From IMG/VR virus record IMGVR_UViG_3300017967_000092, positions 1 through 34,280 of that record: a DNA stretch of 34,280 nt, one strand, 5' to 3'. The translations under genes were made by a program, and so were the position numbers. Under the pieces are notes generated by a model. That model was not told the origin of the DNA. It did no database searches and saw nothing but the letters and a program-made list of their open reading frames with translations. The DNA comes from a virus. Below are positions 1 through 34,280 of this stretch, piece by piece (position 1 is the first letter of the stretch; each line of letters opens with the position of its first letter).

Positions 1-171
1 ACCGTCACGACTAATATCAACCTCTTCTGGTCTCCAGAAAAACCCTAGTTGTTTTTCAGTAAGTTTTTCGAAGATTGTATAGCGTTGCTTATCATACCGA
101 GCTATATTTAATGACTCACCAAAAAATGCTGGTTGAGTCATGTTATCAACAAACTTATTGTTAAAGATCAT
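1..171 (-). CDS. nrdB: Ribonucleotide reductase class I beta subunit, N-terminal part (cut by window edge)
   Basis: The first 57 codons of NrdB, the small subunit of class I ribonucleotide reductase. It carries the diiron-tyrosyl radical cofactor that activates NrdA for making deoxyribonucleotides. The visible part contains [12 protein letters not shown] and [18 protein letters not shown], the usual start of T4-like NrdB proteins. The iron ligands lie beyond the left edge and cannot be checked. The ATG is at 171-169, one base after the stop of the small upstream gene, which separates it from nrdA. It is probably co-transcribed with nrdA. The identification rests on the N-terminal sequence only. 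Confidence 0.88.
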
Positions 172-172
172 T

Positions 173-463
173 TTAATCCTCTAGATCAAGAGTAAATGTT
201 ACATCAATGTCGCCTAGATCATCTAGATCAGATAAAGTAAAGTTTGTATGACAAATATCATCATTGATATCGTAACTTATATTCTCAGGAAAAACTTGTA
301 TTTCTCCTGTATTGGTAACAGTTGTTTCCAGATCATAGTCATCAAAAGAAACGTTCACCGTGATATCCTCTTCGGTTTGTTTTTTGAAGATTCTATCCCA
401 ATTGTCATCGAATGTTTTTTTACCAATATTCATAGGCCTTCTCTTGCTCCCTTTACCAGACAT
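173..463 (-). CDS. Small acidic phage protein between nrdA and nrdB
   Basis: A 96-residue protein of unknown function. Its N-terminus ([10 protein letters not shown], then DNWDRIF) is basic and resembles the opening motif of many small phage proteins found near nucleotide-metabolism genes. The rest is acidic and beta-prone and ends in LDLED. It lies 8 bases after the nrdA stop and 1 base before nrdB, so it belongs to the nrd operon. No catalytic motif or membrane segment is visible. Its position suggests, but does not show, a link to ribonucleotide reductase. Confidence 0.7.
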
Positions 464-471
464 TTCTCACC

Positions 472-2754
472 TCAAATTTTACATGATTCACAGTCATCAT
501 CTTCGACTGTACTTTGTTGTAGTTCAGTTGTTTCTCTATCTTCAATTTCACCCGCACCATCATATGTATTAAAATAATATAACTGTTTTCCACCATACTT
601 GTAAAAAGTCAGTACATCTTTCAACATATCAGACAGAGGAATTTTCTCATCTTCATAATGCAAAGGATTATAACTTGTGTTTACACTGATACCTTGATCA
701 ATAAATTTTTGAAGAACCGCACAAATCTTTAGGTAACCTTCAGGTGATTTTTGATCCCACAACAAGTCATACTTGTTTTTTAATTTATGTATACCGGGAA
801 CTACCTGCTTCAGAACACCGTCTTTAGACTGTTTGATAGACACCAGGGAACGCGGTGGTTCAATTCCGTTGGTGCTGTTACTGATCTGTGCAGATGTCTC
901 CGCAGGCATCAAGGCCATCAATGTAGAGTTACGAATACCAGTCTCCATCAGTTGATGGCGCAGTGAGTTCCAATCCATATTATACTCTGGTACTACCAGT
1001 TCGTCAACATCTTTCTTGTATGTATCAATCGGTACTGTACCTCGACCATACTTCGTATCATTGTTTTTCAGACAGGCGCCTTTCTCTTTTGCAAGATCAG
1101 CAGATGCTTGAATCAAATAGAATGACCATGCTTCTGCGTATTCATGTACCAACTTCAGATCCGGTTCTTGATATGTTGATCCGTGTTTTGCAAGAAAGTA
1201 TGCAAGATTGATAATACCAACACCCAGAGGCCTGCGGTTTTTTGTAGACTTATGTGCCGCAACTACTGGATAATCCTGATAATCTAATAGTGCATCAAGA
1301 CAACGCACTGCAAGTGTACAGGGTTTTTCAAAGTCTTCTGGCTTTTTAACTTTACCCCAATTGATTGCAGCAAGTGTACATAAACTAATCTCGCCTTCAT
1401 CGTCAAAAATATTTGTCAGAGGTTTAGTCGGTAGATTAATTTCACAACAGAGATTTGATTGTTTGATTGGCGCAATTTTAGGATCAAAAGATGAATGGTC
1501 ATTGGCGTTATCAACATTCATCAAATAGATACGTCCAGTGTCCTTCCTCTCTTGCATAAACGAAGCAAAGAGATCAGATGCAGGTACTGTTTTCTTTCGA
1601 ACAGAATATGCTCTCTCATATTTTTCATACAACTCTTTGAATTTTTCTGAATCTTCAAAAAACGCATCATAGAGACCGGGTACATCATTCGGCGAAAACA
1701 GAGTAATGTTCTCTCCTGCCAATAGACGTTCATAAAACAAACGGCTGAATTGAACGCCGTAGTCCATATGACGTACACGATTCTCTTCAGTACCTTTATT
1801 GTTCTTTAGTACAAGAAGGTCTTCTACTTCGAAGTGCCAGATCGGGTAGTAAACAGTAGCTGCTCCACCGCGCACACCGCCCTGTGAACAGGACTTAACA
1901 GCACTTTGAAAATATTTAAGGAAAGGTGTGACACCAGTATGAGAAGTGTCACCACTCCTAATAGTAGAACCAATAGCACGGATGCGACCGGCACCGATGC
2001 CGATTCCAGCTTTTTGAGAAACATACTTGACGATTGCGCTTGATGTTGCATTGATAGAATCCAGTGAGTCATCAGTTTCAATTAATACGCACGAGGAGAA
2101 TTGTCTCTGAGGTGTGCGTACACCTGCCATGATAGGAGTCGGAAGACTAATATCAAAGTTACTTAATGCGTTATACAGATCAACAACCCACTGTAATCTG
2201 TCTTCGCCGTAATTGCTAAACAACGTCATTGCGATACACATCATTGCCATCTGTGGCGTTTCATGTATCTGTCCAGTGACACGGTTTTTAACAAGATATT
2301 TTCCGCGCATTTGTTCCATTGCGGCATACGTTAAATCAAAATCTCTATCGTGCGCGATCTTTGTGTTCAGCCATTCGATATCATCACGTGAGTACTTGTC
2401 CATTAATACACCATCGTATCGAAAATTGCCTACTTGTTCAACGATATGTTCTGTCAAAGAAGGAGGTTCAAATTTACCATAGACCTCTTTCCTTAATGCG
2501 TAGTTGATCAGTCTACCGGCAACGTACTGGTAGTTTGGAGAATCTTCTGTGATCAGATCGGCGGCTGCTTTAATCAACGTCTCTTGTATATCAACAGTCT
2601 TGATGTTGTTATAAAACTGTAGATGCGTTTTGATCTCTAGCTCTGAAGGAGAAACACCAGTCAAACCTTCACATGCAAAATGTGCAACTTTGTGAAACTT
2701 GTTTAGGTCAAGAACTTCTTTATCACCATTTCTTTTTATTACTTGTGTATCCAT
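472..2754 (-). CDS. nrdA: Ribonucleoside-diphosphate reductase class I alpha subunit
   Basis: The large catalytic subunit of class Ia ribonucleotide reductase, which reduces NDPs to dNDPs in the cytoplasm for phage DNA synthesis. At 760 residues it has normal length. An N-terminal ATP-cone (about residues 1-90, VIKRNGDKEVLDLNKF) suggests dATP/ATP activity control. Active-site residues are visible: C222 (FSSCVLIE), N434, C436 and E438 in NLCCEINLPT (C436 as the thiyl-radical cysteine) and C459 (SLCTLAAINW). The C-terminus ends in CESCKI, the redox cysteine pair that re-reduces the active site. The ATG overlaps the upstream nuclease stop as TAATG, so the two are translationally coupled. No intein or split is seen. 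Confidence 0.97.
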   Translation of the reverse strand: MDTQVIKRNGDKEVLDLNKFHKVAHFACEGLTGVSPSELEIKTHLQFYNNIKTVDIQETLIKAAADLITEDSPNYQYVAGRLINYALRKEVYGKFEPPSLTEHIVEQVGNFRYDGVLMDKYSRDDIEWLNTKIAHDRDFDLTYAAMEQMRGKYLVKNRVTGQIHETPQMAMMCIAMTLFSNYGEDRLQWVVDLYNALSNFDISLPTPIMAGVRTPQRQFSSCVLIETDDSLDSINATSSAIVKYVSQKAGIGIGAGRIRAIGSTIRSGDTSHTGVTPFLKYFQSAVKSCSQGGVRGGAATVYYPIWHFEVEDLLVLKNNKGTEENRVRHMDYGVQFSRLFYERLLAGENITLFSPNDVPGLYDAFFEDSEKFKELYEKYERAYSVRKKTVPASDLFASFMQERKDTGRIYLMNVDNANDHSSFDPKIAPIKQSNLCCEINLPTKPLTNIFDDEGEISLCTLAAINWGKVKKPEDFEKPCTLAVRCLDALLDYQDYPVVAAHKSTKNRRPLGVGIINLAYFLAKHGSTYQEPDLKLVHEYAEAWSFYLIQASADLAKEKGACLKNNDTKYGRGTVPIDTYKKDVDELVVPEYNMDWNSLRHQLMETGIRNSTLMALMPAETSAQISNSTNGIEPPRSLVSIKQSKDGVLKQVVPGIHKLKNKYDLLWDQKSPEGYLKICAVLQKFIDQGISVNTSYNPLHYEDEKIPLSDMLKDVLTFYKYGGKQLYYFNTYDGAGEIEDRETTELQQSTVEDDDCESCKI

Positions 2755-3212
2755 TATAACCCTGCCTCTTCTAAGGTCATGTCAATTGCGCCAGACTCAA
2801 TTAACTTGCGTCTATTATTCATATGCATTTGTTGTATTTCTTCTTTGCTGCCGCCTAGATACGGTGTGGCATAACCGTCACGTAACATAATGTCGCTGAG
2901 TTCAATCCATGCATCAGTAGTAGCGTCAAAAACAATAAAGGTTCCCAGTGTTCGACCGTACTTACCGCTTGCATCATAGGCCTTCGTTACAAGTGTTTGT
3001 CGAGATCCAACTGGTAAGGTAGATTCTACGAAACTTTTGCTGAGCAATCCAAATTGTTTTTCTACTAGGTCGGTTGTTCTGCTTTCCGGCGCGTCAATGC
3101 CGCTTAAGCGAATTCTGCAATTTCTTTTCCACATATCAAAACCGAGATCAACAGAAACATCAACAGTGTCACCGTCTACAACGCGGTCTATGATACAACT
3201 ATACTGGTACAT
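2754..3212 (-). CDS. Thermonuclease-like (staphylococcal nuclease family) protein
   Basis: A 152-residue protein of the SNase family, calcium-dependent nucleases that cut DNA and RNA. The OB-fold opening IDRVVDGDTVDVSVDLGF is clear. RIRLSGIDAPESRT supplies the catalytic Arg and Glu, and GKYGRTLG supplies the second Arg. The core is complete. I see no signal peptide, so it probably acts in the cytoplasm, perhaps salvaging host DNA for the adjacent ribonucleotide reductase (inference). I chose the ATG at 3212 because GGAG lies 6 bases upstream; ATGs at 3218 and 3224 are alternatives. It overlaps the upstream gene by 14 bases and nrdA by one. Confidence 0.88.
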   Translation of the reverse strand: MYQYSCIIDRVVDGDTVDVSVDLGFDMWKRNCRIRLSGIDAPESRTTDLVEKQFGLLSKSFVESTLPVGSRQTLVTKAYDASGKYGRTLGTFIVFDATTDAWIELSDIMLRDGYATPYLGGSKEEIQQMHMNNRRKLIESGAIDMTLEEAGL

Positions 3213-3471
3213 TCTCATCTCCATAAAGTTTTTTAAATTCCATCAGGTTCATATCACGTGTTGCAAAAGAACCTACGCCCAGAACATAATTTTCGGCAAC
3301 ATCTTCTGCCCACCTTTCAGACTTATCTGAAAAAAGTTCTGTCCATATTAATTTATCCTTATTGTAAAATCTAACATAGAAATGATAATCGTCTTTGCAG
3401 ACATCCGCTCTGCGTCCAGCATAATCAGATGGTTTATCGCCGTAGTAAGTAGAGATAACTTTTTCAATCAT
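3199..3471 (-). CDS. Small conserved-looking phage protein
   Basis: A 90-residue protein of unknown function, rich in charged and aromatic residues (YHFYVRFYNKDKLIWTELF), probably a small alpha/beta protein. No membrane segment or catalytic motif is seen. The ATG at 3471 forms an ATGA overlap with the primase stop and has GGAG 6 bases upstream; an in-frame ATG at 3483 is less likely. Its place between primase and nuclease suggests an early-expressed role in DNA metabolism. Confidence 0.7.
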   Translation of the reverse strand: MIEKVISTYYGDKPSDYAGRRADVCKDDYHFYVRFYNKDKLIWTELFSDKSERWAEDVAENYVLGVGSFATRDMNLMEFKKLYGDENVPV

Positions 3472-4475
3472 GTTCTTCTCCATGCAGTAAATAATAATTT
3501 TGCTTCTAGACCTTGCGAGGTGTTATTGTTTAACAATTTGTTTATGTTGTTGCACTCTTTCTCGTTTATCATGTCGTTAACATCTTTCTGTTTGATAAAT
3601 TCAGGCCATATAACCACTTTGTGATTCATATCGACCACTTTCTGTATTTTAGCGCAGGTTTCTTTTGAACGAGGTTCATTATCATAAACGAATACCGAAT
3701 TCTTATTAACAAAAGTCCAATCGATAGATCCACCGGCCATTGCGATTGAGTTCTCAACGAACATACTATCAATTGGTCCCTCCAATATATAGTGTACTTT
3801 ATTTCTGTCACATGTGTCAAGACCAAATATTTTAGGTTTACTATCATTTAACATTATTGTGATATAACGAATAGAGTTATTAGAGAAAGCACGGCCTTGA
3901 AAACCGAAAAGATTTTTTTCTTCATCAAGAAATGGTATGATCAACCGAGGTTCATCATTTTTTTCACTCTGAAATTTATCAGGAACTATCGAATTAACAA
4001 ACTTCTTGAATTTAGGTGCATAGAACAGTTTAGAGTGATAAGTATTAGGTATGTCTCTATTGATAACATACTTTTTGACAGGATGATCCCATGCCAATTG
4101 AGATACTTTTTTTAGTTGTCGAAGAGGTGTTGCTTTGATAAAAGAAGGCGTCTTCATCTTATCAGCAAACAATTCTACATCACTCTTGACATGGTTAGTG
4201 CCAGACAATGAAAGTTTTTCAAATGAATATTCTTTAAACAGAGAGTTGTCTATTGTCTCAATAAACTTGGATAGACCGAGTGTAATGTTGCAGTTGTGAC
4301 AATGATATAAGTAACCACCATCATCAGAAGGAAAAAGAAAACCTCTGGCTTTACTTCTATTTTTTTGAGAGTCACCACAGATAGGGCAACGGAAGTTATA
4401 TGTCTTGTTACTTACTCTACGGAATCGTTCAAGTCTAGAAGACACAAGACCAATATACTTTTGGTCCAACCACAT
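3468..4475 (-). CDS. DNA primase, T4 gp61-type (DnaG family)
   Basis: A 335-residue DnaG-type primase that lays RNA primers for lagging-strand synthesis. An N-terminal zinc ribbon is visible: CPIC at about residues 30-33 and CHNC at about 59-62, around a basic GFLF stretch. A TOPRIM region follows: the glutamate motif ILEGPIDS and a metal-binding VFVYDNEPRS, then a C-terminal DVNDM segment typical of T4-like primases. In T4 the partner is the gp41 helicase, here about 23 kb away at 27.3-28.7 kb. I start at the ATG at 4475, which has GGAG 7 bases upstream; an upstream in-frame TTG at 4487 is unlikely. A strong sigma70-type promoter lies just upstream. Confidence 0.9.
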   Translation of the reverse strand: MWLDQKYIGLVSSRLERFRRVSNKTYNFRCPICGDSQKNRSKARGFLFPSDDGGYLYHCHNCNITLGLSKFIETIDNSLFKEYSFEKLSLSGTNHVKSDVELFADKMKTPSFIKATPLRQLKKVSQLAWDHPVKKYVINRDIPNTYHSKLFYAPKFKKFVNSIVPDKFQSEKNDEPRLIIPFLDEEKNLFGFQGRAFSNNSIRYITIMLNDSKPKIFGLDTCDRNKVHYILEGPIDSMFVENSIAMAGGSIDWTFVNKNSVFVYDNEPRSKETCAKIQKVVDMNHKVVIWPEFIKQKDVNDMINEKECNNINKLLNNNTSQGLEAKLLFTAWRRT

Positions 4476-4512
4476 AATATACTCCAAATAATATTCAATA
4501 CGCTACACAGCG

Positions 4513-4541
4513 ATTGTATCAATTATGCACTATGTTGTCAA
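4513..4541 (-). promoter_or_regulatory. Sigma70-type promoter for the primase-nrd operon
   Basis: On the minus strand TTGACA (4541-4536) is followed by a 17-base spacer and TACAAT (4518-4513), eleven of twelve bases matching the bacterial sigma70 consensus. It sits at the end of the holin-like gene, about 40 bases before the primase start, and points into it. This suggests that primase, nuclease and nrdAB are expressed early by host RNA polymerase, separately from the late lysis genes just upstream. Confidence 0.8.
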
Positions 4542-4834
4542 CCAGCAATGAAATGAGATGCGAATGCTGCGGCGGCTACACTGATTGCGATCCAGAACAA
4601 TCTAGAAATAGTGTTCATCTGACTTTCTTGTTTAACTAATCTTGACTCAATCTCATCTAACTTTCTACCATGAGCATTCAGACGGTCGTAAGCCGCGGTG
4701 TTATTTTTTTCCATTGAGACGAGTTTTTCCTCGGTACGCGCAAGTGCAACCATAGCGTCAGATAACTGGTCGATCTTTTTTTCTATTCTATCTAAACGAC
4801 CGTCATCGCGGCGTCTTTCTGGACCGTCATACAT
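4538..4834 (-). CDS. Holin-like protein: coiled coil with C-terminal membrane anchor
   Basis: A 98-residue protein. Residues about 1-75 are charged with heptad-like spacing (LDRIEKKIDQLSDAM, LDEIESRLVKQES), predicting a coiled coil. The C-terminus (LFWIAISVAAAAFASHF) is one transmembrane helix. The layout matches small phage membrane proteins with one C-terminal span, often called holins or lysis accessories when beside spanins. It starts 2 bases after the outer-spanin stop with AGGA upstream. A holin role is inferred from topology and neighbours; no endolysin gene is in the window to support it. Confidence 0.6.
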   Translation of the reverse strand: MYDGPERRRDDGRLDRIEKKIDQLSDAMVALARTEEKLVSMEKNNTAAYDRLNAHGRKLDEIESRLVKQESQMNTISRLFWIAISVAAAAFASHFIAG

Positions 4835-4836
4835 CT

Positions 4837-5283
4837 TTAATTTCCTAAGAAAGGTATTTTGAAATTACTATCAGATGTATCAGAAACAACCTCTTCGGTC
4901 TCTTCAGGCACGTCCGACAATTCTGCTATGCTTTGCTCATAATAAACTAAGATTGCTTTTTGTTGATTAATATATCTTCTCAACTCTGCAACATTCATCG
5001 AAATGTTTTCGTAATCAGGAATGCTTATCGCAAAGAAAACAAGATCGCCATTTTCTTTTTCAAATCTTTCTACAAACTCATCTATGTTTTCTGTAGTTAC
5101 TGCATAAAACTCTATATCAAAAAGATTCACCGGCTTCGGGTGTGGTTGAACCGGTATTGTCTTAGAAACATACTTAGTTCTAAGTATGACTCTTTCTTGT
5201 ACTGTCGTACAACCTATTAGGCTACTGATCAGTAGCAGCGCCAGTATCGGCTTCAAGGTCTTTAAAAATTTGTGCAGTCGCAT
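4837..5283 (-). CDS. Outer-membrane spanin lipoprotein (Rz1-like)
   Basis: A 148-residue lipoprotein. The N-terminus is basic, then hydrophobic, and ends in the lipobox LIGC (about residues 22-25), which predicts signal peptidase II cleavage and a lipid anchor. A proline-bearing stretch (TIPVQPHPKPVN) follows, typical of outer spanins, then a helical periplasmic region. Its first 62 bases overlap the 3' end of the inner-spanin gene in another frame, the classic Rz/Rz1 arrangement. With its partner it should fuse inner and outer membranes in the last step of lysis, implying a Gram-negative host. It is longer than lambda Rz1. Confidence 0.8.
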   Translation of the reverse strand: MRLHKFLKTLKPILALLLISSLIGCTTVQERVILRTKYVSKTIPVQPHPKPVNLFDIEFYAVTTENIDEFVERFEKENGDLVFFAISIPDYENISMNVAELRRYINQQKAILVYYEQSIAELSDVPEETEEVVSDTSDSNFKIPFLGN

Positions 5284-5599
5284 TGTTTACCCTTGTCTCT
5301 ATCATTCCTGGTCTTTGCAGTGTCAATTTTGTTAAGTCATGATCTCTCAATTTGTTTATCAACTCATCCTGATATTCTTCTGCTTCTTCTGCTCTTTCTC
5401 TTAATGCATCAATCTGTCTCTGCGCGACTTCAAAATTATTTCGTATCGTCTCTAATGACTCAGCATTGTCTCTTGCAGCAACCGTCAATTGTATATTGTT
5501 CTCTCGTAAATTTGCAATTGTTTCTTGCGTGTCTGTGTAATAGAAATAACCACCACCAAAGATGCCAGTGAAAAGTAATATCATAAACAACAATTGCAT
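5222..5599 (-). CDS. Inner-membrane spanin (Rz-like)
   Basis: A 125-residue protein with an N-terminal transmembrane helix (MQLLFMILLFTGIFGGGYFYY) and a long periplasmic coiled coil (about residues 30-90). It ends with LTLQRPGMIETRVNNAT, a segment like those in T4-like inner spanins. This is the usual type II membrane layout of Rz proteins. The start overlaps the upstream stop as TAATG, and the 3' end overlaps the outer-spanin gene in another frame. Together they form the spanin complex that disrupts the outer membrane. Confidence 0.8.
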   Translation of the reverse strand: MQLLFMILLFTGIFGGGYFYYTDTQETIANLRENNIQLTVAARDNAESLETIRNNFEVAQRQIDALRERAEEAEEYQDELINKLRDHDLTKLTLQRPGMIETRVNNATAQIFKDLEADTGAATDQ

Positions 5600-6108
5600 T
5601 ATTTAAGTTCTCCAATAAGTCTATTCAGTAACTCTTGTTCTTTCTTGTTTCTTTTCTTTAACTTCTTCCTTGATCGTTCTGGTACGCCTGGTTCACCATC
5701 TGGACCCACACCGATGCCTGCGATGTTACCACCGCCAGCCGCATTCGTAGGTATCTCTTCATTCAGTGATTCTACTTCTTTCATGTAATGATGTAGGCAT
5801 TCTTCTAGATATTCTAGATCATCAGGATCAAGTTCTTGTTCTTTGATTAACAACAGAGCGGCCGCAAACGTTCCCAACCTGCTTTTTCCACCGGGAATTT
5901 TGTTTAATAATTTTTTTAGATTACCAACAAGTCTGTCGAAGTATCCCCAAGACCGATCTTGTTCGCCAGTTCGATCTTTCTTCGAGGTGATGACTTTTCC
6001 ATCGGCGTCAATAACCCCTGTCTTGAATGCCTCCCACTCCTCAAAAGGAGTAACAAGTCTTTTCAAGAACATGTAAACTGCTGCTATGTCAAATACGCCT
6101 TTAGCCAC
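5599..6108 (-). CDS. Conserved marine T4-like phage protein, possible virion component
   Basis: A 169-residue protein without a known function. The N-terminal half (FLKRLVTPFEEWEAFKTGVID, then FDRLVGNLKKLLNKIPGGKS) is of a type I recognise from marine T4-like phages, where it is usually left hypothetical or called structural. The C-terminal half has a glycine-rich linker (NAAGGGNIAGIGVGPDG) and a strongly basic helix (RSRKKLKKRNKK). No membrane segment is seen. The start is a GTG at 6108-6106, overlapping the upstream stop as TAGTG, with AGGGA nearby. It lies in the late cluster before the lysis genes. Confidence 0.7.
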   Translation of the reverse strand: MAKGVFDIAAVYMFLKRLVTPFEEWEAFKTGVIDADGKVITSKKDRTGEQDRSWGYFDRLVGNLKKLLNKIPGGKSRLGTFAAALLLIKEQELDPDDLEYLEECLHHYMKEVESLNEEIPTNAAGGGNIAGIGVGPDGEPGVPERSRKKLKKRNKKEQELLNRLIGELK

Positions 6109-6491
6109 TATATTTCCCTTAACTTGCCTGCTATAATTGCATCAATTACTATATCAGATGATCTAATTATTTCTTTCTCTGCAACATCATAGATAAAATC
6201 TGGCATGTAACTCATGTATACCAGAAATGTCTTTAAAATGGGCCAATGTTTTTCTTCTATCTTTAGAAAAAGCATTCTTGTTACGGCATGATATTCAAAG
6301 ACATTATATAGTGTAATCAAATGATTTAAAATCAGACGTTCTTTCAATTCATCGTTCTCATAATACCGAGTGAACAATCTTTTCAAATATTTAAATCTTT
6401 TAATTTCTTCTTCAAATTCTTCATCAGCGTAGTATACAGATGTATAGTTTGCCGCCGCATAGAGATTAAAATTAGATTCATTCAAATTCAT
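6108..6491 (-). CDS. Conserved T4-like phage protein (helical)
   Basis: A 127-residue, mainly alpha-helical protein opening with NESNFNLYAAANY and carrying KERLILNHLITLYNVF and MLFLKIEEKHWPILKTFLVYM. I recognise this combination from T4-like marine phages, where it is a small conserved protein of unknown function near virion genes. It is the first gene after the bidirectional terminator, and no clear TATAAATA box precedes it, so it may depend on read-through or on a promoter I cannot see. It overlaps the next gene by one base. Confidence 0.72.
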   Translation of the reverse strand: MNLNESNFNLYAAANYTSVYYADEEFEEEIKRFKYLKRLFTRYYENDELKERLILNHLITLYNVFEYHAVTRMLFLKIEEKHWPILKTFLVYMSYMPDFIYDVAEKEIIRSSDIVIDAIIAGKLREI

Positions 6492-6510
6492 ATTATTTTT
6501 TCATTATGTA

Positions 6511-6571
6511 CCTAAAAAAGTAACCCCACGGGGTGCGCTTGTTTTGTAAACAGAGGCGTGTGGGGTGTTTT
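6511..6571. terminator. Bidirectional intrinsic terminator after the small virion-type gene
   Basis: ACCCCAC (6523-6529) pairs with GTGGGGT (6560-6566) as a 7-bp GC-rich stem. GTTTTT follows on the plus strand and TACTTTTTT on the minus strand, so it can terminate in both directions. On the minus strand it lies just after the stop of the 111-residue gene and should end or attenuate that high-expression late transcript. The 30-base loop is long for a simple terminator, but part of it (GGGTGCGC against GGCGTG) may extend the stem. Confidence 0.65.
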
Positions 6572-6574
6572 TAA

Positions 6575-6910
6575 TTAAGAATCAGGGAATTGCGTATCGT
6601 CAGCTGTACCTGAAGTATTCGCTACATCGGTTGTTGACTGGTTAGCAGTGTTACTTGAGTCGCCAGTAGCAAATGCAGAAGCAGACAAAGCGACAAGTGT
6701 TTCGTGAAGTACACGACTGCCTACAGTTCTTCTGTAAACCCAACCAGGTCCTACAGAACCTTTGCCGTCACCACGTGCAGCAACAGTTTCGTCAGCATCT
6801 ACACCGAATACGGTTGAACCGAACTCAGTTTGTCCAGATTCACCGGTGTCGGCTCTTGCAACGAACTTGGGTGCGTCAGAATATTGGTCTCTTTTACCCC
6901 ATAGTGCCAT
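6575..6910 (-). CDS. Small virion-type protein, Ala/Ser/Thr-rich tail
   Basis: A 111-residue protein opening with MALWGKRDQYSDAPKF, a start I associate with small abundant virion-associated proteins of marine T4-like phages. The middle is glycine-rich (GDGKGSVGPGWVYRRT). The C-terminus is low-complexity and rich in Ala, Ser, Thr and Asp, without charge clusters or membrane segments. It is followed directly by a strong terminator and preceded at a distance by a TATAAATA box, both consistent with high late expression. A head or decoration role is inference. Confidence 0.6.
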   Translation of the reverse strand: MALWGKRDQYSDAPKFVARADTGESGQTEFGSTVFGVDADETVAARGDGKGSVGPGWVYRRTVGSRVLHETLVALSASAFATGDSSNTANQSTTDVANTSGTADDTQFPDS

Positions 6911-6913
6911 TTT

Positions 6914-7192
6914 TTAATCCTCTTGGTTAATGATTAACATGTCTAGTAAATATTTTGATTTATTGCTTATCTCTTTCGCTTTACCATTAACAACAAGATA
7001 AGTTTTATTAACATCAAACTCAGTTGTATTATTTATATTGGCGTTCTTCTCAGGTTTTTCTTGTTCTGGTTTTCTCCAAGAAGGCGCCTCTTTGACGGAT
7101 TTTTCCTCGACTTTTTCCGCGTCAACAGGCCGCCGGCGTTTTATCGTGCGGCCAGGTTTCGCGTCTTGTCTTGTTTCTCTCCAAGTAGCCAT
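6914..7192 (-). CDS. Small protein with basic, lysine/glutamate-rich N-terminus
   Basis: A 92-residue protein of unknown function. The N-terminal half is disordered-looking and highly charged (KPGRTIKRRRPVD, then many K and E). The C-terminal half forms a short folded segment (FDVNKTYLVVNGKAKEIS). It sits in the late cluster between the EF-hand protein and the small virion-type protein, with gaps of 0-3 bases, so it is almost certainly co-transcribed. A small head-associated protein is possible; no motif proves it. Confidence 0.6.
   Translation of the reverse strand: MATWRETRQDAKPGRTIKRRRPVDAEKVEEKSVKEAPSWRKPEQEKPEKNANINNTTEFDVNKTYLVVNGKAKEISNKSKYLLDMLIINQED
7030..7037 (-). promoter_or_regulatory. 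Possible T4-like late promoter inside a CDS
   Basis: A TATAAATA octamer on the minus strand, identical to the T4 late -10 consensus. It lies inside the 92-residue gene, about 120 bases before the start of the small virion-type protein, and could raise that gene's late expression. It may be chance in AT-rich coding sequence, so confidence is modest. Confidence 0.4.
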
Positions 7193-7750
7193 TTACTTGT
7201 CCTGTTTTTTTGCTCTCAATTTAGCGAGGTCTTCTGCATCGATATCATTATCGTCATCAACATCCATGTGCTTCAACTGAGCAGCAGAGAGTTTCTTTTT
7301 CTCTGAAATAAATTCACCGAAAGACATAAACGATTCTTTCTTCATCTTCTTGTGGCCGCCATGCGACTCTTGTACCAACACAGTTACATCGTCATCGTCT
7401 ACATGTACAGTCTCAATGCCGTGTTCAAACATGACTTTATACCATGCAACATGACCATTCTCGTCAGGCACAGCGTGTTCACCAAACAGAGCAGTACCTT
7501 CGTTCCACTCTTTGTGCATGATCTTACTTGCACACATATGCTTGTCGCCTTCAAGAGAACCTTTCTCTACACCGTCAATCTTCGACTCGTTGGTTGCTCT
7601 CAATGCTTTTTGAACACCAGGATGTTTTGACAAACCTCTGGCAATTCCTTCAATCTTGCGAACTGCTGATGTCATATTCCCGCCTTTGACACGCGGATCA
7701 TTAATGATACCATATGCCATCTTGATTTGTTTGTCAGTAAAATTAGCCAT
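7193..7750 (-). CDS. Late protein with C-terminal EF-hand loop and FISE motif
   Basis: A 185-residue protein. About residues 65-130 are a folded domain rich in His and Trp (CASKIMHKEWNEGTALFGEH, AWYKVMFEHGIETVHVDD), seen in other marine phage late proteins but unassigned. Near residue 145 is SFMSFGEFISEKK, resembling T4 capsid-targeting peptides with an I-S-E possible protease site. Just after it, DVDDDNDIDAED fits an EF-hand/dockerin calcium loop (D1, D3, D5, I8, D12). The start overlaps the 920-residue gene as TAATG. I infer a head-internal or scaffold-associated protein. Confidence 0.68.
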   Translation of the reverse strand: MANFTDKQIKMAYGIINDPRVKGGNMTSAVRKIEGIARGLSKHPGVQKALRATNESKIDGVEKGSLEGDKHMCASKIMHKEWNEGTALFGEHAVPDENGHVAWYKVMFEHGIETVHVDDDDVTVLVQESHGGHKKMKKESFMSFGEFISEKKKLSAAQLKHMDVDDDNDIDAEDLAKLRAKKQDK

Positions 7751-10512
7751 TATTTTTTCTCCGGTAATCCTTTGTGTTTCGTTTCAGCATAGTCTTTTGC
7801 GTCTTTCTTGGACATCGACTTTGCAGCGTCAGCAACTTCTTTTGACGGTGCTTTCAATTTTCCAGACTTGACTGCATGAACCATACCCATGAATCTCTGT
7901 TGTGCTTTTGAAACTGCTTTCTCGTCAAGTTCGACTTCTTCGTTCATTTTACCTAACAACCAATCTCTCGGATCAGTATCTAAAGTCTTTGCAAATTTAA
8001 GAGCGCCTTTCTTATCGCCCCTCTTCAACATAGCGGCTACTTTCAACATATCATTTTTGTCAATGCCGCCGTGCTTCTTGGCATAAGTTTCGATTTCTTT
8101 CCATGACTCATCAAACTGCTCAACTTCTTCTTTCACCGGTTTTCCTCTTTTTACAATCATACCGTTCATGCCATCGGCACGTACTGTTTTAAGGAATTCC
8201 TTAGCATCCTCTAAAGACATAAACTTGGTAACTTTGATAGGCGAATTTTTGCTCTTAGCGTACTTGACTTCAAACTCTGGCTTTGCTTCATCAATCTGCT
8301 CGACTTCTTCTTTCATGTTTTTGATATAATCAAGGGCACTCTTTTTTGCTTTAGGCATACCGTTAAAAGTCTCCCACTCTTTGTCGTCAATATGCACGAC
8401 AATAGGATCAGTCATTTTAGTGCCTTTGCGATAATATGTGTGGGAGTGATCTTTGCCATCACCACCTTTGTAGACATATGAAGAAATAAACTTCATACCA
8501 GCAGGAACTTTTGATGCTTCGAATACTTGACTAGCAACCTTAACGACTTTCTTATCTGCTGTTTTGAGGAACTTCTGTAGTTCTTTCAAATCGCCTTGGT
8601 TGACAAGAAACGCCGCCATCTCAGCATCATCATTCTTCATCTTCTTCAATTGCGTTTCAACTTTACCACGAGCAGCAATCTTCATTCGCAGTGATGCTTC
8701 ATCAATCTCTTCACCACTTTGGCCTTCAATGTCAGACTTGCCAGAGAGACGCAATCTTAAATCTTTCTTGATCTTCGCGTCATTGACTCTCTCAACGTCT
8801 TTGAGTAAATCAACTTTCTTTAACAATTTACGAACCGCAACCTTGACTTTTCCAGGGCTGTCGCCGTCCATATAGAATCTTGGCAGACCCTCGACATCTA
8901 CACTGTACTTTGCTTCATCAAGATCGACTGACTCAGTGTACATGTTCAATTCGTAACCTTTGTTGTCCATGTTGTACACTTGCATATTCAATCGCTTATT
9001 GCGAATGGGTTTGCCTGATTTATCTAATAAGTTGATCTGATATGAATTTGTTTTACCAGCAGATGGTTTACGAGGACCAGTAGAAACTTTATTCCACCAG
9101 TCATCCATATCTACTTTGTAACCTTTCTTCTCTGCCTGCTTTATAGCATGTTGTACAGCAGAAGTAAAATCTTTGTGGTAAATTTGATAATCAGATTTTT
9201 CATCAATCTGATCGACTTCTTCTTTCTTCATCGCGGCGCGAGTCATCTTAACAGCCGCAGCGCGAGTGAGTTGCGTACTACCCATCGGCTTTACTTTAGT
9301 AGCAGACTGTGTTGCTTGGTGCATTCTCTTTTTGTATTTGTTATACGATTTTGTTGCACCCTCTTCAACCTGATCGAAATCTTCTTTCACGGTTTTCCAA
9401 CCTCCCCCAGCTTTCTTATATTGTTTTGCTGCCCATCCATTTGCGTATGCAGAAGGATAGACATCGAATTTTGCCTTAGCTTGTGCTTTAAACTTCGCCC
9501 ACAGAGCTGGATTAGTTGGCACGTTCTTCTCTACGAGTTCGACTGACTCTCCAACTGATTTGTATGGTGATTTTGTCGGACCGTGTTTTGCTCGATCTCT
9601 ATATGCTTGAGGCACTTTACCGGCGACTGACTTGTGACTCATTGTATCATCACCTCGGCGTGTGGCATGATGACGAGCAACGGCACGATTAATACCCTGA
9701 CCTATTTTCTTTGCCTTTGCACGGTTCTTTTCAGACTCAGTTTCATCTCCTGCTTTTCGTGCGTCCCTTGCTTTCTTTTGATAAGTGTATTGAGTCTTGC
9801 CGCCCATAGTTCTCTTTTCGATATATTTATGGACAGTATTTGGTGACAACTCATCTAGTTGTTCCGACTCTACAATATCACCGACTTGTTTAGTAGATAC
9901 CCAAACGCGACCACCTTCTTCAGCACACTTAGCAAGCATTTCATCTTTCGTACCGACAGCAGTTACCTTTCTGTGCATGACAAGCGCATAGTGACACTTA
10001 TCGCTACCAACTGCATCTTCACCGACCTTAATGGTTTTGACTTCATTCACTTTCTTTTTCTCCTTGTCAGTCTTGACCATGATCGGTGTGTTACCTGTTC
10101 CTGGTCTATCTACTTCTGGGTCTGCTCTTCTTTTTCTTCTTGCAGCCGAAGCACGGTCATCTTTACTCATTGAATGTGCTTTAGATCGCGGCATACACTT
10201 TGGTTTACCTTCACCCGGTTCACGAGCGCAATCACCTTTAATCTCACCATCAGTACCGACTCGTACCCAATCACCTTTCTTGCCTTTGCCAAACCACTTG
10301 CGAAGGTCTTCTTTTAATTTCATTCTGGCAAGAACTTTTTTCTGCACATCAGGAGACAACTCTTTAAAATGATACAGATTTTGACTATCATCGGTGTGTT
10401 CAGCACCAGTCATGACCTGACCATCGTGAGCGTGTTGAAGTCCTTTCCACTCTTTACCATCTTTGGTATAGTGGCCTTCAGTCTTCCAAGAATGTTTCTT
10501 ACCTTCTTCCAT
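7750..10512 (-). CDS. Large modular late protein with repeated (I/L/F)-D-E linkers; candidate head polyprotein
   Basis: A 920-residue, highly charged, lysine-rich protein built as beads on a string. Domain-like blocks are joined by near-identical acidic linkers: EQLDE (about 217-221), VELVE (324-328), DQVEEG (380-385), DQIDE (434-438), VDLDEA (529-534), EEIDEA (601-606), VFEA (663-666), EQIDEA (738-743), EQFDES (798-803) and VELDE (860-864). Blocks include a CMPRSKAHSMSKDDR module (about 70-150), a PTNPALWAKFKAQAKAKFDV module (about 332-375) and a C-terminal DUF3008-like module (KAQQRFMGMVHAVKSGKL to KHKGLPEKK). The linkers resemble T4 gp21 prohead-protease sites, (L/I)-x-E before A, G or S. 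I see no membrane segment or catalytic motif. It probably is a scaffold or internal head protein; function is inferred. Confidence 0.75.
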   Translation of the reverse strand: MEEGKKHSWKTEGHYTKDGKEWKGLQHAHDGQVMTGAEHTDDSQNLYHFKELSPDVQKKVLARMKLKEDLRKWFGKGKKGDWVRVGTDGEIKGDCAREPGEGKPKCMPRSKAHSMSKDDRASAARRKRRADPEVDRPGTGNTPIMVKTDKEKKKVNEVKTIKVGEDAVGSDKCHYALVMHRKVTAVGTKDEMLAKCAEEGGRVWVSTKQVGDIVESEQLDELSPNTVHKYIEKRTMGGKTQYTYQKKARDARKAGDETESEKNRAKAKKIGQGINRAVARHHATRRGDDTMSHKSVAGKVPQAYRDRAKHGPTKSPYKSVGESVELVEKNVPTNPALWAKFKAQAKAKFDVYPSAYANGWAAKQYKKAGGGWKTVKEDFDQVEEGATKSYNKYKKRMHQATQSATKVKPMGSTQLTRAAAVKMTRAAMKKEEVDQIDEKSDYQIYHKDFTSAVQHAIKQAEKKGYKVDMDDWWNKVSTGPRKPSAGKTNSYQINLLDKSGKPIRNKRLNMQVYNMDNKGYELNMYTESVDLDEAKYSVDVEGLPRFYMDGDSPGKVKVAVRKLLKKVDLLKDVERVNDAKIKKDLRLRLSGKSDIEGQSGEEIDEASLRMKIAARGKVETQLKKMKNDDAEMAAFLVNQGDLKELQKFLKTADKKVVKVASQVFEASKVPAGMKFISSYVYKGGDGKDHSHTYYRKGTKMTDPIVVHIDDKEWETFNGMPKAKKSALDYIKNMKEEVEQIDEAKPEFEVKYAKSKNSPIKVTKFMSLEDAKEFLKTVRADGMNGMIVKRGKPVKEEVEQFDESWKEIETYAKKHGGIDKNDMLKVAAMLKRGDKKGALKFAKTLDTDPRDWLLGKMNEEVELDEKAVSKAQQRFMGMVHAVKSGKLKAPSKEVADAAKSMSKKDAKDYAETKHKGLPEKK

Positions 10513-10764
10513 TTATTCTTCCGGTGTTTGTTCTAATCCAGATGAACCTGCGATAATTTCTTCTGGGTCAACCATCTCTGCACCAGAATCTCTCAGTGCA
10601 TCAATCACAGGTTCAGTAGGAATTTCTACCGGCTCTGGTTCAGGTTGTTGTCCATAATGTCCGTATTGTCTTTCTAATTCTTGTTGTCTAACATCATGAC
10701 CTTTCATCATGATCTCACGAGCAATATTTATCAAGTCAGTTGGATTATCTTTTAAATCAGCCAT
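10513..10764 (-). CDS. Small acidic proline/glutamate-rich protein
   Basis: An 83-residue acidic protein of unknown function. It has a short N-terminal helix (DLINIAREIMMKGHDVRQQEL), then a proline- and glutamate-rich disordered stretch (QPEPEPVEIPTEPV) and an acidic end. It abuts the 920-residue gene with no gap and is in the same late operon. A small structural or chaperone-like partner is conceivable, but no motif supports a specific role. Confidence 0.6.
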   Translation of the reverse strand: MADLKDNPTDLINIAREIMMKGHDVRQQELERQYGHYGQQPEPEPVEIPTEPVIDALRDSGAEMVDPEEIIAGSSGLEQTPEE

Positions 10765-10774
10765 TACAATGTCC

Positions 10775-11218
10775 TCATTTTTTAGTGAAGAATTTTTTAA
10801 TTTTATTCTTCGTTGTTTCTTTGTTCAACAAATCTTCATCCCATGCTAAGTGTTTTGGTAATTTACCATCACGTATCATGTCATGAAAAACCTTTTCAAA
10901 ATTTCTAAAGTCAGCACCAACATGTTTTGATGCTTGTACTGCATTCCATCTTGCTTTACCTGGATTCTTTCTTCTAAAGTCAAGATAATAACGAACCGCT
11001 TTTTTATATGAATCTTTATTCACAACACGATCAATCAATCTATCAAGCTTAGGATCATATGTAATCGTTCTCGCTTCGTTCGCTGGCCGTGACGCAGCAT
11101 TCTTTTCTCTGGTGTCACGAGTTCTCGCACGATCTAACATACGATCCTGTTTAACTTTATCTTGTTCTTTCTCGCGCTTAATTTGTCGGCGAGTTTCTTT
11201 TTCGTGTCTTCCTTCCAT
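10775..11218 (-). CDS. Basic helical late protein of unknown function
   Basis: A 147-residue basic protein. Residues 1-50 are a highly charged helix (RHEKETRRQIKREKEQDKVK). The rest looks like a compact helical domain (LDRLIDRVVNKDSYKKAVRYY, ARWNAVQASKHVGADFRNF) and ends in a lysine-rich tail (KNKIKKFFTKK). Such proteins often bind nucleic acid or scaffold, but I do not recognise the family. It lies 4 bases after the cupin gene in the late operon. Confidence 0.62.
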   Translation of the reverse strand: MEGRHEKETRRQIKREKEQDKVKQDRMLDRARTRDTREKNAASRPANEARTITYDPKLDRLIDRVVNKDSYKKAVRYYLDFRRKNPGKARWNAVQASKHVGADFRNFEKVFHDMIRDGKLPKHLAWDEDLLNKETTKNKIKKFFTKK

Positions 11219-11222
11219 ATAC

Positions 11223-11498
11223 TTATACAGTCTCTACTATTTTCAGTATTAGATTTGTGTCGCCTTTAATAAGACGGTGATAGTCCATTTGATTAACAGA
11301 TATCACATCACCTTCCATAAGTTCGATTGGATTCTTATTTTCGTATTGAAATTTCCAACCTGTGCCGTGAACAACTTCAATTCTTCTATCAGCTCTGTCA
11401 CGGTGCCAGTGTAGTTCTTCATCTTCACAATCGTGTTCGAACACACGAAAAAATGAATCATTTTCTAATTGTATATCTCTGTAAGCTCGGTTTGGCAT
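11223..11498 (-). CDS. Cupin-fold small protein
   Basis: A 91-residue single-domain cupin. Cupin motif 1 is seen as ELHWHRDRADRRIEVVHGTG, with His residues able to bind metal. Motif 2 is seen as LMEGDVISVNQMDYHRLIKG, whose His completes a typical metal site. Small cupins of this type recur in marine T4-like phages and resemble mannose-6-phosphate isomerase or sugar-binding cupins, but the substrate is unknown. It lies between the nucleotidyltransferase fusion and other late genes, with 3-6 base gaps. Confidence 0.72.
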   Translation of the reverse strand: MPNRAYRDIQLENDSFFRVFEHDCEDEELHWHRDRADRRIEVVHGTGWKFQYENKNPIELMEGDVISVNQMDYHRLIKGDTNLILKIVETV

Positions 11499-11504
11499 AA
11501 TTTA

Positions 11505-13247
11505 TCACCAGAAAAAGTTTCCGCCACCTGACATGCCTAACTGTTTAGCGTATCTAGGTAAACGACAAGCCCAGTATGCAGCGGAAGTTTTATCGTTTTG
11601 AGTTGAACACTTATGTCTTGCAGCGAATGATTTTCTCGCTTCAGGATTATCGATCTTTGCTTTCAATCCTGTTGTATCGCCAAACGTGACTTTCTTAATA
11701 TTGCCTGTACTAGGATCTTTTACATAGACATAAAACTTTTTAGGACCGCCGCGTTTTGGTTTGTTGAGTTCTTGTTTCTCTTCTTCTTCTGAAATAGACT
11801 CCATCATCGGACAGTCTAATGGAACCCACTCGCCATCATATTGTGCAAACTCACCGATATCTGTTTCAAGTATACTCTTATCGTAACTTTCAAACTCGTA
11901 ATCAGACTTTCGTGCCTCGTTGAACAGTTTGTAGTAATTTACACTGCCAACACGAAAAATGTTTTCTACAAGAGGAATATTGTTTTCAATGTGATAATCA
12001 AGCGCTTGCATTACTTCTCTTTTCTGTTGATTTGCAAGTTCTACATTCAACGATTGAAATGTCTCGTTGACACCTTTGTTACCTAATTTATGATTGAGGT
12101 ACATCTCTTTAATCTCAACAAAAGATAGTCCATACTTCTCGCTTTTCTTTTGCAAATTTCTTTCAATCGATTCTGTGATTCGATCTTTTTCGATGACATA
12201 CAACATCTCATTGACCGTTTTTAAATAATCAACATCACAATAATATTCTTCTTTCTGTAATTTTGATTGACGGTAACTCGCAAGTCTATCTCTTTCTGCT
12301 TTCGTGACTTTCGGAATTAACCTTTTTGCAATACGAGAGATGATTGCTTTTTTCTTTTCTAATTTTTTGTCAATAGCAGCGCGTGATGCGAGAGGTAGAT
12401 TCTTATAATTCTCGCCTTGTTTACCTGCTATTTTTCTACGAATTAATTCTCGCGCTTTTTTCTGCGCTCTTCTTTTGAGTTTTTCTCTTGGCGCCATTCT
12501 TCTCTTGGCGCGTTCTCGACCGATTTTAACTTTGTTTTTAATACGCCGAAACATCATCTTGCGCTTCATGCGTTGTTGCAGTGTGAGAACTTCTTGAAGT
12601 GTAAGGTCTTCAGTGATACCTAATGCGTTGCGAATGATGTTATATACCTCTTTCGCGTCTCTATCACTAAACTTACGGGGTAAACCTTGTCTAAACTGTT
12701 TGTACTCACCAGATACGGCCAAACCTCTGAGTTTTGATGCACTCATACCTGATACATCATCAGCATCTGGATCACGTTCACCGGCAGATACGATATCGAT
12801 GTTTTCGAATGCGTAGTCTCTGCCGTTGTACCTGTTGACAAGAGTTTCGAATTCTGTTATTCTATCTGAACCAACTACGATGGTAACACTATCAAAAGTG
12901 CCATCTAGTTCTTTCAATACTTCGATGATAGTACGAGCATCAGATCGTTGGACGATATTTCCAAATGCCTTCTTGGCGTATTTGATCTTCTGGTCGTATG
13001 TAAGAGGATTCTTCTTTTTATCAGAAGAATGGGAGAGGTACAATTGGGCTGTTGCTTTCTTTCTTCTTGCGACAGATACAATCTTGTCTACAAGTTTTTG
13101 GTGTCCACTCGTGATTGGGTTCATTCGTCCGAATGATAGAACCACGGCAGAGCCTGTCTTCTCGGATAATTTTAAAGTTTTTACTACTTGAGAACGCCCA
13201 TTATTCTCGGTTATAGGAGTATTTTTTTTCATTTCTTCTTCTTTCAT
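11505..13247 (-). CDS. Nucleotidyltransferase fused to a basic module and a phage C-terminal domain
   Basis: A 580-residue three-part protein. Part 1 (about 30-215) is an HxGH-type nucleotidyltransferase domain: SFGRMNPITSGHQKL holds the nucleotide-binding GH, and GMSASKLRG matches the C-terminal loop of NMN/pantetheine adenylyltransferases. Part 2 (about 220-335) is extremely basic and helical (KIGRERAKRRMAPREKLKRR), a module seen in many marine phage proteins. The C-terminal part (FYVYVKDPSTGNIKKVTFGD to GGGNFFW) is another recurrent late-phage domain. The start is uncertain: I chose the ATG at 13247 with AAGG upstream; ATG 13232 and GTG 13280 are alternatives. The substrate is unknown. Confidence 0.75.
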   Translation of the reverse strand: MKEEEMKKNTPITENNGRSQVVKTLKLSEKTGSAVVLSFGRMNPITSGHQKLVDKIVSVARRKKATAQLYLSHSSDKKKNPLTYDQKIKYAKKAFGNIVQRSDARTIIEVLKELDGTFDSVTIVVGSDRITEFETLVNRYNGRDYAFENIDIVSAGERDPDADDVSGMSASKLRGLAVSGEYKQFRQGLPRKFSDRDAKEVYNIIRNALGITEDLTLQEVLTLQQRMKRKMMFRRIKNKVKIGRERAKRRMAPREKLKRRAQKKARELIRRKIAGKQGENYKNLPLASRAAIDKKLEKKKAIISRIAKRLIPKVTKAERDRLASYRQSKLQKEEYYCDVDYLKTVNEMLYVIEKDRITESIERNLQKKSEKYGLSFVEIKEMYLNHKLGNKGVNETFQSLNVELANQQKREVMQALDYHIENNIPLVENIFRVGSVNYYKLFNEARKSDYEFESYDKSILETDIGEFAQYDGEWVPLDCPMMESISEEEEKQELNKPKRGGPKKFYVYVKDPSTGNIKKVTFGDTTGLKAKIDNPEARKSFAARHKCSTQNDKTSAAYWACRLPRYAKQLGMSGGGNFFW

Positions 13248-13326
13248 TGGAGATTGCCTTAGCCTTATCCTTCGAAGCACAGGTCTGCCGTAGCCTAAAC
13301 TGCACGTTATTATTATTTAGTAAATT

Positions 13327-13989
13327 TTAATTTTCAACGTAGTAATAAACTGAGTCCATTTTTAGTCTTTTGAAAAGTTTGTAACCGCGGCCGAAAAGTA
13401 ACTCTTGGCCTTTTTGTCTCTCTAATATTACTACTGGCTTGTATTTATCAATTGTTTGAAATGCACCTTCAATTACTTTGTCTTCGTAACCTTCAACATC
13501 AAGATGCATCAGATCACACGCATCAAGATTAAGAGAATCAACCGTCATGATTGAAACATCTCCGGGTGTATTCGTTATTTTATGCACACCCACGTTAGTT
13601 GTATTACCATTACTAATAGACAACATGGCTTCTTCTGATCCTAAACCTGCGTTATACTTGTAGTAACCTTCACCTTGACAGTTGTGCCATAGACAGTAGT
13701 AATTCTTGGGGCAAGGTTCGAAGGTATAAACTTTATCAAAATAATTTTTATAGAACCTAGCGTACATACCGCAGTTGCCCCCGGCTTGTACTACTGTACC
13801 AAAGTTTTTAACTTTCGCCATGAAGTCTTTGTGGCCAGAGATCCAATCAAAGAGAGGACCATCATGTTCATTACCAAACGCACCTTTATCTGTGGTTATC
13901 CATAACAACGCGCCGACATCTTCATGACCGCATAGTCTTGGTGATGTGAGTGGTTCGTGTTTCTTATCAGGTTCTTTATTTAATATCAT
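13327..13989 (-). CDS. FkbM-family methyltransferase
   Basis: A 220-residue SAM-dependent methyltransferase of the FkbM type. VVQAGGNCGMYARFYKNYF is the SAM-binding loop, FEPCPKNY is the FEP motif of the family, and LMHLDVEGYEDKVIEGA with KPVVILE is its C-terminal signature. These enzymes usually methylate sugar hydroxyls in surface glycans. It overlaps the sulfotransferase-fusion gene by 14 bases and is the last gene of the glycan-modifying block. The target could be host LPS or a virion glycan; the sequence does not say which. Confidence 0.82.
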   Translation of the reverse strand: MILNKEPDKKHEPLTSPRLCGHEDVGALLWITTDKGAFGNEHDGPLFDWISGHKDFMAKVKNFGTVVQAGGNCGMYARFYKNYFDKVYTFEPCPKNYYCLWHNCQGEGYYKYNAGLGSEEAMLSISNGNTTNVGVHKITNTPGDVSIMTVDSLNLDACDLMHLDVEGYEDKVIEGAFQTIDKYKPVVILERQKGQELLFGRGYKLFKRLKMDSVYYYVEN

Positions 13990-15310
13990 ATGGTTTCACC
14001 CTTTTCCATGGTAGTCTTGTATCAATTGTGTGACTAACATTATATACAACACAATTTTTTTCCATTGCCTTTTCTTCTAAACGTTTGTAGATATAATTAA
14101 GATATTCTTCTTCAGTTTTATTGCCTTTATATTTTTGTGCCATTCTATCAGGATCAGATTTACCATTCTTTTGAATGTCATAACCTTTACCGTAGATGTG
14201 TGTGTTTCCTTCTTTATCGGGTGTATAGTTCATGTCAGCGCCAAGATATGCTAATACGCCTGGTTTAATATTCGCTAAAGACCAGTAACCTGCTGTGAGC
14301 GTGATTGAATAACCGCACTCGTTTTGACCTCCGAATTTATTTACTTCTGTGGTGTATCGCGATATTGTTTCACCACACAATTCATTGCCTTCTGGTCTTT
14401 TTCCTTTGTAATCACCAGGTCTGATCCACCAATTCCAGTCACCTCTAACTGCTTGCCATCCGTTGTTGATTGCTACAATTGTCCATCCGTTTCCTTTCCA
14501 ATCATACTCTGAATATTGTCTCGCGGAGAATCCACTGGCAACCAATAGTACTTTCTTTGCATTTTCTCGCGGCAAAACTTTCTCAGCTGTCACATTTTTC
14601 TGCGGCAAAACTTTCTCAGCTGTCACATTTTTCTGCGGCACAATTGAGTCATACCCTAATTTACTAAGAAGATCCGTTGTGACTCTTTTGGTTACCTCTT
14701 GTCTCAAAACATCATTGTTAAATGTAGGAGCAACAAAGTTGATCAGTCGTTGTCTTTTTGTTTCATCAAAACCATTAACACCATTACCTCGTATCTTTGT
14801 TGTGTTCAGACTACAATTAAAATGTTTTGATATTTTTTCAAGTTCTTCAAATATCTCATTCTCTGAGGATATCAGACTTTCGTATCTTACTCTATAGACG
14901 TTTTTAGATAACCAATATTCGGTGTGTTGTTTCCATAAATCAGCAAGGTAACTTATGTTCCAACCATTATGCATGACATCATTGTCGTCTCTTATCTGAC
15001 GGCACTTCGGATACGTTACTCTTATATCGGCTGGACTGCGGATGATCGATTCGATCCATGTGAAAGGATTTTTATGCAAGTATATAGCATTTGTGTTGTT
15101 TAACTTTTCAACGGCGTGGATTCCATAGTGAAGTTTGCCTCTAGGATTAATATGATAGTCATTTCCTTCCAGATTAAAACTGTGTTTCCAAAGACCACCG
15201 CTCTTGAAAGTATTTACGATCTTAACGTTACTGAGATTGAGTCTTATACTATTTTCAAGAAAATTTGTTCCTGAACGTTGTAAACCAAAAACTGTGAATA
15301 CTTTACTCAT
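13976..15310 (-). CDS. Sulfotransferase-like domain fused to a DUF115-like glycan domain
   Basis: A 444-residue two-domain protein. Residues 1 to about 215 look like a sulfotransferase: FGLQRSGTNFLE is a 5'-phosphosulfate (PAPS) binding loop, and AIYLHKNPFTWIES is near the expected 3'-phosphate motif. Residues about 250-440 (KKVLLVASGFSARQY, GWTIVAINNGWQAVRGDWNWW) resemble DUF115-type or glycosyltransferase-associated Rossmann domains. The linker is a perfect tandem repeat of QKNVTAEKVLP, two copies plus a degenerate third. It starts at an ATG with GGGAAG upstream and overlaps the next sulfotransferase gene by 8 bases. Probably it acts on a glycan; neither domain's substrate is visible. Confidence 0.7.
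   Translation of the reverse strand: MSKVFTVFGLQRSGTNFLENSIRLNLSNVKIVNTFKSGGLWKHSFNLEGNDYHINPRGKLHYGIHAVEKLNNTNAIYLHKNPFTWIESIIRSPADIRVTYPKCRQIRDDNDVMHNGWNISYLADLWKQHTEYWLSKNVYRVRYESLISSENEIFEELEKISKHFNCSLNTTKIRGNGVNGFDETKRQRLINFVAPTFNNDVLRQEVTKRVTTDLLSKLGYDSIVPQKNVTAEKVLPQKNVTAEKVLPRENAKKVLLVASGFSARQYSEYDWKGNGWTIVAINNGWQAVRGDWNWWIRPGDYKGKRPEGNELCGETISRYTTEVNKFGGQNECGYSITLTAGYWSLANIKPGVLAYLGADMNYTPDKEGNTHIYGKGYDIQKNGKSDPDRMAQKYKGNKTEEEYLNYIYKRLEEKAMEKNCVVYNVSHTIDTRLPWKRVKPYDIK
14569..14640. repeat. 33-bp perfect tandem repeat in the fusion-protein linker
   Basis: Two identical 33-base units, at 14569-14601 and 14602-14634, are followed by the first 6 bases of a third. They encode the 11-residue repeat QKNVTAEKVLP joining the two domains of the sulfotransferase fusion. 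The unit is a multiple of three, so copy-number changes would alter linker length without breaking the frame. The perfect identity suggests a recent duplication. Confidence 0.92.
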
Positions 15311-15890
15311 GTTTATCTTCCCTTCTTTTATTGCTTTTAGTAATAGAATCTTTATTCAACGCAGATTTTATTGTTTGTAAGCTGTCAACACGAAGTTCGT
15401 TAAACAGAAAGTATTGTAATTTATCTAACACTATAACATTTTTATTTATCATGTCATCGAATTGCATAAAAAACACATCAGAACAGTTTTTCCATGGAAT
15501 AACAGCATCATGCATAGACTGTAAATTATTTAAAGAAAATTTTCGGTTAGTTTCTTTTAAAAAGGTTTTTGTAGATTCATATGTTTCATCAAAATTTCTA
15601 ACAAGTAGAATTTTTTTAACGTTTGATAATTTTTTTTCAATCTCAACAGAGTGCTTCATATGACTAACAGCAAAGCCGCCGTCAGGTATTAAATTTAAAC
15701 TATCAGGCAACGAACGATTGATTGTTTTATGAGTGTTATTCATCCTTGCTTCGCTGATGTTAATATCTTGAAACGATCTAACCGAATTATCTGCAAAATG
15801 CAATTTTGTCCAAATCAAACCCATTTCTTCTAATAGGTTTGCTGACAAATATGTTCCTGCTTTTGGTTGACTGATGACGAGATATTTCAT
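15303..15890 (-). CDS. Sulfotransferase-like protein
   Basis: A 195-residue protein resembling PAPS-dependent sulfotransferases, which move sulfate from PAPS to a hydroxyl or amino group. LVISQPKAGTYLSANLLEEM is the N-terminal phosphosulfate-binding loop, and ILLVRNFDETYES fits the 3'-phosphate-binding strand and Arg. The protein is short for the family (usually 250-300), so it is a minimal version. It overlaps the SGNH hydrolase (ATGA) and the sulfotransferase fusion, making two sulfotransferase-like genes side by side. The target is probably a glycan or lipid, inferred from context. Confidence 0.72.
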   Translation of the reverse strand: MKYLVISQPKAGTYLSANLLEEMGLIWTKLHFADNSVRSFQDINISEARMNNTHKTINRSLPDSLNLIPDGGFAVSHMKHSVEIEKKLSNVKKILLVRNFDETYESTKTFLKETNRKFSLNNLQSMHDAVIPWKNCSDVFFMQFDDMINKNVIVLDKLQYFLFNELRVDSLQTIKSALNKDSITKSNKRREDKHE

Positions 15891-16549
15891 AATTTATCAA
15901 TATAGTTGTTAATGTGTTTCGCCCATATAGGCGCCATCATTGAGGAATTAAAATGGTGATCCATCTTTTTACGTGTTTGGTACTTTTTGTCGATTACTCC
16001 ATTTGATAACATTCCATCATATAGAGGAATATAAGTGTATCCAAAAGACTCGCACCTCTTTTCACATTCTTTGTTAAACTCTTGAGTTAATTGTGTGCGT
16101 TCAAGTTGTGAGGCACTGATATCTCCTCGAACGTCAGACACAGATCCAGGAAGTTTAGCATCATCATCTGTAATAGATGGCGGCGTTGCGCTTGTAATGG
16201 CTACATGTTTCACATCACGGGTAAATTCTGAAACAAAATTAAAATAATTATCGATGCTAATATATAGTTGTTCGTGTATTGAAATGTTTTTATTTTGAGC
16301 CCAATACCATATGACATAACCACAGTCTACTTCACCCATATGAAATATCGTTACATCAGGCTTATGCTTTTTGATATTTTCTTTAAAAGTGTTTCTACCC
16401 TGCGTTTTACTTTTGGGATTGCCGAGTCCGTGAGTAGTAGCACCTGAACATTTGATTATATTAATATCATTTTCTGCATTGAACAATCCATTGTTTTTCG
16501 CATGTTCCGCGTACATAGTGTGGCTATCACCCAAAATTAAAATCTTCAA
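15887..16549 (-). CDS. SGNH/GDSL-type hydrolase
   Basis: A protein of about 220 residues with the SGNH fold, esterases that often remove or add acetyl groups on glycans. Block I is ILILGDSHT with the nucleophilic Ser. A block III-like HMGEVDCG follows, and MDHHF near the C-terminus gives the Asp-x-His pair (block V). No ATG lies near the start; the best candidate is TTG at 16549, with GGAG 9 bases upstream inside the end of the methyltransferase gene. It sits between a methyltransferase and sulfotransferases, consistent with glycan modification. No signal peptide is seen. Confidence 0.76.
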   Translation of the reverse strand: MKILILGDSHTMYAEHAKNNGLFNAENDINIIKCSGATTHGLGNPKSKTQGRNTFKENIKKHKPDVTIFHMGEVDCGYVIWYWAQNKNISIHEQLYISIDNYFNFVSEFTRDVKHVAITSATPPSITDDDAKLPGSVSDVRGDISASQLERTQLTQEFNKECEKRCESFGYTYIPLYDGMLSNGVIDKKYQTRKKMDHHFNSSMMAPIWAKHINNYIDKL

Positions 16550-16554
16550 TTCAA

Positions 16555-17148
16555 TCAACTCCAATTACAATTTATATTATTTCCATCGAAACCTTGTTTT
16601 ACAGTTATAGGAAACCATTGAGAAAGAAGTTCGATATCACCAACATCATGATAGAGTTTTGGCAACGTGATACTTTTCTTTTCAACAATCACACTGATGT
16701 TATAACCATAACATTTTACGCTTGCTTTCGAGCAGTCTAATCCAGCAAGTATCATTCTATACAATAATAATCCCGCGTTCCATAAACTTACATGGCCGCC
16801 AACTATATGATGTTTTAACGGAGGAACTGTAATTGCAATTACTCCTGTTTCTTTAACTTCGGAAATCATTTTAGTTAAGAAACTATGTGTATCATGTTGA
16901 TGTTCTAAAACATGAGAACACCAAACAGCATCATGTTCTGTGAAGGATAATTTCATATAGTCACCTTCAATAACATTTTCTCTGGCAGCATGATAGTCTG
17001 TCGAAGTTACTTGTTTACCATGACGAATAAAAAAATCTGTATGAAGACAACGACCACAACCTACATCAAGAATGGTGTTAAAATTATATTTGTTTATCAG
17101 AAAATTTAATGTTTCATCTACATTAATAGTATTGTGTTTATGATTCAC
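16555..17148 (-). CDS. Class I SAM-dependent methyltransferase
   Basis: A 197-residue methyltransferase. Motif I is TILDVGCGRCLHT (SAM binding), an acidic post-I residue follows in VTSTDYHA, and DAVWCSHVLEHQHD matches motif IV/V of small-molecule methyltransferases. The C-terminal half is divergent and gives no substrate. The start is likely GTG at 17148, which forms a GTGA overlap with the ligase-like stop; TTG at 17157 is the alternative. It is the first gene of the glycan-modifying block. Confidence 0.8.
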   Translation of the reverse strand: MNHKHNTINVDETLNFLINKYNFNTILDVGCGRCLHTDFFIRHGKQVTSTDYHAARENVIEGDYMKLSFTEHDAVWCSHVLEHQHDTHSFLTKMISEVKETGVIAITVPPLKHHIVGGHVSLWNAGLLLYRMILAGLDCSKASVKCYGYNISVIVEKKSITLPKLYHDVGDIELLSQWFPITVKQGFDGNNINCNWS

Positions 17149-18371
17149 TTCTGCCAACCTTTAATCACATCAGGACTGAAGTTCGCCTTAGAGAATTCCA
17201 TGCGATCAACAATCTTGACAGCATTACCAATATGATCAATTGCAACAAACCCTTCTGGATTTGTTGTTCTGAATCCGTCTCTTGTTCTCAAAAATGTATC
17301 GAGCGATGATGCTTGATTCATCTTATTAATAATCATTTGTTTTGCATCGACAAGTAAATTCATCAATGTGAATAGATTCTGGAAGTCTCTTTGGTTATGA
17401 TCAGAGAAAACCTTCATAACGTCCTTTCTCTTCTCTATCCAAGTATCTTTTGATTTCTGTGTTTTCTTAGTGTCTATTTCTTTCTGATAATAAGAATACA
17501 TGTAATCAAATAAACCTTTCATGTGTGTACGCACATTTATTTTTCTTCCGGCGCGAACAAGCGTATTGTTGTATGTCTTGGTGCGTAACAACAACTCATC
17601 ATTCTCTTTGAATGCATTCAACAACGAGGCTGGTGTTTTTTGAAAGACAGCACCAGCATTTGATAACAGTGAGGTTATTTGAGCGGTCTCGGCTTTGGTG
17701 AACGTTGCGTTACCAGTTTCATCTCGGTATGTTGCATCTGTTTGCCATATTGTATTAGTTTGATTAAACGTACTTGCTATGTTTTTACCGAAACTAGCAG
17801 ACATAGATTCAAAATCACTACCAGTATAGACAGTGTGCCAGACAACACCAATTTTCGACCTGTTAATTCGTTTGCCGAGAGTAGAATTTGTAGGAACAGC
17901 ATACACGATAGTATTAGGTTGGAAAGTATAATAAGATTGACCATCAATTGTCTCCGTTGATACATCACCTTTTGTAAACATCAGATCGCCTTGATAGACA
18001 CCAGACTTGATGCCTAACTTGGAGAACTCTTCTAATGCAACCAATAATTTCTTTTGCAGGTCACCAGACGTATCTGCCTTCACATCAGCAGGTGTCTTGT
18101 AGACTTTTGGATTTTTATTGAAGACACCTTTCTTCGCGACAAAGAATTTACCGTCTGAAGGGTCGATGCCTGCGAATACTGCGGGTGCGCCATCCCATTT
18201 TACTGTGCGGGAAACACGTGACTTTGAATTACCGGCAAGCATATCTCGCAAGTCACGAAGAAAGTCAATTGCCTGTCGAGCACCATCAACACCGTCATTG
18301 AGCACCAAATCCTCGATGTGCTCCATGTGTGTGTTCTTGGCTTCCATAATATACTGATTAAATGTTTGCAT
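17145..18371 (-). CDS. Nucleotidyltransferase/ligase-fold protein with N-terminal head-targeting-like peptide
   Basis: A 408-residue protein with hallmarks of the covalent nucleotidyltransferase (DNA/RNA ligase) superfamily. Motif I is VKWDGAPAVFAG, with Lys58 as the likely AMP-accepting residue. GKFFVAKKGVF resembles motif III, EGFVAIDH (about 373) fits motif IV and AVKIVD (about 385) motif V. The family is known from marine phages as an uncharacterised group. The N-terminus MQTFNQYIMEAK resembles T4 capsid-targeting peptides and holds an I-M-E before A, a prohead-protease-type site. The start at 18371 overlaps the upstream stop as TAATG. Whether it seals RNA, DNA or another substrate is unknown. 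Confidence 0.72.
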   Translation of the reverse strand: MQTFNQYIMEAKNTHMEHIEDLVLNDGVDGARQAIDFLRDLRDMLAGNSKSRVSRTVKWDGAPAVFAGIDPSDGKFFVAKKGVFNKNPKVYKTPADVKADTSGDLQKKLLVALEEFSKLGIKSGVYQGDLMFTKGDVSTETIDGQSYYTFQPNTIVYAVPTNSTLGKRINRSKIGVVWHTVYTGSDFESMSASFGKNIASTFNQTNTIWQTDATYRDETGNATFTKAETAQITSLLSNAGAVFQKTPASLLNAFKENDELLLRTKTYNNTLVRAGRKINVRTHMKGLFDYMYSYYQKEIDTKKTQKSKDTWIEKRKDVMKVFSDHNQRDFQNLFTLMNLLVDAKQMIINKMNQASSLDTFLRTRDGFRTTNPEGFVAIDHIGNAVKIVDRMEFSKANFSPDVIKGWQK

Positions 18372-18703
18372 TATTGGTGATAACTCCCCCATAGACAATG
18401 TGCCATTTCGTGACCTAGTGTATCCACGTTCTCATCGTCTACACCTTTTGGTTGTATGATGTATATATCACACCAAAAAGAAGACGGTTCCCCATCCACA
18501 CCTTCATTCCAATTTGCAAAACCATGCAATCTTTCACTAGAAGATATTTTAGTACCATACAATCTTTCCAATTCTACACGACTTTCAGCTGTGTATACTG
18601 TTACTTCAATTGGTTTGCCAACTCTGTCGATACTACCAGATAATTTATTATCAGTGTCGCAACCAGAGATAATGAGTAAGAGTAGTAGACTTAAATATTT
18701 CAT
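18371..18703 (-). CDS. Small lipoprotein with an HExxH metalloprotease motif
   Basis: A 110-residue protein. The N-terminus (MKYLSLLLLLIISGC) is a lipoprotein signal peptide with lipobox IISGC, so the mature protein should be lipid-anchored from Cys15. Near the C-terminus, TLGHEMAHCLWGSYH contains HEMAH, the zinc-binding HExxH of metallopeptidases, followed after four residues by another His. The protein is very small for a peptidase. It overlaps both neighbours (ATGA upstream, TAATG downstream). It may be a minimal periplasmic protease or a catalytically weak relative; activity is unproven. Confidence 0.7.
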   Translation of the reverse strand: MKYLSLLLLLIISGCDTDNKLSGSIDRVGKPIEVTVYTAESRVELERLYGTKISSSERLHGFANWNEGVDGEPSSFWCDIYIIQPKGVDDENVDTLGHEMAHCLWGSYHQ

Positions 18704-19863
18704 AAAAGTTCTTTGCCTGTAGCCGGTTTACTTTTATAATCACACATGATGTGAGACGGGTAAGTACCAGACTGTTTGTTTCTTATGTTTATCTTGAAGT
18801 CGTAATAACTATTGCTGAATACTATATCTATTCTTTTTCCATTGCCTTGTTTTCCGCCATACTGTATCTCAACACTACCTGTCACATTTGCAAATTGTGG
18901 GTTTAATCTACCTGACATCTCCCAGAAATATATTCTATTCCCTTCCATTCCGTGAACCATCCAGTAACCTGAACCGATTGCCGACTGTAGAAATTTCTTC
19001 AGTTTCATCGCATCGATTTTTGCGTTTACAGTTGGGAATCTTTTACCAGTACCATATTCATTAAAAACATCGCAAAACATTTTTTCATCTAGGCCAAACG
19101 TTTTGATTATTGCCTTCCCCATCGGCGTTTTGATTTTTTTTGCTTTCATCTGATCAGCAGGAAATGCAGTGCCTACACCCGCGTTCATGAATGTCAGAGT
19201 ACTACTAAACTTTAGAGAAAGATAACTGAGTTTTCCATTCGCGTGTTCTAATGTTATGTCAGTTAATTTTTCACCGTGCTTACTGTGTTCTTTTGGTGAT
19301 ATATACAACTGGTCGCCAGCAGAAGCAATAGGTCTCTTCTGATTCAATGCACCCATCGGTATAACTTTAGTAGCGGGTGAACCAATTTTTTTAGAACAAG
19401 CGTCAATAATTTTTTTGGCCTGTGATGCATAGGGTCCAGTTGCTTTCTTACCGTTGAGTATCGTGACAAGGTCGGCTTCTAAATCTTTCTCAAACTTAAT
19501 ACCTTTGTTTTCTTTGTCGCCGCCGGGGGGTTGACCGCCGAACTCTTCAGATTTTATCAATGATGTGACAGGCAATGTTTGCGAATTTTGTTTGCCAACA
19601 TATTTACCTGTTATCTGTAAAGTTTTTTGTCCTCTAGGCGCGTCCTTCAGATCAAGTATAGCATCACCTATTTCCTTGATCTGTTTTTTTGTTTTTGTGC
19701 CTTTGTATTCTTTCGAACCTACGGTAATTGTATGAGCAGTGAATAATCCATTGTCTGTAGCAAACTCGGATGAACGATCCGATGAGAAAACTTTTTCAGC
19801 AAAAATATAAGCTCGTGCTTCTTTACCATCTCTAGTAAGTTCGGTTATGGTAAGATTTGCCAT
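18700..19863 (-). CDS. Conserved-looking late phage protein of unknown function
   Basis: A 387-residue protein. KGIKFEKDLEADL (about 120-132) and LTDITLEHANGKLSYLSLKF (about 200-219) are faintly like the first helix and core strands of PD-(D/E)xK nucleases, but the expected acidic residue before the final Lys is Ser, so this is speculative. The C-terminal half (FWEMSGRLNPQFANVTGSVEIQ, YYDFKINIRNKQSG) is beta-rich. No signal peptide or membrane segment is seen. The ATG at 19863 has GGAG 8 bases upstream, buried in a hairpin overlapped by a late-promoter-like box, which suggests late-only translation. Structural or packaged enzyme are both possible. Confidence 0.62.
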   Translation of the reverse strand: MANLTITELTRDGKEARAYIFAEKVFSSDRSSEFATDNGLFTAHTITVGSKEYKGTKTKKQIKEIGDAILDLKDAPRGQKTLQITGKYVGKQNSQTLPVTSLIKSEEFGGQPPGGDKENKGIKFEKDLEADLVTILNGKKATGPYASQAKKIIDACSKKIGSPATKVIPMGALNQKRPIASAGDQLYISPKEHSKHGEKLTDITLEHANGKLSYLSLKFSSTLTFMNAGVGTAFPADQMKAKKIKTPMGKAIIKTFGLDEKMFCDVFNEYGTGKRFPTVNAKIDAMKLKKFLQSAIGSGYWMVHGMEGNRIYFWEMSGRLNPQFANVTGSVEIQYGGKQGNGKRIDIVFSNSYYDFKINIRNKQSGTYPSHIMCDYKSKPATGKELL

Positions 19864-19868
19864 TGATT

Positions 19869-19891
19869 ATACTCCAAGGTTTTTGGAGTAT
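19869..19891 (-). promoter_or_regulatory. Hairpin sequestering the ribosome-binding site
   Basis: ATACTCCA (19884-19891 in minus-strand order) pairs perfectly over 8 bp with TGGAGTAT (19869-19876) across a 7-base loop. The second arm contains the GGAG ribosome-binding site of the 387-residue gene. Transcripts reading through from upstream would hide the site; transcripts started at the overlapping late-type box would begin in the loop and leave it free. Confidence 0.65.
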
Positions 19892-19896
19892 TTATC
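19889..19896 (-). promoter_or_regulatory. Possible T4-like late promoter (GATAAATA)
   Basis: GATAAATA on the minus strand differs from the T4 late -10 TATAAATA at one base. It lies in the short intergenic gap, 26 bases before the start codon of the 387-residue gene, and overlaps the 5' arm of the RBS hairpin. An initiation point 5-6 bases downstream would fall in the hairpin loop. Confidence 0.45.
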
Positions 19897-20443
19897 ACGC
19901 CGCTACATTGAACCAAGGAGGAATTTCGCGATTAGTCCATCGTGCAAAGTATGCTTTTGCTTCACAATAGTAGTTGCGATACGATGCAATAGAGTCACCT
20001 TCAACGATACACTGAGGGTATTGTTTCATCGCAGGAGGTGGTTCCGTAAACGGTCTGTCTTGAATATTAGACGGTGCTTCACTCAGTATATGTCCGAGTT
20101 TACGCCAACACTCATGTTCTTTACCGTAACGATGTGTGTACTCTTGTGCTAAATGTCGCCACATATCGTGCAACCACATATAGTTAGCATACGACTCGCG
20201 AGTCCAGACGGCAGAAGGATGATTGACATGACAGGCCTTGTAAACAACATCATCATGTTCATCAAGACGATATCGAACTATTTTACGACCTGCTTTGGTG
20301 CGATCTAGATATTGGGCACCGTCAATCACACGATGCGCGGTAGATAACAACTGTGCGTACTCTATGCACATCTTCACCACGTGTTTATCGCAGTGAAGCA
20401 TGGCACAGTGTTTAGTGTTTTTGCTCAGATAAAAAACATTCAT
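19895..20443 (-). CDS. Conserved phage protein with HCDKHVVKM motif, possibly DNA-repair related
   Basis: A 182-residue protein rich in His, Trp and Tyr. The N-terminus MNVFYLSKNTKHCAMLHCDK with HVVKMCIEYAQLLSTAHRV, then HVNHPSAVWTRESYANYMWL and a C-terminal APSNI/TEPPPAMKQYPQC, mark a family common in marine T4-like phages. It is sometimes annotated as pyrimidine-dimer DNA glycosylase-like, but I cannot show a catalytic site, so I leave it unassigned. The start forms an ATGA overlap with the 40-residue membrane protein. Confidence 0.68.
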   Translation of the reverse strand: MNVFYLSKNTKHCAMLHCDKHVVKMCIEYAQLLSTAHRVIDGAQYLDRTKAGRKIVRYRLDEHDDVVYKACHVNHPSAVWTRESYANYMWLHDMWRHLAQEYTHRYGKEHECWRKLGHILSEAPSNIQDRPFTEPPPAMKQYPQCIVEGDSIASYRNYYCEAKAYFARWTNREIPPWFNVAA

Positions 20444-20562
20444 AATAAAATTTCTAATAATATTGAAAACAATTTTTTGATTACTAATGGTATCAGGACT
20501 ATAGTTCCTATTACCATAGAAAACATCAATACTATGTATAGTATACCAATAAATTCAATCAT
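20440..20562 (-). CDS. 40-residue hydrophobic membrane peptide
   Basis: A short gene of 40 codons encoding an almost entirely hydrophobic peptide (MIEFIGILYIVLMFSMVIGT, then IVLIPLVIKK and LLEILL), predicting one or two membrane-spanning helices. The ATG at 20562 has AAGG about 9 bases upstream, and its stop overlaps the next start as ATGA, evidence of translational coupling. It follows the His-rich lipoprotein and may work with it at the host envelope. No family is recognised. Confidence 0.6.
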   Translation of the reverse strand: MIEFIGILYIVLMFSMVIGTIVLIPLVIKKLFSILLEILL

Positions 20563-20574
20563 TGTCAAATAACC

Positions 20575-20892
20575 TTAACAGTCTCCTGATCTGCCGCACC
20601 AATATCTTCTGTTGTCGCGTTGCTCTTGGTCAAGCGCTCTATTCAATCTTCGATCAGACGCTCTTTGCCTGATTCTCTGTTTGAGGCCTCTTACATAAGG
20701 ACTATCACCTTCTATACGATGGTGTTCATAATGATGATGATCATATTTTGCGGTGATTACACCTGGATGATGATCGTGATGTAAACAATCATCCCACGGT
20801 AGATTATCAGGTACTTCAAAAGAAGAACAACCAACAGAGAACATCGAAAGTAATAAAATAACAATTAATTTTTTCATAAGAAATATCACCAT
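20575..20892 (-). CDS. Histidine-rich lipoprotein
   Basis: A 105-residue protein with an N-terminal signal (MKKLIVILLLSMFSVGC) and lipobox SVGC, so it should be lipid-anchored. The mature part has two histidine clusters (CLHHDHHPG and YDHHHYEHH), a likely metal-binding surface, followed by an Arg-rich helix (VRGLKQRIRQRASDRRLNRA) and a C-terminal WCGRSGDC. The ATG at 20892 directly follows the upstream stop; an internal ATG at 20877 would give a more typical signal peptide. It lies between two small membrane-protein genes. Function unknown; envelope modification or superinfection exclusion are guesses. Confidence 0.68.
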   Translation of the reverse strand: MVIFLMKKLIVILLLSMFSVGCSSFEVPDNLPWDDCLHHDHHPGVITAKYDHHHYEHHRIEGDSPYVRGLKQRIRQRASDRRLNRALDQEQRDNRRYWCGRSGDC

Positions 20893-21081
20893 TTACTCAG
20901 TAATTTTTAGAAGTATAATATCGCCTTTTTTGTTTATCCAACAACATCCTTTATAGAGAAGTTCAACAGATGTAAAAAATAAATCCCAAATGAGACACGG
21001 CACACAAAGAACTACTAACAACAATATATTCTTCAAACCCATCTCATCTATCAAAGAACCAATTTTTTTTATTCTAAACAT
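20893..21081 (-). CDS. Small single-span membrane protein
   Basis: A 62-residue protein with a basic N-terminus (MFRIKKIG), one strong transmembrane segment (NILLLVVLCVPCLIWDLFF) and a short charged tail. I chose the ATG at 21081, which overlaps the end of the upstream gene and has GAGG upstream; earlier non-ATG extensions would overlap that gene more. It is first in a run of envelope-type genes (this one, the His-rich lipoprotein, the 40-residue peptide). Function unknown. Confidence 0.58.
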   Translation of the reverse strand: MFRIKKIGSLIDEMGLKNILLLVVLCVPCLIWDLFFTSVELLYKGCCWINKKGDIILLKITE

Positions 21082-21310
21082 TTTCAATTTCCTCTTGTTC
21101 TTGGACGAAATCAAACAACATTTTTTCATCAATTAAATTTTCATCATTCAACTTTTCAATTGTCATCATCATGAAAGCCAATTTTTTCGTTAGACTGTTT
21201 CTGTCCCACTGGTTCGGTTCTGTTTTCTTACGTGATATCTTTGAACACAACTCTATGATTGAACCGCAGTCTTGTATCATTTTCATTAAAACTTCTTCAC
21301 GATCATTCAT
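21074..21310 (-). CDS. Small helical protein, weakly MazG-like
   Basis: A 78-residue, mostly helical protein. The pattern DCGSIIELCSKISRKK, then a polar loop, KLAFMMMTIEKLNDENLIDEKML, faintly resembles MazG-like NTP pyrophosphohydrolase helices in small phage proteins, but the acidic metal-binding cluster is not clear, so the assignment is weak. It starts 2 bases after the kinase gene, so it is probably late-transcribed with it. Unknown function is the safer reading. Confidence 0.55.
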   Translation of the reverse strand: MNDREEVLMKMIQDCGSIIELCSKISRKKTEPNQWDRNSLTKKLAFMMMTIEKLNDENLIDEKMLFDFVQEQEEIENV

Positions 21311-21312
21311 AA

Positions 21313-21993
21313 TTACTTACTTCGTTCGGCGTTAATCCATTTTTGTGCAAGTGAGTTCTTAGGTGTTTTCTTAGACCAAGCACTGATCTTTCGATAGGCT
21401 GATTGTGTTGCGCCTTCCCAGTTTGAACCTTCACTGTTGTCAACGATGATCATGTTACCTTTGAAGGTGTTCTGGAATTTACCAATGTTCTGTTGAACCT
21501 CGTTCCACATCTCTGTTACTTTCTTTTCGCCGACTGTACGCGCTCGTAACTTGTCGCGAGCAATTGCTGTCTTCAGATCGGTGTTGACAAAAATCATGGC
21601 AGTCTCGTAACCAAGATTCTCAAAATCTTTTCTCTGCTTATCAATTTTGGCATAGTCTTTACCAGTACCGTCAATCACAATACCGAGTCGGCCTTTCAAG
21701 TAAGCGCCGAGTCTTTTACCAGTTAGTGTTTTGGACTTGTCTCTGATTGCTTGACCTTGCGCTGACCAAATATCTTCTGGATCGGTAGTCAGACCAGCTT
21801 TCTGTAACTGTACCTCATAGATATCGTCAGAGTTTACAGTCTTAAAACCGAGAGCGGTCAGTGCTGTCTTGCCTACGATGAAGGATTTTCCAGAACCGGG
21901 GCCGCCTGCTAGAAAGACAGCCTTGAAGATAGCGGGATCATTCACACCTTCTTCAAGGTTTGTGAATGTATCAAAATCGAAAATACGTGACAT
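21313..21993 (-). CDS. P-loop kinase with possible head-targeting N-terminus
   Basis: A 226-residue P-loop protein of the AAA_33/zeta-toxin/polynucleotide-kinase-like group. The Walker A motif is VFLAGGPGSGKSFIV (about 27-40). VNSDDIYE and IVIDGTGKD (Walker B-like) follow, then a lid with RTVGEKK arginines. The N-terminus FDFDTFTNLEEG ends in L-E-E before G, like a T4 prohead-protease site. Related kinases recur with the ligase-fold and nucleotidyltransferase genes in marine phages. A T4-like late promoter and GGAG precede it, marking late expression. The phosphate acceptor is unknown. Confidence 0.78.
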   Translation of the reverse strand: MSRIFDFDTFTNLEEGVNDPAIFKAVFLAGGPGSGKSFIVGKTALTALGFKTVNSDDIYEVQLQKAGLTTDPEDIWSAQGQAIRDKSKTLTGKRLGAYLKGRLGIVIDGTGKDYAKIDKQRKDFENLGYETAMIFVNTDLKTAIARDKLRARTVGEKKVTEMWNEVQQNIGKFQNTFKGNMIIVDNSEGSNWEGATQSAYRKISAWSKKTPKNSLAQKWINAERSK

Positions 21994-22015
21994 TGGTTTC
22001 TCCGGGTGAGTTCAT

Positions 22016-22477
22016 TTATAGAATATTTATATCAACACCGCTTTCTTTGAGAAAATTCAAGCCGCAACCTTTGCTTGCCTTGTACTCGTTTTTGACGTAC
22101 ACGTTTTTAATACCGCTTTGATATATCAACTTCGCACACTCAATGCAAGGTGTGTGAGTACAAAACAATGATGCGCCTTCGCAACTCTCTGGACTTCGTG
22201 CAACTTTAGCAATCGCGTTTGTCTCAGCATGTAGAACTTCTGGTTTGGTTTTGTATGTACCATAAATGTGTTTGTCTAATGCATTCACCTCAAAATTAAC
22301 ATTTGAATGCCATGTTTCACACTCATTAGACCAACCAGACGGCATACCATTGTAACCAATGGAAATAATACGATTATCTTTTACAATAATCGCACCAACT
22401 TTTAGTTTCTGTGCAGTACTACACTCAGCCCATACCTCAGCGGTACGCATGAATGCTTCTACGTGTTTACTTTTCAT
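22016..22477 (-). CDS. Deoxycytidylate deaminase
   Basis: A 153-residue dCMP deaminase, converting dCMP to dUMP, which ThyX then methylates to dTMP. Zinc and catalytic motifs are visible: HAETNAIAKVA (HAE) and THTPCIECAKLI (PCxxC). The family-typical VGAIIVKDNRIISIGYNGMP is near the N-terminus. Length is normal. The ATG at 22477 forms an ATGA overlap with the upstream stop; a GTG at 22501 is unlikely. It closes the early operon of small genes and holds a late promoter for the next gene in its last codons. Confidence 0.88.
   Translation of the reverse strand: MKSKHVEAFMRTAEVWAECSTAQKLKVGAIIVKDNRIISIGYNGMPSGWSNECETWHSNVNFEVNALDKHIYGTYKTKPEVLHAETNAIAKVARSPESCEGASLFCTHTPCIECAKLIYQSGIKNVYVKNEYKASKGCGLNFLKESGVDINIL
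22024..22031 (-). promoter_or_regulatory. T4-like late promoter before the kinase gene
   Basis: A perfect TATAAATA on the minus strand, followed 4 bases later by a second TATAAAT, about 31 bases before the kinase ATG, with GGAG in between. Octamer identity, spacing and intergenic position match T4 late promoters, which are read by host polymerase with the phage late sigma factor and clamp. It separates the late kinase cluster from the early operon ending in dCMP deaminase. Confidence 0.72.
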
Positions 22478-22671
22478 CGACCATTTCCTACATATATCCA
22501 CATATATGCACCTGCACCGATGTAGTCTCCACGGACATATCCCGCCATTTCCATGGCGTCATCCGTGTCTATACCTTTCTTCTCTGCCCACTTCATGATG
22601 TAGTATGAACGCAATTTCTCAGGCATAACGTCCGCGAACTTTTCAACAATCTTCGGGTTTGCTGTTGTCAT
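22474..22671 (-). CDS. Small protein of unknown function
   Basis: A 65-residue protein (IVEKFADVMPEKLRSYYIMKW, then GIDTDDAMEMAGYV), helical, with an aromatic C-terminus (GAYMWIYVGNGR). The ATG at 22671 has GGAG 6 bases upstream; the open frame extends further only with a TTG start. It forms an ATGA overlap with the dCMP deaminase gene. No family recognised. Confidence 0.6.
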   Translation of the reverse strand: MTTANPKIVEKFADVMPEKLRSYYIMKWAEKKGIDTDDAMEMAGYVRGDYIGAGAYMWIYVGNGR

Positions 22672-22699
22672 ACTGACTCCTTCAACTATACAATCCTTT

Positions 22700-22987
22700 T
22701 CACTCAACCTCTACAACAAACGCACTTGTATCTTGACCAGTACGAACGGATCTGATTTTAGTAACCGTCTGTCCGAACAGTTTTGATCCTAGTTCAACGT
22801 AAGGGCCGCCACTTGGATCAAACATACCAAGATCGTTCTCATCAATTCCGCTCTGACCCTCTTTACCTCCCATGCGGCAGTACATCATAGAATCTCCAGT
22901 CATATAAAACTGAAATACATTCTCAGAGATTTCTTTCCAATAATATTCATCGCCGTAACGATTCTTTACGGGTTCACTCTGTCTCAT
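22700..22987 (-). CDS. Small protein of unknown function
   Basis: A 95-residue protein with a mixed alpha/beta pattern (YYWKEISENVFQFYMTGDSMMY, then a glycine-rich loop and VELGSKLFGQTVTKIRSV). Two adjacent ATGs at 22990 and 22987 are possible; the second has better spacing (6 bases) to GGGAG. It overlaps the 3' end of the upstream zinc-ribbon gene by 14 bases. The frame extends upstream but would run through that gene, so the long version is rejected. Function unknown. Confidence 0.6.
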   Translation of the reverse strand: MRQSEPVKNRYGDEYYWKEISENVFQFYMTGDSMMYCRMGGKEGQSGIDENDLGMFDPSGGPYVELGSKLFGQTVTKIRSVRTGQDTSAFVVEVE

Positions 22988-23165
22988 CATAATCTCCCAT
23001 CTCTTGGCCCATGGCCCATTCTTGTTTGTGCGGTTCACACGCTTCACAGAAATGAAACTTATCTTCGTGGTCAAATCCATAATCAATGATGATACTACAA
23101 CGATTACATAGTAATGCACCGTTGCCGCCATTAAAGCGCACATCCGCACGTTGATAGTGTACCAT
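22974..23165 (-). CDS. Small zinc-ribbon-like protein
   Basis: A 63-residue protein with two CxxC pairs, CNRC and CEAC, about 18 residues apart (ALLCNRCSIIIDYGF, KFHFCEACEPHK), a typical zinc-ribbon spacing. Such small zinc proteins are common in phage early regions and may bind nucleic acid or protein. The ATG at 23165 has GAGG upstream; GTG at 23168 is an alternative. It lies just after the preceding stop. Confidence 0.65.
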   Translation of the reverse strand: MVHYQRADVRFNGGNGALLCNRCSIIIDYGFDHEDKFHFCEACEPHKQEWAMGQEMGDYDETE

Positions 23166-23168
23166 CAC

Positions 23169-23363
23169 TCAAACCTCACCGTTCCACATTGCTTCCATTT
23201 CTGCTCTATCTAAATTATACCCAATCGCACACATAAAGTCAACCCACTTTAGGAACATCTCTTTCACGTTCATCTCAGTGGAATCAAAATCGAATGTCAC
23301 TTTACCGTGATTGGTCTCATACGTCCATGTCACTTTGCTTGTATAATCATCCTCAATCAACAT
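23169..23363 (-). CDS. Small acidic early-type protein
   Basis: A 64-residue acidic protein (MLIEDDYTSKVTWTYETNHG, then DSTEMNVKEMFLKWVDFMCA). No motif recognised. The start is the ATG at 23363 or GTG at 23369; both overlap the end of the upstream gene. It belongs to the tight run of small early genes. Confidence 0.55.
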   Translation of the reverse strand: MLIEDDYTSKVTWTYETNHGKVTFDFDSTEMNVKEMFLKWVDFMCAIGYNLDRAEMEAMWNGEV

Positions 23364-23592
23364 AAACACTCACTTCAAAAAGATTTCCACGAAGGCAATT
23401 GACAGTACCGCCAAAATGACCTGGATGTTTGACACCGTTTTTAATCTCTATCCATTCATCAAAAGATAAATTACCATGTCTGTCAACCGCGGTGATAATG
23501 CGTTGAGACGGCCAAGAAGTTTCCGCATCGGTCAAATAAACATGGTAAGTGTGAGTCGCGGTTCCTCGGTGAACAAGGCCTTCAATCTTCAT
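23353..23592 (-). CDS. Small early-type protein
   Basis: A 79-residue protein, probably beta-rich (THTYHVYLTDAETSWPSQRI, GNLFEVSVYVD). No recognised family. The ATG at 23592 overlaps the upstream stop as ATGA, and the 3' end overlaps the next gene. Such overlaps through this operon imply translational coupling. Confidence 0.6.
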   Translation of the reverse strand: MKIEGLVHRGTATHTYHVYLTDAETSWPSQRIITAVDRHGNLSFDEWIEIKNGVKHPGHFGGTVNCLRGNLFEVSVYVD

Positions 23593-23843
23593 AAGTCAGT
23601 TTCCTCAATATAGGGGTAGCAAGTCATGGCAGATTGCTTTTCATTCCATTCATATAGTATTTCTTCGAAAATCGCAGCAGCTGCTTCCAGACCACAGAGA
23701 TATCCTTCGTCATATCCTACTAATTCTTTATCCCTATTTACAGAAGTGTTACGAGATGCCGCGACATTAGATTTATATTTATCGTATATCGCCTTCGCTA
23801 GACGATCATCCAGTTTAAGCAATAGATCAGTTACAGTTATCAT
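23589..23843 (-). CDS. Small early-type protein
   Basis: An 84-residue helical protein (TDLLLKLDDRLAKAIYDKYK, YLCGLEAAAAIFEEILYEW) of unknown function. It is coupled by ATGA overlaps on both sides. No metal-binding, nucleotide-binding or membrane motif is visible. Confidence 0.6.
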   Translation of the reverse strand: MITVTDLLLKLDDRLAKAIYDKYKSNVAASRNTSVNRDKELVGYDEGYLCGLEAAAAIFEEILYEWNEKQSAMTCYPYIEETDL

Positions 23844-24118
23844 AACAATTCCTCTAATTGTCGAACATAATTTTTTAGTTCATCGTTGTTAACGTAACCG
23901 ATTACATCGTCATCGGCCGCCCTCTCAGGGAAAAAATCTCCAGTGACAAACTCATCATCGTTATTCAACACGGCAATTTCCCAGAGATTCTTATCACCAC
24001 CATATGATGCCCAAAACTTGACTGCACTCAACTGATAACCGTTGCTGAATACATAACGCCGATGGACACCGTTCTCGTCAACGGGATGAATATCCTCTAC
24101 CATTTTCAATAAAGACAT
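23840..24118 (-). CDS. Small early-type protein
   Basis: A 92-residue protein (HRRYVFSNGYQLSAVKFWASYG, then LWEIAVLNNDDEFVTGDFF), probably alpha/beta, with an acidic helical C-terminus. The pattern resembles small hypothetical proteins of marine phages, but no function is known. It starts 10 bases after the upstream gene and couples to the next by ATGA. Confidence 0.6.
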   Translation of the reverse strand: MSLLKMVEDIHPVDENGVHRRYVFSNGYQLSAVKFWASYGGDKNLWEIAVLNNDDEFVTGDFFPERAADDDVIGYVNNDELKNYVRQLEELL

Positions 24119-24128
24119 TCAAGTCTCC

Positions 24129-24356
24129 TTATTGGCCGAACTGGCCAGTCACGATTCCTTCGAACTGATCAGCAAGATCGTTGAATGTCTCGTACCACTC
24201 ATTCGGTACAGACATTCCTGCTTCACCAGCATCCAGGTGAATATCAGCATCAACAAAATTCCAGTTGATTTCACCATCTTCGAAATTTTCAGGATTTTTA
24301 ACTGCATTCCAGAAACTGGTTTTGAGTTCAGAAATTTTTGCTACATTGGTGCTCAT
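24129..24356 (-). CDS. Small acidic early-type protein
   Basis: A 75-residue acidic protein (NPENFEDGEINWNFVDADIHLD, cut here by residue type rather than motif) with a C-terminal helix FNDLADQFEGIV. Acidic small proteins of this kind can be DNA mimics or inhibitors, but nothing specific supports that here. It overlaps the upstream stop by one base (TAATG). Confidence 0.58.
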   Translation of the reverse strand: MSTNVAKISELKTSFWNAVKNPENFEDGEINWNFVDADIHLDAGEAGMSVPNEWYETFNDLADQFEGIVTGQFGQ

Positions 24357-24595
24357 TACGCTGCCTCCATAACGCGGGTTATATATTGATGGTCAACAAT
24401 GACCGTTTCGCCTGCCTCGCGACTGACAACAACTTTGCCAGTGGAGCCTTTCCACTGAAATCCCTCATCGAGACACACATGGTGACATACTCCACCACCG
24501 TAACAAACACGGCTGTGGGTGACAAGACCAGCGACAGGGACATCGCCACTAAGATAGAGTCCTTCGACTCGCAGACCTTCCAAATTCCAACCCAT
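24356..24595 (-). CDS. Small beta-rich phage protein
   Basis: A 79-residue protein opening with MGWNLEGLRVEGLYLSGDVP, then PVAGLVTHSRVCYGGGVCHH, a start typical of a small conserved protein in marine T4-like phages. It appears beta-rich and has no catalytic motif. I chose the ATG at 24595 because GAGG lies 9 bases upstream and relatives I recall begin MGWN; GTG at 24610 would give a GTGA overlap. Function unknown. Confidence 0.65.
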   Translation of the reverse strand: MGWNLEGLRVEGLYLSGDVPVAGLVTHSRVCYGGGVCHHVCLDEGFQWKGSTGKVVVSREAGETVIVDHQYITRVMEAA

Positions 24596-24606
24596 ATCAA
24601 AACACC

Positions 24607-24780
24607 TCACTTTAAAATCATACCAAAGAGTCGCGCAGGAATCACGATAGACTCATTACAAGTATCACAACATCGACCGTCTTCGACTACAGGATCGGCA
24701 CTATTGCCTTCTGCCCAAACTACATTACCATTGTTATCTTTCAACGGTTCAATCTTACCATAACAAATATCACACAACAT
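24607..24780 (-). CDS. 57-residue zinc-finger-like protein
   Basis: A short gene that is easy to miss. The peptide begins MLCDICYGKIEPL, then NVVWAEGNSADPVVEDG, and ends RCCDTCNESIVIPARLFG. The CxxC near the start and CCxxC near the end make a plausible zinc ribbon. The 'DGRCCD.CN...VIPARL' pattern recurs in many marine phages. The ATG overlaps the upstream stop (TAATG). It is strong enough to annotate despite its size. Confidence 0.75.
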   Translation of the reverse strand: MLCDICYGKIEPLKDNNGNVVWAEGNSADPVVEDGRCCDTCNESIVIPARLFGMILK

Positions 24781-25151
24781 TACACAGTCTCCTTGATATC
24801 AACAGCAGTCCAACCTTCAGGGTCGCACATAAAATAAACATTAGTATCGTGACAAAACGCAATGTCACCAACACTCATGGAATGCATACGGTCAACACGG
24901 ACAATCTTGTCTTGGTCACCGTAACCATTACCAACATGAAACACCTCTTCCAAACCACTCGCTTCGACATTCGCGACATTACGGTAGTATTCGAACATCC
25001 AAGACTCAAAGCCTTCAGAACCACCATGAAAAGAAACGTCACGCAGAATAGCGAGTTCAGGATAGTCACCGAAGTCACCACCCCAATCAACAGAGTTCAG
25101 GTGGTCAATCGCATCGCGGGAAGCGCGGAATTGAAGAATTGAAAAACGCAT
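24780..25151 (-). CDS. Early-type protein, first gene after the CRP-like promoter
   Basis: A 123-residue protein (FRASRDAIDHLNSVDWGGDF, EGFESWMFEYYRNV, VGDIAFCHDTNVYFMCDPEG), probably alpha/beta, with no recognised family. It is the first gene of the small-gene operon. GAGAGG lies before its ATG at 25151, and an extended -10 promoter with a CRP-like palindrome lies 30-60 bases upstream, so it may be the first product of that transcript. Confidence 0.65.
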   Translation of the reverse strand: MRFSILQFRASRDAIDHLNSVDWGGDFGDYPELAILRDVSFHGGSEGFESWMFEYYRNVANVEASGLEEVFHVGNGYGDQDKIVRVDRMHSMSVGDIAFCHDTNVYFMCDPEGWTAVDIKETV

Positions 25152-25181
25152 AACTAAAACCTCTCAACAAATTACGGTAGT

Positions 25182-25210
25182 ATTATATCAAAACCAGAGT
25201 CGATTGTCTG
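25182..25210 (-). promoter_or_regulatory. Extended -10 promoter with weak -35
   Basis: On the minus strand CAGACA (25210-25205), a 17-base spacer and TATAAT (25187-25182) with TGA just before it, an extended -10. The -35 matches TTGACA at only four positions and is overlapped by a palindrome, typical of promoters needing an activator. It reads into the 123-residue gene and the small-gene operon. Confidence 0.68.
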
Positions 25211-25224
25211 TGAACCAGTTCACA
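25209..25224. promoter_or_regulatory. CRP-like operator palindrome TGTGA-N6-TCACA
   Basis: TGTGAACCAGTTCACA is a 7-bp inverted repeat around a 2-base centre and matches the CRP consensus half-sites exactly (TGTGA-N6-TCACA). If transcription starts 7 bases after TATAAT (about 25175), the centre is near -41.5, the class II position for CRP activation. It may bind host CRP, a CRP/FNR-family factor, or another dimeric regulator; this is inferred from sequence only. Confidence 0.6.
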
Positions 25225-25348
25225 CTTCCTCATGTAAATATTCACAATCCTCTGTGATCTCGCTCATTGGTAGGTCAACACTGTCAACCAGTCGCTCAAT
25301 GATCTTGATCAGTTCATCGGAATCGATCAATTTTAACTCTTTTTCCAT
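25220..25348 (-). CDS. 42-residue acidic peptide, first gene of a consensus early promoter
   Basis: A 42-codon gene encoding MEKELKLIDSDELIKIIERL and then a more acidic tail ending YLHEEV. It begins at an ATG with GGGAG about 7 bases upstream and lies just downstream of a perfect TTGACA/TATAAT promoter, which supports real expression. The peptide looks helical and amphipathic with net negative charge, the profile of many small phage host-takeover or inhibitor proteins. No family is recognised. Its stop lies within the CRP-like palindrome of the next promoter. Confidence 0.6.
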   Translation of the reverse strand: MEKELKLIDSDELIKIIERLVDSVDLPMSEITEDCEYLHEEV

Positions 25349-25373
25349 ATCATTTCTCCCAATCACAGTATGG

Positions 25374-25401
25374 ATTATACAGGAGTTGGTGGTGGTGTCA
25401 A
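25374..25401 (-). promoter_or_regulatory. Perfect-consensus sigma70 promoter
   Basis: On the minus strand TTGACA (25401-25396), a 16-base spacer and TATAAT (25379-25374). Both hexamers are identical to the sigma70 consensus; the spacer is one base shorter than optimal. It points into the 42-residue gene and the early operon beyond, and is expected to be strong and early. Confidence 0.82.
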
Positions 25402-25442
25402 GTCGTAAGCTATTGATTTTATTGAAGTTTTTTTAGGCGGGT

Positions 25443-25470
25443 AAGCTCTTGATTTCCAAGAGCTTTTTTT
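25443..25470 (+). terminator. Intrinsic terminator pointing rightward, against the genes
   Basis: AAGCTCTTG (25443-25451) pairs with CAAGAGCTT (25457-25465) over 9 bp with a 5-base loop, followed by a run of Ts on the plus strand. On the minus strand no T run follows, so it should stop rightward transcription. No plus-strand gene is seen here; it may block antisense transcription. The flanking 25349-25513 stretch holds only this and the promoter. A similar but decayed copy (GTAAGCTATTGATTT) lies at about 25406-25435. Confidence 0.6.
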
Positions 25471-25513
25471 CGAAGTTTTTTAACTTTTTTCATGAAATTT
25501 TTCGATCATTTCT

Positions 25514-25804
25514 CTATTTTTGATCGGAAAAATCGATATCATGTACATATAATTGAATCAGAGCGTAGTGGAGTATCTTCATCAGGTCTTTCCGTGCGTC
25601 TTCCGAGGTGCCCTTCCGACCATATCGTTTCGCATACTTGATCACGTTTCCTAGACAGAAACCTGTACCGTGACCACTATCGATGATGATATCAGTAGCC
25701 TGATACTTCTCAGTTGCATAGTGTTGGTCATATGTCGAGTCAACGTATTGTTGCAACTCTTGCAACAATTTTTCTTCATTAAATTTATATTCAATCTTAC
25801 TCAT
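25514..25804 (-). CDS. DUF3310-like small protein
   Basis: A 96-residue protein whose C-terminal half (FCLGNVIKYAKRYGRKGTSE, then ARKDLMKILHYALIQL) matches the GNVIKY-type core of DUF3310 proteins, small phage proteins often found near nucleotide-metabolism genes and of unsettled function. I start at the ATG at 25804, which overlaps the oxygenase stop by 8 bases; the longer frame from 25903 lies inside that gene. It is the last gene before the early promoter region. Confidence 0.7.
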   Translation of the reverse strand: MSKIEYKFNEEKLLQELQQYVDSTYDQHYATEKYQATDIIIDSGHGTGFCLGNVIKYAKRYGRKGTSEDARKDLMKILHYALIQLYVHDIDFSDQK

Positions 25805-26447
25805 CGTTTTGTTGTTCTCTGATTTCGTTGTAATCTGTACCCATTGCATGTCCGCGATAAGGACCTGTTTCTTCTGTTCCATCGGATGATGTGTTTCTAA
25901 CACATTCTCGTTGACGTTTTATATCTATGTGGTTCACATAAAATTCATCGTCAGCATCAACATAATGAAAAAATGTCTGTATAAATTTTTCACCTTTAAA
26001 TGGTTTTGGCCTGCCGTGCATTTCATGGGTACCATTATAAATTAAACCGTCCCCCGGTTCAAGTTCTACGGACTCTGTTTGAACCAATCTACTCTCATCA
26101 TTATATTGATAAATGTTTATTGGCCAATCATGGTCTTTAAAGAAATTTACTGTCACAGATATCTGACACGAAGCACGATCAATATGCGGAACCATAAAAC
26201 TGCCGTTGCTGTACTGTGTTGTGAACCAATATGTCGGTAGAAGATTGACATTGAGTTCTTTTTCAATTTTTTCTTGTATGTCTTTATGTAAATGCTCAAG
26301 ACAGTTCGCCTTAGTTACCATTCTGATATGACCTCTGTTCTCATTCCAGCGAGCACCTGTCGTCAATTCTTTAATTTCTTCTTCCAGAGGATCTAACAAC
26401 GATTCGATTACATCCTTGTCAATCAGATTTTTTATCAGTCTTGTCAT
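25797..26447 (-). CDS. 2-oxoglutarate/Fe(II) oxygenase-like protein
   Basis: A 216-residue protein with the Fe(II)-binding facial triad of 2OG oxygenases: MVPHIDRASCQISVTVNF gives His-x-Asp, and the distal GDGLIYNGTHEMHGRPKPF gives the second His, with an Arg placed to bind 2-oxoglutarate. Such enzymes hydroxylate proteins, nucleic acids or small molecules and are frequent in marine phages. A charged C-terminal tail of about 40 residues (IDIKRQREC) is unexplained. It overlaps the cytidylyltransferase gene by 29 bases and has GGAG before its ATG. Confidence 0.8.
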   Translation of the reverse strand: MTRLIKNLIDKDVIESLLDPLEEEIKELTTGARWNENRGHIRMVTKANCLEHLHKDIQEKIEKELNVNLLPTYWFTTQYSNGSFMVPHIDRASCQISVTVNFFKDHDWPINIYQYNDESRLVQTESVELEPGDGLIYNGTHEMHGRPKPFKGEKFIQTFFHYVDADDEFYVNHIDIKRQRECVRNTSSDGTEETGPYRGHAMGTDYNEIREQQNDE

Positions 26448-26877
26448 TTCTACTCCGTTTGTCGAGTTCAGTTTGTGTTATGCGCTCTCTAAGTTCGGTC
26501 GTAGAAAACGAATGCTTTCGGCTATTGTAGAAGAAACTGATACCTCTTTCTTCACATATATCTTTGCCTGTGAATTTCATATTTTTATACTCTTCACCTA
26601 ATATTCTAACATTGATTGGCAAAAGAATCAATAGATCAATCAAGTCTTTTTCAGTTTCGTAAACCTGTATCTCATCAACATACTTCACAGCCTCTAATTG
26701 TATGTAACGTTCGACAAGAGTCTGTATTGGTTTATTCTTACTATTAGGTCGATCAATTGTTGGATCAGTCTGCAACCCACATATTAAGTAGTCACATTGT
26801 TTACGTGCTTCTTTCAACATTTCGATGTGACCAGCGTGTAGTAAATCAAATGTCGAACAAGTAAATCCGACTCTCAT
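26419..26877 (-). CDS. TagD-like cytidylyltransferase family protein
   Basis: A 152-residue nucleotidyltransferase of the glycerol-3-phosphate cytidylyltransferase-like group. VGFTCSTFDLLHAGHIEMLK contains the nucleotide-binding HxGH (HAGH), and FFYNSRKHSFSTTELRERI fits the C-terminal RTxGISTT-type loop. These enzymes activate alcohols or sugars, such as glycerol-3-phosphate or heptose phosphates, with CTP. Length is normal. It sits near helicase-region genes, about 2 kb from a GDPD- and HAD-based glycan module that could use the product (inference). Confidence 0.8.
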   Translation of the reverse strand: MRVGFTCSTFDLLHAGHIEMLKEARKQCDYLICGLQTDPTIDRPNSKNKPIQTLVERYIQLEAVKYVDEIQVYETEKDLIDLLILLPINVRILGEEYKNMKFTGKDICEERGISFFYNSRKHSFSTTELRERITQTELDKRSRNDKTDKKSD

Positions 26878-26888
26878 ATTGTCTCCTT

Positions 26889-27110
26889 CTACTCGTATGT
26901 AGTGTATTTCAGAAGTTCGTCACACGCCTGAACCATTTCTTTTGATGAAACATATTTCTCTACCAGTTCCTCAACAGTTGATACGAGGTCGCCATGTTCG
27001 CCAATACCAACAGGACTATTATAAACTTCAAGATTAGTTTTACATGCTTTCATATGCGCCAGATGCTTATCACGCACGGCTGCTAAGAACATATCTTTAT
27101 TCGCACTCAT
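26889..27110 (-). CDS. Small helical protein
   Basis: A 73-residue helical protein (DMFLAAVRDKHLAHMKACKT, then STVEELVEKYVSSKEMVQAC) of unknown function, overlapping the upstream gene as ATGA. No motifs. It lies between the helicase operon and the cytidylyltransferase. Confidence 0.6.
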   Translation of the reverse strand: MSANKDMFLAAVRDKHLAHMKACKTNLEVYNSPVGIGEHGDLVSTVEELVEKYVSSKEMVQACDELLKYTTYE

Positions 27111-27307
27111 TTAGTTTTCTCCTCACTTATATCGGTAATTTCAATTATTGTATCTTTAATTATGTCTTCTCGTTTGCCGTTTTCCATGAACAAAAGATAT
27201 CTATCAGAGAGAGGATTATTCAGAACCGGCGGTAGCGTGCCTTCACGCACAATTTTTTTACCTGTCTTCCAATGTTTGAAGACTATTCTCACTTTTTTAT
27301 CTGACAT
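27107..27307 (-). CDS. Small basic protein coupled to helicase
   Basis: A 66-residue basic protein (MSDKKVRIVFKHWKTGKKIV, then PLSDRYLLFMENGKRED) of unknown function. The ATG at 27307 is one base after the helicase stop, so it is probably translated with it. It may be a small beta-barrel-like accessory, but no motif shows that. Confidence 0.6.
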   Translation of the reverse strand: MSDKKVRIVFKHWKTGKKIVREGTLPPVLNNPLSDRYLLFMENGKREDIIKDTIIEITDISEEKTK

Positions 27308-27308
27308 T

Positions 27309-28700
27309 TTACTTCCAACTTTCAAAAATTTGTTTATCCCATTTCTCCTTCTTGAGGCCAGCACCGAAGTCTGTATTGTCCATCACAGGCACATCAGCAA
27401 TGTCTTTACCAATGTTGTCTTGTGCTGACTGTTCTACATCATACAGTTTCATTCTAGATCGATCAACACCAACAACAAAACGGCGGTGCAATGCAGGATC
27501 ACCATAACGATTCTTCAGTTGTTTGATCATCAGTTGTCCGAGTCCTTCAAGTTCTTCTGTTGAGATTGCTGCGAACATGAAGTCTGCTGTTGCGGGTAGA
27601 CCAAACGATTCGGAGGTGTCTTCAAGTCCAACATCAGACGAAGTGTATCCAGTTCTGTTCGTTTGTGTTGCGGTAAAAATGGGCAAATTGAATTCAACTG
27701 CCAGACCTCTCAATTCTTCTGCAATGGACTTAATATATGTATACGAGTTCACATTCGCACCCATTCGCATACGGGATGACATGCAGAGGTTGAGGTAGTC
27801 AATATAGATTACATCAGGCACAAAGTTTTTCTTCTGCTTGAGTTCGTTCAACAGGTGACGAAAGTGTCCAGAACCAACAGAGCCAGTAGGGTATTCTTTG
27901 ATGATAAGTTTACCATCGGTCTTCTGACGCAATCGATCAATCTTGGTCTGATAGGTTTCTTTTGGATATATCTCTAGATCAGCAAGAGGCAGATTCATTA
28001 GATTCGCATCAATACGTTCCGCAATCTTCTCAGCGGCCATCTCTAGTGTTATATACAACACATTTTTGCCACGCATGAGGTTTGAACCGGCGAAGTCGCA
28101 CATGATCAAAGTTTTACCAACACCGGTGCCAGCAAGACAGACATTCAGTGTTTTACGAGGCACACCGCCACGAGTGATTGTGTTGAAGTACTTCAGATCA
28201 AATTCAAGGCGTTCAATTTTCTTGTGATAAAAATCATATCGTGCTTCATAGTCTTCAAGAAAGTCATGGCCAATGTTGTTGTCAAAACAAACACCGAGTG
28301 CATCTTGCAAGAGTTGCGGCAATGCGCCTTTGTCTTTATCAGATTTCTTATCGATGATCTGAATTGACTCCATGATTGCGTTGTAGATTGCTTTGTCTTG
28401 ACAGAATTTCTCGGTGTTCTCCATCAACCATTCGATATCAAAATCGGTAGGTTCAATTTGCGATAACGTTTCAATAGAAGAGTCGTAGTCTGATTGTTGA
28501 ATCGTCATGTTATCCAATTCAATCTTCAGTGCAGACTTACTAGGAACATTATTATATTTAACAAAAAAATCTTTAATCATGTTGAACAGTATGCGGTGAC
28601 GTTTCTCTGTAAAGTACTCATCTTTCAGATAAGGTAAAACATTCCGTACATACTGTTCATCACTGATCAGATTGGAAAGAATTATATCTTCAATATGCAT
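27309..28700 (-). CDS. Replicative DNA helicase, T4 gp41/DnaB-type
   Basis: A 463-residue helicase of the DnaB superfamily, the T4 gp41 counterpart that unwinds DNA at the phage replication fork. An N-terminal helical domain is followed by Walker A LAGTGVGKTLIMCDFAG (about 189-205), ITLEMAAEKIAERIDANL, Walker B DVIYIDYLNL (about 300), and TATQTNRTG with the DnaB-type sensor. Length and order are normal. A sigma70-type promoter lies just upstream, and the primase is 23 kb away, unlike T4, where the two are close. Confidence 0.92.
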   Translation of the reverse strand: MHIEDIILSNLISDEQYVRNVLPYLKDEYFTEKRHRILFNMIKDFFVKYNNVPSKSALKIELDNMTIQQSDYDSSIETLSQIEPTDFDIEWLMENTEKFCQDKAIYNAIMESIQIIDKKSDKDKGALPQLLQDALGVCFDNNIGHDFLEDYEARYDFYHKKIERLEFDLKYFNTITRGGVPRKTLNVCLAGTGVGKTLIMCDFAGSNLMRGKNVLYITLEMAAEKIAERIDANLMNLPLADLEIYPKETYQTKIDRLRQKTDGKLIIKEYPTGSVGSGHFRHLLNELKQKKNFVPDVIYIDYLNLCMSSRMRMGANVNSYTYIKSIAEELRGLAVEFNLPIFTATQTNRTGYTSSDVGLEDTSESFGLPATADFMFAAISTEELEGLGQLMIKQLKNRYGDPALHRRFVVGVDRSRMKLYDVEQSAQDNIGKDIADVPVMDNTDFGAGLKKEKWDKQIFESWK

Positions 28701-28737
28701 TTATCAATTCTCTGTTGTTTTTGGTGTCAGTGTTACG

Positions 28738-28767
28738 ATTATAACACCTATCAAGATGGTAAGTCAA
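28738..28767 (-). promoter_or_regulatory. Sigma70-type promoter for helicase
   Basis: TTGACT (28767-28762), an 18-base spacer and a perfect TATAAT (28743-28738) on the minus strand, about 38 bases before the helicase start. The -35 extends as TTGACTTAC, also seen before the glycan module, which suggests a shared phage promoter style. Confidence 0.72.
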
Positions 28768-28768
28768 A

Positions 28769-30121
28769 TTAATTCTTATTGTTTAAAAGATAGTAGTTCA
28801 AATCTTCCGGCGTTCCAAGCCCCCACATCTTTTGACACTCATAAATTCTTATCTTTTTATTATCCTCTATTGCTTGATTGTACACAGGTGCAACATAGAA
28901 TTCGTTGTTCACCCTAATGTTTCGTTCAATCATTTGTTCTGCGTACTTAACAAAATCACTGCCAGATTTCCAATAATAATATCCTGCTGTTGCGTTATCA
29001 CTGATCGGTTTCTTTTCAGCAACCTCAGTAACAAGATTGGTGTTTGGATCAACCTTTGCGAATGACCATTTTGGATGAGTATCTTTAAATGTCACGATAC
29101 CACCGTCTGCATTTGATTCTTGCATTGTATACATGAACTCGGTGGGATTCCATTCAATGTATTGATCACTGTTCACAAACAACAAAGGTTTGTCATTGTC
29201 AATGTGTTGTTTTGCAAGCAATGCTGTACATGCAGCGCCTTCTGTCAGATGATCGACATCGACAATGGTGCATCCGTCAATAATTAGATTCAACACCATA
29301 TCAAGATTATATTTTTCTCTGTGTTCTTTCCGTACAACGAAAACAAAATTAGCATCAATACCCATCTTTTCAACAACGAGTTGAATCATGGGTTTGCCGT
29401 TCACGTTGATCAGTGGTTTGGGAAATGTATAACCTGCATCTGCAAAACGCGAACCTTCGCCAGCCATTGGAATGAGAACAGTCAGGTTATCGTCTTTCCA
29501 TTTAGTCATAAAGTTTTCTCCAGTAATTCTTGGTAATATATTCTCACATGTTACTTCTGATGGACTCGACACACGAATAACATTAGGGCAGGCTCGTTTC
29601 GCTGCAAGTAATCCATGCGGTGAATCTTCGATGATTACTGTTTGTTCTGGCAATGCATTCAGTACTGTCATTGCCATCCAGTATGTCTCTGGATGCGGTT
29701 TGTTATTCTTTACTTGGTCGCCTGATATTTTAATTGAAAAATAATTTGTTATATTCAGTTGATCTAATGCAGTAGTCATTAGTTCATAATTACTATTCGT
29801 ACAGCAACCTAATGTATATCCGCGTTCAGTCAATTCATCTAGTAACTTAGTCAAATCTTCATTAGGATTTATTCTTGTTTTATATTGTTCAATTGTATGT
29901 ATTTGTTTCTCATCATAGATTCTTTGATGATCACTGATTGGAAGATTTTTTGTCTCGGATAATAGTTGTAATTTTCTCCGTGTTTTCATTCCATTATAGA
30001 TTCTCAGATGTTCTTCTTCTGAAATAGAATACTCGCCAAGAGCCTTATTTAAGGCATCATAATGAATCCATTTAGTATCACATAGAACGCCGTCAAGATC
30101 GAACAATACAGTTTTAATCAT
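28769..30121 (-). CDS. Bifunctional HAD phosphatase - sugar nucleotidyltransferase fusion
   Basis: A 450-residue fusion. The N-terminal half (about 1-205) is a HAD hydrolase: VLFDLDGVLCDT is motif I with nucleophilic Asp, CCTNSNYEL is motif II, KNNKPHPETY is motif III and VIIEDSPHGLLAAKRA motif IV. The C-terminal half (about 215-445) is an NTP-transferase: LIPMAGEGSRFADAGYTFPK binds the nucleotide and is followed by KPLINVNGKPMIQ; LLFVNSDQYIEW binds metal. This would dephosphorylate and activate a sugar or polyol phosphate. It lies in a glycan operon with GDPD- and glycosyltransferase-like genes; the sugar is unknown. Confidence 0.85.
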   Translation of the reverse strand: MIKTVLFDLDGVLCDTKWIHYDALNKALGEYSISEEEHLRIYNGMKTRRKLQLLSETKNLPISDHQRIYDEKQIHTIEQYKTRINPNEDLTKLLDELTERGYTLGCCTNSNYELMTTALDQLNITNYFSIKISGDQVKNNKPHPETYWMAMTVLNALPEQTVIIEDSPHGLLAAKRACPNVIRVSSPSEVTCENILPRITGENFMTKWKDDNLTVLIPMAGEGSRFADAGYTFPKPLINVNGKPMIQLVVEKMGIDANFVFVVRKEHREKYNLDMVLNLIIDGCTIVDVDHLTEGAACTALLAKQHIDNDKPLLFVNSDQYIEWNPTEFMYTMQESNADGGIVTFKDTHPKWSFAKVDPNTNLVTEVAEKKPISDNATAGYYYWKSGSDFVKYAEQMIERNIRVNNEFYVAPVYNQAIEDNKKIRIYECQKMWGLGTPEDLNYYLLNNKN

Positions 30122-30122
30122 A

Positions 30123-30578
30123 TCACAACTTCATATAATCAGAACAGATAGCATAATACTCGGACAAATTTTCTTGTCGCTCGACTAATTCAGGCATAAC
30201 ACAGACTGATTTCAAGGGTTTGGGAACAAACTTACCAGGGTATGCCCAAATGAAATTTTTAGATGTTACTGTATATGAATCATCTTGATGCCAGAAATAA
30301 TTTAAATCTTCACTCCAAGGATGTTGTTGAAGATAACAAAGTGCTTCAACATTTTTACAATGAATCCATAGGTAATTACTTCTCATGTGAATCCAACCGG
30401 AAGTAATTTCATATTGTGGTTCATCATGACCAAGCCATAACCGTTCGTCTATTAATCTTAAATCAATTTCAACATCATAATTCAGGTCGATACAATGTTG
30501 AATCTGTTCTGGATGATTTTCCAGTTCTGGATTCGGACCGTTGGTATTACCTCGGTGCAGTATAATTTTCTGGCTCAT
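30123..30578 (-). CDS. Short GDPD-like (PLC superfamily) protein
   Basis: A 151-residue protein resembling glycerophosphodiester phosphodiesterases. The catalytic core is visible: IILHRGNTNGP (His-Arg), then YDVEIDLR (the E-x-D metal ligands) and LWLGHDEP (the third His). Typical GDPDs are about 250 residues, so only part of the TIM barrel seems present; it may be a minimal or regulatory version. It sits one base before the HAD-nucleotidyltransferase and overlaps the glycosyltransferase-like gene as ATGA. Confidence 0.75.
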   Translation of the reverse strand: MSQKIILHRGNTNGPNPELENHPEQIQHCIDLNYDVEIDLRLIDERLWLGHDEPQYEITSGWIHMRSNYLWIHCKNVEALCYLQQHPWSEDLNYFWHQDDSYTVTSKNFIWAYPGKFVPKPLKSVCVMPELVERQENLSEYYAICSDYMKL

Positions 30579-31291
30579 AGACGATACTCCTCTGGATTAG
30601 GAGGCAATACATTGTACACAACAGCATGTCTATAATGGTGCAGTTCTAGTTTTTTGGGGCGACCGAACCCTACCCAAATTTCATGATCATGTCTTGGTGT
30701 TAAACTAATCGAATATTGTTTTTGAAATCCAATCAAATGAGGATCGGTCATTCTAGGCAGTTTCTTTATATAATCACTAGTCGTCCACCATATCGATCCA
30801 CTCCAGTGTCCGTGTTCGTGTTCGATATTCCAATGCCAGTTCGCACCAGACATCTCATAACCATCGACAAGTGCCTGATAACACAATTTCCATTTCTCTA
30901 CGAACCAGTAATGAATGTATTCCGTCCATCCATTATTGATGTGAGAATAGTCGCTGTTGATATGTGTAATACCTTTATTGTTGAAATGAAAGATAGCAAT
31001 GTTCTCTTGCATATGTTGACAATCTTCCCAAATCTTGATGCAACTATAAGCAGCAGAACAACCTCCAGTTTCTTTTACAGGATTCTCCCAGAATTCTATA
31101 TCACAACTAAAGTTCTGTGCATTCAATTCTTTCTCTATTGTAGACTTTCCTTCACTAGAGCCGTGATACAGAAAAATTATTTTTTCGCAGGCGTTAGTCA
31201 GTAAGTGTTTTTCAAGAAGATTTGTTCTTTCAATTGTGATAGGAATCCAATTAGGTTCTTCTCTCAGATGGTAGTAGATTACGATTTTCAT
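30575..31291 (-). CDS. Glycosyltransferase-like protein
   Basis: A 238-residue protein resembling small glycosyltransferase-like proteins of surface-polysaccharide clusters. IFHFNNKGITHI is like the 'HTKG' motif of that group, and GHWSGSIWWTTSDYIKKLP is like its 'FSGNFWWA...LP' motif. The rest is aromatic-rich (WTEYIHYWFVEKWKLCYQAL). No membrane segment is seen. It opens the glycan operon behind a sigma70-type promoter. The donor and acceptor cannot be told. Confidence 0.7.
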   Translation of the reverse strand: MKIVIYYHLREEPNWIPITIERTNLLEKHLLTNACEKIIFLYHGSSEGKSTIEKELNAQNFSCDIEFWENPVKETGGCSAAYSCIKIWEDCQHMQENIAIFHFNNKGITHINSDYSHINNGWTEYIHYWFVEKWKLCYQALVDGYEMSGANWHWNIEHEHGHWSGSIWWTTSDYIKKLPRMTDPHLIGFQKQYSISLTPRHDHEIWVGFGRPKKLELHHYRHAVVYNVLPPNPEEYRL

Positions 31292-31297
31292 AATACG

Positions 31298-31327
31298 ATT
31301 ATATCATTTAACTAGAGTGTAAGTCAA
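31298..31327 (-). promoter_or_regulatory. Sigma70-type promoter for the glycan operon
   Basis: TTGACT (31327-31322), an 18-base spacer and TATAAT (31303-31298) on the minus strand, at the end of thyX and 7 bases before the next start. The -35 region reads TTGACTTAC, the same as before helicase. The short leader leaves almost no room for a ribosome-binding site on its own transcript. Confidence 0.7.
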
Positions 31328-32027
31328 ACACAGAAGAGATAACCTTTGCACATTCTTTCGCAATGGCCATGTGTTCTTTCTGTGTACCATTCTCTTTACG
31401 CAGTTCTATGTAGTGTATCCATGATCGAAGTGTTCCATTGACGTACATCCTAGATTTTGTATTGCCTTCAGGCAGAACGACACGAGCCTGTTCTTTTGCA
31501 ATACCATTTGCAATCGCCCATTTGTATGCTTTACTGGCAATGTTCATGACTTCAGATTGTTTTTCGTACCATTCACGTGCAAGGTGTTCTTCTTTTGTAG
31601 CAACACTGCCTTCACCGCCTTTACCGTAGTCTTCTAGATTCAGTTCAATAGAGTTTTGTCTATTCTTGGGGTCTTGCAATCGTACTTCGCGATGTTCGAA
31701 CATGGCACCCATTTCCCCAACCTCTGCGTAACGTTGAGAAAATTCTTGAAAAGAAAAACTGCGATGACGTAGAATCTGCCGAGCAATGTCACGTGTTGTT
31801 TCAATCTCCAGACATAATGACACCATCTCAAACGGCGACCAGTGTTTATGGTCCATCAGATACTTTAATAGTTTGGCATTCGTCTCTGTATTCATCTGAT
31901 TCGATGGATTACTCACGCGAGCACAGAACGCCACCAGATTTTCGATGTCCTTCTTCTGTTGTTGATTAGATGTGACAGGTAAGATATTACTTGCCGGCTT
32001 ACTGTGACTAATCATTTTTACTTTCAT
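31308..32027 (-). CDS. thyX: Flavin-dependent thymidylate synthase
   Basis: A 239-residue ThyX, which makes dTMP from dUMP using FAD, NADPH and methylenetetrahydrofolate. The diagnostic RHR-x7-S motif is present as RHRSFSFQEFSQRY (R87-S97), preceded by KHWSPFEMVSL. It completes the dCMP-dUMP-dTMP route with the dCMP deaminase in this window, and replaces the Td-type synthase of T4 itself. AAGGA precedes the ATG. The upstream terminator suggests its own promoter, which I do not see clearly. Confidence 0.95.
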   Translation of the reverse strand: MKVKMISHSKPASNILPVTSNQQQKKDIENLVAFCARVSNPSNQMNTETNAKLLKYLMDHKHWSPFEMVSLCLEIETTRDIARQILRHRSFSFQEFSQRYAEVGEMGAMFEHREVRLQDPKNRQNSIELNLEDYGKGGEGSVATKEEHLAREWYEKQSEVMNIASKAYKWAIANGIAKEQARVVLPEGNTKSRMYVNGTLRSWIHYIELRKENGTQKEHMAIAKECAKVISSVFDLHSS

Positions 32028-32053
32028 AATAATCCTTCTAAAGTTGATTAAAA

Positions 32054-32073
32054 AGGGACCGAAGTCCCTTCTT
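32054..32073 (-). terminator. UUCG-tetraloop intrinsic terminator after the ParB-like gene
   Basis: On the minus strand AAGGGAC pairs with GTCCCTT around the very stable loop TTCG, directly after the ParB-like gene's TAA stop (32074-32076), followed by TTT and an AT-rich stretch. This is a compact intrinsic terminator for the gene upstream of thyX. The T run is short, so some read-through is possible. Confidence 0.75.
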
Positions 32074-33321
32074 TTATGCTACGTTGGAGAGAAGTGTTCT
32101 AACTTCACCTTTCAATAACTTATCAGTTCTCAAAAGAATCTCGTTACATGATGCACAATCTAAATTAAATCCATTTCTGGAGTTTCGAATCGCTTCTTTC
32201 CAGTAAGTTACGATATCAGGCCAAAAAGTCTTCACGTAGATATACGCATAGTTTTTAACACTTCCGCTTTGAGTTAACTCGCAGAGACCAAACACTGGGT
32301 TAGAAACTTTATTCTTTCTCCATGAAGGTATTCTGTTTTTATCTTCAAACCAATCACAAAAGAACCTGTCCAACTCTTCTTTACTGAATAGGGGACGACC
32401 AATTTCATCCTTTTTACCAAACTCAGTTAAACAATAATACATCTGTGAAAAACAGTGCAGTGCAGTAGAGGAAATAAATTGTTCACCTGTTATCTTTGAA
32501 ACTTTCTTAATGGTTTTAAATGCATTAATAACGTTTACTTCACCATATTGTTTAAAAATGCCGTTGCCCTCACCACTGGTCAAACCTGTCAAACTAGTCA
32601 AACTAATCCAATCATCACAACCTTCAACCTTCATCTGTTGCATGATTCCTTTATAATTAATTTGATTATCCTTTAAAAAACGATAAGCTTTCATTTGATC
32701 AGGATCAAGCGCACACACTCCTGATTTGAACTTGTCTGCTTCGGTTTGTCCTTTCTGTTCTTGTGCATCGATATAATGACCCATAGATTCGATCTGTTTC
32801 ATTTCTTCGTAAGAGCGATCAATCGGATGAAATTTCACAGTCATTTTAATTTCTGTATCGTCTCCTTTGGTAACCAACAAAGCCATGTTCACACGGTGGT
32901 TGCCTCTGTGTTTTACAACAATGAACGTTTTTGTTTGTTTGTCGTATCGAATGTAAGCCGCAGGGTTTCCCGCCGCCTCAGAATTAAAACCCACAGTTTT
33001 TCCATTCACCTGTTTGTTGAGATGATCGAAACAAACCTTGATGCCATTTGGTTTGAAACAATCGATGGTTCTATCATACTCTGTTGAAGAAAATATGTAC
33101 GAAGTTGGGACTCGTACTTCATATGAAAGGGTCGGATCAATATCCGATAGGTCGAGCGACTCAAACAAATCGTTGATGTGTTGAATGTTCGAATAGTTTC
33201 TGTCATCGTTCCAAGAAGGAAGTGACTTCAATTTTTCTCTTTTATCAAAGAAATATTGATGAAACAAATCGAAGTTGTTTACTAAATCTGAAAAGGTTGA
33301 TTCTTTAGATAATTTTAACAT
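32074..33321 (-). CDS. ParB-like protein
   Basis: A 415-residue protein. FIVVKHRGNHRVNMALL (about residues 133-149) resembles the ParB/sulfiredoxin-fold motif (GxxR) that binds nucleotide and phosphate, after a region with SSTEYDRTIDCF and FDHLNKQV as in ParB N-domains. The C-terminal half (EQFISSTALHCFSQMYYCLT, VKNYAYIYVKTFWPDI) is unassigned and may be a helical DNA- or partner-binding part. The frame extends to 33477, but I start at the ATG at 33321, which has AGGAG 7 bases upstream. It follows the DruA-like gene, and ends with its own terminator. Confidence 0.62.
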   Translation of the reverse strand: MLKLSKESTFSDLVNNFDLFHQYFFDKREKLKSLPSWNDDRNYSNIQHINDLFESLDLSDIDPTLSYEVRVPTSYIFSSTEYDRTIDCFKPNGIKVCFDHLNKQVNGKTVGFNSEAAGNPAAYIRYDKQTKTFIVVKHRGNHRVNMALLVTKGDDTEIKMTVKFHPIDRSYEEMKQIESMGHYIDAQEQKGQTEADKFKSGVCALDPDQMKAYRFLKDNQINYKGIMQQMKVEGCDDWISLTSLTGLTSGEGNGIFKQYGEVNVINAFKTIKKVSKITGEQFISSTALHCFSQMYYCLTEFGKKDEIGRPLFSKEELDRFFCDWFEDKNRIPSWRKNKVSNPVFGLCELTQSGSVKNYAYIYVKTFWPDIVTYWKEAIRNSRNGFNLDCASCNEILLRTDKLLKGEVRTLLSNVA

Positions 33322-33353
33322 GTTAAATCTCCTATCATGTTTGATATATGGAT

Positions 33354-33387
33354 GTGAGTATGCACTATTGTGCCTCTTCCTACTCAC
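33354..33387. promoter_or_regulatory. Nested hairpin between DruA-like and ParB-like genes
   Basis: GTGAGTA (33354-33360) pairs with TACTCAC (33381-33387) over 7 bp, and inside it GCAC pairs with GTGC around a 4-base loop. On the minus strand the one-sided bulge is GGAAGAG, a purine run like a ribosome-binding site. It lies 33 bases upstream of the ParB-like start, in the leader, and may control translation or mRNA stability. No T run follows, so it is not a standard terminator. Confidence 0.55.
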
Positions 33388-33391
33388 GGTT

Positions 33392-34280
33392 TTATCGAAT
33401 AATGTCGATATCAGCCGCGTTGGTATTCCACGTTTCAACGACAGTTCTAAGTCGCCCCTCGGATTTAAGGGACTCATAACGTCTGCTGGCCTTGTTGCGC
33501 CACCAATCGATTATGTTCTCTAGATGGAATCTATCAAAATTTTCTTTCTTTGTCAAGATGTCCGTCTTCATGTTTAGATAATCTGGCACATTGTCATAAC
33601 CGTAGGTCGAGTAGAACGACCGTTTCTTCTCGGTTAGATCAAGTGCATTCTTAAAGATACCACAGAAATTGTTGTATTCGGTTTCACTATATTCCTTCAA
33701 AGATTTTTTAATAATAGAAACCATTTTTGTTTGCGTCTTCAGTTTACGGGATGATGCATCAGAAGGCACAAGAGGTTCACCATTGCGTTCAGTAAACCAG
33801 TCATTCAGTTTGCGAAAGTTGGTGTCATTGATCAACGGTGCAAAGTTTGAATCGGTCAGTCCGTTGAATCGCAGAAAAGGTTTCATGCCGTCATACTGTG
33901 ACATAGCCTTAGACGAACCATAAAGCGAGGTTGTCTCAAACATACAGATGTTGGCATTGTACTTGGCATTTAGTTTCTCGCGAATTTCATGCGTACAACA
34001 AATCGCTGCGAGTAGTTTGCCGCCAAGATAGTTGAAACCAAAAGGTTGAGTCGGTACAATACTAAACCCCATAATGGCACTATTATTGAACCTTGACATG
34101 ATATCTTTGTTTAATGTGTCTAGAGGCGTACCTAACCACTCGTTGCGAGGTTTTGAATTGATAGTAGGTGAACCAAAACGAATCATGCCGAGTAACAGGC
34201 CTGTATTCTTTTCTTTGACAAACTGCAACATCTGTTTACCGGGAATACTCGCCTCAACTGGTGCTGAGGTCACAAGTTCC
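33392..34280 (-). CDS. DUF4338/DruA-like protein, 5' end cut by window edge
   Basis: At least 296 residues with no start in the window: the frame runs through the edge, and the apparent GTG at 34273 is inside the gene. The visible part matches the DUF4338 (Druantia DruA) pattern: PGKQMLQFVKEKNTG, LLLGMIRFGSPT with RNEWLG, RFNNSAIMGFSIVP, YLGGKLLAAICCTHEIREKL, then YNANICMFETTSLYG, in the order of 'LGALGFS..RDRWIGW..SRFLI..NLASH..ESFVD'. Function of this domain is unsettled; in bacteria it occurs in the Druantia defence system. A phage copy may counter or compete with defence, or modify DNA (inference). Confidence 0.6.
   Translation of the reverse strand, partial: ELVTSAPVEASIPGKQMLQFVKEKNTGLLLGMIRFGSPTINSKPRNEWLGTPLDTLNKDIMSRFNNSAIMGFSIVPTQPFGFNYLGGKLLAAICCTHEIREKLNAKYNANICMFETTSLYGSSKAMSQYDGMKPFLRFNGLTDSNFAPLINDTNFRKLNDWFTERNGEPLVPSDASSRKLKTQTKMVSIIKKSLKEYSETEYNNFCGIFKNALDLTEKKRSFYSTYGYDNVPDYLNMKTDILTKKENFDRFHLENIIDWWRNKASRRYESLKSEGRLRTVVETWNTNAADIDIIR

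Follow-up and report, generated by a model that had tools for sequence, protein, structure and literature searches.

A modular 920-residue phage protein with prohead protease-like joints, a probable precursor of internal head proteins

The open reading frame and its modules

The window analysed here is the whole stretch of viral DNA, 34,280 nt in length. As reported in the initial annotation, it contains a real, open reading frame at 7750..10512 on the minus strand, which begins with an ATG and encodes a protein of 920 aa with the N-terminus MEEGKKHSW. The strict motif (I/L/F)DE is present seven times, ending at residues 221, 438, 533, 605, 742, 802, and 864, compared with a mean of 0.52 (maximum 4) in 10,000 composition shuffles. 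The residues following these sites are, in order, L, K, A, A, A, S, and K, i.e. exactly the four sites followed by A or S and the others by K or L that had been described. The “about ten” junctions counted at that time lie between two values: there are only seven strict sites, and 12 when five looser module edges are added, i.e. LKE/D (68), VNE/V (157), LVE/K (328), VEE/G (384), and VFE/A (665), the slash marking the joint. A longer acidic-linker pattern, which was devised with the sequence already in view, was observed six times (0.0024 expected).

In seven of the eight pieces between the strict sites Lys and Arg outnumber Asp and Glu, and in the remaining one the numbers are equal; two pieces are longer than 200 residues. 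The pieces agree with the small basic mature proteins that are typical of internal head proteins of the T4 type. A Pfam search with the 920-aa protein retrieved DUF3008 alone, slightly below the cut-off, and neither a peptidase nor a recognised conflict-enzyme domain, and NCBIfam had no match for the five proteins tried. The gene is located among primase and nrdA genes, outside any head cluster, and not between portal and major capsid genes, the place of the T4 genes for gp67, gp68, and gp22. A tRNA scan of the window found no tRNA.

Comparison with 209 loci (L numbers) divided the protein into about 13 modules, M1 to M13. The modules, their joints, and two further genes are listed below; “both positions” denotes Glu at P1 together with Leu, Ile, Val, or Met at P3, and “model” refers to residue numbers of the AF2 model.

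7193..7750, minus strand: neighbouring 185-aa ORF, ending with FISE/KKKLSAAQ... and an EF-hand-like tail
7750..10512, minus strand: whole modular protein of 920 aa, proposed precursor of internal head proteins
10309..10512, minus strand: M1 (residues 1-68), HSWKxEGHYTKDGKEW type; homologues elsewhere stand behind IKE/G, VPE/G, and VKE/G
10306..10317, minus strand: joint LKE/D (residues 66-69); at the M2 edge, P1 is Glu in 8/9 contexts, both positions in 4/9
10042..10308, minus strand: M2 (residues 69-157), DLRKWFGKGKKGDW type; homologues in other contexts
10039..10050, minus strand: weak joint VNE/V (residues 155-158); at the M3 edge, P1 is Glu in 2/3, both positions in 0/3
9850..10041, minus strand: M3 (residues 158-221); in L033 it directly abuts M8, and in L025 and L028 different sequence comes next
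9847..9858, minus strand: joint LDE/L (residues 219-222); in L096 M11 is followed by M4, again with LDE/LSP (one context)
9529..9849, minus strand: M4 (residues 222-328); a single relative, in L096
9526..9537, minus strand: joint LVE/K (residues 326-329); at the M5 edge, P1 is Glu and P3 aliphatic in 14/16
9361..9528, minus strand: M5 (residues 329-384), KNxPTNP...FDVYPSAYANGWA type; homologues in other contexts
9358..9369, minus strand: candidate joint VEE/G (residues 382-385), placed from the sequence alone; no independent context among the relatives
9199..9360, minus strand: candidate module M6 (residues 385-438), placed likewise; no homologue in another context among the relatives
9196..9207, minus strand: joint IDE/K (residues 436-439); low AF2 confidence at model 1-9 and 11-15; M7 edges of relatives misaligned, 0/12
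8914..9198, minus strand: M7 (residues 439-533), folded domain in the AF2 model
8911..8922, minus strand: joint LDE/A (residues 531-534), touched by model 103-105 with pLDDT<50; at the M8 edge, P1 is Glu in 6/6, both positions in 5/6
8698..8913, minus strand: M8 (residues 534-605), folded domain in the AF2 model
8695..8706, minus strand: joint IDE/A (residues 603-606), strict site; pLDDT<50 at model 168-179
8518..8697, minus strand: candidate module M9 (residues 606-665), placed as M6 was; no homologue in another context among the relatives
8515..8526, minus strand: joint VFE/A (residues 663-666); at the M10 edge, P1 is Glu in 8/8, both positions in 6/8
8287..8517, minus strand: M10 (residues 666-742), KVPAGMKF type; homologues in other contexts
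8284..8295, minus strand: joint IDE/A (residues 740-743), strict site; at the M11 edge, P1 is Glu in 4/5, both positions in 1/5
8107..8286, minus strand: M11 (residues 743-802); an ORF in L193 begins with MKDFFELRE/, followed by M11
8104..8115, minus strand: joint FDE/S (residues 800-803), strict site; no support from M12 homologues, 0/5
7921..8106, minus strand: M12 (residues 803-864); homologues among the relatives
7918..7929, minus strand: joint LDE/K (residues 862-865); at the M13 edge, both positions in 9/10 contexts
7753..7920, minus strand: M13 (residues 865-920), DUF3008; stand-alone, virion-labelled gene in cyanophage S-SCSM1 (ORF93)
11505..13280, minus strand: NMNAT/cytidylyltransferase-like protein with its own LQE/VLTLQQR junction; the homologue ORF91 is reported from virions of S-SCSM1

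M7 and M8 were predicted by AF2 with good confidence as folded domains, and the linkers had values below pLDDT 50. With a mean pLDDT of 55.9, the prediction for residues 1-221 was too poor for use, and two alignments, A1 (70 module segments) and A2, were out of register and were excluded from folding. Foldseek retrieved no match to the M7-M8 model at E<=0.001 in PDB or BFVD. A relationship of this model to Mog1 was considered and rejected (best VIA Z only 5.1, rmsd 3.9 over 83 residues).

Module shuffling and residues at the joints

The modules occur in other orders in the relatives of the 920-aa protein, e.g. as M2-M11-M4-M5 in a protein of 473 aa in L096. At least one of the 13 modules is carried by 162 unique reading frames, the one of the window included. 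They represent 28 architectures, nine of which consist of a single module; M13 is the only module in 60 frames, and 50 ORFs encode stand-alone DUF3008 proteins as judged by their starts, bearing out the earlier statement that several blocks also occur as proteins of their own. In nine contexts M13 is fused behind (L/I/V)xE/K(A/S)VSK, and elsewhere it opens a protein at the same residue; the tenth M13 context is a frame read through from upstream of a solo start codon. In L142, M13 lies inside a homologue of S-SCSM1 ORF92, flanked by VIEE/K and VDE/A, and in S-SCSM1 itself ORF93 adjoins ORF92. One gain or loss of a module at a joint was observed: compared with L190, L191 has an additional 219 nt, an in-frame module immediately before IDE/KSVSK.

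Most modules are preceded by (L/I/V/M)-x-E, even when a different module is located upstream. Contexts were regarded as independent when the 25 upstream residues were <=35% identical to those of the window or to one another, and module edges were fixed from the window. The main counts stem from a recount with all reading frames of at least 40 residues. It yielded 80 contexts, with Glu at P1 in 57, Asp at P1 in none, Leu, Ile, Val, or Met at P3 in 48, and both positions in 43. The first count gave similar values for 75 contexts (54, 0, 46, and 41, respectively); it was made with a filtered ORF set without overlapping and short ORFs, which did not cover 46 of the 275 pieces that tblastn gave for the 920-aa protein, the 473-aa protein of L096 among them. 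This first set is still the basis for the P1′ and P2 compositions, the background, and the joint-DNA comparison. The upstream background fractions are 0.096 for Glu, 0.059 for Asp, and 0.19 for Leu, Ile, Val, and Met, and 32 of 1,210 background triplets are (LIVM)xE.

Edges fixed from the window are out of register for M7 and M12, which have Glu at P1 in 0/12 and 0/5 contexts, respectively; when both are left out, the value is 57 of 63. For M7, an (L/I/V/M)xE motif ends 1-7 residues upstream of the edge in 9 of the 12 cases, all of which were scored as misses with the edges kept fixed. Support for both positions is weak at the M3 (0/3) and M11 (1/5) edges, and no independent context was found for M6 or M9. 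T4 gp21 sites are usually followed by A, G, or S. A or S as the usual P1′ residue fails as a general rule for the joints: of the 41 joints with both positions (first count), 21 have Lys, in contrast to the Ala at P1′ of T4 gp23 and IPIII. P2 varies widely, and P3 and P1 are kept. For T4 IPIII, PMC9026906 describes that residues 8 and 10 (P3 and P1) govern processing and that Asp at residue 10 blocks it. The sequences thus support that most joints follow the T4 gp21 rule, i.e. an aliphatic P3 and Glu, never Asp, at P1, and the joints carry, as a motif, the predicted (L/I)-x-E processing site of T4-type internal head proteins.

The N-terminal targeting peptide of the T4 type, MK(T/S)(F/Y)xx(F/Y)...E, which characterises T4 internal head proteins, is absent from the 920-aa protein. 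Some relatives start with MKSFKTYMLDE/ or MKTFKQYLDE/, resembling T4 MKTYQEFIAE/A. Of the 130 module-bearing ORFs, only 8 have a strict T4-like start (likewise 8 of the 157 module frames in the recount), versus 23 of 1,636 other ORFs. Among 27 deduplicated ORFs of all kinds with a targeting-type start, 20 have Glu at residue 10 (background 10.5%).

Capsid sites, protease genes, and virion-labelled homologues

Matching capsid sites as well as protease genes are present in relatives. Out of 10 stretches of relatives, 8 yielded a major capsid protein in a pattern search, and at the place of T4 FLTE65/A the motifs GIME/A, LLSE/T, QLNE/V, FLSE/A, SLME/A, and FLTE/A were matched by eye. Peptidase_S77 scored over the cut-off in 3 of 10 and in 8 of 12 related contigs, i.e. 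in 11 of 22; for one of 14 genomes, a control search gave a match under the cut-off. Neither Peptidase_S77 nor gp23 had a match in the 34-kb window or its 63-kb twin, both of which are fragments.

The virions of cyanophage S-SCSM1 have been characterised by mass spectrometry (PMC9602691), and the record labels 48 ORFs as virion proteins by our count, versus 45 given in that paper. At E<=0.001, the 13 modules matched ORF29 (M2; 51% identity over 92 residues of a part of ORF29, E 6e-19) and ORF93 (M13; 82% identity over 55 residues), i.e. 2 of the 48 virion-labelled ORFs and 0 of the 201 others. Whole module-bearing proteins matched ORFs 29, 91, 92, and 93, i.e. 4 of 48 and again 0 of 201. ORF29 contains the candidate joints VSE/GTLHKWF, IEE/SVRVPAK, and VSE/GAAWTKK, and ORF92 the candidate joint LDE/RTRYAKE. 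ORF93 is thus a separate M13 gene beside that of the linker protein ORF92, both labelled as virion proteins, and the literature and record labels place homologues in virions. Like the 920-aa gene, the virion-labelled ORFs 89-93 are located outside the head cluster, in a similar neighbourhood. A module protein with similar neighbouring genes is also encoded by Methylophilales phage Melnitz, an isolated relative. Weaker matches, which were not counted, were found between M5 and ORF29 (E 0.009) and between 23 residues of M1 and ORF217 (E 0.024).

Interpretation and comparison with known systems

The 920-aa protein is probably a precursor that is composed of modules and is cut apart in the prohead into internal head proteins. 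We infer its entry into the head, the cutting of its joints, and the roles of its modules as follows. The precursor and the scaffold would enter the prohead core together, and a gp21-type (Peptidase_S77) protease would cleave the (L/I/V/M)-x-E joints behind their Glu. This would free about 10-13 small, mostly basic proteins, which may remain with the packaged DNA or go out with it, as do T4 IPI-III and Alt. The polyprotein reading of the initial annotation is strengthened by joints that obey the gp21 rule in unrelated contexts and by the capsid motif, the S77 genes, and the virion-labelled homologues in relatives, and is weakened by the missing T4-type targeting peptide, the frequent Lys at P1′, the weak or failing edges of M3, M7, M11, and M12, and the location of the gene away from head genes.

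A different possibility is a core or scaffold protein that is processed at the joints in the manner of T4 gp22, gp67, and gp68, with fragments that leave or decay, so that the modules would not be mature head proteins. Residues 55-141 of the 185-aa neighbour are 59% identical to an ORF in L085, which has linker-like joints and lies directly before the protease gene and behind an ORF (10004-11557) that we take to encode the portal, i.e. at the place of T4 gp67/gp68. Furthermore, cutting of the T4 core proteins yields several fragments, most of which exit (PMC9026906). However, the S-SCSM1 homologues ORF29, 92, and 93 are assigned by their labels to virions purified with CsCl, M7 and M8 look compact in the AF2 model, unlike the acidic T4 gp67, and L085 has no match to the 920-aa protein itself, making this explanation unlikely.

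Slightly less probable still is that the joints are recombination scars or flexible hinges, with modules swapped via similar linker DNA and a protein that works uncut. Both edges of the additional module of L190/L191 share GAACAG/GAGCAG (read by inspection), and the mean identity of the 24-nt joint DNA is 0.41 (54 contexts), compared with 0.28 at 30-54 nt upstream (50 contexts); yet only 0.14% of the joint pairs have a DNA identity of >=80%. In addition, DNA exchange does not predict a variable P2 with conserved P3 and P1 and without Asp replacing Glu at P1, which argues against scars, and the same motif closes the targeting-type starts and occupies the place of the capsid propeptide. A cytoplasmic multi-domain takeover or counter-defence protein that is never packaged, with the acidic motif as a docking peptide, would fit the location among replication and metabolism genes and the lack of an N-terminal targeting peptide, but is highly improbable given the virion-labelled homologues in the same S-SCSM1 gene neighbourhood and the targeting-type starts of some relatives.

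If the 920-aa protein is a precursor in which the modules bring along their own sites, phages are free to gain, lose, rearrange, separate, or fuse modules with the products left intact, and joints that are cut sites would make the chain an evolutionary cassette system. We lean cautiously towards the more general view that marine T4-like phages use the capsid protease for polyprotein processing, i.e. that a cargo chain with (L/I/V/M)xE joints enters the prohead undivided and thus with a fixed stoichiometry, is freed in the head, and is ejected with the DNA, its module cassettes being swapped between phages. In that case, tailed phages would possess a polyprotein strategy with the head protease as its driving enzyme, the (L/I/V/M)xE rule would predict cut points and head entry for unknown marine phage proteins, and “hypothetical” multi-domain proteins of ocean phages would become predicted sets of injected cargo.

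Among the matches listed in literature searches on prohead proteases, phage polyproteins, and cyanophage internal head proteins, this arrangement is unreported, and a search for literature linking DUF3008 to phage found none. As far as the passages concerned show, “polyprotein” denotes concatenated proteins in PMC3391216 and a polymerase fusion in PMC7689252, and thus different arrangements. The earlier claim that no such strategy had been described for tailed phages was nevertheless too strong, because T4 gp22, gp67, and gp68 are processed to several fragments and polyvalent proteins have been likened to polyproteins.

The (L/I)-x-E rule, the mostly basic pieces, and the diversity of the cargo between phages are shared with T4 IPI, IPII, IPIII, and Alt, and targeting-type starts are shared by some relatives only. 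The T4 proteins are encoded by one gene each and receive one or two cuts, whereas about 13 modules with sites at the joints form one chain here. Shuffling of folded modules is not known to us from T4 gp22, gp67, or gp68. These head proteins receive several gp21 cuts each (PMC9026906, PMC5694885); their scaffold or core fragments are mostly removed, in contrast to the shuffled modules of the 920-aa protein. Polyvalent proteins, known from phages and conjugative elements (Iyer et al. 2017) and compared with polyproteins in PMC5512222, the main text of which does not contain the word “cyanophage”, are similar in that they are long chains of many domains with domain mosaicism, for which packaging and injection have been proposed. 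They have embedded peptidases and recognisable enzyme domains, neither of which Pfam detected in the 920-aa protein, for which the putative cutting would be performed in trans by the head protease. Prohead proteases also cut after Glu in SPN3US gp245 and PhiKZ head proteins, sometimes several times per propeptide (PMC10052503); propeptides are thereby taken off single mature proteins in these giant phages, whereas the release of many proteins is proposed for the 920-aa chain.

Modules of the 920-residue protein and their rearrangement

The virus record of 34,280 bases encodes a primase, an nrdA-type protein, thymidylate synthase, a DnaB-type helicase, and other phage genes, and contains the reading frame under study:

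7750-10512, minus strand, 920-residue reading frame

The (I/L/F)DE linkers described for this protein in the initial annotation were confirmed, with 7 strict sites versus 0.52 in shuffled sequence. Pfam returned DUF3008 alone, at the C-terminus and just below the cut-off, all nine PHROGs matches are of unknown function, and a 63-kb contig encodes an identical (100%) protein. Searching with the full-length protein and with four of its parts yielded 195 viral-contig loci (79 + 9 + 80 + 20 + 7), among which some contigs recur. The analysed set comprised 209 loci plus the window, including annotated and genome stretches and excluding T4.

Of 7,505 unique reading frames of at least 40 residues, 162 (counting that of the window) contain one or more of 13 modules (M1 to M13, N- to C-terminal; M13 is DUF3008). 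These frames represent 28 architectures, i.e. 9 with a single module and 19 with several, e.g. M2-M5-M1, M1-M2, M3-M8, M2-M7-M10-M5, M2-M11-M4-M5, M12-M7-M10-M13, and M13-M7-M10. Among the 209 loci, the window's complete module order was found in no other protein, and no homologue of M6 or M9 was found in any other context; the window-order pair M1-M2 recurs in nine ORFs and M4-M5 in locus L096.

The earlier claim that the blocks also occur as separate proteins is borne out by the single-module architectures and by M13, which stands alone in many contigs and whose first residue is the one following the joint in fused forms. The gene order in the cyanophage S-SCSM1, i.e. NMNAT (ORF91), linker protein (ORF92), solo DUF3008 (ORF93), primase, and nrdA, resembles that of the window; in L142, M13 is embedded in an ORF92 homologue, flanked by VIEE↓K and VDE↓A (arrows mark predicted cuts). 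M4 follows M11, not M3, in L096, and the joint is again LDE↓LSP. L190 and L191, whose upstream sequences are 98.8% identical, are set apart by the gain or loss of a 219-nt in-frame module directly before IDE↓KSVSK, and otherwise by scattered point differences.

Residues at the module joints

Module starts were set from the window, which was excluded from the joint counts. Homologues were counted only if the similarity began within 5 residues of the module edge, and contexts were dropped if their upstream 25 residues were >35% identical, ungapped, to those of the window or of one another. As the lineages behind the contexts are not fully independent, weight was put on the pattern rather than on nominal tail probabilities. 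Among 75 contexts from the filtered ORFs, P1, the residue before the predicted cut, was Glu in 54 and Asp in 0, P3 was L, I, V, or M in 46, and both positions fitted in 41. As this set missed some ORFs, all reading frames were also counted, giving 80 contexts with values of 57, 0, 48, and 43, respectively. The upstream background was 0.096 for Glu, 0.059 for Asp, and 0.19 for LIVM, with (LIVM)xE in 32 of 1,210 triplets. P2 was Glu in 0.16 and Asp in 0.20; Glu reached 0.15 at P4, and P5 (0.31) and P7 (0.29) were Glu-rich, resembling acidic linkers.

Table. Joint contexts by module (contexts; P1 Glu; both positions)
M1: 5; 5; 3
M2: 9; 8; 4
M3: 3; 2; 0
M4: 1; 1; 1
M5: 16; 14; 14
M7: 12; 0; 0
M8: 6; 6; 5
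M10: 8; 8; 6
M11: 5; 4; 1
M12: 5; 0; 0
M13: 10; 9; 9

In distant homologues, the M7 and M12 edges do not line up with those set from the window; when both modules are left out, 57 of the remaining 63 contexts have Glu at P1. The one M13 context that deviates comes from a frame that extends upstream past a solo start codon. T4 gp21 cleaves after L/I-x-E (PMC9026906), and most joints follow this rule. The earlier interpretation of the linkers as gp21-type junctions is partly supported: P1' is frequently Lys, the joints of M3, M6, M7, M9, M11, and M12 lack support, and an N-terminal targeting peptide, i.e. the head-entry signal that is cut off, was tested for in the 920-residue protein and is absent.

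Recombination within the linkers is likely also at work because the joint DNA is somewhat alike, with a mean identity of 0.41 versus 0.28 for sequence 30-54 nt further upstream. However, only 0.14% of the pairs attain 80% identity, and Glu rather than Asp at P1, combined with a free P2, is left unexplained by recombination.

An AF2 model of residues 427-605 had a mean pLDDT of 76.3. M7 and M8 were predicted to be folded, with blocks mostly at 80-91, and values <50 were confined to model residues 1-9, 11-15, 103-105, and 168-179, the linkers at or touching three joints. Fold searches with the M7-M8 model gave no convincing match.

Head protease, targeting peptides, and virion proteins

Processing of the T4 internal protein IPIII is governed by residues 8 and 10 and targeting by residues 4 and 7, and Asp at residue 10 abolishes processing (PMC9026906). 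In the T4 record, IPIII starts with MKTYQEFIAE↓A and IPI with MKTFKEF, and gp23 contains FLTE65↓A. Matches to Peptidase_S77 above the cut-off came from 3 contigs in a search of 10 and from 8 in a search of 12. The capsid protein was located by pattern in 8 of 10 stretches around the relatives' protease genes (not in L223 and L224), with the sites GIME↓A, LLSE↓T, QLNE↓V, FLSE↓A, SLME↓A, and FLTE↓A, matched by eye to the place in gp23, the cut being inferred. Within the window, a genome fragment, neither gp23 nor the protease was matched. Together, joint pattern, capsid sites, and S77 genes point to the head protease as the predicted cutter.

Several module proteins start with MKSFKTYMLDE↓, MKTFKEYHLDE↓, or MKTFKQYLDE↓, and strict targeting-type starts were found in 8 of 130 module-bearing ORFs versus 23 of 1,636 others. 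A start of the type M(K/R/Q)(S/T/N)(F/Y)xx(F/Y/H) is shared by 27 deduplicated ORFs, module-bearing or not; residue 10 is Glu in 20 of them (background 10.5%) and Asp in 4, three of these 4 within an LDE ending at residue 11. In L190, MKNFKEFVAE↓K lies inside a chain, after DUF3008.

Further features of the window are:

7193-7750, minus strand, ORF with an EF-hand-like tail after an internal targeting-like peptide (also L190 6184-7125 and L085 11741-12718)
11505-13280, minus strand, NMNAT-like protein with an Arg/Lys-rich module (module also in L003, L016, L190)
17145-18398, minus strand, DUF6267 protein
21313-21993, minus strand, Zeta-toxin-like P-loop kinase domain, N-terminus MSRIFDFDTFTNLEE↓GVNDP
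25797-26447, minus strand, ferrochelatase-annotated best PHROG match

From an in-frame ATG at 18371, the DUF6267 ORF would start with MQTFNQYIME↓AKNTHMEHIED, resembling the targeting peptide of IPIII, and the protein is thus perhaps another internal head protein. A similar kinase domain heads M1-M2 module proteins in L003 and L005. The Arg/Lys-rich module (VLTLQQRMKRKMM / VLSVQGRLKRKF) follows LQE↓, LDE↓, or ITE↓ in unlike proteins, including NMNAT. The SLEGDKHMC block of the 7193-7750 ORF recurs directly before the L085 protease gene (59% over 87 residues). The frame at 25797-26447 is a possible auxiliary metabolic gene.

Mass spectrometry detected 45 phage proteins, including NMNAT ORF91, in CsCl-purified S-SCSM1 virions (PMC9602691). 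In the S-SCSM1 record, 48 genes were counted that carry a virion-protein label, three more than in the paper, and three labels may thus have another basis. At E≤0.001, M2 matched ORF29 and M13 matched ORF93, i.e. 2 of the 48 labelled genes and 0 of the 201 other ORFs. Whole module-bearing proteins matched ORFs 29, 91, 92, and 93 (4 of 48 versus 0 of 201; hypergeometric value about 0.001, hand calculation), with the ORF91 match being the NMNAT domain and the ORF92 match lying outside the 13 modules. Two further papers name a cytidylyltransferase among cyanophage virion proteins (PMC3037559) and in S-CREM2 virions (PMC10665884).

Comparison with T4 internal proteins

T4 internal proteins carry an N-terminal targeting peptide, whereas the 920-residue protein has none and is therefore not classed with them. 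Judged from sequence, it would work like concatenated T4-type internal proteins, with cutting predicted. The solo DUF3008 protein at L091 7995-8204 (S-SCSM1 ORF93) has a targeting-peptide-like C-terminal RTFKEFLEYIE, which may be compared with T4 Alt, where processing is also C-terminal.
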